From Nocardia sp. BMG111209 (GTDB taxonomy: Bacteria > Actinomycetota > Actinomycetes > Mycobacteriales > Mycobacteriaceae), in NCBI RefSeq assembly GCF_000381925.1, contig NZ_KB907310.1, positions 558,001-622,000 of the forward strand: 64,000 nt of DNA. The letters run 5' to 3'. How positions within the stretch are numbered: the first letter of the stretch is position 1; each line of letters starts with the position of its first letter. Positions 1 to 64,000 of the stretch are shown in pieces. The notes under the pieces are model-generated. The model made no database searches, was not told the DNA's origin, and saw only the letters and a program-made list of their open reading frames with translations. The translations under genes were made by a program, and so were the position numbers.

Positions 1-522
1 CAGCGGCCGCCGCGTACGAATATCCAACGACGGCTGAGCCCCGTCCAGGTACAACAACCGCAATACCCGAGCCTCATCCGGCGTGAGTTCCGTGAGCATC
101 CGCGCATACGCCGGATGCTCCTCGTCCGGATCCGTATCCACCCGAGCCGAAAGCCGCAACAGCTCAGCCCCCTGCTGCCGCAACGTCGGCGCCTCCGGCA
201 ATGCCGCACGATGCGGTGCAATAGACACCCCCAACGCCCGCCGCACCGAATCCCGCAGCTGCTCACCGGCTTCCGACAGCACCTCACGCGGCGGCTGCCC
301 AGCGATACTGCCGCGCAACACAGTTCCGGTAACTCCCAACGCGGTCCCGACACCCCACCCAGCCGCCTCGGTCACCGCCGACACCGCCACCTGCACGATG
401 CCCGCAGCAGCCCGCACCGGATTTCCGGTTGCGGGAGAACGACTCTCGGTGCGTCGAGCGGGAGTCCGAGCAGGCCCGGCCACCTCGGCCGGTTCCCCGG
501 AATCCGCCTCGGTCACGGCCAT
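1..522 (-). CDS. Abi-alpha (DUF4393)-like protein, 3' end beyond window
   Basis: Partial: the first 174 codons are present and the frame runs off the left edge without a stop. The ATG at 522 has AGGAG seven bases upstream and overlaps the DUF445 stop by 10 bp, so the two genes look translationally coupled. The visible part has a Gly/Ala-rich segment (about residues 36-75) and then HPAYARMLTELTPDEARVLR, which closely matches HPAYDRILDQIAPDEARILR in the gene at 2120-2998. Function is unknown; the name comes from family resemblance of the P-x-E-A-R-x-L segment to Abi-alpha proteins. Confidence 0.75.
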   Translation of the reverse strand, partial: MAVTEADSGEPAEVAGPARTPARRTESRSPATGNPVRAAAGIVQVAVSAVTEAAGWGVGTALGVTGTVLRGSIAGQPPREVLSEAGEQLRDSVRRALGVSIAPHRAALPEAPTLRQQGAELLRLSARVDTDPDEEHPAYARMLTELTPDEARVLRLLYLDGAQPSLDIRTRRPL

Positions 523-1832
523 GGCGCCACTCCTGTTCCGAAGATCAGGATATGAGCGTAACCGGCCATCAGCCCGAGCACACCGCCATGGACGAACAAG
601 AGCCACTCGTCCTGTTTGATCGCCGACCGCAGCATCTCCACGAAGTCCGGCGGGGACAACGCCGCCATCTGCCGCGCGATGAACTGACTGACCTGAACAC
701 TCTGCCGAGCGTTGAACGCCGGATCGGCAAACGCCACCGGCGCCAGATTCTTCGCCCGGTCGGCGAAACTGTTCTGCAGAGTCTCGTACTCCCGGTTACC
801 GAGCATCAGCCGCAGCGGCCCGCGCGCGATGCCCAGCGCCCGATCGGTGGCCGGCCGCAGCGTATCCTCCAGAATCTGCATGGTGCGATCCGACCGCGGC
901 CCCTCCAGCAGTTCGGTACCCACATTGGCAATGGTGACGATCTGCGTAGCCACCAGTTCCGCGTACCCCTCGGTGATCTCCGGCTGCCGCTTGATCAACA
1001 GACCCTGCCGCCACGGGCACCACCACTTCGGATAGGCCGGCGCGAAGATCAGATTGAGCCCGAACCAGTTGACCACCCAGCCGATGATCACCCCGCCGAT
1101 CGGCAGCACCACCAGCGCCGACCACCCGGTCAGATGCAGCACCAGCACCAGCAGCAGACCCATCGGCGCACCGAAGTAGAAGCCGAAGTTCTGCATGAAC
1201 CGCAGTTCCTTCGCACCCAGCACCTGGAACACCGTGTTCACCATCTGCGGCCGGGACTGGAAGTACCGGATCACCATCTGCTTGACATCGAGCAACTGCT
1301 CGATATTGCTGCCGAGTTCCACGGTGAGCTCGCGCAATACGTCGGGCAGTTGCTGACGGACCCGCTCGTGCACCATCTCCCGCACCGGCGAGGGCAGGTT
1401 GTACCAGAGCTGCGGATGTTCCCGGCGGGCGATCTCCTCGACGATGTCGCGGATCTGCTCCTGCGCGATTTCCGTCAGATGTTCGGCCAGCGCGTCCGGT
1501 TCGAGTTCCCGGTAGAAGTCGGCGACGCTGCCCAGTTTCGACAGGCCCTTGTCGACCGCGATCGACGCCATCTTGTCCGCGCGCGACGGTACGATGCCCT
1601 GCCAGCCGATCCGGCCGTCGTACTGCAACAGCGGCAGTACCTGGATTCGTTTGGGCAGAAACGGGAACAACGATCGAAGACCGAGCAACTTGACGCCGTG
1701 GAAGTGCAGCGGCCGGAACAACATCAGCACACCGGTCCAGTTGGTGATGTAGCCGATGATCCCGGTGAACAACGGGATGGTGATCAACTCCAGCCACCAG
1801 GTCGGGTGGATATGAAAAACATTGTCCAGCAC
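513..1832 (-). CDS. DUF445 family membrane protein
   Basis: A 439-residue integral membrane protein of the DUF445 family, whose biochemical role is unknown. An N-terminal hydrophobic hairpin (LELITIPLFTGIIGYITNW), two central membrane segments around ALVVLPIGGVIIGWVVNWF and a C-terminal hydrophobic end flank a long soluble charged middle, the usual layout. The GTG at 1832 is chosen because AGGAGG lies five bases upstream; an in-frame ATG at 1880 would add 16 residues. The 3' end overlaps the next gene by 10 bp. Confidence 0.85.
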   Translation of the reverse strand: MLDNVFHIHPTWWLELITIPLFTGIIGYITNWTGVLMLFRPLHFHGVKLLGLRSLFPFLPKRIQVLPLLQYDGRIGWQGIVPSRADKMASIAVDKGLSKLGSVADFYRELEPDALAEHLTEIAQEQIRDIVEEIARREHPQLWYNLPSPVREMVHERVRQQLPDVLRELTVELGSNIEQLLDVKQMVIRYFQSRPQMVNTVFQVLGAKELRFMQNFGFYFGAPMGLLLVLVLHLTGWSALVVLPIGGVIIGWVVNWFGLNLIFAPAYPKWWCPWRQGLLIKRQPEITEGYAELVATQIVTIANVGTELLEGPRSDRTMQILEDTLRPATDRALGIARGPLRLMLGNREYETLQNSFADRAKNLAPVAFADPAFNARQSVQVSQFIARQMAALSPPDFVEMLRSAIKQDEWLLFVHGGVLGLMAGYAHILIFGTGVAPWP

Positions 1833-2119
1833 GACACCCTCCTGCCCGACCAACCGGTAACCCGCCGCCGCCACCGGCACCTCAACGTACCCGCCGGGAA
1901 GCTGGACCTTACTGTGAACCGGGCCGATAGGTCCACTTCCGCGCTGCCAGCGTGTGGCGCGGGCACAGTGGCGGATCCGCGCACGCGGAGTGGGAGACTT
2001 CGGTCACACCGGACCGGCGCAACACGGCCGGGCACATCCGGTGGGGAAGAATGGCCGGTGATTCCAGGCCATATGTGGGCAGACACATTCGTTCATCTGG
2101 TGATATTCGGAGAGGATCT

Positions 2120-2998
2120 GTGACAGACGACAGGACCGGACGGGAGATGGTCCGCCCCGGTTCCCGTGCCGTGGAACGCAGTTCGGACGTGGAGCAGCGG
2201 CAGATCAGCAACGAGGCCCGGCTCATCCGCGGCGCGTTCCGGGCCGCGGGGCTCGCGGTCGGCACCGCCGTGCGCGGCGGGCAGTGGACCGTGGGCACCA
2301 CCGTCGAGGCCACCAAGCAGCTCACCCAGGCCGTCATCGACGGCGACTCGTCCGCCGACCTCGCCGAACGTACCGGCGCCGCACTGCAGTCCATTGCGCG
2401 CAGCGTGCTCGGGGTCTCCGAGGGTTCGGTGCGGGAGATCGTCAGTTACGTCCCGGCGAGCAACGGCGGCAGTGGTCAGCAGACCGTCGGCAACGGATAC
2501 ATCCGCTCCGCCTCGCTGGACGATCTGCGCCGCCGCGGCGATGCGCTGCTGGCCCGCTCGGCGGATGTCTACTTCACCGAGGATGTCCACCCCGCCTACG
2601 ACCGCATCCTGGACCAGATCGCCCCCGACGAGGCGCGGATCCTGCGGTTCATGGCGCTCAGCGGTCCGCAGCCGGCCGTCGACGTACGGACCAACCGCCC
2701 CTTGGGGATCGGCTCGGAACTGGTGACCGGCGATCTGACCTCGGTGCCGGAGCAGGCCGGGGTGCGCTACCCGGATCGCGCCCGGCTGTACCTGATCAAC
2801 CTGAACCGGCTGGGGTTGCTGGTCACCTCGCAGGATCCGGTGTTGTTGAGCCGCTACATGGTGCTGGAGGTGCAGCCGGTGGTCGAGGCGGCGCTGAAGC
2901 AGGCCGGCCGCGCGCCCAAGATCGTGCGAAAAAGTTTGCGACTGACCGAATTCGGCGACGACTTCTGCAAGACCTGCTTCTCCATCAACGGTTCCTAG
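2120..2998 (+). CDS. Abi-alpha (DUF4393)-like protein, paralogue of the 1-522 gene
   Basis: A 292-residue protein. The GTG at 2120 follows AGAGG and gives the family-like charged N-terminus. Residues about 40-75 form a Gly/Thr/Ala-rich amphipathic stretch (GLAVGTAVRGGQWTVGTTVE), which may associate with membrane. The C-terminal part carries the APDEARILRFMALSGPQP and RTNRPLG segments shared with the partial gene at 1-522. It is transcribed divergently from DUF445 across about 290 bp. The family was named after a phage-resistance protein, but that role is not shown here. Confidence 0.75.
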   Translation: MTDDRTGREMVRPGSRAVERSSDVEQRQISNEARLIRGAFRAAGLAVGTAVRGGQWTVGTTVEATKQLTQAVIDGDSSADLAERTGAALQSIARSVLGVSEGSVREIVSYVPASNGGSGQQTVGNGYIRSASLDDLRRRGDALLARSADVYFTEDVHPAYDRILDQIAPDEARILRFMALSGPQPAVDVRTNRPLGIGSELVTGDLTSVPEQAGVRYPDRARLYLINLNRLGLLVTSQDPVLLSRYMVLEVQPVVEAALKQAGRAPKIVRKSLRLTEFGDDFCKTCFSINGS

Positions 2999-3111
2999 CA
3001 GGGCGATTCCAGGCCGACGGGACGGGTCGCGGAGGTTACCGCGCCGATAGCAGTTCGATACAAATTCGCCGATCGGCGCTGATCCGCGGATTTCGATGGG
3101 ATTGTGGAGGT

Positions 3112-3621
3112 ATGGACTCCGATGCCGTCGCCGCGATCAGCCGGCTGAAGTTCCGGTATCTGCGGTCCCTCGACACCAAGTCGTGGGACGAGTTCGCGGA
3201 CACCATGATTCCCGAAGTCACCGCGACCTACAGTGAATATCTCCAGTTCGAGTCGCGGGACGCGTTCATGGCGTTCATGCGAAACACTCTCGGCCCACAT
3301 GTGGTGACGGAGCATCGCTGCGATCATCCGGAGATCGATATCGACGGCGATACCGCCACGGGCACCTGGTATCTCGCCGATACGGTCCTGATCCCGGGCC
3401 ACAACATGCTGTTGCACGGCGCCGCCTTCTACACCGACCGCTACGTCCTCTGCGACGACGGCCGCTGGCGGATCGCGCACACCGGTTACGAGCGCACCTA
3501 CGAGGTGGTGCTGTCGCTGTCGGATCTGCCCAGTCTCCGACTGACTTCGAGCCGCTGGGGGCTGCTGGCCCGCGAACCCGGCATGACCACCGACGACGAC
3601 GCCACGGGCACGATGGGGTGA
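3112..3621 (+). CDS. SnoaL-like / NTF2-fold protein
   Basis: A 169-residue protein beginning MDSDAVAAISRLKFRYLRSL, the typical helical start of the SnoaL-like NTF2 fold, followed by the cone-shaped beta sheet region (TEHRCDHPEIDIDGDTATG, WRIAHTGYERTYE). Members include ring-closing, dehydratase and hydratase enzymes as well as binding proteins, so the substrate cannot be told. GGAGG precedes the ATG by one base, an unusually tight spacing. It ends 31 bp before the convergent prfC stop. Confidence 0.75.
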   Translation: MDSDAVAAISRLKFRYLRSLDTKSWDEFADTMIPEVTATYSEYLQFESRDAFMAFMRNTLGPHVVTEHRCDHPEIDIDGDTATGTWYLADTVLIPGHNMLLHGAAFYTDRYVLCDDGRWRIAHTGYERTYEVVLSLSDLPSLRLTSSRWGLLAREPGMTTDDDATGTMG

Positions 3622-3652
3622 GTCGGCTTCCGGAATCCGTTGTCGCGGACCG

Positions 3653-5305
3653 TCAATCGGCGGTCGCTACCAGGGGTTCCAGAGTCAGGGTCGGCATTTC
3701 CTTCTGGATGTACTGCAGCCGCCACCGGTCGCCGAACAGTGCGAGCACCACGCCGTCGGTGCGGGTGAAGACCTCGACGCCGCGCTGCCGGTCCAGTTCC
3801 GGCGCGGAGGCGGCGTCGGTGCGGCGGGCCAGCTGATACGGCAGGAAGTCCAGGTGCGTCTCGACGTTGAACTCGGTCAGCATGCGCGCGGTGACCACCT
3901 CGAACTGCATGGGGCCGACCGCGGCCAGTACCGGCGAGGCGTCGCCGCGAGTGTCGTTGCGCAGCACCTGCACCACGCCCTCGGAGTCCAGTTGGTCGAT
4001 GGCCTTGCGGAACTGCTTGTACTTGCCCGCGGTCTGGGCGCGCAGGGTCGCGAAATGTTCCGGCGCGAAGGAGGGGATCGGGGGGAATTCGACCTTCTTG
4101 TCCGAGAACAGCGTGTGCCCCGGCGCCAGCGCGGTCGCGTTCACCAGACCGACGATATCGCCGGGGTAGGCGGTGTCGACCGTGGTGCGATCGCGGCCGA
4201 AGACGGTCAGCGCGTATTTGGTGGCGAAGGGGCGGCCGGTCTGTGCGTGGGTGACGACCATGCCGCGTTCGAACTCGCCGGAGACGATGCGCATGAACGC
4301 CAGGCGGTCGCGGTGCGCGGCGTCCATGCCGGCCTGGACCTTGAAGATGACCGCGCTGAACGGGTCGGCGGGGATGCGTGGTGTGCCTGCGAGATCCGCG
4401 CGAGGGCCGGGGGGCGGGGCCAGTTCGATCAGGGTCTCGAGCAGTTGGCGCACACCGAAGTTCAGCATCGCGGAGGCGTAGATGACCGGGGAGGTCTGGC
4501 CGGCGAGGAACAGTTCCTGATCGTGGTCCTGTCCGGCGGCCGACAGTAGTTCGCTCTCCTCGGCTGCGGTGGTCCAGGCGTCGCCCTCTTGGGCTGCGGC
4601 CTGTTCGGGGGTGTGGTGCTCCTCGGGTGCGATGGTCGCGCCGCCGGCGGTGCGGGTGAAGTGGATGTATTCGGCTGGGGCGCCTTCGGATTCGGCGGGG
4701 CCGCGGCGTAGCAGGCCGCGGAAGTCGCCTGCGATGCCTACCGGGAGGAACAGGGGTGTCGGGGTGAGGCCGATTCGGTCGAGGATCTCGTCCAGGAGTT
4801 CCAGCGGGGCGCGGCCGGGGCGGTCCCACTTGTTGATCACGGTGATGACGGGGATGCCTCGGTCGCGGGCCACCTGGAACAGCTTCAGGGTTTGGGGTTC
4901 GAGGCCCTTGGCGGCGTCGATCAGCATGACTGCGGCGTCGACTGCGGTCAGCACTCGGTAGGTATCTTCGGAGAAGTCGGAGTGGCCGGGGGTGTCCACC
5001 AGGTTGATCACGCAGTCGCCGTATTCGAACTGGAGTGCGGTGGAGCTTACCGAGATGCCTCGGGCCTTTTCCATCTCCATCCAGTCGGAGACTGTCGACT
5101 TGCGGCCGGCTTTGCCGTGGATCGCGCCTGCTTCGGAGATGACCTTCGCGTGTAGGGCCAGGGCCTCGGTGAGGGTGGATTTACCGGCGTCGGGGTGGGA
5201 GATCACCGCGAACGTGCGCCGGCGGGCGACCTCTTCGGCCAGTCGTCCGCCTCCGGGTGTACCGGCGCGGACGCTGGCCTCGATACCGGCAGACGGGGAA
5301 TTCAC
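3653..5305 (-). CDS. prfC: peptide chain release factor 3
   Basis: RF3 is the translational GTPase that recycles RF1/RF2 from the ribosome. The 550 residues carry P-loop SHPDAGKST (36-44), switch I region RGISVSS, G3 DTPGHSDF (from 104), and G4 NKWDR (158-162); the C-terminal half fits domains II and III. The start is a GTG six bases after AGGAG; the frame stays open far upstream but without a ribosome site. Length is slightly above the usual 530. The cupredoxin gene lies 80 bp upstream on the same strand. Confidence 0.93.
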   Translation of the reverse strand: MNSPSAGIEASVRAGTPGGGRLAEEVARRRTFAVISHPDAGKSTLTEALALHAKVISEAGAIHGKAGRKSTVSDWMEMEKARGISVSSTALQFEYGDCVINLVDTPGHSDFSEDTYRVLTAVDAAVMLIDAAKGLEPQTLKLFQVARDRGIPVITVINKWDRPGRAPLELLDEILDRIGLTPTPLFLPVGIAGDFRGLLRRGPAESEGAPAEYIHFTRTAGGATIAPEEHHTPEQAAAQEGDAWTTAAEESELLSAAGQDHDQELFLAGQTSPVIYASAMLNFGVRQLLETLIELAPPPGPRADLAGTPRIPADPFSAVIFKVQAGMDAAHRDRLAFMRIVSGEFERGMVVTHAQTGRPFATKYALTVFGRDRTTVDTAYPGDIVGLVNATALAPGHTLFSDKKVEFPPIPSFAPEHFATLRAQTAGKYKQFRKAIDQLDSEGVVQVLRNDTRGDASPVLAAVGPMQFEVVTARMLTEFNVETHLDFLPYQLARRTDAASAPELDRQRGVEVFTRTDGVVLALFGDRWRLQYIQKEMPTLTLEPLVATAD

Positions 5306-5385
5306 GGACGGCTCCTGGAGTGCGGGGGGTGCAGGCGACAGCCGGTCCAGGGTACTCGACGGGGGCTGTTGAGCCGTTGGGCGGG

Positions 5386-5823
5386 TTATTGGACGGTGAC
5401 TGTGCCGCGCATGTCCGGGTGTAGGGGGCAGAGGTAGCGGTAGGTGCCTGCGATGGGGAAGGTGTAGCTCCATTCGCCCTTGGTGAAGATCGGGCTGTTG
5501 ATGCCCATTGCGGCGTCGCCTATGCCTTGTACTGCGTGGGGTACTCGGTCGGCGAACTTCCAGGTCACGGTGTCGCCGGGTTTGACTGTGAGGGTGGTGG
5601 GGGTGAACTTCATGTCCTTCACGTCCACGGTGACGGTTGTGGCGTGGGGGGTGTTGGGTGTTGGGGATGGGGTGGACTGGGGCGAGGTGGCGGCGGGGGG
5701 TGGGGGTGTTGGTGCGGAACTTGTTGTGCTCGAACCGCATCCGCTGAGGGCCAGCGCGAGTGCTAGCAGGCCGGCGGCTGGTCCGCCGGGGGCGGGCAGT
5801 CGGTGATGGGGTGCGAGATTCAT
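5386..5823 (-). CDS. cupredoxin-domain lipoprotein
   Basis: A 145-residue exported blue-copper-type protein. The signal peptide ends in the lipobox LSGC (Cys29), predicting membrane anchoring outside the cell, followed by a Pro/Thr/Ser linker. The plastocyanin/amicyanin-like domain has the expected type 1 copper ligands His96 (PHAV), Cys132, His135 and Met138 (C-P-L-H-P-D-M). It probably carries electrons or binds copper; the partner is unknown. It lies upstream of prfC on the same strand and may share its transcript. Confidence 0.85.
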   Translation of the reverse strand: MNLAPHHRLPAPGGPAAGLLALALALSGCGSSTTSSAPTPPPPAATSPQSTPSPTPNTPHATTVTVDVKDMKFTPTTLTVKPGDTVTWKFADRVPHAVQGIGDAAMGINSPIFTKGEWSYTFPIAGTYRYLCPLHPDMRGTVTVQ

Positions 5824-6604
5824 GGGGGTGAGCGTAGTGGGAGGGGTGTTGGGGGGCGGGTTTGCTTCGGGAGGGTGGGCTTTTGGCTCGGTTGTGCTTT
5901 GCTCTGGGTCGCTTGCGGGCCCGTCGGTCCGGGATCGAGGTGAGGTGGCGGGCTGAATGTTGGGCCTGCTTGGTGGTGACAGGCTGTGTTTTGGCCTCCG
6001 CTTCGCTCCGGCGGGTTCGCGGCCCTCCGGGCCCGATCCTTCCCTCCTCCGGCTCCTCCGCTTCGCTCCCCCGCCTCCGTCAGTCCAGGATCGGGCCGGG
6101 CCGCGAACAGGAGCGTTACGCCTGCGTATTGGTGACCGGCCCGGGTGTGCGGGGGCACGAAAGGCGCGTTCAGCCTGCGGATCGGTGACCGGGGCGGGCC
6201 GCGCGAGTTGGCGACTGCTCGGGACCTGCGAATCGGTAACTGGCTTGGGACTGGGGGATCGGTGATCGGCTTGAGGGCCTGCGAGTCGGTGACCGGCTCG
6301 GGGCCGGGATCGGTGACCGACTCGGGCTCGCGAATTGGTGATCGGCTCGGGACCTGTGAGTCGGTGACTGGCTCGGGGCCGGGAATTGGTGACTGGGGTA
6401 GGTGACCGAGCATGGGTTGGGGGGTCGGTGACCGCGATCACCGGGCGTGCGATGCCCCGGCGACCACGAGGCCAGGATCTGTAATCACTCGTTCGGGGCT
6501 TGATCGCTTGCTCGGGACCTGCGAATCGGTGGGCGGGTTGGGGTGGGGTGGGGCGTAGTCTGCGGGGGTTGCCGTTCGGGCGTGTGAGCGTCTAGGGAGT
6601 GCGA
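5824..6604. other. 781-bp gene-free stretch with repeats
   Basis: No convincing gene is seen between the divergent cupredoxin and nnr starts. The stretch holds the ~25-bp tandem repeat listed separately and, at about 5998-6008 and 6059-6069, two copies of CCGCTTCGCTCC within a low-complexity block. Antisense frames opened by the repeats are Pro/Arg-rich and look like artefacts. Confidence 0.6.
6178..6408. repeat. imperfect ~25-bp tandem repeat
   Basis: About eight to nine degenerate units, each starting near ATCGGTGACCGGCTCGGG and ending in CCTGCG or GGCCGGG. Examples begin near 6231, 6258, 6284, 6309, 6334, 6359 and 6385. Outlying partial copies occur at about 6127 and 6495-6530. Confidence 0.8.
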
Positions 6605-8044
6605 ATGACATCGGTACGTGGGTATTTCAGCGTCGATGAGGTGCGGGCCGCTGAGGCGGAACTGTTCACCCGGGTCGCGGACGGGGTGCCTATGCGGCGG
6701 GCCGCTTATGGGTTGGCCGAGGTGGTGGCTGCCGAACTGCGGGGGCGGACCGGGGGGGTGGTCGGGCGGTCGGTGACGTTGTTGGTCGGGTCGGGGGACA
6801 ACGGGGGGGATGCGTTGTTTGCGGGATCCATGCTGCGGCGGCGGGGGGTGGCGGTGTCGGCCGTGTTGTTGTCGCCGGAGCGGGTGCATGTGAATGGGCT
6901 CGCGGCGTTTCGGCGGACCGGTGGGCGGGTTCGGGACGATCTCGGGATGCCGGATCTGGTGGTCGATGGCATCGTGGGGATCTCCGGGCGGGGGGCGTTG
7001 CGGCCGCGGGCCGCGGAACTTGTTGCGGCGGTGGAGGTTCCGATCATCGCTGTGGATCTGCCCAGTGGGGTCGACCCGGATACCGGTGCGGTGGTGGGGC
7101 CGGCGGTGCAGGCGGATGTCACCGTTACTTTCGGGGCTCGCAAGCCTTTGCATGCGCTTGCCGCGTCGCGGTGTGGGCGGATCGAACTGGTGCCGATCGG
7201 GCTGCGGCTGCCGGAGGCTTCGCTGGTGGCGCTGGATCCGGCCGGAATCGGCGCGGATTGGCCGGTTCCCGGGCCCGCCGACGACAAGTACAGCCAGGGG
7301 GTGGTGGGTATCTGTGCCGGTAGTGCGGCCTATCCGGGGGCGGGGGTGTTGTGTACGGGGGCCGCGGTGGCGGCTACTTCGGGGATGGTTCGCTATGCCG
7401 GGACCGGTGCGGCGCAGGTGCTCGAGCATGCACCGGAGGTTGTTGCGGCCGAGACTGTCGCGAAATCCGGCCGGGTGCAGGCTTGGGTTTTCGGGCCGGG
7501 GGCGGGCACCGACGTCGGCGCGCGGGATCGCCTTGCCGAGATCCTCGCTACCGAGTTGCCTGTCCTTGTCGACGCCGATGGGCTTACCTTGCTCGCTGCG
7601 GAACCTCGATTGGTCACCGGGCGGCGTGCACCTACCGTGCTGACTCCGCATGGCGGTGAATTCGCGCGGCTGACCGGGCGCGAACCGGGGCCGGATCGGG
7701 TTGCGGCCGTTCGTGGGCTCGCCGAGGAGTGGCAGGTGACCGTGTTGTTGAAGGGGCGCGCCACTTTGGTGGCCGCTCCGGGGCGGCCGGTTCTGGTCAA
7801 CGAGGCGGGGGGCTCGTGGGCCGCGACCGCCGGTGCGGGTGATGTCCTCGCCGGGATGCTCGGCGCTCTGCTCGCGGCGGGCCGCGATCCGGCCTGGGCC
7901 GCGGCGGCCGCTGCTCGGGTGCACGCTCTGGCTGCCAATCTCGCTGCTCATGCGCACGACGGCAGTGCTCCGATCTCGGCCACTCCGCTGCTTCGTCACA
8001 TTCGGCCCGCGATCGCCACCCTCCGTGCTCAGACGGACGCTTGA
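6605..8044 (+). CDS. nnr: bifunctional NAD(P)H-hydrate epimerase / ADP-dependent dehydratase
   Basis: Repairs damaged NADHX/NADPHX: the N-terminal YjeF_N (NnrE) half interconverts the R and S hydrates, and the C-terminal ribokinase-like (NnrD) half dehydrates them using ADP. Seen: GSGDNGGDALFAG and VDLPSGVDPDTG in the epimerase half, then GPGAGTD, VDADGLTLL, LTPHGGEFARLTG and the AGAGDVLAGML anion-hole motif in the kinase-like half. The 479 residues fit the fused enzyme. ATG 6605 follows AGGGAG by five bases; an upstream GTG at 6599 would add two residues. Confidence 0.93.
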   Translation: MTSVRGYFSVDEVRAAEAELFTRVADGVPMRRAAYGLAEVVAAELRGRTGGVVGRSVTLLVGSGDNGGDALFAGSMLRRRGVAVSAVLLSPERVHVNGLAAFRRTGGRVRDDLGMPDLVVDGIVGISGRGALRPRAAELVAAVEVPIIAVDLPSGVDPDTGAVVGPAVQADVTVTFGARKPLHALAASRCGRIELVPIGLRLPEASLVALDPAGIGADWPVPGPADDKYSQGVVGICAGSAAYPGAGVLCTGAAVAATSGMVRYAGTGAAQVLEHAPEVVAAETVAKSGRVQAWVFGPGAGTDVGARDRLAEILATELPVLVDADGLTLLAAEPRLVTGRRAPTVLTPHGGEFARLTGREPGPDRVAAVRGLAEEWQVTVLLKGRATLVAAPGRPVLVNEAGGSWAATAGAGDVLAGMLGALLAAGRDPAWAAAAAARVHALAANLAAHAHDGSAPISATPLLRHIRPAIATLRAQTDA

Positions 8045-8260
8045 ATCCTTTCGCGCATCTGGTGGGTTGTTGTCCATCACGTCGCTCGGCGGGTATCTCG
8101 ATCGGGTGGAAGGTGATGGAATCTGCGCGGTGGGCCGGGGCGCACGAGTTGTGTGCGGGCCGGTCGAGAGGCGGTCTCGGGTGTGGTCGGGGCGACGCGT
8201 TATCGGACGCATTTCGAGGTGTCCGGCGTGTTGCGGCGGGTCCCTGGCAGGATCGGTGTC

Positions 8261-9415
8261 GTGAGCACTCCGGATCCACAGGTGGAGATCGTCGTCGACC
8301 TGGACGCCATCGCGCACAATGTGCGGGTGTTGCGGGCGCACGCCGGTGATGCCGCGGTGATGGTGGTCGTGAAGGCCGACGGGTACAACCACGGCGCGCT
8401 GCGGGTGGCGGAGGCGGCGCTGGCGGCGGGTGCTGCGGCGCTGGGGGTCACCACGGTGGCCGAGGCGCTGTTGCTGCGCGACGGTGGTATCACTGCGCCG
8501 ATTCTGTGCTGGTTGAACACCTCGGACAGCGACTATGGCGCGGCCGTGGCCGCCGATGTCGAGATCGGTATCGCCTCGGTGGCGCATCTCGAAGCGGTGG
8601 CGCGGGCCGCTCGGGCGGTCGGGCGGCCGGCGGTCGTGACCGTCAAGGTCGATACCGGGCTGAATCGCAACGGTGTGCCTGCTGCGGAGCTGCCCGAGGT
8701 CTTCGCGTTGCTCGGTGAACTGGTCGCGGCGGGTACGGTTCGGTTCCGGGCGGTGTTCTCGCATCTCGCGCATGCCGACGAGCCTCGGCATCCGATGCTG
8801 GACACCCAGCGTGAGCGGTTCGTCGAGGCGCTGGCGCTGGCGAAGGAATACGGGCTGCAGCCCGAACTGGCGCATCTGGCCAATTCGGCGGCCACGCTGA
8901 CGCGACCGGATCTGGCCTTCGACATGGTGCGGCCCGGTATCGCGGTGTACGGGCTGTCGCCGATTCCGGAGCTGTCCGATTTCGGGCTGCTGCCGGCCAT
9001 GACATTCCGGGCCCGGGTGGCGCTGGTCAAACCGGTCGCGCGGGGTGAGGGTGTCTCGTACGGTCATGAGTGGGTGGCGCCGGGTGACACTACGGTCGCA
9101 CTGATTCCGGCGGGTTATGCGGACGGGGTGCCGCGTGCGCTGGGTGGCCGGATCATGGTGCGGATCGGCGGGGCGGCCTATCCCGCCGTGGGGCGGGTGT
9201 GTATGGATCAGTTGGTGGTCGATCTGGGCGGCAATGCCGCCGGGGTGGCCGAGGGTGATGCCGCGGTGCTGTTCGGCGGCGAGCCCGGCGATCCGCGCGC
9301 ACAGCAGTGGGCCGATCTGCTGGGCACGATCAATTACGAGATCGCCTGCGCACCGCGCGGGCGTGCGGTACGCCGCTATCGAGGCGGCCGGAACGAGGCG
9401 GGGGGTGTGCGATGA
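8261..9415 (+). CDS. alr: alanine racemase
   Basis: A PLP enzyme that makes D-alanine for peptidoglycan. The PLP lysine is Lys38 in VVKADGYNHGA, and the opposing catalytic tyrosine is Tyr267 in GVSYGHEW; YADGVPRALGG and GRVCMDQLVVDLG are further family signatures. The GTG at 8261 gives 384 residues, the normal length, with AGGA eight bases upstream; an in-frame start at 8153 would add a non-conserved extension. The stop overlaps the next start (ATGA), and it heads a run through tsaD. Confidence 0.94.
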   Translation: MSTPDPQVEIVVDLDAIAHNVRVLRAHAGDAAVMVVVKADGYNHGALRVAEAALAAGAAALGVTTVAEALLLRDGGITAPILCWLNTSDSDYGAAVAADVEIGIASVAHLEAVARAARAVGRPAVVTVKVDTGLNRNGVPAAELPEVFALLGELVAAGTVRFRAVFSHLAHADEPRHPMLDTQRERFVEALALAKEYGLQPELAHLANSAATLTRPDLAFDMVRPGIAVYGLSPIPELSDFGLLPAMTFRARVALVKPVARGEGVSYGHEWVAPGDTTVALIPAGYADGVPRALGGRIMVRIGGAAYPAVGRVCMDQLVVDLGGNAAGVAEGDAAVLFGGEPGDPRAQQWADLLGTINYEIACAPRGRAVRRYRGGRNEAGGVR

Positions 9416-10509
9416 CCGGGACACCGCCGTCGCAGAGTGTGTGGACCACGGCGTTGCGCGGCGGCGCGGCGACCGCGGCGGTGCTGGGTGCGCTGGCCGG
9501 GGCGCACGCGCTGCGCCGGGTGGGGGCCAGCGTGTGGTGGCCCGCCAATCGTGACGAGTTGCGCGACGAGGACTTCCTGCTGCTGGACCGCGATCCCGCC
9601 GACACCGTGGTCGCCGAGGACGGCGTGCGGCTGGCGGTCCGGAGCTGCGGTCCGGAGAATGCCCCTGCCACAGCGATTTTCGTGCACGGCTTCTGCAACA
9701 GCATGGAGTCCTTCCACTTCCAGCGCCGTGATCTCGAAAGTCGTTGGGGCGCACAGGTTCGCCTGGTGTTCTACGACCAGCGCGGGCACGGCCGCTCCGG
9801 TATCCCGACCCCCGGCAGTTGTACCGTGCCGCAGCTCGGGCGGGATCTGCTCGCCGTGATCGAGCAGGTCGTGCCGGACGGTCCGCTGCTGCTGATCGGA
9901 CATTCGATGGGCGGTATGGCACTGCTCGCCGCGGTCGCGCAGGCGCCGGACGCGGTGGTCGCCCGGGTGCGTGCGGTGGCGCTGCTGTCCACCGCGGCGG
10001 CCGAGGTGACCGCGACCGGTATGGGTCAGCTGCTGCGCAGTCCGGCGCTGGACGGGGTGCGGCTGGCCGCCCACCTCGCCCCGGCCCTGGTCCAGATGGG
10101 CCGGACCACCACCCGGCAGTTGCTGCGGCCGTTCCTGCACGTGAGCTCGTTCCACGGGGAGGTCAGCCCGACGCTGTCGCGGTTCACCACCTCGATGATC
10201 GACCGGGTGCCGACCGAGACCATGGTGGCCTTCTCCCGGGCCGTGGAGTTGCACGACGAGTCGGCGGCGCTGCCGCGGCTGGCGGCGCTGCCCGGACTGG
10301 TCCTCGCGGGGGCGCACGATCTGGTCATCCCGTTCGGCAACTCCCGTGCGCTGGCGCGGGATCTGCCGAACGCGGATCTGGTGCGGGTCACCGATGCCGC
10401 GCACATGGTCCACCTGCAGTACCCGGATCTGGTGAACGGAGGCCTGGACCGGCTCGCGGTGCGCGCGGGCCTGGTCGCGGCGGGGAAGGGTGTGGCGGTC
10501 CGTGGCTGA
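9412..10509 (+). CDS. alpha/beta hydrolase with N-terminal hydrophobic segment
   Basis: A 365-residue alpha/beta-hydrolase fold protein. Residues about 13-32 are hydrophobic (possible signal anchor). The nucleophile elbow is GHSMGG with Ser165, the acid is probably the Asp in AGAHDLVIP, and the histidine lies in DAAHMVHLQYP; HGFCNS and YDQRGHGRSG are the oxyanion and strand motifs. It overlaps alr by 4 bp and tsaE by 8 bp. A hydrolase gene between alr and tsaE is common in Nocardia-like genomes; the substrate is unknown. Confidence 0.85.
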   Translation: MTGTPPSQSVWTTALRGGAATAAVLGALAGAHALRRVGASVWWPANRDELRDEDFLLLDRDPADTVVAEDGVRLAVRSCGPENAPATAIFVHGFCNSMESFHFQRRDLESRWGAQVRLVFYDQRGHGRSGIPTPGSCTVPQLGRDLLAVIEQVVPDGPLLLIGHSMGGMALLAAVAQAPDAVVARVRAVALLSTAAAEVTATGMGQLLRSPALDGVRLAAHLAPALVQMGRTTTRQLLRPFLHVSSFHGEVSPTLSRFTTSMIDRVPTETMVAFSRAVELHDESAALPRLAALPGLVLAGAHDLVIPFGNSRALARDLPNADLVRVTDAAHMVHLQYPDLVNGGLDRLAVRAGLVAAGKGVAVRG

Positions 10510-10948
10510 CGAGCGCACGCTGCCGACGGTCGCGGACACCGAGGAGCTCGGCCGGGAACTGGCCGCCGACCTGACCGCCGGGGATCTGGTGATCCTGGAC
10601 GGCCCGCTCGGGGCCGGGAAGACCGCGCTGACCCGGGGCATCGCCGCCGGGCTCGGGGTCCAGGGGCGGGTCAGCTCGCCGACGTTCATCATCGCCCGGC
10701 AGCATCGCGCCGGAACGCATCCGGGTGCGGTCGCGCTGGTGCACGTCGACGCCTACCGGCTCGGCGGCGACCTGGACGAGCTGGACGCCCTCGACCTGGA
10801 CACCGACCTGGAGGACGCGGTCGTGGTGATCGAATGGGGTCTCGGGGTCGCCGAACATCTGACCGACCGGCATCTGCGGGTGCGGTTGCACCGGGCCGTG
10901 GATTCCGACGTCCGCACCGCCACCTGGGAGTGGGTCGGCGCGGCCTGA
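10502..10948 (+). CDS. tsaE: tRNA t6A biosynthesis ATPase TsaE
   Basis: The ATPase that works with TsaB-TsaD to regenerate the enzyme making threonylcarbamoyl-adenosine at tRNA position 37. The Walker A motif is GPLGAGKTAL; SSPTFIIARQH and HVDAYRLGG are the other conserved segments. The GTG at 10502 lies inside the end of the hydrolase gene (8-bp overlap), with GGGGAAGGG about 11 bases upstream; a GTG at 10490 is an alternative. 148 residues, normal length. Confidence 0.92.
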   Translation: MADERTLPTVADTEELGRELAADLTAGDLVILDGPLGAGKTALTRGIAAGLGVQGRVSSPTFIIARQHRAGTHPGAVALVHVDAYRLGGDLDELDALDLDTDLEDAVVVIEWGLGVAEHLTDRHLRVRLHRAVDSDVRTATWEWVGAA

Positions 10949-11002
10949 CGGTGGTGTACGGCCGGTGGGACGGGGATGACGTACCGGTATCGTTGGGCCA
11001 TC

Positions 11003-11719
11003 ATGCTTGTACTCGCAGTCGACACCGCGACGCCTGCCGTGACGGCGGGTCTGGTGGAGTTGACGCACGCCCCGCACGCGGATCGGGAGCCGGCGCCGCA
11101 GGCCCGCACCCTGGCCGCCCGGGTCACCGTCGACGCGCGTGCCCACAACGAGGTGCTGACCCCGCAGATCCTGGACTGCTTCGAGACCGCCAGGGTCGCG
11201 CGCGCCGATCTCGACGCCGTCGTGGTCGGTATCGGCCCGGGACCGTTCACCGGCCTGCGCGTCGGCATGGCGACCGCCGCCGCCTTCGGTGACGCGCTCG
11301 GCCTGCCGGTGTACGGGGTGTGCAGCCTGGACGCGATCGCCGTCGACGCCTGGCGCGATGTGCGCCCCGCCACCACCGGCGACAGCGCCCCCGAGGCGAC
11401 CGAACTGCTCGTGGTCACCGATGCCCGCCGCCGCGAGGTGTACTGGGCGCGATACCGGTCCGGCGGCGTGCGCGTCGCGGGACCGGAGGTGTGCCGCCCC
11501 GGCGATCTGGATCCCGGCCCGGCCACCGCGATCGCCGGCTCCGCCTCGCACGTCGACTTCTTCGATCTGCCGGTCCTGCCGGTGGAGACCCCGTCACCGT
11601 CCGGGCTGGTCCGCTGCGCCGCGACCCAACTGCTGGACCGCGCCGATCCGTCGCCGCTGGTGCCGCTGTATCTGCGCCGCCCGGACGCGGTCGAGCGCAG
11701 CTATCAGGCGATCCGATGA
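11003..11719 (+). CDS. tsaB: t6A biosynthesis protein TsaB
   Basis: The inactive TsaD paralogue that scaffolds the t6A complex. It starts [13 protein letters not shown], the standard ASKHA opening, so ATG 11003 is preferred over the upstream ATG at 10979. Conserved segments are HNEVLTPQI and [14 protein letters not shown] 54-bp gap separates it from tsaE, and it overlaps rimI by ATGA. 238 residues. Confidence 0.92.
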
Positions 11720-12234
11720 CCAGCGGTCCGAGGGACGACACCACCGTGCGGATCGAACCGATGCGCCCGGCCGACATCGACCGCTGCGTGGAACTCGAGC
11801 AGGCGCTGTTCCCCGAGGACGATCCGTGGCCCGCGGCCGCGTTCCGGTCCGAGCTGAGCGGCTCGCACAACCGGTACGTGGTGGCCCGCGACGGCTTCGG
11901 CCGGATGGTCGGGTACGCGGGTATCTCGCTGCTCGGGACGCTCGACCATCCGGAGGCCGAGGTGCACACGATCGGGGTCGACCCGGCCTGTCATCGCGGC
12001 GGCGTCGGGACCCGGCTGCTGCGCGCGCTGCTGGCCGAGGCCGGGCTGCGCGGCGGGCCGGTGTTCCTCGAGGTGCGCACCGACAACACGCCGGCCATCT
12101 CGCTCTACGAGAAGCACGGTTTCCGGGTCGTCGGCCTGCGCAAGAACTACTACCTGCCCAGCGGCGCCGACGCCTACACGATGCTCCGTCCCGGACCGAC
12201 CGGCGGGGACCAGCCGAACGAGGTGCTCGCATGA
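11716..12234 (+). CDS. rimI: ribosomal protein S18-alanine N-acetyltransferase family
   Basis: A GNAT-fold N-acetyltransferase of 172 residues. Motif A is [19 protein letters not shown], and [17 protein letters not shown] is the characteristic RimI motif B. RimI acetylates the N-terminus of S18 and, in actinobacteria, probably other substrates. ATGA overlaps at both ends tie it to tsaB and tsaD, so the three are one translational unit. Confidence 0.9.
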
Positions 12235-13262
12235 TCGTCCTGGGAATCGAGAGCTCCTGCGACGAGACCGGCGTCGGCATCGTCCGCCGGCACGCCGACG
12301 GCACCTGCGAACTGCTCGCCGACGAGGTGGCCTCCAGCGTCGACCAGCACGCGCGCTTCGGCGGCGTGGTCCCGGAGATCGCGTCCCGCGCGCATCTGGA
12401 GGCGATCGTCCCGGCGATGCGGCGGGCACTGGCCGCCGCGGGGGTCGAACGGCCCGACGCGCTGGCGGTCACCATCGGTCCCGGCCTCGCCGGTGCGCTG
12501 CTGGTCGGGGTCGCGGCCGCGAAAGCCTATGCGGCGGCGTGGGACATCCCGCTGTACGCGCTGAACCATCTCGGCGGCCACGTCGCCGTCGACACCCTCG
12601 AACACGGGCCGATGCCGCCGTGCGTCGCGCTGCTGGTGTCCGGTGGGCACACCCACCTGCTGCAGGTCACGGATCTGGCCGAGCCGATCGTGGAGCTCGG
12701 CAGCACCGTCGACGACGCGGCCGGCGAGGCGTTCGACAAGGTGGCCCGGCTGCTCGGACTCGGCTACCCCGGCGGCCCGGCGCTGGATGCCGCTGCGGCA
12801 CAAGGTGATCCGCACGCGATCGCCTTCCCGCGCGGGATGACCGGTCCGCGCGATCCGCGCTACGACTTCTCCTTCTCCGGGCTGAAGACCGCGGTCGCCC
12901 GCTACGTGGAGGCCGCCGGACGCGACGGCACCGAACTGCCGATCCCCGATATCGCGGCCTCCTTCCAGGAATCGGTCGCCGACGTGCTCACCATGAAGGC
13001 GATCCGCGCGACCGCCGACCTCGGTATCGACACCCTGGTACTCGGCGGCGGCGCCACCGCCAACACCCGCATCCGCTCGATGGCCGAACAGCGTTGTGCG
13101 GCAGCGGGTGTGCGGCTGCGCGTGCCGAAACCGCGGCTGTGCACCGACAACGGCGTCATGATCGCCACCCTCGGCGCGCACGTCATCGCGGGCGGCGCGA
13201 AACCGTCGGCCCTGACCGTGGCCACGGACCCCGGCCTCGCGGTGTCCACCAGCCAGCGGTAG
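12231..13262 (+). CDS. tsaD: tRNA N6-threonylcarbamoyltransferase TsaD
   Basis: Transfers the threonylcarbamoyl group to A37 of ANN-decoding tRNAs. It begins [18 protein letters not shown]; the metal-binding HxxxH is in NHLGGHVAV, with [28 protein letters not shown] and [11 protein letters not shown] as further signatures. 343 residues, normal. It ends one base before the convergent Dyp-type peroxidase stop, leaving no room for a terminator between them. Confidence 0.95.
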
Positions 13263-13263
13263 G

Positions 13264-14463
13264 TCAGGTGACCAGCGCGCGGCCGTAGAAATCGGATTCG
13301 TCGCGCACGCCGGGCGGTACGAAGAAATAGCCGCCGCCGAAGGGCCGGATGTAGGCGGTGAGCGGTTCGTCGGTCAGCCGGCGCTGGATCGTCTCGAACT
13401 GCCGCTGTGGATCGTGCTGGTAGCACAGGAAGACCAGGCCCTGATCGAGGTTGCCCAGCTCGTCCACGCCCTGGTCGTAGTTGAAGGCGCGGCGCAGGAT
13501 CCGGTTGTCCGCGGTATCCGGGGTGCGCGGGTTGGCGCGCCGGATGTGCGAGGTCAGCGGGGTGAGCACACCCTGGGGATCGTCGGCGTAGTCCGGTTCG
13601 TCGGTCTCCCGGTAGCCGTCGAGCGGAGCGCCGGTGTCGCGGTCGCGGCCGAGGATCCGTTCCTGCCCGGTGCGGTCGACCCGGTCCCAGGATTCCACCA
13701 GCATCCGGATCAACCGGATCACCAGATAGGTGCCGTCGGCGATCCACGCCGGACCCGGGACCTTCCCGGTCCAGATCAGCCGATCGTATTCGGCGGCACG
13801 GGGATTGACGGTCCCGTCCTTGAATCCGAGCAGGTTGCGCGGCGTCCCGTCCGGTCGCGGCGGACTGACGAAACCGTCGATCCGCCAGCGCGGCCGCAGC
13901 CCACCGAGCGTGGCGCGGCCGAGCTCACGCAGCGCGTGTACGCAGGTGTCGAGGTCGGGCGCGCTCAGTTGCACACTCAGGTCGCCGTGACACCACCCCG
14001 GGCGCAGCCGATCGTTCGGGAACGCCGGCATGGTCGTCAGTGCGGCCGGTCGCCGTCCGGACAACCCGAACCGCTCGAACAGCGAGGCTCCGAATCCCAC
14101 CGTGACGGTCGGCGCCGAGGCGGGTCGATCCGGGCCCAGCAACCCGTCGTCCGACGGCGGCGTGGTGATATCGGGCGCGGCCCCGCAGGCCAGCCGGCGT
14201 GCCCGATCGGTCAGCGCGCGCAGCAATTCGACCAGTTCGGCCGGGGTCCGGACGGTGACGTCGAACGCGGTGAACACGGTGTGGCTGCCCGGTGCCGGCG
14301 ATCGCTCGATACCGGCCTGGTGCACGCCGTGGAACGGCTGCGGCGCCGCGCTCAGGAAGGCCGTGCCGGGGTCGGCCGCCGAGGCGGCGGTGACGGCGCC
14401 GCCCACCCCGGCGACCACCGTGCCGCGCAGGAAGGCTCTCCGGTCGAAGGGGGGAATCACCAC
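13264..14463 (-). CDS. TAT-exported Dyp-type haem peroxidase (EfeB/DypB-like)
   Basis: A dye-decolourising-type peroxidase of 399 residues. The N-terminus DRRAFLRGTVVAGVGG is a twin-arginine signal, so export as a folded holo-protein is likely. The family GXXDG motif is GFKDGT, and the C-terminal FGGGYFFVPP and DQGLVFLCYQ segments are typical of the EfeB/deferrochelatase branch. No efeU or efeO gene is next to it. Two GTG codons in tandem (14463, 14460) follow GGAAGG. Confidence 0.9.
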   Translation of the reverse strand: MVIPPFDRRAFLRGTVVAGVGGAVTAASAADPGTAFLSAAPQPFHGVHQAGIERSPAPGSHTVFTAFDVTVRTPAELVELLRALTDRARRLACGAAPDITTPPSDDGLLGPDRPASAPTVTVGFGASLFERFGLSGRRPAALTTMPAFPNDRLRPGWCHGDLSVQLSAPDLDTCVHALRELGRATLGGLRPRWRIDGFVSPPRPDGTPRNLLGFKDGTVNPRAAEYDRLIWTGKVPGPAWIADGTYLVIRLIRMLVESWDRVDRTGQERILGRDRDTGAPLDGYRETDEPDYADDPQGVLTPLTSHIRRANPRTPDTADNRILRRAFNYDQGVDELGNLDQGLVFLCYQHDPQRQFETIQRRLTDEPLTAYIRPFGGGYFFVPPGVRDESDFYGRALVT

Positions 14464-14767
14464 GACGCCTTCCGGCGGACACCGGCAACGGCGTGCGGGG
14501 CCGGACGTTGCGAACCTCCGGCGGAGGTGGCATCGGACGTGCGGTCACGGGCCGTGAGATCGATGGCCGCGGCGGCTGTCGATACGGCCGGCATCGAACA
14601 CCTTCGCCTTGGAAAGCCCATGACCAGTTCAGCCTAGGGCGACCGATCGCGCCCGACGGCGGTGGCGGCCATATGTATGGCGAATGTTGACGTCGATGTG
14701 AGGCGCGGCGGCAGATGGCTCCCGACTCGATACCGTCCGCGGCACCGGCGGGCTCGCCGCCGCCGGG
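14464..14767. other. 304-bp non-coding leader of the peroxidase gene
   Basis: Lies between the Hsp70-like gene's stop and the peroxidase start, both on the minus strand. I see no gene and no clear hairpin; a promoter for the peroxidase is expected here but no strong -35/-10 pair stands out. Confidence 0.5.
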
Positions 14768-16228
14768 CTAACCGTGCCGGTGCAGCAGGAGGACGACGCC
14801 GTCGGCGTCGAGGTGGGCCGAGGCCGGCATCGAGGCGTGTTCCGGGTCGGACTCCGATTCCGGCTCCTGCGGCGGCGTGGTCGGCTCGGGCAGCAGGCGG
14901 GAGCGCGACGGTTCGACCGTGCCGCCCAGCAGCGGGCCCAGCAGGCGCGGCAGATCCGGCAGCGGGATCGGCGGCAGGTTCGGGTCGGGGCGCAGCTGCG
15001 GGCTGCCGGAGGGTTGCCCGGCGTAGGTGGTCGGCGCCGGATTGGCCGGTGCGACGGTGCCGCTGCGTCGATCCGGTTCGCGGGACTGGCCGATGCTGGT
15101 GGCCGTGGGAACGGCGGATCCCGCGGTGGTGGTCGGCAGCTGGGCGGTGTTGCTGGTGTTGGCCGGGGTGACGTCGTGGTTGGTCGGTACCAGTTCCTTC
15201 ACGCCGTAGCCGACCACGAGGCCCACCACCACGACCGCGCCCGCCAGGGTGCCGATCAGCTTGGTGAAGGTGGCCGCCGGCGCGTCGCCACCCGATCCGG
15301 CCGCGGCGTGGTCGGGCTGCATCTCGTCGGCGACCAGCGCGGCGCCCTTGGCGATGACCGACTCCGGCTCCGGCAGGGTGGACACCGGCACGTCGAGCAG
15401 CCGGTTCAGCCCGGAGACGAGTGCGGGGATATTGGCCCCGCCGCCGATCACGATGACCGATTCGGGCCATTTCGGCGCCCGGGAGAACACCCCGCCCGCG
15501 AATCCGGCGGCCTCGCGCAGCAGATCGGCCACCAGCTCCTCGAAATCGGCGCGGGTGAGTTTCAGCGGCTGGCCGGCCACATGGTCGATGGTGACGGCCG
15601 GCGCGATGGACAGATGCTCCTTGGCCGCGCGGCTGCGGTTGATCAGCATCGCGCGGTTGGGCCGGGTGCCCCGGCGCAGGAAGTGACAGTCCAGCAGGTG
15701 CTGGTAGATCAGCTCGTCGACGGCGTTGCCGCTGATGGTGGTGCTGCGCTCGGTGCGCAGCACCTGCTCGTCGACCAGATCGGCGACCGTGATGGTCATA
15801 CCGGTGGCGCCGAGGTCGACGACGGCGACGGTCCGGTACCGGTCCAGCAGACCGGTGTGGCGCAGATACGCCAGTGCCGCAGTGCTTTCCGAGATCAGTT
15901 TGACGTCGCGACGCTGCTTGCCGATGGCCGACCGGATCACCATCTCCTGCTCGCGGTCGCGATACGCGACGGCGATGGCGCCCGGCGGTTCGGCCGCCTC
16001 CGCGGGCGAGGTGCCGAGCCCGGTGGAGTGCACCGGATACGGGAAGTCGCGCGGTAGCTGGGTGGTCATCAGCTCGATCGAGGACGCCACCAGATCACCG
16101 AGGTCGGAATGCGCCATATCCGCCGAGACGACGCGGTAGTCGAAGCTCTGCGCACCGTGGGGCGCGGTCGCGACCAGGGCCGAGCACACGACCTCGTTGC
16201 CGGCGGAGATACCGAGGGATGTTCGCAT
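14768..16228 (-). CDS. Hsp70-like ATPase-domain protein with a membrane anchor
   Basis: 486 residues. Residues about 1-310 resemble the Hsp70/DnaK nucleotide-binding domain: VVDLGATGMTITV (phosphate 2) and VIVIGGGANIPALVSGL (adenosine motif). The first phosphate loop is degenerate (SLGISAGNEVV instead of DLGTT). A transmembrane helix follows (LIGTLAGAVVVVGLVVGYG) and then a Pro/Thr-rich tail, probably outside; there is no substrate-binding domain. ATG 16228 has GGGAGGT five bases upstream. It is divergent from groES, which suggests an envelope or stress role, but this is inference. Confidence 0.8.
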   Translation of the reverse strand: MRTSLGISAGNEVVCSALVATAPHGAQSFDYRVVSADMAHSDLGDLVASSIELMTTQLPRDFPYPVHSTGLGTSPAEAAEPPGAIAVAYRDREQEMVIRSAIGKQRRDVKLISESTAALAYLRHTGLLDRYRTVAVVDLGATGMTITVADLVDEQVLRTERSTTISGNAVDELIYQHLLDCHFLRRGTRPNRAMLINRSRAAKEHLSIAPAVTIDHVAGQPLKLTRADFEELVADLLREAAGFAGGVFSRAPKWPESVIVIGGGANIPALVSGLNRLLDVPVSTLPEPESVIAKGAALVADEMQPDHAAAGSGGDAPAATFTKLIGTLAGAVVVVGLVVGYGVKELVPTNHDVTPANTSNTAQLPTTTAGSAVPTATSIGQSREPDRRSGTVAPANPAPTTYAGQPSGSPQLRPDPNLPPIPLPDLPRLLGPLLGGTVEPSRSRLLPEPTTPPQEPESESDPEHASMPASAHLDADGVVLLLHRHG

Positions 16229-16571
16229 GTTCACCTCCCTTCGTGCGGATGGTCACGGTGTTGCCGACCATCTCGAACGGACAGCGCGGGCGTCTCGCGG
16301 GGTTGGCAATGAGCCCGGGCACCGGATCCGGCTGAGCCCTCGTCCGTTCGGGTGTCGGGACCAGCCACGATCACTTGCGTCTTGCTCTCGTCTAGGCGTG
16401 CAGGGGTGAAGCAGGTTGGTGGAGCTGATCGGTCATCACGGCGCGACAACAGGCGTCACACCGACCGTCGTCCATACTGTCACAATCCGTTATTGGACTG
16501 TTACAGATTTCTCGAATCAATTCCCGTGTCCCGTGACGAGTTCTTCGGGTAGCACTACCCGCCCTTGAGCG

Positions 16572-16598
16572 CTGGCACTCTCGTGTATAGAGTGCTAG
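16572..16598 (+). promoter_or_regulatory. CIRCE element (HrcA operator) and groES promoter
   Basis: CTGGCACTC-N9-GAGTGCTAG is a 27-bp inverted repeat matching the CIRCE consensus TTAGCACTC-N9-GAGTGCTAA at all but the outer positions. TTGAGC (16565-16570) and TATAGA (16586-16591) form a plausible promoter with 15-bp spacing that the operator overlaps, so HrcA binding would block it directly. Confidence 0.93.
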
Positions 16599-16756
16599 TG
16601 GCACTGGATGTGCTCAGATGCCAGCTCGACTACTGGGCAGGGTTCCGGCACCCGCGACGACGGGGCTATGCGCAGAGTCGACACCGTGACCGAAACCGTG
16701 AGTCCGGGGAACAGCCCCGGACGACCACATCATCCCCTGAAAGTGGAGGGCTCAAC

Positions 16757-17059
16757 GTGGCGAGCGTGAACATCAAGCCGCTCGAGGACAAGATCCTCGT
16801 CCAAGCCGGTGAGGCCGAGACGACGACCGCCTCCGGCCTGGTCATTCCCGACACGGCGAAGGAGAAGCCCCAGGAGGGCACCGTCGTCGCCGTCGGCCCC
16901 GGCCGCTGGGACGAAGCCGGCGCCAAGCGGATCCCGGTGGACGTCCAGGAGGGCGACACCGTCATCTACAGCAAGTACGGCGGCACCGAGATCAAGTACA
17001 ACGGCGAGGAGTACCTGATCCTGTCGGCGCGCGACATCCTGGCCGTCGTCAACAAGTGA
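16757..17059 (+). CDS. groES: co-chaperonin GroES
   Basis: The 100-residue heptameric lid of the GroEL chaperonin. [11 protein letters not shown] opens the fold, [20 protein letters not shown] holds the mobile loop, and [15 protein letters not shown] ends it. The GTG at 16757 has GGAGGG six bases upstream; the frame stays open upstream through the CIRCE element, but that is leader. It is probably repressed by HrcA. Confidence 0.96.
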
Positions 17060-17076
17060 CCTTCCGGTCGTGACAA

Positions 17077-18862
<1,786 letters not shown>

Positions 18863-18904
18863 TCGGCGTCCCGGCGAGAGCCGACCGGCGTCCCGACGCA
18901 GCGC

Positions 18905-18936
18905 GGGCCGGGCACATCCACGGATGTGCCCGGCCC
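18905..18936. terminator. bidirectional terminator, groEL1 / anti-sigma
   Basis: A near-perfect 15-bp stem GGGCCGGGCACATCC / GGATGTGCCCGGCCC with a two-base centre, followed on the plus strand by CTCGTGCTTTT. It sits between the convergent groEL1 and anti-sigma genes. Confidence 0.85.
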
Positions 18937-18957
18937 CTCGTGCTTTTCGCGTACCGG

Positions 18958-19233
18958 CTACGGCCGGCCCGGCGGCTGTCCGCCGTTCCGGCCCGGATCG
19001 GAGACGGGTGGCAGTGCGGCCAGCAGGCGCTCCCGCAGCGCCGCCGGCGGCTCGGTGGCCACGGCGGCGGCGATCACGGTCAGAGCTTCCCGGGTGCGTT
19101 CCACTTCCCGGGTGAAGGCCGCGCGCAGCACGGGATCCGCGCTGTCGAGTAGTTCCGCCACCGCGCGCCGGTCTTCGTCGCCGATCGACCCGAGCGCTAC
19201 CGTGTGCGCGAGATCGATCTGGCTTTCGTTCAT
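18958..19233 (-). CDS. soluble RskA-like anti-sigma domain protein
   Basis: A 91-residue protein resembling only the N-terminal, sigma-binding domain of RskA: DLAHTVALGSIGDEDRRAV, then FTREVERTREALTVIAAAV and EPPAALRERLLAAL. It stops at a Gly/Pro tail where RskA proteins enter their membrane helix, so there is no transmembrane or extracellular part and no zinc-binding HxxxCxxC. Its ATG lies one base after the sigma factor stop, so the two are coupled. It probably sequesters that sigma factor in the cytoplasm; how it would be released is unknown. Confidence 0.75.
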   Translation of the reverse strand: MNESQIDLAHTVALGSIGDEDRRAVAELLDSADPVLRAAFTREVERTREALTVIAAAVATEPPAALRERLLAALPPVSDPGRNGGQPPGRP

Positions 19234-19234
19234 C

Positions 19235-19876
19235 TCACGTCACTCCCAAACTCTTCTTCAGTCGTGTCAAGCCGTCCCGGATGCGGGATTTGACCGTTGG
19301 TAACCCTACGCCGAGATAGGTTGCCACCTCGGCATATGTGCGCCCGCCGAAGTAGGCCAGCGAGATCGCCTCCCGTTGCGTCTCGGTCAGCGCCGCCATG
19401 CCCGCCCGCACCGCCTGCTGTTCGAGCCGCCGGCCGACCTCTTCGGTGACCTCGTCGAACTCGTGTCCCAGAGTGCTGATGCCGTAGGCCACTTCGCGCT
19501 GGGCGTGGGCCTGTTCGGCGCGCACCCGGTCGACCGCGCGGCGATGGGCGAGGGTCATCAACCAGGTGACCGCCGAGCCCTTGGCCGGGTCGAAATTGGG
19601 GGCGGTACGCCAGATCTGGAGGTAGACCTCCTGCGTGGTCTCCTCGGCGTAGCCGGGGTCGTGTAGGACGCGCAGCACCAGTCCGAACACGCGGGCGCAG
19701 GTGCGGTCGTACAGCTCGGCGAAGGCCTGCTGATCCGACTGCCCGCAGCGTTCGAGAAGTGCGGCGAGTTCGATGCTTTCGGCTGCGCGTGCCGTGATCG
19801 CAGAGTCTCCGCCCGGCCCGCTCCCGATTGCTTCCTGGAACGAGTCGCCCTCTGCGGCCGGCGGCCGCGTTGTCAC
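19235..19876 (-). CDS. sigK: ECF sigma factor, SigK (ECF19)-like
   Basis: A 213-residue extracytoplasmic-function sigma factor. Region 2 covers FAELYDRTCARVFGLVLRVL and AEETTQEVYLQIW, and region 4 is LTETQREAISLAYFGGRTYAEVA with TVKSRIRDGLTRLKK. The frame is open to 20077, but GTG 19876 with GGAG four bases upstream gives a normal start. It is followed by its likely anti-sigma. The SigK name rests on the RskA-like partner and general resemblance. Confidence 0.8.
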   Translation of the reverse strand: MTTRPPAAEGDSFQEAIGSGPGGDSAITARAAESIELAALLERCGQSDQQAFAELYDRTCARVFGLVLRVLHDPGYAEETTQEVYLQIWRTAPNFDPAKGSAVTWLMTLAHRRAVDRVRAEQAHAQREVAYGISTLGHEFDEVTEEVGRRLEQQAVRAGMAALTETQREAISLAYFGGRTYAEVATYLGVGLPTVKSRIRDGLTRLKKSLGVT

Positions 19877-20121
19877 AACGCTCCGATCTGTGTCATCGGC
19901 GACCACCGTAGCGTGGCGCCGGAACCTCCTCTCGGCTGGGGTGTCGGGAAACCACTTGTGTCCCAGTGGCTTTCGGACATTCCTCCCAACACGCCGAGGG
20001 TGTTCGACAGGAGACACGCCGTGACCCACTGCACCGGCCGCCGGAGTGGCCGGTTGTTTGCTAGGCATTCGGCGCACCCTGCGCTACGGATGGCCCGCAG
20101 CGAAGAGGAAATTTCGCCGCG

Positions 20122-20415
20122 CTAGACGGCCAGGCGGCGGCGGTTGCGCCGGGCGTGCATCTCGCGTTCGGTTTCGGACATCCCGCCCCAGATGCCGTAG
20201 GGCTCGCTGACCTTCAGCGCGTGGCTGCGGCACTGCATCAGCACGGGGCAGGTGCGGCAGATCTCCTTGGCGCGCATCTCGCGCTGGGCCCGGGCGCGGC
20301 CCCGCTCACCGTCGGGATGGAAGAAGACCGACGAGTCCACGCCACGGCAGGAACCGCGCATCTGCCAGTCCCAGACGTCCGCGTTCGGACCTGGAAGGTG
20401 GGTGGGCATGGGCAT
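20122..20415 (-). CDS. whiB3: WhiB-family iron-sulfur regulator, WhiB3-like
   Basis: A 97-residue [4Fe-4S] transcription regulator that binds the housekeeping sigma factor. The four cluster cysteines are Cys23, Cys53, Cys56 and Cys62 (C-x29-C-x2-C-x5-C). The turn motif is GIWGG (74-78), and a basic tail (HARRNRRRLAV) provides DNA contact. ATG 20415 follows AGGAG by five bases. The position between groEL1/sigK and sigD fits the mycobacterial whiB3 neighbourhood; redox control of lipid metabolism is the known role there. Confidence 0.9.
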   Translation of the reverse strand: MPMPTHLPGPNADVWDWQMRGSCRGVDSSVFFHPDGERGRARAQREMRAKEICRTCPVLMQCRSHALKVSEPYGIWGGMSETEREMHARRNRRRLAV

Positions 20416-20990
20416 GTGAACTCCTTGTGGTGCGAGCTCGTCGGCGTTGTCGAGCGGTGCTTGGTGAAGCAACGGTCTGTCCGGACCCGGATGTGGCCGG
20501 ACGAACCGGCGCCGAGATCGGGCTCGGACCGAATCGCCGGGCGCCCCGGCGATCGCAGTGCGCGGTCGCCGCAAATTTTCGAGCGGCGCCGACGACGGCG
20601 ATGACGTACGTTATGTCGTGTATCGAAATCGAGTCAATAGTTTCTCCGTTGGCGATTCGAATTCACGAGGCTCCGAGATTTAACCGCTCGACTGTTTACA
20701 TCACGGCTCGTATTGGTGATACTGAACGGTTGACCAGTCGGCGACCGGACGGCGTGATCACTGTGTGCGGTCACAAACCTCCAGGTCGAGCGCAATTTCC
20801 CGCTGGTGGGTCGAGGGATGCTTTGGTCATACCGTGCCGGTGTGGTATATGACGAACGACACTGTTCGTATTGATCGCGACCGCGTCAGATGGCCGAATC
20901 GAGGCGCGGAGGTTAATTATCCGAAAAGCATTACACTTTCTCGATATCTGTGCTGGACGGTAGCCGGACAGAGATTTACGCGATCGAAAC
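20416..20990. other. 575-bp divergent control region of whiB3
   Basis: No gene seen. From about 20620 to 20990 the sequence is clearly AT-richer than its surroundings (runs such as GAGATTTAACCGCTCGACTG), as expected for a regulated promoter region. TACACT at 20932 and TATATG at 20846 are possible -10 elements on the plus strand. A candidate operator is listed separately. Confidence 0.5.
20852..20869. promoter_or_regulatory. inverted repeat ACGAAC-N6-GTTCGT
   Basis: A perfect 6-6-6 palindrome inside the AT-rich whiB3 upstream region. It resembles a LexA box, but the spacer is six rather than four bases, so LexA binding is unlikely; another dimeric regulator is possible. Confidence 0.4.
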
Positions 20991-22004
20991 ATGCCGGGGG
21001 AATTCCGCGATGTGGGGCGCCCGCCGGTACGCCGGTGGGTCATCGATAAGGTGCGGACCGTGCTCGACCTCCCCCTCCCCGGCGTCTCGTGGCTACGGCC
21101 GGAACGCAGGGTGTTCGCCGAGGCCGCCTTCGGGGCCCGTCCCGGCCTCGCTGCTGCCGAATTGCCCGCCGCCGCCGACGCGGCCGAATCCTGGCTGCGT
21201 GCCGTGGCCCTGGGTGGTCAGGGCCGTTACGCCGCGGCCCGGGCGGCGCTCGCCGACGTCCGCCGCCGGACCACGGATCCGGTGCTGTGCTCGCTGGCCA
21301 CCAGTACCGAGGCGTCGCTGTGGCGGCAGCTGGGCGGGCATGTCCGGGCGGCCGGCCTGGACGGCCGCGCGCTGGCTCTGGTGACCGGCGGCCGAACCGA
21401 ATTCGCTGGAGATGAATTCTCGGCGGCCGGAAACTCCGGCGGTGATCTCGCGCACGTCGGCGATCTCACCCGCGACGCGGCGGTGTGCGACGCGTTGACC
21501 GGGCTCGCCGCGGATGCGCTCGGCCGGGCCGATCCGGCCCTCGCGACCCGGCTGCTGGAACGTTGCCAGGCCCCGCTGGAACGCCTCGCCGCCGGGCCCG
21601 GCGGCTGGCGGCCGCGGTTGCGCCGGCACTGGGTCGCCGCCGAGACGGCGCTCTCGTCCCCCGCGGGCGCGGCCGCGGCACTGCGCCATGCCGCGGCCGC
21701 GGTCGCCCTCGCCGCGGACGTCCCCTCGGTGCGGCATCGTGTCAAGTCCCGTCTACTCCTGGCCGCCGCGACCACGGTCGCGGGCGACCGGGACCGGGCC
21801 CGCACGCTGACGGCGGGCGTCACCGCCGAATCCCGGGAGCACGGACTGCTGCCGTTGCGGTGGGCGTGCGCGATGCTGCGCACCGGCCTCGGCGACCCGG
21901 CGGAGGCGTCGGCTGCGGCCGCGGAGGCGGCGGACTGCGTCCGGGCCCTCGCCGAGCGCGGTGGCAGATTGCGCAGTGCCCCTGAGATTCCGGGCCATCT
22001 CTGA
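20991..22004 (+). CDS. alpha-helical repeat protein of the whiB3-sigD locus (Rv3415c-like)
   Basis: A 337-residue Ala/Arg/Leu-rich protein predicted to be all helical, with TPR-like spacing of helices (AESWLRAVALGGQGRYAAARAAL; WACAMLRTGLGDPAEASAAA). No signal peptide or catalytic motif is visible. Its place between whiB3 and sigD matches the conserved gene of unknown function there in mycobacteria. The start is uncertain: ATG 20991 has no clear ribosome site, and GTG codons 40-60 bp downstream are possible. Confidence 0.65.
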   Translation: MPGEFRDVGRPPVRRWVIDKVRTVLDLPLPGVSWLRPERRVFAEAAFGARPGLAAAELPAAADAAESWLRAVALGGQGRYAAARAALADVRRRTTDPVLCSLATSTEASLWRQLGGHVRAAGLDGRALALVTGGRTEFAGDEFSAAGNSGGDLAHVGDLTRDAAVCDALTGLAADALGRADPALATRLLERCQAPLERLAAGPGGWRPRLRRHWVAAETALSSPAGAAAALRHAAAAVALAADVPSVRHRVKSRLLLAAATTVAGDRDRARTLTAGVTAESREHGLLPLRWACAMLRTGLGDPAEASAAAAEAADCVRALAERGGRLRSAPEIPGHL

Positions 22005-22125
22005 GGGCCCATGATGCTCTCGTGCCGGGGGTTAGCGGCTATTGTTGGGACCGTTCCGCCCGACCGGCGGAAGCACCGGTCGGGATACGGCCGTGCCACT
22101 TGTAACGCCAGGAATCTCTCTGACG

Positions 22126-22704
22126 ATGACGCACACGGGCGAGGAGTTGGACGGCGCCGTCGCTGCTGCAGCGCAGGGCGATCGTTCCGCTTTAGCCCAG
22201 GTACTGGAGACCATTCGCCCGCTGGTGGTGCGCTACTGCCGCGCGCGGATCGGGTCCTCGGAGCGTGGGCAGCTCTCCGCGGACGACGTTGCGCAGGAGG
22301 TATGTCTGGCTGTGATGACCGCCCTACCCCGATATCAGGATCAGGGCCGGCCGTTCATGGCCTTCGTATACGGAATCGCTTCGCACAAGGTCGCCGACGC
22401 CCATCGGAACGCCGCCCGTAACAGGTCGGACTCCATGGCCGAAGTACCTGATGTCATATCCACCGACCAAGGGCCGGAGCAACGGGCTCTCGAATCGGAG
22501 ACGAGCCGGCAGATGAACAATCTGCTGTCCACGCTCCCCGAGAAACATCGAGAGATCCTCATCCTGCGTTTGGTCATGGGTTTGTCGGCAGAGGAAACCG
22601 CTGTCGCCGTGGGCAGTACGGCGGGAGCTATACGAGTGGCCCAACATCGGGCGCTCGCGAAACTGAAGTCACAAGTGGCGAGGGCAGGTGAAATGTATGG
22701 CTAG
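22126..22704 (+). CDS. sigD: ECF sigma factor SigD
   Basis: A 192-residue ECF sigma factor. SADDVAQEVCLAVMTALPRY and PFMAFVYGIASHKVADAHR are region 2, and LPEKHREILILRLVMGLSAEE with GAIRVAQHRALAKLK is region 4; these closely match mycobacterial SigD. An upstream GTG at 22093 (VPLVTPGISLT) could be the start. It overlaps the anti-sigma gene by 8 bp. SigD controls a stationary-phase and nutrient-limitation regulon in mycobacteria. Confidence 0.9.
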   Translation: MTHTGEELDGAVAAAAQGDRSALAQVLETIRPLVVRYCRARIGSSERGQLSADDVAQEVCLAVMTALPRYQDQGRPFMAFVYGIASHKVADAHRNAARNRSDSMAEVPDVISTDQGPEQRALESETSRQMNNLLSTLPEKHREILILRLVMGLSAEETAVAVGSTAGAIRVAQHRALAKLKSQVARAGEMYG

Positions 22705-23983
22705 GGATGGCGAGCGTGGTCGGGGCGACTGGAAGGCGCGGCGCGGATCGCGAAACAGCGGTCCCTATGCCGATTCGTCCGGCGATCCGGAATCCGGTGG
22801 GACCGGTCCGGTGGATATCGCGGCCGTGCGCCGCGACGACGCTCTGATCACCGCGATCGCCGGCGACGGCACCGTCGCGACCGAAAGCCCCGAGGAATAT
22901 CAGCTCGCGGCCCTGCTCGCCAATTGGCGAGCCGAGATCATCGAGCCTCCGTTGCCGGCCGGACCGGATCTGGATGCCATCGTCGCCGCGGTCAATCAGG
23001 AGATCGGCGCCCGGCACACCAGGGTCGGCGGCGCCCGGCGCGGAAATCTGCGCCTGGTCCGGCCGTTGCTCGGTGCGGCGGCGGCGGTCGCGGTGATCGC
23101 CGGTGGCACGACCGCGTTCTCCTACAGCGCGCAGCCCGGTGATCCGTTGTGGCGGGTGAAGGAGGTGGTGTTCAGCGAACAGGCGCAGACCACCATCGCC
23201 CAGCACGCCGACGAGGATCTGACCAAGGCACAGGATCTGCTCGCGCAGAATCGGCCCGAGCAGGCCAAGGCGCTGTTGCAGAGCGCGTCGAGTACGGCCA
23301 CCCAGGTCAACGACGACGGGCGCAAATCGGATCTGCTCGACAAGTACAACCAGCTGCTGGCCAAACTGCAGGAGCAGGCGCCGAATATCGCCGCCGGGCT
23401 GACCCCGGTGATACCGCCGCGGCAGACCGTGCCCGGTTCGCAGGAGCCGACCTCGGCCAACGAGCGACCGGTCACCCCGGGTAATCCCGGCCGGCCGAGC
23501 TACGACCCGCGGCTCGCGCCGCAGTCGCCCGGTGGCGGCTCGGACAATTCGGGTGGTCACGGCGGCTCGGGACATACCGATACCCCCGGCACCGGCGTCA
23601 ATCCCGGCGGTCCGATCCTCCCGCCCGAGCACACCACCGTGGTCAGCCCGCCGAGCGAGCCCGCCTCGCCGCCGGGCAACCACGAACCGGGCGGCCACGA
23701 GACCGGCGGCGGGCACGATTCGGGCGGCGGTACCGAGGGCGGCAGCAATCCGGCCGGGCCGAGCACCATCGCGACGCCCGGCGACTCGATACCCGTGCCG
23801 GACAAGCCGAGTGGCGACGGCACCGGCGGCGGTGCGGGGAACAACACCCCCGCACCGAACACCCCGGTGAAGCCGGTCGCCCCCTCCGGCGAGGATTCGC
23901 ATCTGCACCCGACGATGCCCCCGATCGCGCCGACCACCGTGCCGTTGCCGCCGGTCGGCGGGGGACTGGGCACGATCAAATAG
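22697..23983 (+). CDS. rsdA: anti-sigma-D factor RsdA
   Basis: 428 residues. The cytoplasmic N-terminus has the short sigma-binding motif RRDDALITAIA (46-55), as in RsdA, not a zinc ASD fold. One membrane helix (LLGAAAAVAVIAGGTTAF, about 120-140) is followed by an extracellular coil (EQAKALLQSASSTATQ) and a very long Gly/Pro/Thr/His-rich tail (about 240-420). In mycobacteria RsdA is released by proteolysis. ATG 22697 lies inside the end of sigD, with GAGGGCAGG upstream. Confidence 0.88.
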   Translation: MARDGERGRGDWKARRGSRNSGPYADSSGDPESGGTGPVDIAAVRRDDALITAIAGDGTVATESPEEYQLAALLANWRAEIIEPPLPAGPDLDAIVAAVNQEIGARHTRVGGARRGNLRLVRPLLGAAAAVAVIAGGTTAFSYSAQPGDPLWRVKEVVFSEQAQTTIAQHADEDLTKAQDLLAQNRPEQAKALLQSASSTATQVNDDGRKSDLLDKYNQLLAKLQEQAPNIAAGLTPVIPPRQTVPGSQEPTSANERPVTPGNPGRPSYDPRLAPQSPGGGSDNSGGHGGSGHTDTPGTGVNPGGPILPPEHTTVVSPPSEPASPPGNHEPGGHETGGGHDSGGGTEGGSNPAGPSTIATPGDSIPVPDKPSGDGTGGGAGNNTPAPNTPVKPVAPSGEDSHLHPTMPPIAPTTVPLPPVGGGLGTIK

Positions 23984-24008
23984 CAGTAACCTCGGTATAC
24001 ACAGCGAA

Positions 24009-24034
24009 TACGGCCGCGAATTCTCGCGGCCGTA
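24009..24034. terminator. terminator between rsdA and the DUF5319 gene
   Basis: An 11-bp perfect stem TACGGCCGCGA / TCGCGGCCGTA with an ATTC loop, between convergent genes. T-rich stretches follow only about 20 bases later. Confidence 0.75.
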
Positions 24035-24108
24035 CGTGTATTTCGTGACTGTCGGTATTTTTTCCGGGGGTCGTGCTTTCCCCCGGACGAATTCGGGCGT
24101 CGGGTGAC

Positions 24109-26303
<2,195 letters not shown>

Positions 26304-26312
26304 CAACTGCCG

Positions 26313-26335
26313 GTACCCGAGGTACCTGCGGGTAC
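26313..26335 (+). terminator. weak hairpin after guaB2
   Basis: GTACCCG (26313-26319) and CGGGTAC (26329-26335) can pair around a 9-nt loop just after the guaB2 stop, with no T tract. The remaining ~240 bp to guaB3 contain no visible gene. Confidence 0.35.
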
Positions 26336-26579
26336 TCCGCCGATACCGCGTGGTCCGGCCCGGCGCCGCACGTGATCCCGGCCGGGGTCGCGGGCGGCAT
26401 CGGAATCCGGATTCCGGCGGTACGCACCGGAAACCGGAGCGCCCGGATGTGCCGTCGCGATGTCGCGGCGGACGGCCGGGACGACGCGTGCCCGGCGGGC
26501 GCGTGCCCACGGGCGCGCCGCCGTGCGTCCGGGCTCGCACCCGCGTGGTGTACGTCGAAACAACAAGGAGAACATTCAG

Positions 26580-27725
26580 ATGCGCGACATGGTCGAGATC
26601 GGCATGGGCCGGACCGCCCGGCGGACCTACGAGCTGGACGATGTCGACATCGTTCCCTCCCGCCGGACCCGGTCCTCGAAGCAGGTGTCGGTGGCATGGC
26701 AGCTCGATGCCTACCGCTTCGACATTCCCGTCGTCGCGCACCCGTCCGACGCGCTGGTGTCACCCGAGTTCGCGGTCGAACTGGGCCGGCTCGGCGGGCT
26801 GGGCGTCATCAACGGTGAGGGGCTGTGGGCCCGGCACGCCGACGTGTCCGCGCGGATAGATCAGCTGATCGAGGTCGCGGAGAAGCAGGGCGCCGACGCC
26901 GCGGTCACCCTGTTGCAGCAGTTGCACTCCGCGCCGATGCAGCCGGATCTGCTGGCCGCGGCGGTGGCACAGGTGCGCACGGCCGGGGTGACGGTGGCGG
27001 TGCGGGTCAGCCCGCAGAACGCGCGCGCGCTCACCCCCGCGCTGGTGCAGGCCGGAGTCGATCTGCTGGTCGTGCACGGCACCATCATCTCCGCCGAGCA
27101 CGTCAACGGCGCCGCGGAATCGGGCACCGAACCGCTGAACCTGAAGACCTTCATCGCCGAACTCGACGTGCCCGTGGTGGCCGGCGGCGTCAGCGACCAC
27201 CGCACCGCACTGCACCTGATGCGCACCGGCGCGGCCGGGGTGATCGTCGGCTACGGCTCCACGCCGGGCTCGACCACCACCGGCGAGGTGCTCGGTATCG
27301 GTGTGCCGATGGCCACCGCGATAGCCGATGCCGCCGCCGCCCGCCGCGACTACCTCGACGAGACCGGCGGCCGCTACGTGCACGTCATCGCCGACGGCGA
27401 CATCGTGTCCTCCGGTCAGCTCGCCAAGGCCATCGCCTGCGGCGCCGACGCCGCCATGCTCGGCGTGCCGCTGGCGCTGGCCCACGAGGCCCCGGGCCGG
27501 GGCTGGTACTGGCCGACCGCCGCCGCGCACCCCTCGCTGCCGCGCGGCGTGCCGCTGCAGTTCGCCGACGACGAGGATCGTCCGTCGTTGCAGCAGGTGC
27601 TCTACGGTCCCGCGAGCGATCCGTGGGGTTCGGTGAATCTCGTCGGCGCCCTGCGTCGTTCGATGGCGAAGGCGGGCTACAGCGAGCTCAAGGAGTTCCA
27701 GAAGGTCGGGCTGTCGGTCCGCTGA
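26580..27725 (+). CDS. guaB3: GuaB3, IMPDH/GMPR-family protein without the loop cysteine
   Basis: A 381-residue TIM-barrel protein of the IMPDH/GMP reductase family without CBS domains. The barrel features are clear (YELDDVDIVPSRR, VVAGGVSDHRTAL, VIADGDIVSSGQLAKAIACGA). The loop that should hold the catalytic Cys reads GYGSTPGSTTTGEVLG and has none; the only Cys nearby is in AIACGADA. Activity is therefore uncertain: a GMP reductase has been reported for some GuaB3 proteins, but others may be regulatory. AAGGAG lies nine bases before ATG 26580. Confidence 0.9.
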   Translation: MRDMVEIGMGRTARRTYELDDVDIVPSRRTRSSKQVSVAWQLDAYRFDIPVVAHPSDALVSPEFAVELGRLGGLGVINGEGLWARHADVSARIDQLIEVAEKQGADAAVTLLQQLHSAPMQPDLLAAAVAQVRTAGVTVAVRVSPQNARALTPALVQAGVDLLVVHGTIISAEHVNGAAESGTEPLNLKTFIAELDVPVVAGGVSDHRTALHLMRTGAAGVIVGYGSTPGSTTTGEVLGIGVPMATAIADAAAARRDYLDETGGRYVHVIADGDIVSSGQLAKAIACGADAAMLGVPLALAHEAPGRGWYWPTAAAHPSLPRGVPLQFADDEDRPSLQQVLYGPASDPWGSVNLVGALRRSMAKAGYSELKEFQKVGLSVR

Positions 27726-27765
27726 TCGCCTCCGCCGCCGTCGCATCGGTTGCGCGCGCTCGGCG

Positions 27766-28557
27766 TCAGTTGCTCGGCGGCAGTCCGTCGAGGAAGACGC
27801 GCAGGGCGGAGTTCACCTCGGCCGGATGTGTCATGGTGGCCGCCTGATGCGCGCCGGGAATCTCCAGGAAGCGGGAATTCGCCAGGCGCTGAGCCAGTTC
27901 CAGCGCGTTGCGGCGCGGGACGCTGGCCCGCGACGGATGGATCACCAGTGCCGGGCAGGCGATCTCGGGTAACCGGTCGAGGATGTCGTCGCGGCTGAGC
28001 AGGCAGTTGGCGGCGGCCTCGGTGGCCCGCGGATCGCGGGTCACCCAGCGCTGCGCCCACATCGTGCAGTACCAGGGGTCGTCGCCGATCAGCCGGCCGG
28101 CCAGATGTTCGGCCAGCAGGTAGCGCGGACCCGGCCCGGCCCAGCGGTCCAGGAAACGATGTGCGGTCTCCCGTTCCAGCGGCGTGGCCGGATGCGCCTC
28201 CGTCGCGATGAGGACCAGCGCGGTCACCCGGTCCGGGGAGAGCAGGGCGGTGCGCAGCGCGCTGAACCCGCCCTGGGACGAGCCGCCCACCACCGCGCGC
28301 TGCACGCCGAGATGGTCCAGCACCGTCAGGGCGTCGCGGGCCGCGGTCCAGTAGGTGAACGGCAACCCCTCGTCGCGGGTGCGGCCGTGCCCGCGGGCAT
28401 CCCAGGTGACGATCCGGAAGTCCGGGGCCAGCGCCGTCACCTGGGCCGCGAACATCGTTGTGTCCATGAAGAATTCGTGCCCCAATAGCACGACCGGCCC
28501 GTCGCCACCGGTGTCCTCGTAATGGATCTCGGCATCGATCGCACGGGCGAATGGCAC
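27766..28557 (-). CDS. alpha/beta hydrolase
   Basis: A 263-residue alpha/beta hydrolase: HEFFMDTTMF (oxyanion region), WDARGHGRT, nucleophile elbow GGSSQGG and a C-terminal GAHQAATMTHP histidine. The GTG at 28557 gives a normal start (VPFARAIDAEIHYEDTG); no good ribosome site is visible, and the frame is open upstream across guaA only as antisense. It sits between guaB3 and guaA on the opposite strand. Substrate unknown. Confidence 0.8.
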   Translation of the reverse strand: MPFARAIDAEIHYEDTGGDGPVVLLGHEFFMDTTMFAAQVTALAPDFRIVTWDARGHGRTRDEGLPFTYWTAARDALTVLDHLGVQRAVVGGSSQGGFSALRTALLSPDRVTALVLIATEAHPATPLERETAHRFLDRWAGPGPRYLLAEHLAGRLIGDDPWYCTMWAQRWVTRDPRATEAAANCLLSRDDILDRLPEIACPALVIHPSRASVPRRNALELAQRLANSRFLEIPGAHQAATMTHPAEVNSALRVFLDGLPPSN

Positions 28558-28665
28558 AGCACGAGGATAGCGGGAACGTATGAGTCCGGGGCGGGACGTG
28601 GGTACGTCCGCGAGGCACGGCGGACGCGGCGCGGACGGCCGCGGCGGCCTCACTAAACTGGCCCG

Positions 28666-30237
28666 GTGGCAGAAACCCAGCGACCAGTCCTCGTCGTCGA
28701 TTTCGGGGCGCAGTATGCGCAGTTGATCGCCCGGCGGGTGCGTGAGGCCAGCGTGTACTCCGAGGTGATCCCGCATACCGCGACCGTCGAGGAGATCGCC
28801 GAGCGGCAGCCGCTCGCGGTGATCCTGTCCGGCGGCCCGGCCAGTGTGTACACCGAGGGTGCGCCGCAGCTGGACGCGCGGCTGTTCGATCTGGAGGTGC
28901 CGGTCTTCGGCATCTGCTACGGCTTCCAGGCCATGGCGCAGGCGCTCGGCGGCACCGTCACCAACACCGGCACCCGGGAATACGGCCGCACCGAACTGAG
29001 CGTCGACGGCGGCGTGCTGCACGGCGGCCTGCCGACCGTGCAGCCGGTGTGGATGAGTCACGGCGACGCGGTCACCGACGCGCCGGCCGGTTTCGAGGTC
29101 ACCGCCACCAGCGTGGGCGCGCCGGTGGCCGCGTTCGAGGACCGCGCGCGGCGGCTGGCCGGTGTGCAATATCACCCCGAGGTGCTGCACTCCCCGCACG
29201 GGCAGCAGGTGCTCAGCCGATTCCTGCACGAGGTGGCGGGCATCCCCGCGGCCTGGACCCCGGCCAATATCGCGGACGCGCTGATCGAGCAGGTGCGCGC
29301 GCAGGTCGGCGACGGGCACGCGATCTGCGGGCTGTCCGGGGGGGTCGACTCCGCCGTCGCGGCCGCGCTGGTGCAGCGCGCCATCGGCGACCGGCTCACC
29401 TGTGTGTTCGTCGATCACGGCCTGCTGCGCGCGGGGGAGCGGGAGCAGGTGCAGCGCGATTTCGTCGCCGCGACCGGCGCCCGCCTGGTGACTGTCGACG
29501 CGGTGGAGAAGTTCGTCGGCGAGCTGAAGGGGGTGACCGATCCGGAGGAGAAGCGCAAGATCATCGGCCGGGAGTTCATCCGCTCCTTCGAGGACGCGAT
29601 CGCCGAGGTCGTGCTGACCACCGAGAACCTCACCGCCGAACCCGCCGTGGAATATCTGGTGCAGGGCACCCTCTACCCCGATGTGGTGGAGTCCGGCGGC
29701 GGCGCCGGGACCGCGAACATCAAGAGCCATCACAACGTCGGCGGCCTGCCCGACGATCTGGAGTTCGAACTGGTCGAGCCGCTGCGGCTGCTGTTCAAGG
29801 ACGAGGTGCGCGCGGTCGGCCGCGAACTGGGGCTGCCGGAGGAGATCGTGGCCCGGCAGCCGTTCCCGGGTCCGGGCCTGGCCATCCGCATCGTCGGCGA
29901 GGTGACCGCCGACCGGCTGGCGACACTGCGGCAGGCCGACGCCATCGCCCGCGAGGAGCTGACCGCGGCCGGCCTGGACGGTCAGATCTGGCAGTGCCCG
30001 GTCGTGCTGCTGGCCGAGGTGCGCTCGGTCGGCGTGCAGGGTGACGGCCGCACCTACGGTCATCCGATCGTGCTGCGCCCGGTGTCCAGCGAGGACGCGA
30101 TGACCGCGGATTGGACCCGGCTGCCCTACGACGTGCTGGAACGCATCTCCACCCGGATCACCAACGAGGTGGCCGAGGTCAACCGGGTCGTGCTCGACGT
30201 GACGAGCAAGCCGCCGGGGACCATCGAATGGGAATGA
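28666..30237 (+). CDS. guaA: GMP synthase (glutamine-hydrolysing)
   Basis: Aminates XMP to GMP. The class I glutaminase half has [11 protein letters not shown] with nucleophile Cys84 and YHPEV; the ATP-pyrophosphatase half has the [11 protein letters not shown]-loop, and the C-terminal dimerisation domain ends PPGTIEWE. 523 residues, normal. It starts at a GTG (28666) without a clear Shine-Dalgarno sequence. With guaB2 it completes the GMP branch. Confidence 0.96.
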
Positions 30238-30251
30238 GCCGGTAGTACGGC

Positions 30252-30286
30252 CCGGGGCCCGGTCGCGAATCGCGACCGGGCCCCGG
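30252..30286 (+). terminator. guaA terminator hairpin
   Basis: A 17-bp perfect inverted repeat CCGGGGCCCGGTCGCGA / TCGCGACCGGGCCCCGG centred on 30269, 15 bp after the guaA stop and before the convergent small membrane gene, followed by TTGTCC. Confidence 0.85.
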
Positions 30287-30301
30287 TTGTCCGTGCGGAG
30301 G

Positions 30302-30547
30302 TCAGTGCCGGCGACGCGGCGAGAGCACCAGCCCGCAGCCGACGACGATGGCGACGCCCACGGTGATCCAGCCGAGCGGGATGCCGGGGTGGAACGGCCA
30401 GCCGTCCGGGCCGACGAAGGCGCAGACGCTGACCAGGACGGCCAGCAGACCGGCCAGGAGCAGAGCGAACGACGGTCCCCGGCGCGATCGGCCGGTGCGG
30501 GTCCCGGTGTCCGGCGAATCGGTGTCGATCTGATTCTGATCAGCCAC
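30302..30547 (-). CDS. small two-helix membrane protein
   Basis: An 81-residue protein with a short polar N-terminus and two membrane segments (SFALLLAGLLAVLVSVCAFV; GWITVGVAIVVGCGLVL) and an Arg-rich end. Function unknown. The GTG at 30547 has GGAGGT five bases upstream and overlaps the PspC-protein stop by 8 bp, so it is made with that protein. Confidence 0.75.
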   Translation of the reverse strand: MADQNQIDTDSPDTGTRTGRSRRGPSFALLLAGLLAVLVSVCAFVGPDGWPFHPGIPLGWITVGVAIVVGCGLVLSPRRRH

Positions 30548-32072
30548 GGTGCACCTCCACGTGTCCGGCGCGTACATCGATGTCGAGGTGCAGAACCGGT
30601 CCGGTCGCGGGTCCGGTCGGGCCCTGCGGGCAGTCGGCGGCATCGGCCAGCTTCACCGTGCAGGTGGTGTCCAGCCGCATCGAATCCGGTACCAGCACCC
30701 GGAGATTGCCCATCCGGACCCGGGCGGACGCGGATTCGTCCGCGGTCAGGGCGAGCGAGCGCAGGTCCAGCGTGCCCGACCCGGCGTTGATCCGGAACGG
30801 CTGAGCCAGTTCGGCGGCCGTGGTGGGCGTCCAGGCGTGCTCGCCGACGGCGCCGCGGTCGAATTCCACCGGTCCGATCACCGAGGCCAGGGCGATGAAT
30901 CCGACCAGCGGCGGGATCAGCACGATCAGGCCGTAACCGCGCCGCAGGAACGCGCCGATGACCAGGCCCAGACCCACCACCGCCAGCGCCACCGCGCCGA
31001 TCCGGGCCGGCGTCATCCATTCCACTCCGGCGGCGGCGATCCCGCCCGCGATCGCGGCCGCGAGCACCGCGTGACCGATGATGATCGGGGTGAGTCGCGA
31101 GCGCGGGGGCCGCGGGGCCGCCACGATCGGCGCCGGCGGCGTCGGATCCGGCAGATCCCAGGCCAGCGGGGAGACCCCGAGCGGATCCCAGCCGGGTGGC
31201 CGGGGGCCGAACCGGCCCGGATCCGCGGCCGCGCCGGATCGACGGCCTGCGGGCGATTCCTCGGTCGCCGTCGACGTCGCGAAGCCGGCGGCGGAATCCG
31301 CCGGATCCGGATCGCCGACCGGGGCATCGATGACGCGATCGGCGGCGCCGGGTATGAAGTCGGTCACCGCCGAATCGGTTACGGTCCCGGCGGCCGTGGA
31401 TGTGCCCGTCGTGGTGGCGACCGGTACGGTCGCCGCGTCCGCCGCCGCATCGATCACCGGCTGTCCCGGCTCGTAGTGATCCGGCAGGGTCGTGTACGGC
31501 CCGTAGGGATTGGCCGCCCACGGCGAGCCACCCGGGAAGGCGGTGCCCGGATAGCCGGTGGCCGCCATCGTGTTCATGCCCAGCGAATCCACGTCGTCGG
31601 CGGGCGGTTGCGGCTGCCGCAGATACAGCAGCCACCACCCGGCGACCATCAGCGCGAAGCTGATCAGCCCGGAACCGCCGAGTCCCACCCCGACCGGGCC
31701 CATGGTGGCGAGCGCGATCACCAGCGCGACGAGCAGCACGATCGTCCGGACCGGCGACTGCGCGCTGTAACCCTTGCCGAGCAGCCCCTGCGCCGGCGAC
31801 ACCTGATCACCCGCCGCCGGGAGCAGCAGCCACGCCGCCAGATACAGCACGATGCCCGCGCCGCCGAAGATCGTCGCCACCACGAAGGCGATCCGGATCA
31901 GCACCGGATCGACGCCGTAGCGCCGCCCGAATCCCACGGCGACGCCCGCGACGGGACCTTGTCGCGGACGGCGCACGGGCCGGGTTCTCCACAGATGCTG
32001 GAGTTGTTCGTTGAATCCGGCCCGGCTACCGGTGCCCCCGGCCCAGCCGTTCGCTCTGGTCATGGTTCTCAT
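30540..32072 (-). CDS. PspC-domain multi-pass membrane protein
   Basis: About 510 residues. The N-terminal PspC domain reads GPVAGVAVGFGRRYGVDPVL and continues into IFGGAGIVLYLAAWLLLP. Further membrane helices, a long disordered Ala/Thr/Pro linker, a second helix block (LTPIIIGHAVLAAAIAGG) and a C-terminal beta-rich domain (RVRMGNLRVLVPDSM) follow, the layout of envelope-stress PspC proteins facing a LiaF-like C-terminal sensor. The start could be ATG 32072 or 32063. A PspC histidine kinase is encoded 1.3 kb away on the other strand. Confidence 0.82.
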   Translation of the reverse strand: MRTMTRANGWAGGTGSRAGFNEQLQHLWRTRPVRRPRQGPVAGVAVGFGRRYGVDPVLIRIAFVVATIFGGAGIVLYLAAWLLLPAAGDQVSPAQGLLGKGYSAQSPVRTIVLLVALVIALATMGPVGVGLGGSGLISFALMVAGWWLLYLRQPQPPADDVDSLGMNTMAATGYPGTAFPGGSPWAANPYGPYTTLPDHYEPGQPVIDAAADAATVPVATTTGTSTAAGTVTDSAVTDFIPGAADRVIDAPVGDPDPADSAAGFATSTATEESPAGRRSGAAADPGRFGPRPPGWDPLGVSPLAWDLPDPTPPAPIVAAPRPPRSRLTPIIIGHAVLAAAIAGGIAAAGVEWMTPARIGAVALAVVGLGLVIGAFLRRGYGLIVLIPPLVGFIALASVIGPVEFDRGAVGEHAWTPTTAAELAQPFRINAGSGTLDLRSLALTADESASARVRMGNLRVLVPDSMRLDTTCTVKLADAADCPQGPTGPATGPVLHLDIDVRAGHVEVHRG

Positions 32073-32178
32073 GGTGGAACGACCCGGGGCCGGTTGCATC
32101 GGGGTGAACCCTGAAATGAGACCTGAACTCCTGGGCACGGTCCGGTCACATCGTCGTGACCGGCCGTGATTCCCCTGC

Positions 32179-32826
32179 TCAGATGACCATGGGATCACCG
32201 AACACGGCGCCGGAGGCGTCGGTGTCCGGTGAGCTGACCGTGATCATGCTGTAGGGCCGGATCGTCAGCGGGCCGCCGCAGTGGTGTGCCCACAGATGGA
32301 AATCGTGGCTGACGACGGTGGCGGTCCGGTCCGGGGTCAGTGTCTTCGCATCGATGACGACATCCTTGATCTTGCCGGGCGAGATCGACAGGTCCAGGCC
32401 GATACCGGCCGCGATGCTCGGGCCGATCGAGGCCGCGACGCTCGGCGACACCAGATCCGGCGCCGCCGCCACCCCCGCGTTCGCCCCGAGCGACATCGTC
32501 ACCCCCGCGGTGGCGCTGAAGACCACGTCGATGTCGACCGCGCAGGCGATGAAGTATCCGGCCCGCAGTGTTCCCGTGCCGTCGCCGGAGACCCGGCCGT
32601 AGAAGCTGCCCTCCATGAATGCCTCCCGGTTGGTGGGCATGTTGTTCAGCGGTGCGATCGGATGGACGGCCGAGCCGGCGTGCCCGACCGTGTAGGTGAG
32701 TCCGTCCGTCGTGACATAGGTGTTCTCGTGGGGTGCGAACACCCCGGTATCCGCCGACGCCTCCGGTGCGCCGAGTACGAGGCCGACCGTGGTGGCGGCG
32801 ATCGCGATCGCGGACGTGATGTGCAT
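32179..32826 (-). CDS. MspA-family porin
   Basis: A 215-residue secreted protein: signal peptide MHITSAIAIAATTVGLVLG with cleavage near ASA-DT, then the MspA fold (YVTTDGLTYTVGHAGSAVH, GAGYFIACAVDID-like AGYFIACAVDID, GGPLTIRPYSMITV). MspA octamers form the outer-membrane pore of mycolic-acid bacteria, so this marks the host as having a mycomembrane. GGGAGGG lies seven bases before the ATG. It sits upstream of the PspC gene, same strand. Confidence 0.9.
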   Translation of the reverse strand: MHITSAIAIAATTVGLVLGAPEASADTGVFAPHENTYVTTDGLTYTVGHAGSAVHPIAPLNNMPTNREAFMEGSFYGRVSGDGTGTLRAGYFIACAVDIDVVFSATAGVTMSLGANAGVAAAPDLVSPSVAASIGPSIAAGIGLDLSISPGKIKDVVIDAKTLTPDRTATVVSHDFHLWAHHCGGPLTIRPYSMITVSSPDTDASGAVFGDPMVI

Positions 32827-33380
32827 GAATTTCCCTCCCCGTGGTGCGCGCCGACAGCGCGCGAACTGCGTCCCGCCCGGCGGTCGGAGACCTCCCCGGC
32901 GGCGGCGCGTCGCCCATCATCGCCGGGAAACCTGAATGCCCGCCAATGGTTTCCTTGCGATGGTCCGGTCGAATAGCTGTGCGGGACAACCGCTTCGAAC
33001 GGTGGCGACGAGCCGGATCAATCCTGACCCGCTGCCACGACCGTCCGGGGCGGCCCGGATCCGAATCCGGTCGTCGCTGCCGGTCACCGGGCCGCGGGCA
33101 GTTTTCCGGTCCGGTGCCCCCTGATGCAGTGGATCCGGTTGCCGCCGTCCGGTCCGGACACTGAGCGCCGTCCGGTCCGGACACTGGGCGCCGTCCCGGT
33201 CCGGACAGTGAGCGTCGTTCGACCCTGGACACTCGAGCGCCGTCCGGCCCGTGCGACTGGACGGCGTCCGGCGTGGGTGGTCCGGACGCCGGGATGCCGT
33301 CCGGACCGCCGCATCCCCGAGGGCGGAATCGGGGTTGTTCCCGATGGTCGCCGTCGGGGGTCCGTGCCAGTATCGAAGGC
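32827..33380. other. 554-bp divergent gap with repeats
   Basis: Between the porin and the PspC kinase. No gene is seen; the right half holds the tandem repeat at 33144-33287, and the left half has nothing recognisable. Confidence 0.5.
33144..33287. repeat. ~24-bp tandem repeat, six units
   Basis: Units begin at 33144, 33167, 33190, 33214, 33239 and 33263; the first two, GCCGTCCGGTCCGGACACTG(A/G)GC, differ by one base and later ones drift. The core TCCGGTCCGGA is itself nearly palindromic. Confidence 0.8.
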
Positions 33381-34655
33381 ATGTTGCCGGTGACGCCCAC
33401 CCTCGATGCGCACGGCGCCGCGCCCGTGCCGCCGCCGCGGCTGGTGCGCCGGTCCGGGGGCCGGGTGATCGGTGGCGTGGCCGGTGGTATCGCCGATCAC
33501 CTCGGCATCGACGTGTTCAAGGTGCGGATGGCGTTCGTCCTGCTGTCCGCGCTGATGGGGGCGGGCATCGTCGCCTACGGACTGCTGTGGATCTTCACCT
33601 CGGCCGGTGCGGACGCACCCCCGCCGACGGCGTCCGAGCGGCGGCAGGCGGTCGGGCTGGTGCTGCTCGGACTGGCGCTCGCGGTATCGATGTCGTGGCT
33701 GTTCAACGGCACCGCGGCCCATGTGGTGGGGCCGATCGTGGTGGTCGCGGTCGGCGCCGCGCTGGTGTGGCGCGAATTCGACGCCGAGGGGCCGCGCTCG
33801 ATGTTCGGGCTGCCCGCCAAGCCCGGCGTCCTGACCTGGACGCGCATCCTGTCCGGGGCCACGCTGATCGTGGTCGGGCTGAGCGTGGTGGTGCTGGCCC
33901 GGATCAATCTCAGCTCGCTGGGGTCGGCGCTGATCGCGGTCGGCGTCACGCTGGTCGGGGTCGGTCTGCTGACGGTGCCGCTGTGGCTGCGCCTGATGCG
34001 CGCGCTCAACTCCGAGCGCGCCGCCCGCATCCGCAACGAGGAGCGCGAGGAGATCGCCTCCCACCTGCACGATTCCGTCCTGCAGACCCTCGCGTTGATC
34101 CAGCGGCAGGCCGGCGACCCGCAGGAGGTCACGCGGTTGGCCCGTAGCCAGGAGCGGGAGCTGCGCAAATGGCTGTTCGAGGATTCGATGCCGGCCGAGT
34201 CGAGCCTCGCCGCCGCGCTGCGCACCATCGCCGGTGAGGTCGAGGATCAGCACGGCGTGAAGGTCACCCCGGTGACCGTCGGCGACGTCTCGATGGATCC
34301 GGGCGACACCGGATTCGGCCTGCCCAAGGAACATTTCACCGCCCTGCTCGGCGCCACCCGCGAGGCCCTGGTGAACGCGGCCAAACATGCCGGGGTGCCC
34401 ACCATCGACCTGTTCGCGGAGGTGGAGCCGGAACAGGTGAGCATCTTCGTGCGCGACCGCGGCACCGGTTTCGATCTCGCGGCCGTCCCCGCCGACCGCC
34501 GGGGCGTCGCCAAGTCCATCCGGGCCCGGATCGAGCGCCGCGGCGGGTCGGTCGACATCCGGTCCACACCCGGTCGCGGCACCGAGGTCCGGATCACTTT
34601 GCCGCGCAGCGACTCCGAGGACCGCACCGAGGCGGCCGAGGCGGAGCAGGGGTGA
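33381..34655 (+). CDS. PspC-fused sensor histidine kinase
   Basis: A 424-residue kinase. An N-terminal PspC domain (RVIGGVAGGIADHLGID) and about five membrane helices lead to a HisKA_3-type dimerisation domain with the phospho-acceptor in SHLHDSVLQTLALIQ. The ATPase domain has the N box ALVNAAKHAG and G box VRDRGTGFD. It senses the envelope, probably through the PspC part, and phosphorylates the regulator encoded 110 bp downstream. ATG 33381 follows GAAGG. The pairing resembles the LiaSR/PspC systems of actinobacteria. Confidence 0.9.
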   Translation: MLPVTPTLDAHGAAPVPPPRLVRRSGGRVIGGVAGGIADHLGIDVFKVRMAFVLLSALMGAGIVAYGLLWIFTSAGADAPPPTASERRQAVGLVLLGLALAVSMSWLFNGTAAHVVGPIVVVAVGAALVWREFDAEGPRSMFGLPAKPGVLTWTRILSGATLIVVGLSVVVLARINLSSLGSALIAVGVTLVGVGLLTVPLWLRLMRALNSERAARIRNEEREEIASHLHDSVLQTLALIQRQAGDPQEVTRLARSQERELRKWLFEDSMPAESSLAAALRTIAGEVEDQHGVKVTPVTVGDVSMDPGDTGFGLPKEHFTALLGATREALVNAAKHAGVPTIDLFAEVEPEQVSIFVRDRGTGFDLAAVPADRRGVAKSIRARIERRGGSVDIRSTPGRGTEVRITLPRSDSEDRTEAAEAEQG

Positions 34656-34765
34656 GCGGAGGCCGGTCCGCGCGGGGACCGGAGTCGGTAGGGTGAACCG
34701 GCCGAGGAGGTATCGGTCCCGGGAGCGAGCGGTCGCCGCCCGGGACCGTCGAGTGAGGGAGAACA

Positions 34766-35407
34766 GTGTCCATCCGGGTTTTTCTGGTCGACGACCACGC
34801 CGTGTTCCGGTCCGGGGTGCGGGCGGAGCTGAGCCGGGAAGCCGATATGGCGGTGGTCGGCGAGGCCGGCGGGGTGGGTGAGGCCGTCGCCGGGATCAAA
34901 TCGGCCCGTCCCGACGTGGTACTGCTCGACGTGCACATGCCCGACGGCGGCGGCGTGGCGGTGCTACAGGGCATCGACCCGGGCCCGGTGTGCCTGGCGC
35001 TCAGCGTGTCCGACGCCGCGGAGGACGTGATCGCGGTGATCCGCGCCGGCGCCCGCGGCTACGTCACCAAGACCATCTCCGGACCCGAACTGGCCGAGGG
35101 GATCCGCCGCGTCGCCGCCGGTGACGCGGTGTTCAGCCCTCGGTTGGCCGGATTCGTGCTGGACTCGTTCACCGGCCGCTCCCCGGTCCCGGAACCGCAG
35201 CTGGACCCCGAACTGGACTCGCTGACCCCGCGCGAACTCGAGGTGCTGCGCCTGCTGGCCCGCGGCTACACCTATCGCGAGATCGCCGAGGCCCTGTTCA
35301 TCTCGGTGAAGACCGTGGAGACGCACGCCTCCAACGTGCTGCGCAAGACCCAGCAGTCCAACCGCAACGCGCTAACCCGCTGGGCCCACCGCCGCCGCAT
35401 CGACTGA
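34766..35407 (+). CDS. LuxR/NarL-type response regulator
   Basis: A 213-residue regulator: receiver domain with acidic pair Asp9-Asp10, phospho-acceptor Asp55 (LLDVHMP) and GYVTKT lysine, then the LuxR HTH LTPRELEVLRLLARGYTYRE with AEALFISVKTVETHASNV. The GTG at 34766 follows GGGAG. It is the likely partner of the kinase just upstream and may control PspC and porin genes nearby; that last point is inference. Confidence 0.92.
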   Translation: MSIRVFLVDDHAVFRSGVRAELSREADMAVVGEAGGVGEAVAGIKSARPDVVLLDVHMPDGGGVAVLQGIDPGPVCLALSVSDAAEDVIAVIRAGARGYVTKTISGPELAEGIRRVAAGDAVFSPRLAGFVLDSFTGRSPVPEPQLDPELDSLTPRELEVLRLLARGYTYREIAEALFISVKTVETHASNVLRKTQQSNRNALTRWAHRRRID

Positions 35408-35430
35408 CGCGGGGAGCGGCTCGGACCCGC

Positions 35431-36585
35431 TTACAGCGCGACGAGCACCACGATGATGATCAGCAACCCGATCAGCAGTCCCACCGCGATGGCGAGCGGC
35501 CCGGCGTTCGGCCCGAGGCTGTCCAGCCCGATGCCGCCGCTCTTGGCGGGCTTGCGCTGTGCCGGATTCCGTTGCGGCGCGGGCGCACTCGGTGCGACCG
35601 CGCGCGGCGGACGCGGCAGCGGCGACGAATGCGGGCTGCGCAGCCCGGCGGCGGAGTTGCGCGCCGCCCACGCCGGGATCGTGCCGTCCTCGGTGCGGAT
35701 CGGCGCGCCGAGAATATAAGGCCCGGTGCCGGGCCCGAAGACCGCGGCGAGGATCTCGTTGCGCGCCTCGGCCATGGTCGGGCGGCGCTGCGGCGCCGGC
35801 TCCATCATGTGCAGCAGCACCTCGGTGAGCGGCCCGCTGCGGCTGGGCGGGATGATCTGCGCCATCGCGGCGCGGGTGACGATCACGTTCTGGTCCTCGT
35901 CGAACCCGTACGGCGTCTGCCCCTCCACCGCCGTGTAGAGCGTGGCGCCGAGCGAGTACACGTCGCTGGCGGCGGTCGGCTGCGCCCCGCGCGCGACCTC
36001 CGGCGGCATGTAGGCGGGGGTGCCGGTGATCATGTCCTCCTGCTCACCGGCCAGATCCCCGGCGCCGGCGGCGATACCGAAATCGGACAGCTTCGCCTTG
36101 CCCACCTCGCCGCCGCGGTCGGCGACCAGGATGTTGCCCGGCTTGATGTCGCGGTGGGTGATCCCGACGGCGTGCGCGGCGGCCAGGGCGTCGGCGACCT
36201 GCGCGCCGATCTGGGCCACCTCGACCGGCGGCAGCACCTCGACCAGGGCCAGTGCCTTCGCGACGCTGCGCGACGGCAGATACTCCATCACCAGCCAGGG
36301 TTCGCCGGCCTCGAGCACCACGTCGTACACGGCGATGGCGTGCTCGTGCGACAGCTTGGCCGCGACCCGGCCCTCGTGCACGATCCGGTTGCGGACCTCG
36401 TCGGCCTCGGCGTCGGTGAGCCCGGCGGTGGTGAGCACCTGCTTGATGGCGACGTCCCGGTTGAGCAGGCGATCGGTCGCCAGCCACACTGCCCCCATAC
36501 CACCACCGCCGAGCTTCGACTGGAGGCGGTAGCGCCCGGCGACGAGGTAGTCGGGGCCGACGATGGGACGAGCGCGTTCGGTCAC
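35431..36585 (-). CDS. membrane-anchored Ser/Thr protein kinase
   Basis: A 384-residue Hanks-type kinase. The Gly-rich loop is LGGGGMGAVW with Lys48 (VAIKQV), the catalytic loop is THRDIKPGN, the DFG is SDFGIA, and the APE equivalent is MPPEVA. A Pro/Arg-rich juxtamembrane segment precedes a C-terminal transmembrane helix (IAVGLLIGLLIIIVVLVAL) with no extracellular sensor. The GTG at 36585 is preferred to the upstream one. Substrates unknown. Confidence 0.88.
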   Translation of the reverse strand: MTERARPIVGPDYLVAGRYRLQSKLGGGGMGAVWLATDRLLNRDVAIKQVLTTAGLTDAEADEVRNRIVHEGRVAAKLSHEHAIAVYDVVLEAGEPWLVMEYLPSRSVAKALALVEVLPPVEVAQIGAQVADALAAAHAVGITHRDIKPGNILVADRGGEVGKAKLSDFGIAAGAGDLAGEQEDMITGTPAYMPPEVARGAQPTAASDVYSLGATLYTAVEGQTPYGFDEDQNVIVTRAAMAQIIPPSRSGPLTEVLLHMMEPAPQRRPTMAEARNEILAAVFGPGTGPYILGAPIRTEDGTIPAWAARNSAAGLRSPHSSPLPRPPRAVAPSAPAPQRNPAQRKPAKSGGIGLDSLGPNAGPLAIAVGLLIGLLIIIVVLVAL

Positions 36586-36696
36586 GGCGCGAGAATAGCC
36601 GAAAACCATCCTGACTGGCCCGGTTACCCGGAGTCGGCTTCCTCCCCCCAGGGCATCTTGACGCGCACCGACGTGGAGGTTCTACTGAGGGTGGTA

Positions 36697-36719
36697 TCGA
36701 ACGTACATTCGACTATGAT
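36697..36719 (+). promoter_or_regulatory. LexA (SOS) box and promoter of imuA'
   Basis: TCGAACGTACATTCGA (36697-36712) matches the actinobacterial SOS consensus TCGAAC-N4-GTTCGA with one mismatch. A -10 TATGAT follows directly at 36714-36719, so LexA would lie in the spacer between -35 and -10. Confidence 0.85.
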
Positions 36720-36792
36720 CGATAGCTGAACAGATGCTGGCGTTGGTCATCCGGCCCGTCCCGGTATTGCGGTGGAGTCCATTCGGTGAGAG

Positions 36793-37551
36793 ATGGGTGG
36801 TCGTTGGATGGGTTCGGCTGAGGAACGGAAACTGGAACGGCTCGAGGACCTGCGTCGCCGCATGGCCGCGATCCCCGCACGCGGCGCGGGTGCCGTAGCC
36901 CGCCCACCGGCCGCGCGGCCCGTCCGCCCCGAATCGCTGCCGGTGCCGTCCGCTCTGGTGGATCTGCTGCCCGACGGCGGCGTACCCCGCGGCTCGGTGG
37001 TCGCGTACACGGGTGCGAGCTCGTTGCTGGCCGGCCTGCTGGCCGCGGTGACCGGCAGCGGCGGCCATGCCGCGGCGATCGGCCTGCCCCGGCTGGGCCT
37101 GCTCGCGACGGCCGAGATGGGCGCACACCTGTCCCGGCTGTATGTGGTGCCCGACCCCGGCCCGGACCCGGTGGAGATTGCCTCCGTATTGCTGGACGGC
37201 CTGGACCTGGTCGTGCTCAACCTCGGCGGCCGCTCCGTCCCGGCCGCCCGTACCCGGGTACTAGCCGCCCGGGCCCGCAGCAAGGCGGCCACCCTCGTCG
37301 TGACCGGCGGCGCCTGGATCGGCCCCACTCTGCGCATCGCCACCGAGATCGACGGTTACGACGGTATCGGCCGCGGCACCGGCCGACTGCGGACCGTTCG
37401 CCTGAACGTCTGCGTGCGCGGCCGCGCCACCCCGCCCCGCACCGGCCGCCTGGCCCTGACCCCCCACGACGGCCGCGTCGAATGGCATGCCCCCGAACCG
37501 GATTCGACCTTCGCCCCACCCCCGGAGGTCGCCCACCATGCCGTCTCCTGA
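36793..37551 (+). CDS. imuA': ImuA' mutasome protein
   Basis: A 252-residue RecA/SulA-like protein that, in mycobacteria, works with ImuB and DnaE2 in SOS mutagenesis. PSALVDLLPDGGVPRGSVVA is the RecA-fold opening, but the phosphate loop is degenerate (YTGASSLLA), so ATP binding is doubtful. It lies 74 bp after the LexA promoter. ATG 36793 is chosen; ATG 36808 (MGSAEERK) is also possible. The Ala/Pro-rich C-terminus ends at 37551. Confidence 0.85.
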   Translation: MGGRWMGSAEERKLERLEDLRRRMAAIPARGAGAVARPPAARPVRPESLPVPSALVDLLPDGGVPRGSVVAYTGASSLLAGLLAAVTGSGGHAAAIGLPRLGLLATAEMGAHLSRLYVVPDPGPDPVEIASVLLDGLDLVVLNLGGRSVPAARTRVLAARARSKAATLVVTGGAWIGPTLRIATEIDGYDGIGRGTGRLRTVRLNVCVRGRATPPRTGRLALTPHDGRVEWHAPEPDSTFAPPPEVAHHAVS

Positions 37552-38174
37552 CCACGTCGGCCACATCGGCACGGCCGACCCGGGCCACACCGGTTGCGCC
37601 ACATGAGGCCGGCGAGCGCGGATCATGCGGGATACCGGACCCGAGCGAGCCGTCCGGCATGTACTGCCGGACATACAGGTGAACCGCACTGCGCGGGATG
37701 CGAAGCCGTCGCGGAATGCTGTGCCCGCCCGGCTCGTTCGCGAGGCCCGCGGGGCCGCACGGAGTATCCGGATCGAGATAGGTCGGCCGGATGTCCGAGG
37801 CGTGCCTGCGGCCACGCGAGCCGTTCACGCCACGCTGGGCGCACAGTGCGCACGGAATGCCTTGTCCGCCCGAGTTGTCCGCGCAGGCCACGCCTCAGAC
37901 AATCCGTCCGTGCCGTCCGTGCCGTCCGTGCCGTCCGTGCCGTCCGTGCCGTCCGTGCCGTCCGTGCCGTCCGTGCCGTGCGTGCCGTGCGGGTTGCCTG
38001 GCTGGTTGTGCGAGGTGTCTGGGTGCGCGAAGTGATGGAGCGCGCGAGTGTCTGGGGTGCACGAGTGTCTGAGGCGCGCGAAGTGATGAGGCGCGCAAAG
38101 TGTCCGGCGCGCGCAGAGCGTCCGAACATGGTGGCTCGCTTGGGGTCGCTGGGGTGTGTGGCCCGGGGGACGGG
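37552..38174. other. 623-bp low-complexity spacer between imuA' and imuB
   Basis: No gene is supported. The stretch holds a perfect 9-bp tandem repeat (listed) and, at about 38010-38120, a looser repeat of GCGCGCGAAGTGATG and GTGTCTG(A/G)GG elements. Open frames through it encode simple VPS or RAV repeats, as expected of a translated minisatellite. Confidence 0.65.
37904..37975. repeat. 9-bp minisatellite, eight perfect copies
   Basis: CCGTCCGTG repeated eight times without a mismatch, then decaying (CCGTG, CGTG) to about 37993. Since it has no drift, it is either recent or actively homogenised; copy number probably varies between strains. Confidence 0.95.
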
Positions 38175-40193
38175 ATGAGCGCGGCTCGGTCGCGGGCGGC
38201 GCGAGTGCTGGCGCTGTGGTGCCCGGACTGGCCCGCGGTCGCGGCGGCGGCCGTGGACGAGGTGCCGCCGACCCGGCCGGTGGTGGTGCTGCACGCCAAC
38301 CGGGTGGTCGCGGGAACGGCGACAGCACGGGCGGAAGGGGTGCGACGTGGCCTGACGCGGCGGGAAGCACAAGCGCGCTGCCCGGGATTGTATGTGGCAC
38401 AGGCAGATCCGGATCGGGACGCGCGATTGTTCGAGCCGGTGGTGGCGGCCGTGGCCGAGGTCGTGCCCGGGGTAGAGGTGCTGCGGCCCGGCCTGCTGGT
38501 GCTGGCCGCGCGCGGCGCCGCCCGATTCTTCGGATCCGAGGAGGCGGCGGCCGAACGGCTGGTCGACGCGGTCGCCGCCACCGGGGTGGAATGCGCGATC
38601 GGGATCGCCGACGAACTGTCCACCGCGGTGATCGCCGCCCGCCGCGCGACGATCGTGCCGCCGGGGGAGGGCGCCCGGTTCCTGGCGCCGCTGCCGGTGG
38701 CGGAACTGGCCGTGGAGCCGAGCCTCACCGCCCCGGAACGCGCCGATCTGGTGGATCTGCTGCACCGCCTGGGCTTGCGTCGTATCGGCGATTTCGCCAC
38801 GCTGAGCCCGGCCGAGGTCGGTTCCCGATTCGGCGCCGACGCGATCCGCGCCCACCGCTGTGCCCGCGCCGAATCGGAGCGCCCGCCCTCCGCGGCGCCA
38901 CCGGCGGTGGATCTGGCGGTGGAGTATCCCTGCGATCCGCCGATCGACCGGATCGATGCCGCCGCCTTCGCTGGCCGCCTGCTCGCAACTCGGCTGCACG
39001 AACGCCTCGCCGGCGCGTCAGTAGCCTGCACCAGGCTAATAGTATCGGCGGAAACCGCTGCCGGAGAACAACTTTCCCGAGTCTGGCGCTGCGCCGAGCC
39101 ACTCACCCCGGAGGGCACCGCGGACCGGGTGCGCTGGCAGCTGGATGGCTGGCTAACCCAGCGCGCCCTACGGGGAGTTCCGCCGGACGAGGAACCCGAT
39201 GGTGCGGTACACGGTCGCGGAGTGGCGCCGGGCGACCCCGGTGCAGACCCCTTCGCGCCGAGCGCTGCAGGCACACCGCACCGTGGTGGAGCGAGAGCAG
39301 CCGGAGCGGCCGAGGGTAAGAGCCGCGGCGGTGCGGAACCGGTCGGAGCGGCCTGGGATAAGGGTCGCGGTGGAGCGGGACCGGCTGAAGCCGCTGGGGA
39401 TAAGGGCCGCGAAGGCGCGAAACCGGCCGGAGTGGCCGAGGGCAAGGGTCGCGGCGGAGCTGGACCGGTCGGAGCGGCCGAGGACAAGAGCCGAAGTGGA
39501 GTGAGACCGGTTGGAGCGGCCGGGGGTCGTGGCGGTGCGGGACCGGTTGGAGCGGTCGGGGGTAAGGGTCGCGGTGGTGCGAGATCCACCGGAACACCGC
39601 CGCATCGGGGCGGGCCGCCTGCAGCCCCGATCACCGTGCTCCGACTGGAGCCGATCGAGGTCGTCACCACCGCCGCACTGCAGATGGGCCTGTGGGGCGA
39701 GGCCGGTGACAACGAGGAGCGTGCTCGGCGTGCCCTGGTCCGGGTGCAGGGATTACTCGGCGGGACCGCGGTGCAGGTCGGGGTGCTCAGCGGCGGCCGC
39801 GGCCCGGCCGAGCGCATCACCCTGATCGCTCTCGGCGACGAGCCGGCCCCCCGCACAGATCCGGATCTGCCCTGGCCGGGCCGGTTGCCCGAGCCCGCAC
39901 CCGCTGTGGTGCTGGTAGACCACCCCGGCGTCCGATTGGAGGCGGCCGACAGTTCCCCGGTGTGGGTGACCGACCGCGGCGATTTCACCGCCGTCCCGGC
40001 CCGGCTGTACTGGGGTCGCAAGCACTGGTCGGTGACCGGCTGGGCCGGCCCCTGGCTGCTGGACGAACAGTGGTGGGGCAGCACTCGCCCGGACTGTCTA
40101 GTCCGCGCTCAGGTCCTGCTCGACGACCGGGTGCGAACCCTGCTGCTGCTCGGTTACGACGGGACCTGGCATGTGGAGGGCCTCTACGAGTAA
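38175..40193 (+). CDS. imuB: ImuB, Y-family polymerase-like mutasome hub
   Basis: A 672-residue Y-family relative. It starts RVLALWCPDWPAVAA, lacking the acidic pair that holds catalytic metal, so it is presumably inactive, as known for ImuB; LHRLGLRRIGDFATL is the HhH-like thumb. A clamp-binding motif is probably QMGLWG, just after the insert. Residues about 377-472 are a tandem repeat linker not expected in the family; the C-terminal region (PVWVTDRGDFTAVPARL) should bind ImuA' and DnaE2. ATG 38175 follows GGGGGACGGG. Confidence 0.85.
   Translation: MSAARSRAARVLALWCPDWPAVAAAAVDEVPPTRPVVVLHANRVVAGTATARAEGVRRGLTRREAQARCPGLYVAQADPDRDARLFEPVVAAVAEVVPGVEVLRPGLLVLAARGAARFFGSEEAAAERLVDAVAATGVECAIGIADELSTAVIAARRATIVPPGEGARFLAPLPVAELAVEPSLTAPERADLVDLLHRLGLRRIGDFATLSPAEVGSRFGADAIRAHRCARAESERPPSAAPPAVDLAVEYPCDPPIDRIDAAAFAGRLLATRLHERLAGASVACTRLIVSAETAAGEQLSRVWRCAEPLTPEGTADRVRWQLDGWLTQRALRGVPPDEEPDGAVHGRGVAPGDPGADPFAPSAAGTPHRGGARAAGAAEGKSRGGAEPVGAAWDKGRGGAGPAEAAGDKGREGAKPAGVAEGKGRGGAGPVGAAEDKSRSGVRPVGAAGGRGGAGPVGAVGGKGRGGARSTGTPPHRGGPPAAPITVLRLEPIEVVTTAALQMGLWGEAGDNEERARRALVRVQGLLGGTAVQVGVLSGGRGPAERITLIALGDEPAPRTDPDLPWPGRLPEPAPAVVLVDHPGVRLEAADSSPVWVTDRGDFTAVPARLYWGRKHWSVTGWAGPWLLDEQWWGSTRPDCLVRAQVLLDDRVRTLLLLGYDGTWHVEGLYE
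39303..39590 (+). repeat. in-frame 42-bp tandem repeat inside imuB
   Basis: Seven units in the imuB frame at 39303, 39345, 39387, 39429, 39471, 39513 (36 bp) and 39549. Each encodes a version of GAAEGKGRGGAGPV, giving a basic, flexible, glycine-rich linker. All length changes keep the frame. Confidence 0.9.
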
Positions 40194-40255
40194 GGCGCCG
40201 GGTTCCCGTACCCGGCGGAACTCGCGTCCTCGGCCGGACAGGCATCGAGCCAGCT

Positions 40256-40446
40256 CTCCAGAATCCACCTGGTTGGCCGAGCCCCGAGCCCGCTCTCCGG
40301 AATCCACCTGGTTGGCCGGGCCTCGAGCTCGCCCTCCGGAATCCACCCGGTTGGCCGAGCCCCGAGTCGCCCTCCGGAATCACCTGGTTGGCAGGGCCTC
40401 GAGCTTGCCCTCCAGAACCCATCCGGTCGGCCGGGCCTCTAGCGTC
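40256..40446. repeat. 38/39-bp tandem repeat after imuB
   Basis: Five units starting at 40256, 40295, 40334, 40372 and 40410, each CTCC(G/A)GAATCCACCTGGTTGG and so on; the sixth begins at 40447 and is cut short. It fills most of the 347 bp between imuB and the next gene. No spacers separate the units, so it is not a CRISPR. Confidence 0.9.
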
Positions 40447-40540
40447 CTCCCAGAATTTCATACCGAGATTCTCAGAATAGTATTCTTGATCGAGGAGCGG
40501 CACCGGGTGACCGGTGCTGCCGCGGCGGACGGAGTTCGGT

Positions 40541-41389
40541 ATGGAGAAGGCGCTGGACGACATCGGCTGGGTGCTGTGGCACGGCACGCTGGGTCTGCAG
40601 AGCGCGATAGCCGATCGGATCGCCGCGGCGACGGCCGCGGGGTTCGGCCGCGTATCCGTGAGCCCGTTCGATGTCGCGACCGCCGCGCAGGCGGGGACGA
40701 CGCCCGCAGATCTGGGTCGCCGATTGCGGGACGCCGGTCTCGAGGTGGTGCTCGACGGGCTGATGAACTGGTATCCGGGCCGGCCGCTGACGTCGTCACC
40801 CACCGCGGCGTTCACCGCGCCCGAGGTACTCGACATGTGCGCGGCGCTGCGGCCGGCGGCCCTGACGGTGCTGGCCCGCCCGACGTGCGAAATCTCACCG
40901 GACGAGGTCGCGGCCGCCTTCGGCGACCTGTGCGACCGTGCCCAGGAATCGGACACCCGGGTGCAGTTGGAATTCATGCCGATGATGGCGATCGGCGATC
41001 TGGCCGCCGCCTGGACCGTGGTCGGCGCCGCGGACCGCGCCAACGGCGGGCTGCTTTTCGATACCTGGCACTTCTACCGCGGCAACCCGGACTTCGGCAC
41101 GCTCGCGAATCTGCCCGGTGACCGGATCTTCGGTGTGCAGGTCGCCGACAGCACTGTCCCGGAAGGTTCGCTGATCGAGGACACTTTCCGGCGTGCCGTG
41201 CCGGGTGACGGCCGCTTCGATCTCGAGGGGGTACTGCGTGCGCTGGATCGCATCGGCGGATTGCGCTGGATCGGACCGGAAGTCATCTCCCCGGTCACCG
41301 CCGCGATGCCGCCCGTCGAGGCGGCACACCTCACCGCGACCCGAATTCGCACACTGCTCGGCACGATCCGCGCCGACGGCACTCCGTGA
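40541..41389 (+). CDS. xylose-isomerase-like TIM barrel protein
   Basis: A 282-residue protein of the sugar phosphate isomerase/epimerase (AP endonuclease 2) superfamily. VQLEFMPMMAIGDL, GLLFDTWHFYRG and FGVQVADSTVPEG carry the Glu, Asp/His and Gln/Asp positions that bind metal in the barrel, and WIGPEVISP supplies the last Glu. Substrate unknown. ATG 40541 follows GGAG by six bases. Confidence 0.8.
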   Translation: MEKALDDIGWVLWHGTLGLQSAIADRIAAATAAGFGRVSVSPFDVATAAQAGTTPADLGRRLRDAGLEVVLDGLMNWYPGRPLTSSPTAAFTAPEVLDMCAALRPAALTVLARPTCEISPDEVAAAFGDLCDRAQESDTRVQLEFMPMMAIGDLAAAWTVVGAADRANGGLLFDTWHFYRGNPDFGTLANLPGDRIFGVQVADSTVPEGSLIEDTFRRAVPGDGRFDLEGVLRALDRIGGLRWIGPEVISPVTAAMPPVEAAHLTATRIRTLLGTIRADGTP

Positions 41390-41397
41390 CCTGCTGC

Positions 41398-41595
41398 CTA
41401 CTTCCGCAGCGGATGCAGCAGCCGATGGAAGTTCAGGTCGTAGCCCCAGCCGAAGACCTTCGGGGTGAACAGACGCGTATCGTCCGGATTCCACCAGCGG
41501 GCGCGCAGCCGCGCCGCGGTCGGTGCTCGCCAATCGTACGGAATGCCGAGCATCTTGCCCTGCGGGTCGGGGACTCGGTCGGGACCGTTCGTCAT
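41398..41595 (-). CDS. small DUF5808-type protein
   Basis: A 65-residue protein. Its core GIPYDWRAPTAARLRARWWN and FGWGYDLNFHRLLHPLRK form the conserved Trp/Tyr-rich motif I associate with DUF5808. Function unknown; it may be a cofactor or nucleic-acid binder. It is convergent with the TIM-barrel gene and lies 102 bp upstream of, and divergent from, the next hydrolase. Confidence 0.65.
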   Translation of the reverse strand: MTNGPDRVPDPQGKMLGIPYDWRAPTAARLRARWWNPDDTRLFTPKVFGWGYDLNFHRLLHPLRK

Positions 41596-41697
41596 ACCCC
41601 CATCCTGCCACCGAGGTCCGACGAAAGCCGGAAACCGGATATGGCACCCGGCACATTCAGCGGCGACGCCGTATCGGTATCCGTATTCTGGCGAAAC

Positions 41698-42465
41698 GTG
41701 GAGTCGACTGTCATCCGGGTGCCGCTGGGCGGTGTGCCGATCGCCTATCGAGATTCCGGACGGCCGGTCGTCCCGCATCCGCTGTCCGAGGTTCCGGTGC
41801 TGCTCGTGCACGGTATGGGCGGCGACGGGCACACCTGGGACCGGTTCGCGGACCGGTTGGTGCGGTCCGGGCGCCGGGTGATCATCCCGGATCTGCGCGG
41901 TCACGGCCGCAGCGCGCACACCGATTCCTACCGCTTCGACGAATTCGGCGCGGACGTGGCGCGGCTGTGCGATCACCTCGGCCTGCCCACGGTCGATCTG
42001 GTCGGGCATTCGCTCGGCGGCTATGCGGTCTCCTGCGTGGCGATCGAACGGCCCGCGCTGGTCCGTCGTCTGGTGATCGAGGAACAACCGCTGCCGCTGC
42101 GTTCCGGCGACGAGCAGGTGACCCTCACACGCCGGCTGCCGTCGCTGCCGGAACTGTGGCACGCCACCAGCAGCCTGGTCCGGCATCCGCGCGCGGTGCT
42201 GGCCTTCGACCGTGCCATGACCCGCACCGCCCTGGAGCAGTTCCGCAAACCGAATCCGGAGTGGTGGGAGCGGATCTCCGAGATCGCCGCCCCCACCCTG
42301 TTCCTGCGCGGCGGTCCCGGCGGCATGGTCGACCCCGCGAAGCTGGAACTGTTCCGCGCCGCCGTCCCCGCTTGCACGATCGAGGCCTTCACCTGCGGCC
42401 ACAGCATCCATCGCGACCGCTACCGCGAATTCGCCACGGCCGTACTGCCGTTCCTGCGCGACTGA
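41698..42465 (+). CDS. alpha/beta hydrolase
   Basis: A 255-residue alpha/beta hydrolase: LLVHGMGGDGHTW (oxyanion), IIPDLRGHGRS, nucleophile elbow GHSLGGYAV and CGHSIHRDRY with the catalytic His. The acid may be in GGPGGMVDPAK. The GTG at 41698 gives RVPLGGVPIAYRDSG at a normal distance; ATG 41641 is an alternative. No substrate can be named. Confidence 0.82.
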   Translation: MESTVIRVPLGGVPIAYRDSGRPVVPHPLSEVPVLLVHGMGGDGHTWDRFADRLVRSGRRVIIPDLRGHGRSAHTDSYRFDEFGADVARLCDHLGLPTVDLVGHSLGGYAVSCVAIERPALVRRLVIEEQPLPLRSGDEQVTLTRRLPSLPELWHATSSLVRHPRAVLAFDRAMTRTALEQFRKPNPEWWERISEIAAPTLFLRGGPGGMVDPAKLELFRAAVPACTIEAFTCGHSIHRDRYREFATAVLPFLRD

Positions 42466-42533
42466 GGTCCTCCGATCGTGGCGGTACGGCCTCGGCCCGG
42501 AAATCTTCCGGTGGGCGACGGTTCTATCCTGAA

Positions 42534-43463
42534 ATGATGTTCAGCGGTTTGTCCTGTTCGGCCGCCGCCGCGGTCGACATCCCCCTGCCCGGCACAGCCA
42601 CCCGGGTGACCGGGTGGTTGTGCGTGGAGCAGCCCGGGGCCTGGGGCCGGGACGTGATCGGCGACGAGGTGCTGGGCCCGGAGATCACCGCGGAACTGGC
42701 CCCGCGCGTCAAGGCCGCGAAGGTGCGGCCGACGCTCATCCGCCGCCCCGGCCGCAGCGAATTCACCGGTGTCCGAACGGTATTGCTGGCGAGTTCGCAT
42801 CCGGGGCGATCCTGGTGCGAGCGGCTGGAGATCACCGATCTGAAGCAACTGCTGGATCTGGATCTGGATCTGCTGAACGGCCCCGCGCCCGGACTCGGTG
42901 TGCCCGTTGCGGATTCGCCGATCCTGGTGTGCACGCACGGTAAACGCGACCAGTGCTGCGCGCTGCTCGGCCGCCCGATCGCGGCGCGGCTGGCCGCCGA
43001 ATATCCGGATCGGGTCTGGGAGTGCTCGCATACCGGCGGACACCGCTTCGCCCCGGCGATGGTGCTGCTGCCCGTCGGCCTCACCTTCGGTCGTCTCGAC
43101 GAGGACGCCGCCGCGGCGGTGGTGGCCGCCGCCGACCGCGATGAACTCCCGCTGACCGGCTTCCGCGGCCGCAGCGGCTGCTCTCCGCTCGAACAGGTAG
43201 CGGAAATAGCCGTGCGGCAACAGATTTCGGATCCGGCCGGAATGCCCGGCGCCGATGATCTCTCGGTGGCCGAGATGCCCGGCGCCGAGCCCACCGGCGA
43301 CCCAGCCACCTTCGCCGGCGCCGCGCTGGTGACCCATCGCGACGGCCGCCGTTGGCAGGTCACCGCGCACACCGTCGCCTACGCACCTCGTCAGGCCAGC
43401 TGCGGCGCCGCCCCCAAACCCGCCACGGGCCTGGTCGCGGACGGGGTCCGCGCGCTGCGCTGA
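42534..43463 (+). CDS. sucrase/ferredoxin-like (thioredoxin-fold) protein
   Basis: A 309-residue protein of the Suc/Fer-like family. The CTHGKRDQCC segment (C-T-H-G-x2-D-x-C-C) is the signature of its thioredoxin-like [2Fe-2S] domain, and ECSHTGGHRFAPAMVLLP is the second conserved block. The family name is historical; sucrose cleavage is not expected. An iron-sulfur or redox role is likely. Two ATG codons in tandem start it. Confidence 0.8.
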   Translation: MMFSGLSCSAAAAVDIPLPGTATRVTGWLCVEQPGAWGRDVIGDEVLGPEITAELAPRVKAAKVRPTLIRRPGRSEFTGVRTVLLASSHPGRSWCERLEITDLKQLLDLDLDLLNGPAPGLGVPVADSPILVCTHGKRDQCCALLGRPIAARLAAEYPDRVWECSHTGGHRFAPAMVLLPVGLTFGRLDEDAAAAVVAAADRDELPLTGFRGRSGCSPLEQVAEIAVRQQISDPAGMPGADDLSVAEMPGAEPTGDPATFAGAALVTHRDGRRWQVTAHTVAYAPRQASCGAAPKPATGLVADGVRALR

Positions 43464-43487
43464 GATATCGGGCAGGTCCGGGCGGTA

Positions 43488-44459
43488 CTACCAGTGGATG
43501 CCCGGGACCAGATTCACCGTGCGGCGCAATGCGGTTCGGGCCGCGCGGCCCGCGACCGACGGCGTGCGATGCGATTTATGCTGCACGGCAAGAGATTCCG
43601 AAGCGGGTGCGGTGGGCGCCTCACCCTTGGCGGCGGGCGAGTCGGGCAGCGCGCGGTAGTACTGGTGCAGGATGCGGTCCTTGAGCCGCGGCGCGAACAG
43701 GCTGCCGTATTCGGCGAGGGTGCCGACCGGGACGTCGATGCGCTTGGGCCGGTCGATCAGCGCGCGCACGACGGTGTCCGCGGCCCACTCCGGGGACTGT
43801 GAAGGCCCCTGCCTACCGCTCGGCGCGATCATCGGGGTGCGGACCAGCGGCATGTGGATGGTGGTGAAGGTGACGTTGTCGGCGAGCATCTCCGCCGCGG
43901 TCACCTCGGCGAACTTGTCGAGAGCGGCCTTGCTGGCCAGGTAGGCGGCGAAGCGGGGCGTGGCGACCTGCACCCCGGCACTGGAGATGTTGACCACGTG
44001 GCCGAATTTCCGCTCCCGCATCTGCGGCAGCAGCGCCAGCGTCATCCGCACCGCGCCGAAGTAGTTGACCGCCATGGTGCGTTCGAAGTCGTGCAGCCGA
44101 TCGGTGGACCGGTGCACGGCGCGGCGGATGGAACGCCCGGCGTTGTTGACCAGCATGTCGACGTGATCGTGCTCGTCGAGGACGGCCTTCACGGTGTGCT
44201 CGACCGATTCGGCGTCGGTGACGTCGCAGGGGTAGCCGAAGGCGGTGCCGCCGGTCGCGGTGATCTCGTCGACCACGGCGGCCAGTTCGTCGCCGCGGCG
44301 GGCCAGCAGGATCACCACACCGCCGCGGGCGGCCACGGCGAGCGCGGCGGCCCGGCCGATCCCGGAGGACGCGCCGGTGATGAGGACGTGCTTACCGGTG
44401 AGATCCCGGCGGGTGCGGCGGCGCGCCGCATAGCCCGGCTCGGCGACGGTGTCGGACAT
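43488..44459 (-). CDS. short-chain dehydrogenase/reductase
   Basis: A 323-residue classical SDR: TGASSGIG cofactor motif, NNAG, catalytic Ser in NISSAG and YLASKAA holding Tyr and Lys. The C-terminal extension (YYRALPDSPAAKG, RRTVNLVPGIHW) is longer than usual and resembles lipid-active actinobacterial SDRs. ATG 44459 follows AAGGGAG. The palindrome at 44492-44511 sits in its upstream region and may control it. Confidence 0.87.
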   Translation of the reverse strand: MSDTVAEPGYAARRRTRRDLTGKHVLITGASSGIGRAAALAVAARGGVVILLARRGDELAAVVDEITATGGTAFGYPCDVTDAESVEHTVKAVLDEHDHVDMLVNNAGRSIRRAVHRSTDRLHDFERTMAVNYFGAVRMTLALLPQMRERKFGHVVNISSAGVQVATPRFAAYLASKAALDKFAEVTAAEMLADNVTFTTIHMPLVRTPMIAPSGRQGPSQSPEWAADTVVRALIDRPKRIDVPVGTLAEYGSLFAPRLKDRILHQYYRALPDSPAAKGEAPTAPASESLAVQHKSHRTPSVAGRAARTALRRTVNLVPGIHW

Positions 44460-44491
44460 CGTTGCTCCCTTGACCCGATTCGGTTCGTCTC

Positions 44492-44511
44492 AACTTACTC
44501 CAAAGTAAGTT
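44492..44511. promoter_or_regulatory. palindromic operator AACTTACT-N4-AGTAAGTT
   Basis: A perfect 8-4-8 inverted repeat 33 bp upstream of the SDR start and about 50 bp before the dnaE2 promoter. Its size and symmetry fit a TetR-family operator. No regulator gene lies next to it. Confidence 0.6.
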
Positions 44512-44560
44512 CCGATGCCAATGTGCTGCGTCACAGTCGGGCAATCCCGGCGCGACCTAC

Positions 44561-44589
44561 TTGCAGTCGAATGTGTGTTCGACTATGAA
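44561..44589 (+). promoter_or_regulatory. dnaE2 promoter with LexA box in the spacer
   Basis: TTGCAG (44561-44566), 17-bp spacer, TATGAA (44584-44589). The LexA box TCGAATGTGTGTTCGA fills 44567-44582 exactly between them. The TTCGACTATGA junction is the same as at the imuA' promoter. Confidence 0.9.
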
Positions 44590-44618
44590 GAGTACCGATC
44601 GGTACGCCGGAGGTGCGC

Positions 44619-47600
44619 ATGGGCTGGGGAAACGGTCCGCCTACCTGGGCGGAGATGGAACGGGTGCTGTCCGGCCGTCCCGGTCGCGAACTGCCGCCCG
44701 GTGACGGTGGCGACGGTCCGGCGTGGTCCCGCAAGCGCGACGCCTACCGGGCCGGTGCGCGGCCCGCGCCCGACGAACCGGTGGTGCCCTACGCGGAACT
44801 GCACGCCCACTCCGCCTACAGCTTTCTCGACGGCGCCTGCCAACCGGAGGAGCTGGTGGAGGAGGCGGTCCGGCTGGGCCTGGAGGCGTTGGCCCTCACC
44901 GATCACAACGGGTTCTACGGTGTGGTGCGCTTCGCCGAGGCGGCGGCCGAATGGGGGCTGCCGACGGTGTTCGGCGCGGAACTGTCGCTGGGGTCGACGC
45001 TGCCGGAATCCGAACCCCGCACCGGCGCACCCGATCCCGCCGGTCCGCACCTGCTGGTGCTGGCCCGCGGCGAGGAGGGTTACCGCCGGTTGGCGCGGGA
45101 GATGTCGGCCGCGCACATGGTGGCGGGGGAGAAGGGCGTACTGCGCTACGACCTGGATCGGCTCACCGCCGCTGCCGGCGGGCACTGGCAGATCCTCACC
45201 GGATGTCGCAAAGGTCATGTGCGCGAGGCACTTTCGCACGGTGACGCCGCAGCCGCCGCGGCCCTGGGGGAGCTGGTGGACCGGTTCGGCCGCGACCGGG
45301 TGGCCGTGGAACTCACCCGGCACGGCATCCCCGCCGACGACGAGCGCAACGCGCGGCTGGCCGCCCTCGCCGAGCGGGCCGGGCTGCCGGTGGTCGCCAC
45401 CACCGCCGCGCATTTCGCCGGGCCCGCGCAGCGCCGGCGGGCGATGGCCCTGGCCGCGATCCGGGCCCGGCGCAGTCTCGACGACATGGACGGCTGGCTC
45501 CCCGCCACCGGCGGTGCGCACCTGCGCTCCGGCGCGGAGATGGCCCGGCTGTTCGCGGCCTGTCCGCAGGCGGTCGGCAATGCCGCCGGCCTGGCCCGGG
45601 ACTGCGCCTTCGACCTGCGGCTGATCGCGCCGCAACTACCACCGTTCGAGGTGCCCGAGGGCCACGACGAGACCTCGTGGCTGCGGGATCTCACCTTCCG
45701 CGGCGCGGTCCGCCGCTACGGCCCGCCGCAGGAGAATCCGAAGGCGTACCGGCAGCTGGAACACGAACTGCGCGTGATCGCCGAACTCCGCTTCCCCGGC
45801 TACTTCCTGGTGGTGCACGACATCGTGGACTTCTGCCGGAAGCAGGGAATCCTGTGCCAGGGCCGGGGTTCGGCGGCCAATTCCGCGGTCTGCTACGCGA
45901 TCGGCATCACCAACGTCGATCCGGTGGCGAACGAGCTGCTGTTCGAGCGGTTCCTGTCACCGGAACGGGACGGCCCGCCGGATATCGACCTCGACATCGA
46001 ATCCGATCGCCGCGAGGAGGCGATCCAGCACGTCTACCGGAAATACGGCCGGGAGTACGCCGCGCAGGTGGCGAACGTGATCACCTATCGCGGCAAGTCG
46101 GCGGTGCGCGATGCCGCCAGGGCCCTGGGCTTCTCGCCCGGTCAGCAGGACGCCTGGAGTAAACAGGTCAGCCGCTGGACCGGGGTGGCCGCCGAGGAGC
46201 ACACCGACGTTCCCGCCGAGGTGCTGCGGCTGGCCGGGGAGATCGAGGGCCTGCCCCGGCATCTGGGCATCCACTCCGGCGGCATGGTGATCTGCGACCG
46301 GCCCATCGCCGATGTCTGCCCGGTCGAATGGGCCCGGATGCCCGGCCGCAGTGTGCTGCAGTGGGACAAGGACGACTGCGCGGCCGTGGGCCTGGTGAAG
46401 TTCGACCTGCTCGGGCTGGGCATGCTGTCGGCCCTGCACTACATGATCGACCTGGTCCGCGAGCACGTCGGCGAGGTCGTGGAACTGCACGCGCTGGATC
46501 TGAGCGAGGCGGCGGTCTACGAGATGCTGTCGCGGGCCGATTCGGTGGGCGTGTTCCAGGTGGAGTCGCGGGCGCAGATGGCCACACTGCCGCGGCTGCG
46601 GCCGCGCAACTTCTACGACCTGGTCGTGGAGGTGGCGCTGATCCGGCCCGGCCCGATCCAGGGCGGCTCGGTGCACCCCTACATCCGGCGGCGCAACGAG
46701 CTCGAGCCGATCGTCTTCGACCATCCCGCGCTGGAGAACGCGCTGGGCCGCACGCTGGGCGTGCCGCTGTTCCAGGAACAGTTGATGCAGATGGCCGTCG
46801 ACGTCGCCGGATTCAGTGCGGCCGAGGCCGATCAGCTGCGCCGGGCGATGGGATCCAAGCGGTCACCGGAGCGGATGAACCGGCTGCGCGACCGTTTCTA
46901 CACCGGGATGCGCGAATTGCACGGCATCACCGGCGAATTGGCCGACCGCATCTACGAGAAGGTGTACGCCTTCGCGAATTTCGGCTTCCCCGAGAGTCAT
47001 TCGCAGAGCTTCGCCTCGCTGGTGTTCTACTCCTCCTGGTTCAAGCTGCATCATCCGGCGGCGTTCTGCGCCGGACTGCTCAATGCGCAGCCGATGGGGT
47101 TCTACTCACCGCAGTCGCTGGTGGCCGATGCCCGGCGGCACGGGGTGGCGGTGCACGGCCCGGACGTGAATCGCAGCCTCGCCGCCGCCACGCTGGAACG
47201 GCAGGGCGCCGAGGTGCGACTGGGGCTGGCGTCGGTGCGGCATATCGGCACCGAACTGGCCGAACGGATCGTCGCGGCCCGGTCGTCCGGGCCCTACACC
47301 TCGTTCCTGGACCTGACCGGACGAGTGGAATTGACTGTGGCGCAAGCGGAATCGCTGGCCACCGCGGGTGCGCTCGGCAGTCTCGGGATGACCCGGCGGG
47401 CGGCGCTGTGGGCCGCGGGCGCCGCGGCGGGGGAGCGGCCGGACCGGCTACCGGGCACCGGCGCGGCCACCACCGCCCCCACCCTGCCCGGGATGAGCGA
47501 ACTGGAGCTGGCCGCCGCCGACGTCTGGGCGACCGGGGTCTCCCCGGACAGCTATCCGACCGAATTCCTGCGGTCGCATCTGGACGCACTGGGTGCGCTA

Positions 47601-47906
47601 CCCGCCGACCGGCTGCTCGCCCAGCCCGACGGTTCCCGGGTCCTGGTGGGCGGGGCCGTCACCCACCGGCAGCGCCCGGCCACCGCGGCCGGGGTCACCT
47701 TCCTCAATCTGGAGGACGAGACCGGCATGGTGAACGTGGTGTGTTCCACCGGATTGTGGGCGCGGTACCGGCGCATCCTGCAAGGCGCCCCCGCCCTCCT
47801 GATCCGCGGCCGGGTCCAGAACGCGGAGGGCGCGGTCAGCATCCTCGCCGACCACGTCCAGCGCCTGGACCTGCGAATCACCGCCAAATCCCGCGACTTC
47901 CGCTGA
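44619..47906 (+). CDS. dnaE2: error-prone DNA polymerase DnaE2
   Basis: A 1095-residue C-family polymerase for damage tolerance and induced mutation. It has the N-terminal PHP domain (AELHAHSAYSFLDGA), palm motifs CQGRGSAANSAVCYAIG and PPDIDLDIESDRREE, the FSAAEADQLRRAMGSKRS fingers, and a C-terminal OB-fold (VLVGGAVTHRQRP). ATG 44619 has GGAGGT four bases upstream. Transcription is under LexA. It acts with ImuA' and ImuB, encoded 4-8 kb upstream on the same strand. Confidence 0.95.
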   Translation: MGWGNGPPTWAEMERVLSGRPGRELPPGDGGDGPAWSRKRDAYRAGARPAPDEPVVPYAELHAHSAYSFLDGACQPEELVEEAVRLGLEALALTDHNGFYGVVRFAEAAAEWGLPTVFGAELSLGSTLPESEPRTGAPDPAGPHLLVLARGEEGYRRLAREMSAAHMVAGEKGVLRYDLDRLTAAAGGHWQILTGCRKGHVREALSHGDAAAAAALGELVDRFGRDRVAVELTRHGIPADDERNARLAALAERAGLPVVATTAAHFAGPAQRRRAMALAAIRARRSLDDMDGWLPATGGAHLRSGAEMARLFAACPQAVGNAAGLARDCAFDLRLIAPQLPPFEVPEGHDETSWLRDLTFRGAVRRYGPPQENPKAYRQLEHELRVIAELRFPGYFLVVHDIVDFCRKQGILCQGRGSAANSAVCYAIGITNVDPVANELLFERFLSPERDGPPDIDLDIESDRREEAIQHVYRKYGREYAAQVANVITYRGKSAVRDAARALGFSPGQQDAWSKQVSRWTGVAAEEHTDVPAEVLRLAGEIEGLPRHLGIHSGGMVICDRPIADVCPVEWARMPGRSVLQWDKDDCAAVGLVKFDLLGLGMLSALHYMIDLVREHVGEVVELHALDLSEAAVYEMLSRADSVGVFQVESRAQMATLPRLRPRNFYDLVVEVALIRPGPIQGGSVHPYIRRRNELEPIVFDHPALENALGRTLGVPLFQEQLMQMAVDVAGFSAAEADQLRRAMGSKRSPERMNRLRDRFYTGMRELHGITGELADRIYEKVYAFANFGFPESHSQSFASLVFYSSWFKLHHPAAFCAGLLNAQPMGFYSPQSLVADARRHGVAVHGPDVNRSLAAATLERQGAEVRLGLASVRHIGTELAERIVAARSSGPYTSFLDLTGRVELTVAQAESLATAGALGSLGMTRRAALWAAGAAAGERPDRLPGTGAATTAPTLPGMSELELAAADVWATGVSPDSYPTEFLRSHLDALGALPADRLLAQPDGSRVLVGGAVTHRQRPATAAGVTFLNLEDETGMVNVVCSTGLWARYRRILQGAPALLIRGRVQNAEGAVSILADHVQRLDLRITAKSRDFR

Positions 47907-47987
47907 TCGTCACATCGCCCGGTGGCGTCCGACCGCACCGGCTACTGGGTCGATCCGGCCGTCTGCCGCGGGATCGGGCCGTTCGGA

Positions 47988-48977
47988 TCAGAAACTGCTG
48001 TCGCTGCCGCCGCCGAAATCGCCCCCGCCGCCGAAATCGCTACCGCCACCGCCGAAATCGGTGTCGCCGCCGCCCCCACCCCAATCCTGGTTGGTGGGCT
48101 GGTCGTCGCCCGCCTGGTAGCCGGCGTCGTAACCGCGATCGTAATCGCCGTGGTTCTCGTGCTCGCCCGACATCTTGCCGAGCTCGTAGCCGAGCAGACC
48201 GCCGCCGAGCGCACCGCCGACCGCGCCGAGGCCACCGGCCATACCCGGGCTCATTCCGGGACGCCCGCCGTAGCCCTGGCCGTAGCCCTGATCGTACTGG
48301 CCGGGACCGTATCCGGGCTGGCCGTAGCCGCCGGGCTGGCCGTAGCCGGGCGGCGGACCACCGCGGTTGAACAGGCCGCCGCCCCCGCCGTTTCCGCCCC
48401 CGCCGCCACGCCGGCGACGGATCAGCGCGACGATGCCGCCCACGATCAGCACGACGATCAGGATGGGGCACAGCAGGCCCCACAGGCTGAAACCGGAGTG
48501 TTGGTCGCCGCGATGCTGCGCCACCGGCGGATGCGCGGGCGCCTTGGTGGCCGGCGCGCCCTGCCCGACCGCGCTGTTCAGCGAGCCCAGGGCCGCGACC
48601 GTCGCACCGGTGTAGTCGCCGTTGCCGTAGGCGCTGCCGAAGGCCTTGCCCGCGGAGCTGGTGTCACGGATGCGCGAATTGGTGCCGGTGCGGATCGCGA
48701 GGTGATGCGACTTGGTGTTGATGGCGATCACCACATCGGTGGCGCCGGTGATGTGGGACTGCGCTTCCCGGTCGAAGGACGCGTTGTCGTCGGCGTACTT
48801 CTCGGTGGTGAAGACCTGGACCGGATCCGGCAGGGCATTGCCCGCGTCGGTCACCCGGCCCGCGTCCAGCACCTTCGAGTCGTCGTGGATGGTCACCGGA
48901 CCGGCCCAGGCCTGCCCGCCGGCCATCAGCACCACCGCTGCCACCGCGGTCAGCAGTGTCGCGAAACGCTTGATCAT
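47988..48977 (-). CDS. secreted TPM-like membrane protein with Gly-rich tail
   Basis: A 329-residue protein: signal peptide MIKRFATLLTAVAAVVLMAGGQAWA, a TPM-like domain (KVLDAGRVTDAGNALPDPVQ, VVIAINTKSHHLAI, about 26-140), one transmembrane helix (LLCPILIVVLIVGGIVALI), basic stop, then a Gly/Tyr/Pro-rich low-complexity tail ending in repeated FGGGGD units. TPM proteins are linked to membrane protein or photosystem repair elsewhere; the role here is unknown. Convergent with dnaE2. Confidence 0.75.
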   Translation of the reverse strand: MIKRFATLLTAVAAVVLMAGGQAWAGPVTIHDDSKVLDAGRVTDAGNALPDPVQVFTTEKYADDNASFDREAQSHITGATDVVIAINTKSHHLAIRTGTNSRIRDTSSAGKAFGSAYGNGDYTGATVAALGSLNSAVGQGAPATKAPAHPPVAQHRGDQHSGFSLWGLLCPILIVVLIVGGIVALIRRRRGGGGGNGGGGGLFNRGGPPPGYGQPGGYGQPGYGPGQYDQGYGQGYGGRPGMSPGMAGGLGAVGGALGGGLLGYELGKMSGEHENHGDYDRGYDAGYQAGDDQPTNQDWGGGGGDTDFGGGGSDFGGGGDFGGGSDSSF

Positions 48978-49221
48978 GCCTGCGCTCTCCCGTCGGTGGG
49001 ACCTGTGGCCCCGTCCTACGCGAGGGTACCGGGTCCACAGAAAAGACCAAGTGGTTCTCTAACTCCCGCACCCGCTCCCAGAAGCCGCACCGTGTTTCCC
49101 GGCGCGCCGCGGCAGTGTCGCCGGGCTACGGGTGCGGCTGCGCGAAGGCTCGTGACAGCCGTCGGCCCTGGTGGTTACGGTCGCGGCATCGAACACCACT
49201 CGAGAACGCGAGGGGGGTTGC

Positions 49222-49554
49222 ATGTCCGGTTCGAGCATTTCCGGTACCCGCATCGCCGGCGTCGATGCCGATGCGGTCCGACGGTTCGGCGCGGTGGCGC
49301 GCCGTGCCTTCCGGGAGATCGACAGCGCGGCCGAGACGGCGCGCGAGATACAGGCGCTGGTCGCCGATCTGGTCCCGCACAGTTCCCTGGCCGCGGTCTG
49401 GTGCGAATCCGCCGACGCCGCAGCCGATCTCGTCCGCCGCAGCGCGCAATGGTTCGCCCGCCTGGCCGACCACACCGAGATCGCGGTCGAGGGCTACGCG
49501 GCCGTCGACCGCGCCGGGGCGGCCGCACTGCTCCGCGTGGAGGCACGGATATGA
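49222..49554 (+). CDS. WXG100/EspC-like small protein with YxxxD motif
   Basis: A 110-residue helical protein without a signal peptide. Two long helices are separated near VPHSS/VW60, and the second is followed by GYAAVD, a Y-x3-D motif at 92-96 that matches the type VII secretion signal YxxxD/E. The opening GVDADAVRRF resembles EspC/DUF2580 proteins. It precedes, and overlaps by ATGA, the gene for a WXG-bearing lytic enzyme, so the two probably pair. The tightly placed GAGGGGGG before ATG 49222 supports the start. Confidence 0.65.
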   Translation: MSGSSISGTRIAGVDADAVRRFGAVARRAFREIDSAAETAREIQALVADLVPHSSLAAVWCESADAAADLVRRSAQWFARLADHTEIAVEGYAAVDRAGAAALLRVEARI

Positions 49555-51632
49555 CGCCGCCGCGAATGCCCCCGCCCCGTTCGGTGGTCGAGGCATGGCG
49601 GGCCCTCGAGGCCGCCCTCGGCCTGCGCGCCCTGTTCGACCGTTCCCTGTGCGAGATGGAAAGTCTGTCCGGCGCGGTGCGCACCGAATGCCATCGGCTC
49701 GACGGCGGCGGCTGGCAGGGCGCGGCATACGACACCGTGCTGGACCATGTGGAAGCCGCGCATCACCGCAACCAACTGCTGTGGGATCGGCTGGAAACCC
49801 TGCGCGACACCGGCGCCGGGGCCCTGACCGACCTGCACTACACCGCCCTCGCCGCTCTCGACTACGCCGCCGACGCGGAGGCGGCCGGCTGTACGGTGGC
49901 CGACGACTGGACCGTCCACGCCGACCATCCCACCATCGCCGACGAATGGTCGGAGGTGCTCACCGAGGCACTCACCGCCGTCACCCGCGCCGCCGACCGC
50001 GGCCGCACCGCCATCCTCGGCGTGAGCAACGAATTCCGTTATCTGGCAGCGATGTTCGGCCTCCACACGCCGGACGACCCCACCCCCGGCGAATCTCCGG
50101 AAGCCGATGCTATTACCCCCGCATCGCATTTCGCCGATGCCGCCCCCGCAACGCATTTCGCTGATCCGGCCGGTGCCACCCGCGAGCCGTATTCCGCTGA
50201 TGCGGTCGGCGCGACCCGTGAGTCGTATGCCGCTGATGCGGTCGGCGCGACCCGTGAGTCGTATGCCGCGGATGCGGTCGGCGCGACCCGTGAGTCGCAT
50301 TTCGCGGATGTGGCCGGTGCCACCCGTGATCCGCAATCCGTCGATCCGGCCGATGCCGACCGCGAGCCTGCGTCCGGCGAGGCGGCCGAGGTTGCCGGAG
50401 CGCGTGCGGCGATTCCGGACGGCGAGTACGGGGACGAAAGTGCCGGAGACACCACATATTCCGATCCAGACAGCGCACGTACGGGCGAAAGCGTCGGAGG
50501 CACTGCGCATTACCGACAAGCTGTAGACACCGAGGAGGGGGACGACATGGGGGAGACTGGGCGGACGGACGACGTGGGGCCCGCGACGGACAGGGGCTCG
50601 GCCGACATCGGATCAGCGGGACACGCCGAGAGGGCCGGGCGGACAGTGACGGTCGAGGGCGATCATTCGTCCGGTGCCGAGGGCCCATCGGGTGAATCGC
50701 CCGTCGAGCCGCCGGAACGGTTCGGCGGCAACGGTATTCGACTGTCCGGGGTCGAGGCCGGGCAGGATGATGCGACGGTTGTGCCTCGGTATCCGCAGAG
50801 CGAACCCGATGCCGCCGCCGACTTCGCACGCGGCGATCCGAACTCGGCCGCTCTCCGGTCCGGCGACTTCGGCGTTGTCGACGCGGCGCCGCCGGGCGGA
50901 CCGCCGATGGATGAAGAGTCGACGGATATGGACGCTGCCGATGATGCCGCCGGGGAATTCGCTGACGACGCTGGTAGCTGGGATTCCGCCGACACGGAAC
51001 CCCTTGCCGCGGAGCACGAATCCGGCCTCGATGCGTTCGGCGTCGCCGCCCCGGCCACCTGGCACACCGGCCCGGTGCCCGGTCCGCACGGTGGTGTCAC
51101 GGTGGGGCAGCTCACGGCGATCATGCCGGACCTGTCGCCGGAACGGGCGGTGGAGTATCTGCCCGCGCTCAATGCCGCCATGGCGGAGGGTGGGATCACC
51201 ACACCGCTGCGGCAGGCAGCATTTCTGGCGCAGTTGGCGCACGAGAGCGGACAGCTGCGGTATTTCGAGGAGTTCGGCGACGACGGCTACTTCACTCAAT
51301 ACGACCCGGGGCAGCCGAACACAGCGGCCGGTAACACTCAGCCCGGTGACGGCCCGTTGTTCCACGGCCGCGGCCCGATCCAGCTGACGGGGCGTGGCAA
51401 CTATCGCGACGCCGGCCATGCCCTCGGGTTGGATCTGGAGGGCGATCCGGCGTCGGCGGCCCGTCCGGATATCGGATTCCGTGTCGCGCAATGGTATTGG
51501 AGTTCCCGCGCGATCAACGTTCTCGCCGACCTCGGTGATTTCGCGGCCGTCACGGCCGCGGTCAACGGTGGTCACAACGGCCTGGCCGAACGGGAGAGTT
51601 TCTACCGGCGCGCGCTGGAGGTGCTCCGATGA
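49551..51632 (+). CDS. WXG-type N-domain fused to a GH19 chitinase/lysozyme domain
   Basis: A 693-residue protein with no signal peptide. Residues 1-150 are helical with WXG at Trp55 (GGGWQGAAYD). Residues 208-279 are 12-residue GATRESYAADAV repeats, followed by a long acidic disordered linker (280-510). Residues about 514-693 are a glycoside hydrolase 19 domain: FLAQLAHESG with proposed catalytic Glu565, YFEEFG with Glu573/574, GRGPIQLTGRGNYRDAG and WYWSSRAIN. GH19 enzymes cut chitin or, in endolysins, peptidoglycan. It is coupled both ways by ATGA overlaps. Confidence 0.82.
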   Translation: MTPPRMPPPRSVVEAWRALEAALGLRALFDRSLCEMESLSGAVRTECHRLDGGGWQGAAYDTVLDHVEAAHHRNQLLWDRLETLRDTGAGALTDLHYTALAALDYAADAEAAGCTVADDWTVHADHPTIADEWSEVLTEALTAVTRAADRGRTAILGVSNEFRYLAAMFGLHTPDDPTPGESPEADAITPASHFADAAPATHFADPAGATREPYSADAVGATRESYAADAVGATRESYAADAVGATRESHFADVAGATRDPQSVDPADADREPASGEAAEVAGARAAIPDGEYGDESAGDTTYSDPDSARTGESVGGTAHYRQAVDTEEGDDMGETGRTDDVGPATDRGSADIGSAGHAERAGRTVTVEGDHSSGAEGPSGESPVEPPERFGGNGIRLSGVEAGQDDATVVPRYPQSEPDAAADFARGDPNSAALRSGDFGVVDAAPPGGPPMDEESTDMDAADDAAGEFADDAGSWDSADTEPLAAEHESGLDAFGVAAPATWHTGPVPGPHGGVTVGQLTAIMPDLSPERAVEYLPALNAAMAEGGITTPLRQAAFLAQLAHESGQLRYFEEFGDDGYFTQYDPGQPNTAAGNTQPGDGPLFHGRGPIQLTGRGNYRDAGHALGLDLEGDPASAARPDIGFRVAQWYWSSRAINVLADLGDFAAVTAAVNGGHNGLAERESFYRRALEVLR
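50172..50351 (+). repeat. in-frame 36-bp repeat in the GH19 fusion gene
   Basis: Five units from 50172 at 36-bp steps encoding GATREPYSADAV and variants, with a degenerate sixth to 50387. The second and third (50208, 50244) differ by one base. All keep the reading frame. Confidence 0.9.
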
Positions 51633-52798
51633 TCGGCGGGCCGGTACGGCGCCGGGTATTTCCGTTGTGCGCCTGCCGATTTCCGCGCGGTCGCCGGGTT
51701 GCCGTGGTGTCGGCGATCGTGTGGTTGCTGTTCGCCACCGGTTGTGCCGTACGGCTGCCGCTCCCGGGCGCCGGGCGCTCCGGCGTGGCGTTGCGCGGCA
51801 GTGTCGCCGTCGGCCCGCCGGAGCGTCCGTTCGTATTCCGTTCCGCCAGCGAGATCGTGCTGGCGACTCGGGATCGCATGATCGCGCGGCATCCCGGCCA
51901 CTACACCGATGCCGGTTTCACCCGGGACAATTCGCACGTCTACGCACTGGATGCCACGGGTACGGTGCGGGCGGTGGAGGCCCGCGGCGGCACGATGCTG
52001 CCCGGCTCGATCGACTGCCGCTGTGACCGGGTGTTCCCGCTGCACGATACGACCGTCGGCTGGTGGCGCCCGCCCGGCGACTTCGTGCAGGCGGATCTGC
52101 ACGAACCGAATCCAGCTGTGCGCGTGACGATTTCGCTGCCACCTCCGGAGGATCCGGTTGCTCCGGGCAACCTGCTGGGCGTGGCGCGGCTGCTGGCCGC
52201 CGACGATCGGACACTGGTGCTCGCCGAGACCGAGTCCCCGCCGGGAGCGAGCTGGGGTCTGACCCATCTCTTCTCGGCCGAGACCGATACCGGTGCCGTA
52301 CGTCCCCTCGGCCGGATCGACGGAGTCAACACCGCGGTCGATCGGGTCGCCCTGCACCCGTCGGGCCGGGAACTGGCCATGCCGGGTTATCAGCGCGACG
52401 GAAAGACCTGCGGCACCGCGAGATTGCTGTGGATGGAGCTGTCCGCCGCCCGGCCGGAACGGCTCGACCTGCCACCGGACGCCGGCTGTTCGATCCTGAT
52501 CGACGTCCGCTGGGACGCCGGGGTGCTCACCGTCGCCGAATTGCAGTGGCAGCCGGGCACTCCGGACCGGCCGACCGCCGGTGTGGTCTGGTCGCGGCGC
52601 GGCGCGGGATGGGAGCGCCGCGGTGGTGACGACGTGCTCCGGCATCTCACCCTCACACCGTCGGCAACGGTCCAGCTGCGGCGCGGCGACCACGATCGCG
52701 TGCACACCGAGCACACCGGTGAACTGGTGCTGGCCACGGACGACGAGGTCCGGGTACTGGCGCACGATGTGCTCGAGGTCCGCCTGCCCTACCCCTGA
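51629..52798 (+). CDS. lipoprotein with beta-propeller-like body
   Basis: A 389-residue predicted lipoprotein: basic N-terminus, hydrophobic helix and lipobox FATGC (Cys39), so it would sit on the outer face of the membrane. The rest shows repeated beta-strand blocks (FTRDNSHVYALDATGTVRAV, RVALHPSGRELAMPGY, GELVLATDDEVRVLA), suggesting a propeller. It overlaps the GH19 gene by ATGA. An immunity or anchoring role for that enzyme is possible but unproven. Its stop lies inside a tandem repeat. Confidence 0.75.
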   Translation: MIGGPVRRRVFPLCACRFPRGRRVAVVSAIVWLLFATGCAVRLPLPGAGRSGVALRGSVAVGPPERPFVFRSASEIVLATRDRMIARHPGHYTDAGFTRDNSHVYALDATGTVRAVEARGGTMLPGSIDCRCDRVFPLHDTTVGWWRPPGDFVQADLHEPNPAVRVTISLPPPEDPVAPGNLLGVARLLAADDRTLVLAETESPPGASWGLTHLFSAETDTGAVRPLGRIDGVNTAVDRVALHPSGRELAMPGYQRDGKTCGTARLLWMELSAARPERLDLPPDAGCSILIDVRWDAGVLTVAELQWQPGTPDRPTAGVVWSRRGAGWERRGGDDVLRHLTLTPSATVQLRRGDHDRVHTEHTGELVLATDDEVRVLAHDVLEVRLPYP

Positions 52799-52886
52799 GC
52801 GGGCAAGCCGTCCTCTACCCCTGAGCGGGCAAGCCGTTCCCTATCCCTGAGCGGGCAATCCGTCCTTATCCCTGAGCGGGCAGGTC
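52793..52886. repeat. ~25-bp tandem repeat across two convergent 3' ends
   Basis: Four copies of CCCTGAGCGGGCAAGCCGTC and flanks start at 52793, 52818, 52845 and 52870. The first copy contains the lipoprotein stop codon and the last encodes, on the minus strand, the final residues LPAQG of the DUF167 protein. Confidence 0.9.
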
Positions 52887-53108
52887 GATCTCGAACCGCT
52901 TGAACCGGGAGGTGGCGCCGCCGGTCAGTCGCACCGCGCTCTTGGGAACACGGAAGTGCCGGGCCAGCGCCTCGGCGGCGGCCCGGTTGGCCTTGCCCTC
53001 GACCGCCGGAGCGCGCACGTACACCTGCAGCGTGCCGTCCGCCGCCGTCTGCACCAGCGGACCCTTGCTGCTGTTGGGCTTGACGACCACCCGGATCACC
53101 GTCGGCAC
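52866..53108 (-). CDS. DUF167 (YggU-like) protein
   Basis: An 80-residue protein of the DUF167 family: VVVKPNSSKGP, YVRAPAVEGKANRAAAEALA and VRLTGGATSRFKRFEI. Function unknown. It starts at a GTG with GGAG six bases upstream. The end lies in a tandem repeat. Confidence 0.88.
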   Translation of the reverse strand: MPTVIRVVVKPNSSKGPLVQTAADGTLQVYVRAPAVEGKANRAAAEALARHFRVPKSAVRLTGGATSRFKRFEIDLPAQG

Positions 53109-53126
53109 CGGCGGCTCCGATCGGTG

Positions 53127-53591
53127 TCACACGCCACCCGGGAACCCCAGCTGCCGCCACGCCTCGTACACGGCGACCGCCGCCGCGTTCGACAGGTTCA
53201 TCGAGCGCCGGCCGGGCAGCATCGGGATGCGCACCCCGTCGGTGACGAGCGGGTCGGCGATCACCTCGTCGGGCAGCCCGGTGGGTTCCGGCCCGAACAG
53301 CAGGACATCGCCCCGGCGGTACTCGATATCGGTGTAGCGGCGGGTGGCGCGTGCGGTGAACGCGAACACCCGTTCCGGTGTGATCGCCGCCCAGGCGGCC
53401 GCCAGATCCCGGTGCACCCGCACCGACGCGAGGTCGTGGTAGTCCAGTCCGGCGCGCCGGAGCTTCGGCTCGGACAGATCGAATCCGAGCGGTTCGATCA
53501 GATGTAGTTCGCACCCGGTGCCGGCGACCAGCCGGATCGCGTTACCCGTGTTCGGTGGTATGCGAGGTTCGAAGAACACCAGATGAAGCAC
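53127..53591 (-). CDS. trmL: tRNA (cytidine/uridine-34 2'-O)-methyltransferase TrmL
   Basis: A 154-residue SPOUT methyltransferase that 2'-O-methylates the tRNA wobble base. NTGNAIRLVAGTG, LLFGPEPTGLPDEV and the trefoil-knot MNLSNAAAVAVYEAWRQLG are the SpoU motifs. It is followed 18 bp later by DUF167. It starts at a GTG (53591). Confidence 0.92.
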   Translation of the reverse strand: MLHLVFFEPRIPPNTGNAIRLVAGTGCELHLIEPLGFDLSEPKLRRAGLDYHDLASVRVHRDLAAAWAAITPERVFAFTARATRRYTDIEYRRGDVLLFGPEPTGLPDEVIADPLVTDGVRIPMLPGRRSMNLSNAAAVAVYEAWRQLGFPGGV

Positions 53592-53665
53592 GCGGGCCAG
53601 TATCCCCGGCCGGTCCGCGATCGAGCGACCCGCCCCGACCCGGGCGGGGATGCGAGAATCGGAAC

Positions 53666-53983
53666 GTGACCGAGACCCCTGTGACCCTGCCGTCGCGCTC
53701 CGCAGCAGTCGGGCGGTTCTTCCGCACCCACCTGCCGATGTCGCTGGTGGTGGCGGTGCTGGTGGTGGCGGTGGTGTTCGTCGCGGAGGATCGGTGGCGG
53801 CGTGGCGCGTTCTTCGTCGGGGGCGCGGTCCTGCTGGCGGCCGCGCTGCGGCTGTGTGTCCCGACCGCCCGGGTGGGCCTGCTGGCGGTGCGCAGCAGGC
53901 CCTTCGACATCGCGGCCTACGCCGTGCTCGGCGGGGCCATCGTCACCCTGGCCGCGACGATCAGCAGTCTGGGTGTCGACTGA
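53666..53983 (+). CDS. DUF3017 small membrane protein
   Basis: A 105-residue protein with two or three membrane helices ([47 protein letters not shown]). Unknown function. Its 3' end overlaps the convergent metX 3' end by 23 bp. Confidence 0.75.
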
Positions 53984-55130
53984 CCGAGCCGTCGCGGGCG
54001 GATCGGGCCAGATCCATCGTCTGGACCAGTAACTTGCCGACCGCGGTGGTCTCGGTGAGGAAGCCGTCGTGCCCGTCGCGGGAATGCACGATCTCGAGTC
54101 CCCGGCAACCGGGCAGCAGATCCGCCAGCTCCTGCTGGGTACGCAGCGGGTACAGCCGATCGGAGTCGACACCGCCCACCACGCACGGCACCGCGGTACT
54201 CGCCAGCGCGGCCTCGATGCCGCCGCGGCCGCGGCCCACGTCGTGGCGGTTCATCGCCTCGGTGAGCAGTACGTAGGTGGCCGGATCGAACCGGGCGACC
54301 AGCTTGTCGGCCTGGTGTTCCAGGTAGCTCTGCACCGCGTAGCGGCCGCCGGTCCGGGGATCCTCGCCCTGCTGGGCCTGATTCTCGAAGCGGTGGTCGA
54401 GCTCGAACTCGGTGCGATAGGTCAGATGCGCGATGCGGCGGGCCAGGCCCATCCCGGTCCGCGGCGTGCGGCCGGTGCCGTGATAATCGCCACCCTGCCA
54501 ATCCGGATCGGCGGTGATGGCCGCGATCTGGGTGGTCTGGGTGCCGATCTGATCGGCGGTGGCACGTGCGCCGACGGCCAGGATCAGCGCGGCGCCGACG
54601 CGCTGCGGGTACCCGACCATCCACTCCAGCACCCGCATACCGCCCATGGATCCGCCGACCACCGCGGCCACCCGGTCGATGCCCAGCAGATCGGCCAGCA
54701 TCACCTCGGCGGTCACCTGGTCGCGGATGGAGATCTCGGGAAACCTTGTGCCCCAGGGCTTTCCGTCCGGAGCGGGACTCGTCGGCCCGGTGCTGCCCTT
54801 GCAGCCGCCGAGCACGTTGGTGGCGATCACACACCATTCGTCGGTGTCCAGCGGCGCACCCGGTCCGACGATGCCGTCCCACCAGCCCGCCAGCTGATGC
54901 AGGCGGTCCGGCGCGCCGATCACGTGCGAGTCACCGGTGAGGGCGTGCTCGACGAGCACCACATTGTCCAGATTCGGTGACAGCTCACCCCAGCGCTGCA
55001 CGGCGAGAATCGCGTCGGGGACGACCGCCCCGCTCTCCAGCCGCACATCCCCGAGGGCGACGGTGCCCAGGGTGCCGTCGGCGGGCGGCAACAGGGCCGC
55101 TGCGGTCCGTGCGTCGATGTCCACGGTCAC
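53961..55130 (-). CDS. metX: homoserine O-acetyltransferase
   Basis: The first committed step of methionine synthesis (homoserine plus acetyl-CoA). A 389-residue alpha/beta-hydrolase-fold enzyme: [26 protein letters not shown], nucleophile elbow [12 protein letters not shown] and [10 protein letters not shown] with the catalytic Asp and His. It starts at a GTG whose first bases are the stop codon of a 46-codon ORF (GTGA), so initiation is probably by coupling to it. A SAM-IV riboswitch lies 185 bp upstream of this start. Confidence 0.95.
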
Positions 55131-55267
55131 CGCGCCGCCACCGTGCCGGACCCGGGATACACCGCAGCGAACGAGAAGTCACGCACCCCTTCGAGGGTAG
55201 CGAGGCGATGGCGAACGCCCGATACGTCCGCGGCGCAACCGATACCGGGCGCAATGGGGTTACTCAT
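55127..55267 (-). CDS. 46-residue ORF in the metX leader
   Basis: A short ORF ([20 protein letters not shown]...) that begins after AGGAG with seven bases spacing and ends in a stop that overlaps the metX GTG by 4 bp. Unlike a random leader it has a good ribosome site and actinobacterial codon use. It would make metX expression depend on its own translation. No match to a known leader peptide or MetY fragment was recognised. Confidence 0.6.
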
Positions 55268-55314
55268 GGTCGTGCTCCTGACGTCGCGCTTGCTTCCGGC
55301 CTTCTCGGAAGCCC

Positions 55315-55393
55315 GGTCATCACCCGGAGCACCCCACCGCAACTGGAGGGTTGCCGACCAGCGAGCCGGGGCTTGGCGCTGGTGCTCATGACC
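55315..55393 (-). promoter_or_regulatory. SAM-IV riboswitch aptamer
   Basis: On the minus strand it opens GGTCATGAGCACCAGCG, then AAGCCCCGGCT, GCTGGTCGGCAACCCTCC, GCGGTGGGGTGCTCCGGGTG and closes ATGACC. These blocks are the SAM-IV consensus as I know it, common before metX in actinomycetes. P1 is GGTCAT/ATGACC, and a 7-bp hairpin (GCTTCCG/CGGAAGC, 55292-55312) follows. It probably lowers metX expression when S-adenosylmethionine is plentiful. Confidence 0.88.
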
Positions 55394-55403
55394 TGCCCTG
55401 GAT

Positions 55404-55432
55404 GGTATCGGATTGCGTTCCGATGCTGTCAA
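55404..55432 (-). promoter_or_regulatory. metX promoter
   Basis: TTGACA (55432-55427), exactly 17 bp, then GATACC (55409-55404) on the minus strand, ending about 10 bp before the aptamer. The spacer holds ATCGGA/TCCGAT inverted arms (55407-55424). It lies in the 54 bp after the tetR stop. Confidence 0.75.
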
Positions 55433-55447
55433 AGGGTTGCGCCGGAG

Positions 55448-56107
55448 TTACTCGGCAGCGGCCATCGGACGCGCGCACACCCGCTGGAACTCGTCGTAGG
55501 CCGCCTGCACGGCCCGGACCATCAGGTCCGGGGCGGCCGCCGGGGGGCATTCGGCCAGCGCGCTGTCGCACTCCATACCGGTGCGGATGACGGCGTGCCA
55601 GGTGGCGGCGATCAGGCGTACGGTCAGTGAGTCGGCATCGAGGCCGAGGCGCTCGCCGAGCGCCGCGTTGAGCTCGGCGGTCTTGGTATCGATGAAGTCC
55701 ATGCTGCGCGAGCGCACCGCGGCGCTGGCCCGCATGATCCGCTGCATCTGCTGGAACCACGAGAACGGCAGCGTCTCGTCGGTGGTGCTGAGCTCGGCCA
55801 CGACCAGGTGGGCATTGCGCAGCGCGAGCAGTTCGTTGCCGGTGATGGGCTGATTGCGCAGCTCGACGGCGACGCGCCGGCCCCACTCCTCGGTGGGAGC
55901 CAGGATGATGTCCTCTTTGAGTTCGAAGTACCGGTTCACCGTGCGTGGCGAGACGTCGGCGGCGTCGGCGATCTGCTCGACGGTCGTCGCCTCGAAGCCC
56001 TGACTGTCGCAGAGCTGCAGCGCAACTTCGATGATCCGGCGCCGGGTCTGCTCCTTCTTGCGTTCGCGCAGACCGGCCCGGGGCTGACAGGACGAGGAGC
56101 CGAGCAT
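55448..56107 (-). CDS. TetR-family transcription regulator
   Basis: A 219-residue TetR regulator: TRRRIIEVALQLCDSQGFEA, then HTH TTVEQIADAADVSPRTVNRY with FELKEDII. Its helical ligand domain follows. It is divergent from a drug/proton antiporter, with palindromes between, so it probably represses that pump. Confidence 0.9.
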   Translation of the reverse strand: MLGSSSCQPRAGLRERKKEQTRRRIIEVALQLCDSQGFEATTVEQIADAADVSPRTVNRYFELKEDIILAPTEEWGRRVAVELRNQPITGNELLALRNAHLVVAELSTTDETLPFSWFQQMQRIMRASAAVRSRSMDFIDTKTAELNAALGERLGLDADSLTVRLIAATWHAVIRTGMECDSALAECPPAAAPDLMVRAVQAAYDEFQRVCARPMAAAE

Positions 56108-56152
56108 CTACGCATTCTAACTCCGTGTTACGAGTTCATGACCAGAGATGCC

Positions 56153-56173
56153 AAATGTCGCAGTCAGACATTT
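56153..56173. promoter_or_regulatory. candidate TetR operator AAATGTC-N7-GACATTT
   Basis: A perfect 7-7-7 inverted repeat in the tetR-MFS intergenic region, 46 bp from the tetR start. It is the best operator candidate for the adjacent TetR. Confidence 0.6.
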
Positions 56174-56179
56174 TTCTCT

Positions 56180-56215
56180 TGACGCCATTTGACTGGCGGT
56201 GACACGATGGCGTCA
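56180..56215. promoter_or_regulatory. second inverted repeat TGACGCCAT / ATGGCGTCA
   Basis: Nine-base arms at 56180-56188 and 56207-56215 with an 18-base centre. TTGACG at 56179 could be the -35 of the transporter gene. A stem in mRNA or a spaced operator are both possible. Confidence 0.45.
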
Positions 56216-56244
56216 TCTTGCTTCCTACTCAGGAGTTCTCCCCC

Positions 56245-57741
56245 ATGACCGACCTCGGGATCGCAGTACACGAATCCCCGGCCACCGACGCCGAGCGCGG
56301 TCGCTCGACCCGGTGGTGGGCCCTGGGCGTGCTCGCCCTGGCTCAACTGATGGTGGTGCTCGACGCCACCATCGTCACGATCTCGCTGCCGTTCGCCCAG
56401 CGTGACCTGCACATCAGTGACGGCGACAAGCAGTGGATGCTCACCGCGTACACGCTCATCTTCGGCGGTCTGCTGCTGCTCGGCGGCCGGCTCGCCGACT
56501 ACCTCGGCCGCCGGCGGATGTTCCTGATCGGCCTGGTCGGCTTCGCCGCCGCCTCGGCCCTGGCCGGACTGGCCCAGAACGCCGGCGAGCTGTTCGCCGG
56601 CCGGGCATTGCAGGGCGCGTTCGCGGCCGTGCTGGCCCCGGCGGCGCTGTCGCTGGTCTCGGTGACCTTCACCGAACCGCGCGAGCGGGCGCGGGCCTTC
56701 GGCGCCTTCGCCGGGGTGTCCGCCGGTGGCGCGGCCATCGGCCTGATCGTCGGCGGCGCGCTCACCGAGTACGCCGACTGGCGCTGGTGCCTGCTGGTCA
56801 ACACGCCGGTGGCGTTGCTGGCCCTGGTCGGCGCGTTCGCCTTCGTCATCCGCGATGTGCCCGCCCCGCGGACCGGCGGCTACGACGTGCCCGGCGCGGT
56901 GACCGTCACCCTCGGCCTGATCTCGATCGTGTACGGATTCAGCCGTGCCGCCGAGGACGGCTGGCTGGCCGCCACCACGCTCGCGCTGCTGATCGCCGGT
57001 GTCGCGCTGCTCGCGGCCTTCGTCGTGATCGAACGCCGTTCGGTCAACCCGCTGCTGCCGTTGCACATCCCCGGTGAGATCAACCGCGGCGGCTCCTATC
57101 TGGTGGCACTGCTGGTGCCGATCGCCATGTTCGCGATGTTCATCAACCTGAGCTACTACCTGCAGGTCACCCTCGGGTACAGCTCGCTGAAGGCCGGTGT
57201 CGCGTTCCTGCCGTTCCCGATCGGCATCATCATCTCCGCCGGGGTCACCAGCACCCTGCTGCCCCGCATCGGCCCGCGGCCGCTGATGATCGGCGGCGGC
57301 ATCCTCGGCATCGCGGGACTGGTCTACCTGGCCCAGCTGCACTACGGCGCCGGTTTCGGCGTGAGCGTGCTGCCGGCCATCTCGCTGATCGCGCTCGGCA
57401 TGGGCGCGCTGTTCGTCTCGATGCAGACCACGGCCATGCATCAGGTGGAGGCCGAGGACTCCGGCGTCGCCAGCGCGCTGCTCAACGCCGCCCAGCAGGT
57501 CGGCGGCGCGATCGGCACCGCCCTGCTCACCAGCATCTCGGTGCAGGTCGCGCAGCGCTATGCCGAGCACCACGCGACCGTCGACCACGTCGCCGCCCGC
57601 GCGGCCATCCACAGCTACGACGTGGCCTTCTACATCGGCGCGGGATTCTTCGCGGCGGCCATCCTGATCGTGGCGCTGATGATCCGCGACAAGCCGGAAC
57701 ACCTGCTCGAGGGCGCCGAGCACGTCTCGGTCGGTGTCTGA
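56245..57741 (+). CDS. MFS drug/proton antiporter (DHA2 type)
   Basis: A 498-residue inner-membrane efflux pump with about 14 helices. VLDATIVTISLPFAQRDL is DHA2 motif D1, GGRLADYLGRRRMFLIGL is motif A, and AFGAFAGVSAGGAAIGLIVGG is the antiporter motif C. The linked TetR suggests induction by a toxic ligand. AGGAG lies nine bases before ATG 56245. Confidence 0.92.
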   Translation: MTDLGIAVHESPATDAERGRSTRWWALGVLALAQLMVVLDATIVTISLPFAQRDLHISDGDKQWMLTAYTLIFGGLLLLGGRLADYLGRRRMFLIGLVGFAAASALAGLAQNAGELFAGRALQGAFAAVLAPAALSLVSVTFTEPRERARAFGAFAGVSAGGAAIGLIVGGALTEYADWRWCLLVNTPVALLALVGAFAFVIRDVPAPRTGGYDVPGAVTVTLGLISIVYGFSRAAEDGWLAATTLALLIAGVALLAAFVVIERRSVNPLLPLHIPGEINRGGSYLVALLVPIAMFAMFINLSYYLQVTLGYSSLKAGVAFLPFPIGIIISAGVTSTLLPRIGPRPLMIGGGILGIAGLVYLAQLHYGAGFGVSVLPAISLIALGMGALFVSMQTTAMHQVEAEDSGVASALLNAAQQVGGAIGTALLTSISVQVAQRYAEHHATVDHVAARAAIHSYDVAFYIGAGFFAAAILIVALMIRDKPEHLLEGAEHVSVGV

Positions 57742-57754
57742 TATCTCACACTCC

Positions 57755-57793
57755 GGCGGTGCCGGGCGCCGATTCGCGGCGCCCGGCACCGCC
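57755..57793 (+). terminator. 17-bp terminator-like hairpin after the MFS gene
   Basis: GGCGGTGCCGGGCGCCG (57755-57771) and CGGCGCCCGGCACCGCC (57777-57793), loop ATTCG. A perfect stem, no T tract, 13 bp after the stop. Confidence 0.85.
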
Positions 57794-58090
57794 GTGTGGT
57801 GTCCGGCGCCCCGACCCGGGCTGAACGGCTGTCCACCGCGGTTATGCATACTTGGTATGGCGGCATGCGTGACCTGCGCCACCGCGCTGGGATGATGGGC
57901 CGGTCCCGGGAAGGGCCGCCCCCTGGAAGTGAGACACAGCGCACCAGTACGCTTGTCTTGTTTAAGCACCCGCAAGTCTCGTGGACAGCGCGGGACGTAT
58001 ACGTTGTCGTTGAACAGCTGGGGTCCGCTCACAAGCGTGTTCGCCTGGCCTGTGCAATGGGAGCACCTTCCTAGGAGGACACGAAGATCC
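57794..58090. other. leader/promoter region of icd
   Basis: About 300 bp without a gene. It is the leader of icd; AGGAGG at 58073-58078 is the ribosome site. TATACG near 57999-58004 might be a -10, but no paired -35 is convincing. Confidence 0.4.
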
Positions 58091-59308
58091 ATGTCCAAGA
58101 TCAAGGTTGAAGGCACCGTCGTCGAACTCGACGGCGACGAGATGACCCGGATCATCTGGCAGTTCATCAAGGACAAGCTGATCCACCCGTACCTCGACGT
58201 GAACCTCGAGTACTACGACCTCGGCATCGAGTACCGGGACAAGACCGACGACCAGGTGACCGTCGACGCGGCCAACGCCATCAAGCAGCACGGCGTGGGC
58301 GTCAAGTGCGCGACCATCACCCCGGACGAGGCCCGGGTCGAGGAGTTCGGCCTGAAGAAGATGTACCGTTCGCCGAACGGCACCATCCGCAACATTCTCG
58401 GCGGCACCATCTTCCGCGCGCCGATCATCATCTCGAACGTTCCGCGACTGGTTCCGGGCTGGACCAAGCCGATCATCATCGGCCGGCACGCCTTCGGTGA
58501 CCAGTACCGCGCCACCGACTTCAAGGTGCACCAGGCGGGCACCGTCACCCTCACCTTCACCCCGGAGGACGGCAGCGAGCCGATCGTCCACGAGGTCGTG
58601 AAGGTGCCGGAGGACGGCGGCGTCGTGATGGGTATGTACAACTTCAAGAAGTCCATCGAGGATTTCGCGCGGGCGTCGTTCAACTACGGCCTGCAGCAGA
58701 ACTACCCGGTGTACCTCTCCACGAAGAACACCATCCTGAAGGCCTACGACGGCATGTTCAAGGACACCTTCCAGGAGGTGTTCGACGCCGAGTTCAAGCC
58801 GCAGTTCGACGCGGCCGGTCTCACCTACGAGCACCGGCTCATCGACGACATGGTCGCCTCCTCGCTGAAGTGGGAGGGCGGTTACGTCTGGGCGTGCAAG
58901 AACTACGACGGTGACGTGCAGTCCGACACGGTCGCGCAGGGCTTCGGCTCGCTGGGCCTGATGACCTCCGTGCTGCTCACCCCGGACGGTCGGACCTGCG
59001 AGGCCGAGGCCGCGCACGGCACCGTGACCCGGCACTACCGCCAGCACCAGCAGGGCAAGCCCACCTCCACGAACCCGATCGCCTCGATCTTCGCGTGGAC
59101 CCGGGGCCTGGCGCACCGCGGCAAGCTGGACAACACCCCCGAGGTCATCGGCTTCGCCCAGACCCTGGAGGACGTGGTCATCAAGACCGTCGAGGACGGC
59201 CAGATGACGAAGGACCTGGCGCTGCTGGTCGGCGGCGATCAGGGCTATCTGACCACCGAGGAATTCCTCGGTGTGCTCGACGCCAACCTGGCGCGCGAGC
59301 TGCGCTGA
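58091..59308 (+). CDS. icd: NADP-dependent isocitrate dehydrogenase
   Basis: A 405-residue homodimeric (eukaryote-like, type II) isocitrate dehydrogenase of the TCA cycle. [20 protein letters not shown] and the substrate motif [13 protein letters not shown] are intact, with [28 protein letters not shown] and the cofactor-binding [16 protein letters not shown] 58091 has AGGAGG 12 bases upstream, a rather long spacing. Confidence 0.95.
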
Positions 59309-59368
59309 GACGCGCAGGCCCGTCACGCACCGTCCGATGCGACCAGTCGGTGCGCGGCGAGTCGATCC

Positions 59369-59411
59369 CGGGCACCCGCCCCCACCGTCCCCCGGTGGCC
59401 GCGGGTGCCCG
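59369..59411 (+). terminator. icd terminator
   Basis: CGGGCACCCGC (59369-59379) pairs with GCGGGTGCCCG (59401-59411) around an inner CCACCG/CGGTGG stem, then GAACTGTTTT. It lies between the convergent icd and hydrolase genes. Confidence 0.85.
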
Positions 59412-59453
59412 AACTGTTTTCCGGCCCGGGGCGGCCGCCGGCCGCGCGCGGGT

Positions 59454-60296
59454 TCACACCGCGCGCAGGTGCCCGCGGCTGGCGTAGATGTGTTCCGCGA
59501 TGAGGGTGGCGATGCGATCCGGCGCCTCCAGCATCGGCACGTGGCCGACACCGTGCACCAGGATGCGGTCGGCCGATTCCGGTAGTTCCCGCAGGAACAG
59601 TTCGGCGTAACTGCGATTCGGGATCACCCGGTCGTATTCGCAGAGCAGCAGGCGCACCGGCGTTTCCAGCGTGCCGATATCCGTGACACCCGGCGTGCGC
59701 AGGCCGCCGAGCAGCATCGGCAGCATCGCCGGGCAGTGCACGGCGGCGGCGATGGCCGCCTCCACGGCCGCGCGCGGTACCGCCGAGGTCCGGTGACTCA
59801 GCGCCAGCGCGGCGAATCTCCGTGCGGGCGGGCTGAATCGGAGTCCCGGCCCGAGCAGTTTGCCGAATTCCACGATCGGCAGCAGCGACAGGAACTTCAG
59901 CCCCACCCGCAGTTGCAGCAACGACGGCGTGTGCCAGCCACCGGCCGGCGCGATCGCGGTGAGTGTGCGCGCGCGGCCCCGGCGGGCCAGTTCGAAGCCG
60001 ACCCAGCCGCCCAGCGAATTGCCCGCGATATGGCAGGTGCGCCAACCCAATTCGTCCAGTTGCCGTTCCACCCGGTCGGCCAGCATGTGCACGTCGAGGG
60101 TGCGGGTGTCCGGTTCGGGACCGCCCCAGTGCCCGGCGAAGGCGGGCGCGAACACCTCGCAGGTGCCCGACATCCGTTGTGCCACTTGCTCCCAGCAGTG
60201 TGGCGAGAGCATGAATCCGTGCAGCAGCAGCAGGGGATCGCCGGATCCGGTGTGCAGGGCGGCGATCGGAGTGGGGGCGGCGGTACGCGACATCAT
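59454..60296 (-). CDS. alpha/beta hydrolase
   Basis: A 280-residue alpha/beta hydrolase: LLLLHGFMLSPHCW, nucleophile elbow GNSLGGWVG, CEYDRVIPN and GVGHVPMLEAPD, giving Ser-Asp-His. ATG 60296 (ATGATG) has AGGAAGGGG upstream. Divergent from xthA. Substrate unknown. Confidence 0.85.
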   Translation of the reverse strand: MMSRTAAPTPIAALHTGSGDPLLLLHGFMLSPHCWEQVAQRMSGTCEVFAPAFAGHWGGPEPDTRTLDVHMLADRVERQLDELGWRTCHIAGNSLGGWVGFELARRGRARTLTAIAPAGGWHTPSLLQLRVGLKFLSLLPIVEFGKLLGPGLRFSPPARRFAALALSHRTSAVPRAAVEAAIAAAVHCPAMLPMLLGGLRTPGVTDIGTLETPVRLLLCEYDRVIPNRSYAELFLRELPESADRILVHGVGHVPMLEAPDRIATLIAEHIYASRGHLRAV

Positions 60297-60389
60297 TGTC
60301 GTGACCCCTTCCTGGTGTGCGCGCCGATCCGGTGGCGCGACCGCGGTGTCCACAGGAAAAGTGTCCGACCTGCATTGTACGGTCGTGGG

Positions 60390-61181
60390 GTGCCCCCCAT
60401 CATCATCTCGACCATCAACGTGAACGGCATTCGCGCGGCGACGGGTAAGACGGGCAAGGGGATGCTCGAATGGCTCGCCGCCACCGAGGCGGATGTGATC
60501 TGCCTGCAGGAGACCCGCGCCACCGACGCGCAGACCCGCGCGGCGCTGGCGCCGGCGCTCACCCAGGGCTGGCACCTGACGCACGCGGAGCCGGGCACGA
60601 AGGGCCGGGCCGGTGTCGCGATCCTGTCCCGCCGTCCGCCCCGAGCGGTGCGAATCGGCTTCGGCAGCACCGAATTCGACGGGCTGGGCCGCTACGTCGA
60701 GGCAGAGTTCGACGAATTGACCGTCGCCAGTGTCTATGTGTACACCGGGGAGGCCGATACTCCACTGCAGGAGGAGAAGTACCGCTTCCTCGCCGGTCTG
60801 GGCGCGCACCTGAAGGCTCAGCGACGCGACTTCGTGATCAGTGGCGACTGGAACGTCGCGCACACCGAGCTCGACATCAAGAACTGGAGGGGAAACGTGA
60901 AGAACGCGGGCTTCCTGCCCGGCGAGCGGGCCTGGGTCGACGAGATCCTCGCCGCCGGCTATGTCGACGTGGTACGAAAACTGCACCCGGATGTGCCGGG
61001 GCCCTACAGCTGGTGGTCGTACCGCGGCCGGGCGTTCGACAACGACGCGGGCTGGCGCATCGATTACCAGCTGGCCCGCGGCCAGGTGGCCGGGCGGGCC
61101 AAGCAGGCGGTGGTGGAGCGCGCGCCGAGTTACGCGCTGCGCTGGTCCGATCACGCCCCGGTGACGGTGCAGTACCGATGA
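60390..61181 (+). CDS. xthA: exodeoxyribonuclease III
   Basis: A 263-residue AP endonuclease/3'-5' exonuclease in base-excision repair. INVNGIRAA, CLQETRA, the catalytic GDWNVAHTELDIKN and RIDYQLA/SDHAPV are the expected active-site motifs. It starts at a GTG and overlaps the RNase gene by ATGA. Confidence 0.93.
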   Translation: MPPIIISTINVNGIRAATGKTGKGMLEWLAATEADVICLQETRATDAQTRAALAPALTQGWHLTHAEPGTKGRAGVAILSRRPPRAVRIGFGSTEFDGLGRYVEAEFDELTVASVYVYTGEADTPLQEEKYRFLAGLGAHLKAQRRDFVISGDWNVAHTELDIKNWRGNVKNAGFLPGERAWVDEILAAGYVDVVRKLHPDVPGPYSWWSYRGRAFDNDAGWRIDYQLARGQVAGRAKQAVVERAPSYALRWSDHAPVTVQYR

Positions 61182-61639
61182 ACTTCTCCGGCAAGGGTTT
61201 TCGTAGCGCGGCCGCGCTGTTGGGGCTGCTGGTCGTGGTGGTGGCCGGGCTGCTGGTGGCCCGCGGTGACCATCATTCGGCGAATCCGGTGGCGCGACCG
61301 GCGCCGGTCATCACGGCCGGCACCATGTCGGCGGCGCCGATCACCGCGCGGGTGGCGGGAGTCCCGGACCGGGTCTATCGGACGCTGGACGAGATCGACG
61401 CGGGCCGCTGGCCCGATTCCGCGAACGCGCCGGGTACCAAGGGCGGCGACCATTGGATGAACCGCGGCGGCCAACTGGCCCAGCAGGATTCCGCGGGCCG
61501 GCCCATCACCTATCAGGAATGGGATGTGAACCCGAAGAAACCGGGGCAGGGCCGCGACGCGGAACGCATCATCACCGGCAGCGACGGCTCCGCGTACTAC
61601 ACCGGTGACCATTACAAGACGTTCACCAAATTGCGGTGA
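61178..61639 (+). CDS. exported guanyl-specific ribonuclease (RNase Sa/N1-T1 type)
   Basis: A 153-residue RNase with an N-terminal membrane/signal helix (AAALLGLLVVVVAGLLV). The mature part RVYRTLDEIDAGRWP, then Glu114 (YQEWDV), Arg130 (DAERIITG) and His145 (TGDHYKTF) reproduces the Glu-Arg-His triad of RNase Sa and its barnase-like relatives. It overlaps xthA by ATGA and is followed by a barstar gene, so it is probably a secreted toxic RNase with its inhibitor. Confidence 0.88.
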   Translation: MNFSGKGFRSAAALLGLLVVVVAGLLVARGDHHSANPVARPAPVITAGTMSAAPITARVAGVPDRVYRTLDEIDAGRWPDSANAPGTKGGDHWMNRGGQLAQQDSAGRPITYQEWDVNPKKPGQGRDAERIITGSDGSAYYTGDHYKTFTKLR

Positions 61640-61668
61640 GCGGTCCTGGTGAGTCGAAAGGTGATGCC

Positions 61669-62169
61669 GTGACGGGTGTTTCGATGACGTTGGCGCAGTT
61701 CCTGGCCGGTCCGTCCACCCGGGTCGCGGCGGTCGCCGCCGTACCGGACCACGGCCGGGCGCCGGCGCTGGGCGCGCTGGCGGTCGACGCCGGGCAGTTC
61801 AGCGGGGTGCGGTACCGGGTGCCGGACGGATATGTCGCCCGGGAGTTGCGCGGCACCAGGATGCGCACGCTCGCAGGCGTTTTCGACGAGTTCGCGGCCG
61901 CCTTCCAGTTCCCGTACTACTTCGGCGAGAACAAGGACGCCTTCGACGAATGCCTGCGTGATCTGGACGAATTCGTGGGGGCCGCCGCGGGATACGTAGC
62001 GCTGATCCGTGATTCGGGCGAACTGCTCGCGGACGAGCCGGACCAGCTGTCCTGGTTCACCGCCGCCACCACCGACGCGGCGGCCTACTGGTCCGGTAAG
62101 GCCGCGGTCTACCGTGCGGTGTTGCAGGGCAGTTCGGCCCCGGCCGGCGCCGTGACCCTGCGGGTGTGA
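61669..62169 (+). CDS. barstar-family RNase inhibitor
   Basis: A 166-residue protein with the barstar core FDEFAAAFQFPYYFGENKDA and DECLRDLDEF, and an N-terminal extension of about 60 residues. It should neutralise the RNase encoded just upstream inside the cell. The GTG at 61669 has GAAAGGTG six bases upstream; a GTG at 61636 overlapping the RNase stop is also possible and would give 177 residues. Confidence 0.85.
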   Translation: MTGVSMTLAQFLAGPSTRVAAVAAVPDHGRAPALGALAVDAGQFSGVRYRVPDGYVARELRGTRMRTLAGVFDEFAAAFQFPYYFGENKDAFDECLRDLDEFVGAAAGYVALIRDSGELLADEPDQLSWFTAATTDAAAYWSGKAAVYRAVLQGSSAPAGAVTLRV

Positions 62170-62222
62170 GATACGTCAATCGGCGGCCGATCCGCGCATA
62201 ACCGGGGCCGGGCGCGGGGAGG

Positions 62223-63606
<1,384 letters not shown>

Positions 63607-63645
63607 CGACCGCTCCGCGGGGCCGAAGGTTTCCGGGAGGTCGCG

Positions 63646-64000
63646 TTGTTGAACAGGCTCCGGGCGCGGATCACGGCATTCGTGCGGCAACGGCCCTGGC
63701 TGGATCACGTGGTTCGCGCCGGCCGCCGGTACCAGGGGCAGCGCGCCGACTACTACGCGGCCGGACTCACCTACTACACCGTGCTGGCGCTGTTCCCGCT
63801 GCTGATGGTCGGTTTCGCGGTGACCGCTTTCGTGTTGTCGCACAACCCGGACCTGCTGGCCGAGCTGGAGAGCCGGATCCTGGAGAACATCCCGGGCTCG
63901 CTCGGCGGTCAGCTCAACGATCTCATCGACGACGCGATCCGGTCCCGCACCAGCGTCGGCCTGCTCGGCCTGGTGGGTGCCGGGTACGCGGGGCTCGGCT
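63646..64000 (+). CDS. YihY/BrkB-family membrane protein, 3' end beyond window
   Basis: The first 118 codons are present. AGRRYQGQRADYYAAGLTYYTV and ALFPLLMVGFAVTAFVLS match the N-terminal part of YihY/BrkB proteins, of unknown (possibly transport) function. The start is probably TTG at 63646 (or 63649), five bases after GGGAGG; no ATG or GTG fits. Confidence 0.85.
   Translation, partial: MLNRLRARITAFVRQRPWLDHVVRAGRRYQGQRADYYAAGLTYYTVLALFPLLMVGFAVTAFVLSHNPDLLAELESRILENIPGSLGGQLNDLIDDAIRSRTSVGLLGLVGAGYAGLG

Follow-up and report, generated by a model that had tools for sequence, protein, structure and literature searches.

Three overlapping genes in the stretch of Nocardia DNA analysed here (64,000 nucleotides, hereafter the window, on contig C4 in a genome of 9.1 Mb) raise the question of how, and against which wall, a cell would export a putative wall-lytic enzyme encoded between a small helical protein and a lipoprotein. 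The original prediction had described three genes joined by ATGA overlaps, the first two of them encoding proteins without a signal peptide, and no secretion apparatus in the window. All three ORFs were recovered (Table 1), and both junctions are ATGA, with overlaps of 4 bp. The overlap of genes 1 and 2 was kept in 19 of the 19 copies read, and genes 2 and 3 overlap in 14 of 15 (one of the 14 being the downstream fragment of a gene that is interrupted), in both cases more than expected by chance. Taking the most hydrophobic 15-residue segment that starts at residues 1-45, we found maxima of the mean Kyte-Doolittle value of 1.42 (internal, at residue 45) and 0.89 for the proteins of genes 1 and 2, compared to 2.29 for the lipoprotein, and no signal-peptide-like segment in the first two proteins by this measure. 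EccB was not found on the window's contig, consistent with the claimed lack of an apparatus in the window; the genome has five EccB copies, all on other contigs, and at least one EccB is present in 148/148 genomes of the genus. The cassette lies between two gene pairs, which from their sequences we take to be dnaE2 with a TPM-type gene and DUF167 with a trmL-like gene, and no phage gene was recognised by eye among these neighbours.

Table 1. Features of the three-gene cassette, in positions of the window.
Feature	Position	Strand	Basis
Gene 1, small EspC/WXG100-like partner, 110 aa	49222..49554	+	Profile match to the partners encoded with sister Nocardia substrates
YAAVD tail motif, residues 92-96 of gene 1	49495..49509	+	D96 invariant
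Gene 2, 693-aa candidate type VII substrate with GH19 cargo	49551..51632	+	ORF, Pfam, alignment, model
Type VII N-domain, residues 1-175: predicted helices 10-49, 58-111 and 127-168, WQG turn	49551..50075	+	Model and profile match
WxG motif W55-Q56-G57	49713..49721	+	Alignment of GH19-bearing copies
Acidic low-complexity linker, residues 171-510	50061..51080	+	Predicted disordered
36-bp tandem repeat array, 5.5 copies, within linker	50155..50352	+	Sequence
GH19 endolysin-type domain, residues 514-693	51090..51629	+	Pfam, structure comparison
Catalytic pair Glu565 and Glu574	51243..51272	+	Spacing 9, endolysin type
Gene 3, lipoprotein, 389 aa, predicted beta-propeller	51629..52798	+	ORF and model
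Lipobox cysteine Cys39 of gene 3	51743..51745	+	Invariant in 20-row alignment

The EspC/WXG assignments of genes 1 and 2 emerged only from profile-profile comparison and not from Pfam alone, which gave no match to the N-domain of gene 2 and, on gene 1, PF10824 at E = 0.44, below the cut-off. Compared to the N-domains of TPR_23/DUF6973 substrates (a thin profile of 6 sequences), the N-domain of gene 2 matched with a probability of 98.2 (E = 3.7e-14, 164 columns), and a sister N-domain profile built without any member of the GH19 family retrieved the window's N-domain at 6e-12. Gene 1 matched the small upstream partners of sister Nocardia substrates (a profile of 5 sequences, likewise thin) over nearly its full length (probability 76, E = 2.2e-5, 92 columns), compared to a probability of 0.4 in the crossed control against substrate N-domains. 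Relatives of the sister N-domains (L105, L096 and L168) lie above the Pfam WXG100 cut-off (PF06013), through which the N-domain of gene 2 would, indirectly, be akin to the WXG100 family. In the model, the WQG sequence lies in the turn between the first two helices (block-mean pLDDT 61-93 over residues 11-170); its tryptophan is present in 17 of 17 aligned GH19-bearing copies, and the interrupted copy in genome G040 also reads WQG. The N-terminal WXG domain claimed for the 693-residue protein is thereby borne out through a predicted helix turn and profile comparison, not through Pfam.

The YAAVD motif that had been assigned to a 110-residue EspC/WXG-like protein is in place in the window copy and is followed by L103. 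Across 19 partner copies, D96 is invariant (19/19), residue 92 is F in 10, Y in 5, L in 2, C in 1 and S in 1, and residue 103 is L in 14, I in 2, F in 2 and A in 1; the strict YxxxD form occurs in 5 of the 19. Both residues are hydrophobic in all 18 GH19-linked copies (residue 92 being F, Y, L or, once, C, which was counted as hydrophobic). The tail matches the WXG100 pattern HxxxD/ExxhxxxH, as given in the available part of PMC3935865, except at the ‘h’ position, which is mostly non-hydrophobic. Genome G006, which has no GH19 domain at the locus, has S at residue 92, A at residue 103 and R in place of the tryptophan of WxG; the N-domain ORFs without GH19 in genomes G079 and G133 have no WxG (by eye), and neither genome gave a partner match. 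Cargo and signal are therefore missing together in 3/3 of these genomes.

Matches to the N-domain profile were identified in 53 of 301 genomes of the taxonomic family, in 11 of its 31 genera. From other genera, 20 loci were fetched and 21 substrates read, of which 16 had a partner match upstream and none carried GH19 cargo. Tox-REase-5 scored above the cut-off on 3 of 10 related N-domain proteins scanned; one of the three is the best match from another genus. All 16 named public loci with an N-domain relative are from Nocardia, the closest being N. aurantia RB56 (88%). Homology, structure prediction and gene order support a type VII partner/substrate pair, and computation shows that genes 1 and 2 are, at the level of sequence, of type VII ancestry.

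The C-terminal GH19 lytic domain of the original prediction was recovered by Pfam (PF00182, 6.3e-10), and a wall-lytic cargo is supported by homology and structure. Since the GH19 family includes chitinases, and some relatives appear in public records as ‘putative chitinase’ or ‘predicted chitinase’, the product could be taken for a chitinase secreted to attack fungi or to feed on them, the lipoprotein then serving in sugar capture. The catalytic site argues against this: Glu565 and Glu574 are 9 residues apart, as in the endolysin subfamily (E49/E58) and not as in the chitinases (E67/E89), according to the available text of PMC8547705. The same spacing is found in the PaGH19Lys endolysin (9eoi; catalytic pair E51/E60), which shares the GH19 fold, is a muramidase without chitin hydrolysis as far as the available part of PMC12329726 reports, and differs in being a prophage lysin of 209 residues with no export domain. 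Lysins also ranked first when the structure of the GH19 domain was compared, so that fold and Glu pair both place it in the endolysin subfamily. We therefore regard the chitinase reading as very improbable, and the ‘chitinase’ labels on GH19 relatives are suggested to be wrong; it is, in contrast, highly probable that genes 1 and 2 encode a type VII partner and its substrate, the latter with a muramidase of the endolysin type as cargo.

The third gene encodes the predicted lipoprotein, with Cys39 in the lipobox ATGC. Gene-3 presence across genomes was assessed by scoring the best 12 candidates per genome, and all counts of presence or absence in this paragraph carry that scope. When the three-gene order was looked for in relatives, as the original prediction had proposed, the lipoprotein was found beside 15 of the 18 GH19 cassettes, all in Nocardia genomes, and 3/18 GH19 genomes had no gene-3 match. 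More distant relatives of the lipoprotein (26-39% identity) were away from GH19 genes in 7 of the 7 loci examined. These relatives and the three cassettes without gene 3 would be expected if gene 3 were a passenger without relation to genes 1 and 2, drawn from a family of lipoproteins general in Nocardia, and genes 1 and 2 alone the working unit. Conversely, the close gene-3 subfamily was beside the GH19 gene in 15/15 cases and only there, the overlap of genes 2 and 3 is kept, lipoproteins also follow other substrates, and no gene-3 match was found in G006, G079 or G133, which have no GH19 at the locus; a mere passenger is thus improbable. The proposal of a dedicated immunity protein stands in part: the constant neighbourhood of the close subfamily and the lipoproteins that often follow related substrates speak for it, whereas the three genomes that keep the enzyme without the lipoprotein, and the distant relatives without GH19, speak against it. 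A lipoprotein widespread without the GH19 gene, named beforehand as evidence to the contrary, was encountered among the distant relatives only.

We further compared the cassette to other Nocardia loci with related substrates. A match to the partner profile was found just upstream in 39 of 46 substrates, and a lipoprotein gene next (within -60 to +150 nt) in 22 of 48, a set that includes closely related loci (e.g., L084, L126 and L127). Of the 48 loci, 40 had been chosen for varied frame length from among the matches listed, and 39 were unseen beforehand; L109 (the same place as L085), L078-L084 and L086 had been fetched earlier. The early loci L081 and L083, one with and one without a lipoprotein, are absent from the count of 46 and were added for that of 48. 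Among the 39 loci unseen when chosen, 15 had a lipoprotein next, significantly more than the 3 of 222 background genes (Fisher 2e-11); a first background count of 8/235 had included five cassette genes, and 3/222 is the count without them. Genes were called with a home-made caller that misses some genes. A strict lipobox rule drops L104, L091, L095 and L099, which a looser rule accepts, and gains L079; this strict rule is incomplete, flagging 11 of the 17 whole cassettes, compared to 14 in which homology finds gene 3. The products at L091, L095 and L099 look like membrane proteins. The type of lipoprotein varies between cargoes: one type is common to L084 (DUF6973) and the similar loci L126 and L127, and L119 (also DUF6973) and the remaining loci have different lipoproteins. 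Outside the genus, a lipoprotein was next in 3 of 21 substrates, two of the three beside TPR_23 or TPR_23-sized proteins. The recurring order of partner, substrate and lipoprotein fits, without proving, the pairing of a lipoprotein with cargo that acts outside the membrane.

Genes 1 and 2 with GH19 were identified in 18 of 148 genomes of the genus (17 whole and one, G040, interrupted), and the locus lies between the dnaE2 and DUF167/trmL genes in 18 of the 18 copies (the window and eleven others, including the interrupted one, read at length, and six through named records). Mean pairwise identity is 80% for GH19, 64-65% for the N-domain, 50-51% for the partner and 53% for the lipoprotein, compared to 87% for dnaE2, 86% for metX and 73% for trmL among the neighbours. 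The ratio dN/dS is about 0.11-0.15 in GH19 and about 0.63-0.73 in the linker, which has a net charge of -54 (two pairs each). GH19 is thus under the strongest constraint in the cassette, about as conserved as the housekeeping neighbours, and no cargo swap was seen at the locus. Arms-race toxins usually show the reverse pattern. Judged as a polymorphic toxin system, the family has a trafficking domain common to toxin-bearing proteins (Tox-REase-5, 3/10 scanned), whereas variable, exchanged C-terminal tips were not found; we therefore do not file the cassette as such a system, and it may work like one.

Strong constraint on GH19, the identical place in 18/18 and the absence of the lipoprotein from three genomes (best 12 candidates per genome scored) would also fit an ESX-exported muramidase that trims the producer's own peptidoglycan, in growth, in division or to open a path for ESX, with the lipoprotein as a local regulator or anchor. 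A precedent is EssH, a peptidoglycan hydrolase that serves type VII secretion, although it has a CHAP domain and a Sec signal, is not fused to a substrate domain and acts as a helper and not a substrate, according to the available text of PMC13059805. In a tree built from three genes of the neighbourhood in 13 genomes, G006 is nested among carriers (support 0.98), and its loss of GH19 is therefore derived; the clade of G079 and G133 is placed with support of only 0.6-0.7, so that loss or ancestral absence are both possible there. Presence in 18/148 genomes together with the loss in G006 argues against a core wall enzyme, and the N-domain family bears toxin cargo elsewhere; own-wall trimming is the main rival explanation, although less likely than not.

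In Bacillota, type VII secretion has an established antibacterial role, which to our knowledge has been little shown in actinobacteria; TelC of S. intermedius reportedly carries an LXG domain. The logic of the cassette is already in print, and the precedents, described here from the available portions of the papers cited, are close. Polymorphic toxin-immunity cassettes of M. abscessus prophages comprise a small WXG100 protein, a large protein with an N-terminal WXG100 motif and a variable C-terminus, and an adjacent immunity gene, several of the putative immunity proteins being predicted lipoproteins; they are prophage-borne near attachment sites, whereas the Nocardia cassette occupies a constant place in the chromosome and combines GH19 cargo with a predicted beta-propeller lipoprotein (PMC8092301). 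Assignment of the window's cassette to this prophage type was rejected, as it occupies the same chromosomal place in 18/18 copies and not a prophage or attachment-site location. S. aureus TslA/TilA likewise combines a type VII toxin acting outside the cell, an immunity lipoprotein and small helical partners needed for export, but TslA is a lipase of reversed domain order from a Bacillota T7SSb, and TilA is a DUF576 protein (PMC10730906). TelC, paired with TipC, is a type VII toxin whose site of action is the inner wall zone, but it is a lipid II phosphatase of a Bacillota system (PMC6193138). Lipocone toxins have membrane or lipoprotein immunity, some with WXG/LXG domains (PMC12419801), and a 2012 survey named peptidoglycan-cutting glycohydrolase toxin domains of the FlgJ-type superfamily (PMC3482391). 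The Nocardia TPR_23/DUF6973 type VII substrates share the homologous N-domain and small partner, usually in overlapping or adjoining genes and often with a lipoprotein next, and differ in cargo and lipoproteins. Neither a type VII substrate with a GH19 domain nor a Nocardia study of such cassettes was found among the titles and abstract starts listed in searches of open-licence PMC.

Taken together with these precedents, our preferred reading is as follows. By homology, the 110-residue protein would pair with the helical N-domain of the 693-residue protein, the WQG turn and [YFL]xxxD tail would form the export signal, and the pair would leave through one of the cell's five ESX machines; the acidic linker would then let the GH19 domain reach peptidoglycan and cut its MurNAc-GlcNAc bonds. 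The enzyme would serve as an effector against other cells, and the lipoprotein, a predicted beta-propeller on the outer face of the membrane, would restrain it at the producer's own inner wall. Against the effector reading stand a cargo that is the most conserved part, a locus fixed in 18/18 with no cargo swap, the strict YxxxD in only 5/19 copies and a lipoprotein after only 3/21 substrates of other genera; immunity is challenged most by the conservation of the enzyme at an unchanging locus and by the three genomes that lack the lipoprotein (best 12 candidates per genome scored). We consider it an even call that the cassette encodes an ESX-exported muramidase effector directed at other cells, together with a lipoprotein that has a protective or regulatory part. 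Somewhat short of even, and put forward tentatively, is the wider claim that ESX systems of Nocardia are broadly used against other bacteria through many three-gene cassettes of partner, WXG-type effector and surface lipoprotein immunity, here with a phage-type muramidase as the wall-lytic effector. A muramidase with a paired lipoprotein is a directly testable case (export, lysis and protection), and many others would come from the substrate-lipoprotein order that recurs across the genus. These findings suggest that type VII secretion, most familiar from tuberculosis, may serve Nocardia as an antibacterial weapon.

Two other classes of GH19 protein occur in Nocardia. Members of the second class have a different N-terminal region and no signal peptide that was obvious by eye, and none of the four proteins matched the type VII profiles (0/4, L071-L074). 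The third class (L076, L077 and L088) carries Sec-like signal peptides, as judged by eye. In N. vaccinii (G040), the GH19 gene is split in two by an insert of approximately 17 kb, with the lipoprotein gene lying beyond the insert's far end. Among the insert ORFs, we take one to be MurJ-like and one to be lytic-transglycosylase-like; comparison of 120 bases around each end found no common stretch longer than 6 bp.

The window's own genome contains a further set (L104), consisting of a small partner, an 839-residue substrate and an overlapping lipoprotein that is not caught by the stricter lipobox rule. In another genus, related N-domains bear glycine-rich C-termini (L168-L170), which are possibly membrane-active cargo. 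At L168, two related N-domain proteins stand in tandem, and the weak glycine-zipper Pfam rows fall under the cut-off.

The gene 3 lipoprotein family also occurs as tandem copies at four loci, with no GH19 gene found near them (L051-L054). A presumably coaA-like gene adjoins the copies in all four loci, and what we assume to be an uppS-like gene lies near them in L052-L054. In one Nocardia clade, the cassette is adjoined by a DUF4349 lipoprotein; in three other genomes, including that of the window, DUF4349 is located elsewhere. The DUF4349 lipoprotein could have assumed the role of gene 3.

Coordinates of the loci discussed
Feature	Locus	Position
Tandem gene 3 family	L051	7416-11277
	L052	6404-8877
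	L053	6034-8341
	L054	6629-9075
G040 insert	L059, L060	C9:153634-171002
Second-class GH19	L071	4231-5445
	L072	5292-6281
	L073	4373-5674
	L074	5204-6406
Further set (G000:C1)	L104	3141-5660
Glycine-rich relatives	L168	1816-5574
	L169	3899-4876
	L170	3440-4417
DUF4349 lipoprotein	L056	6164-7234
	L057	9005-10006
	L058	~4900-6027
	L063	10349-11572
	L067	10524-11561
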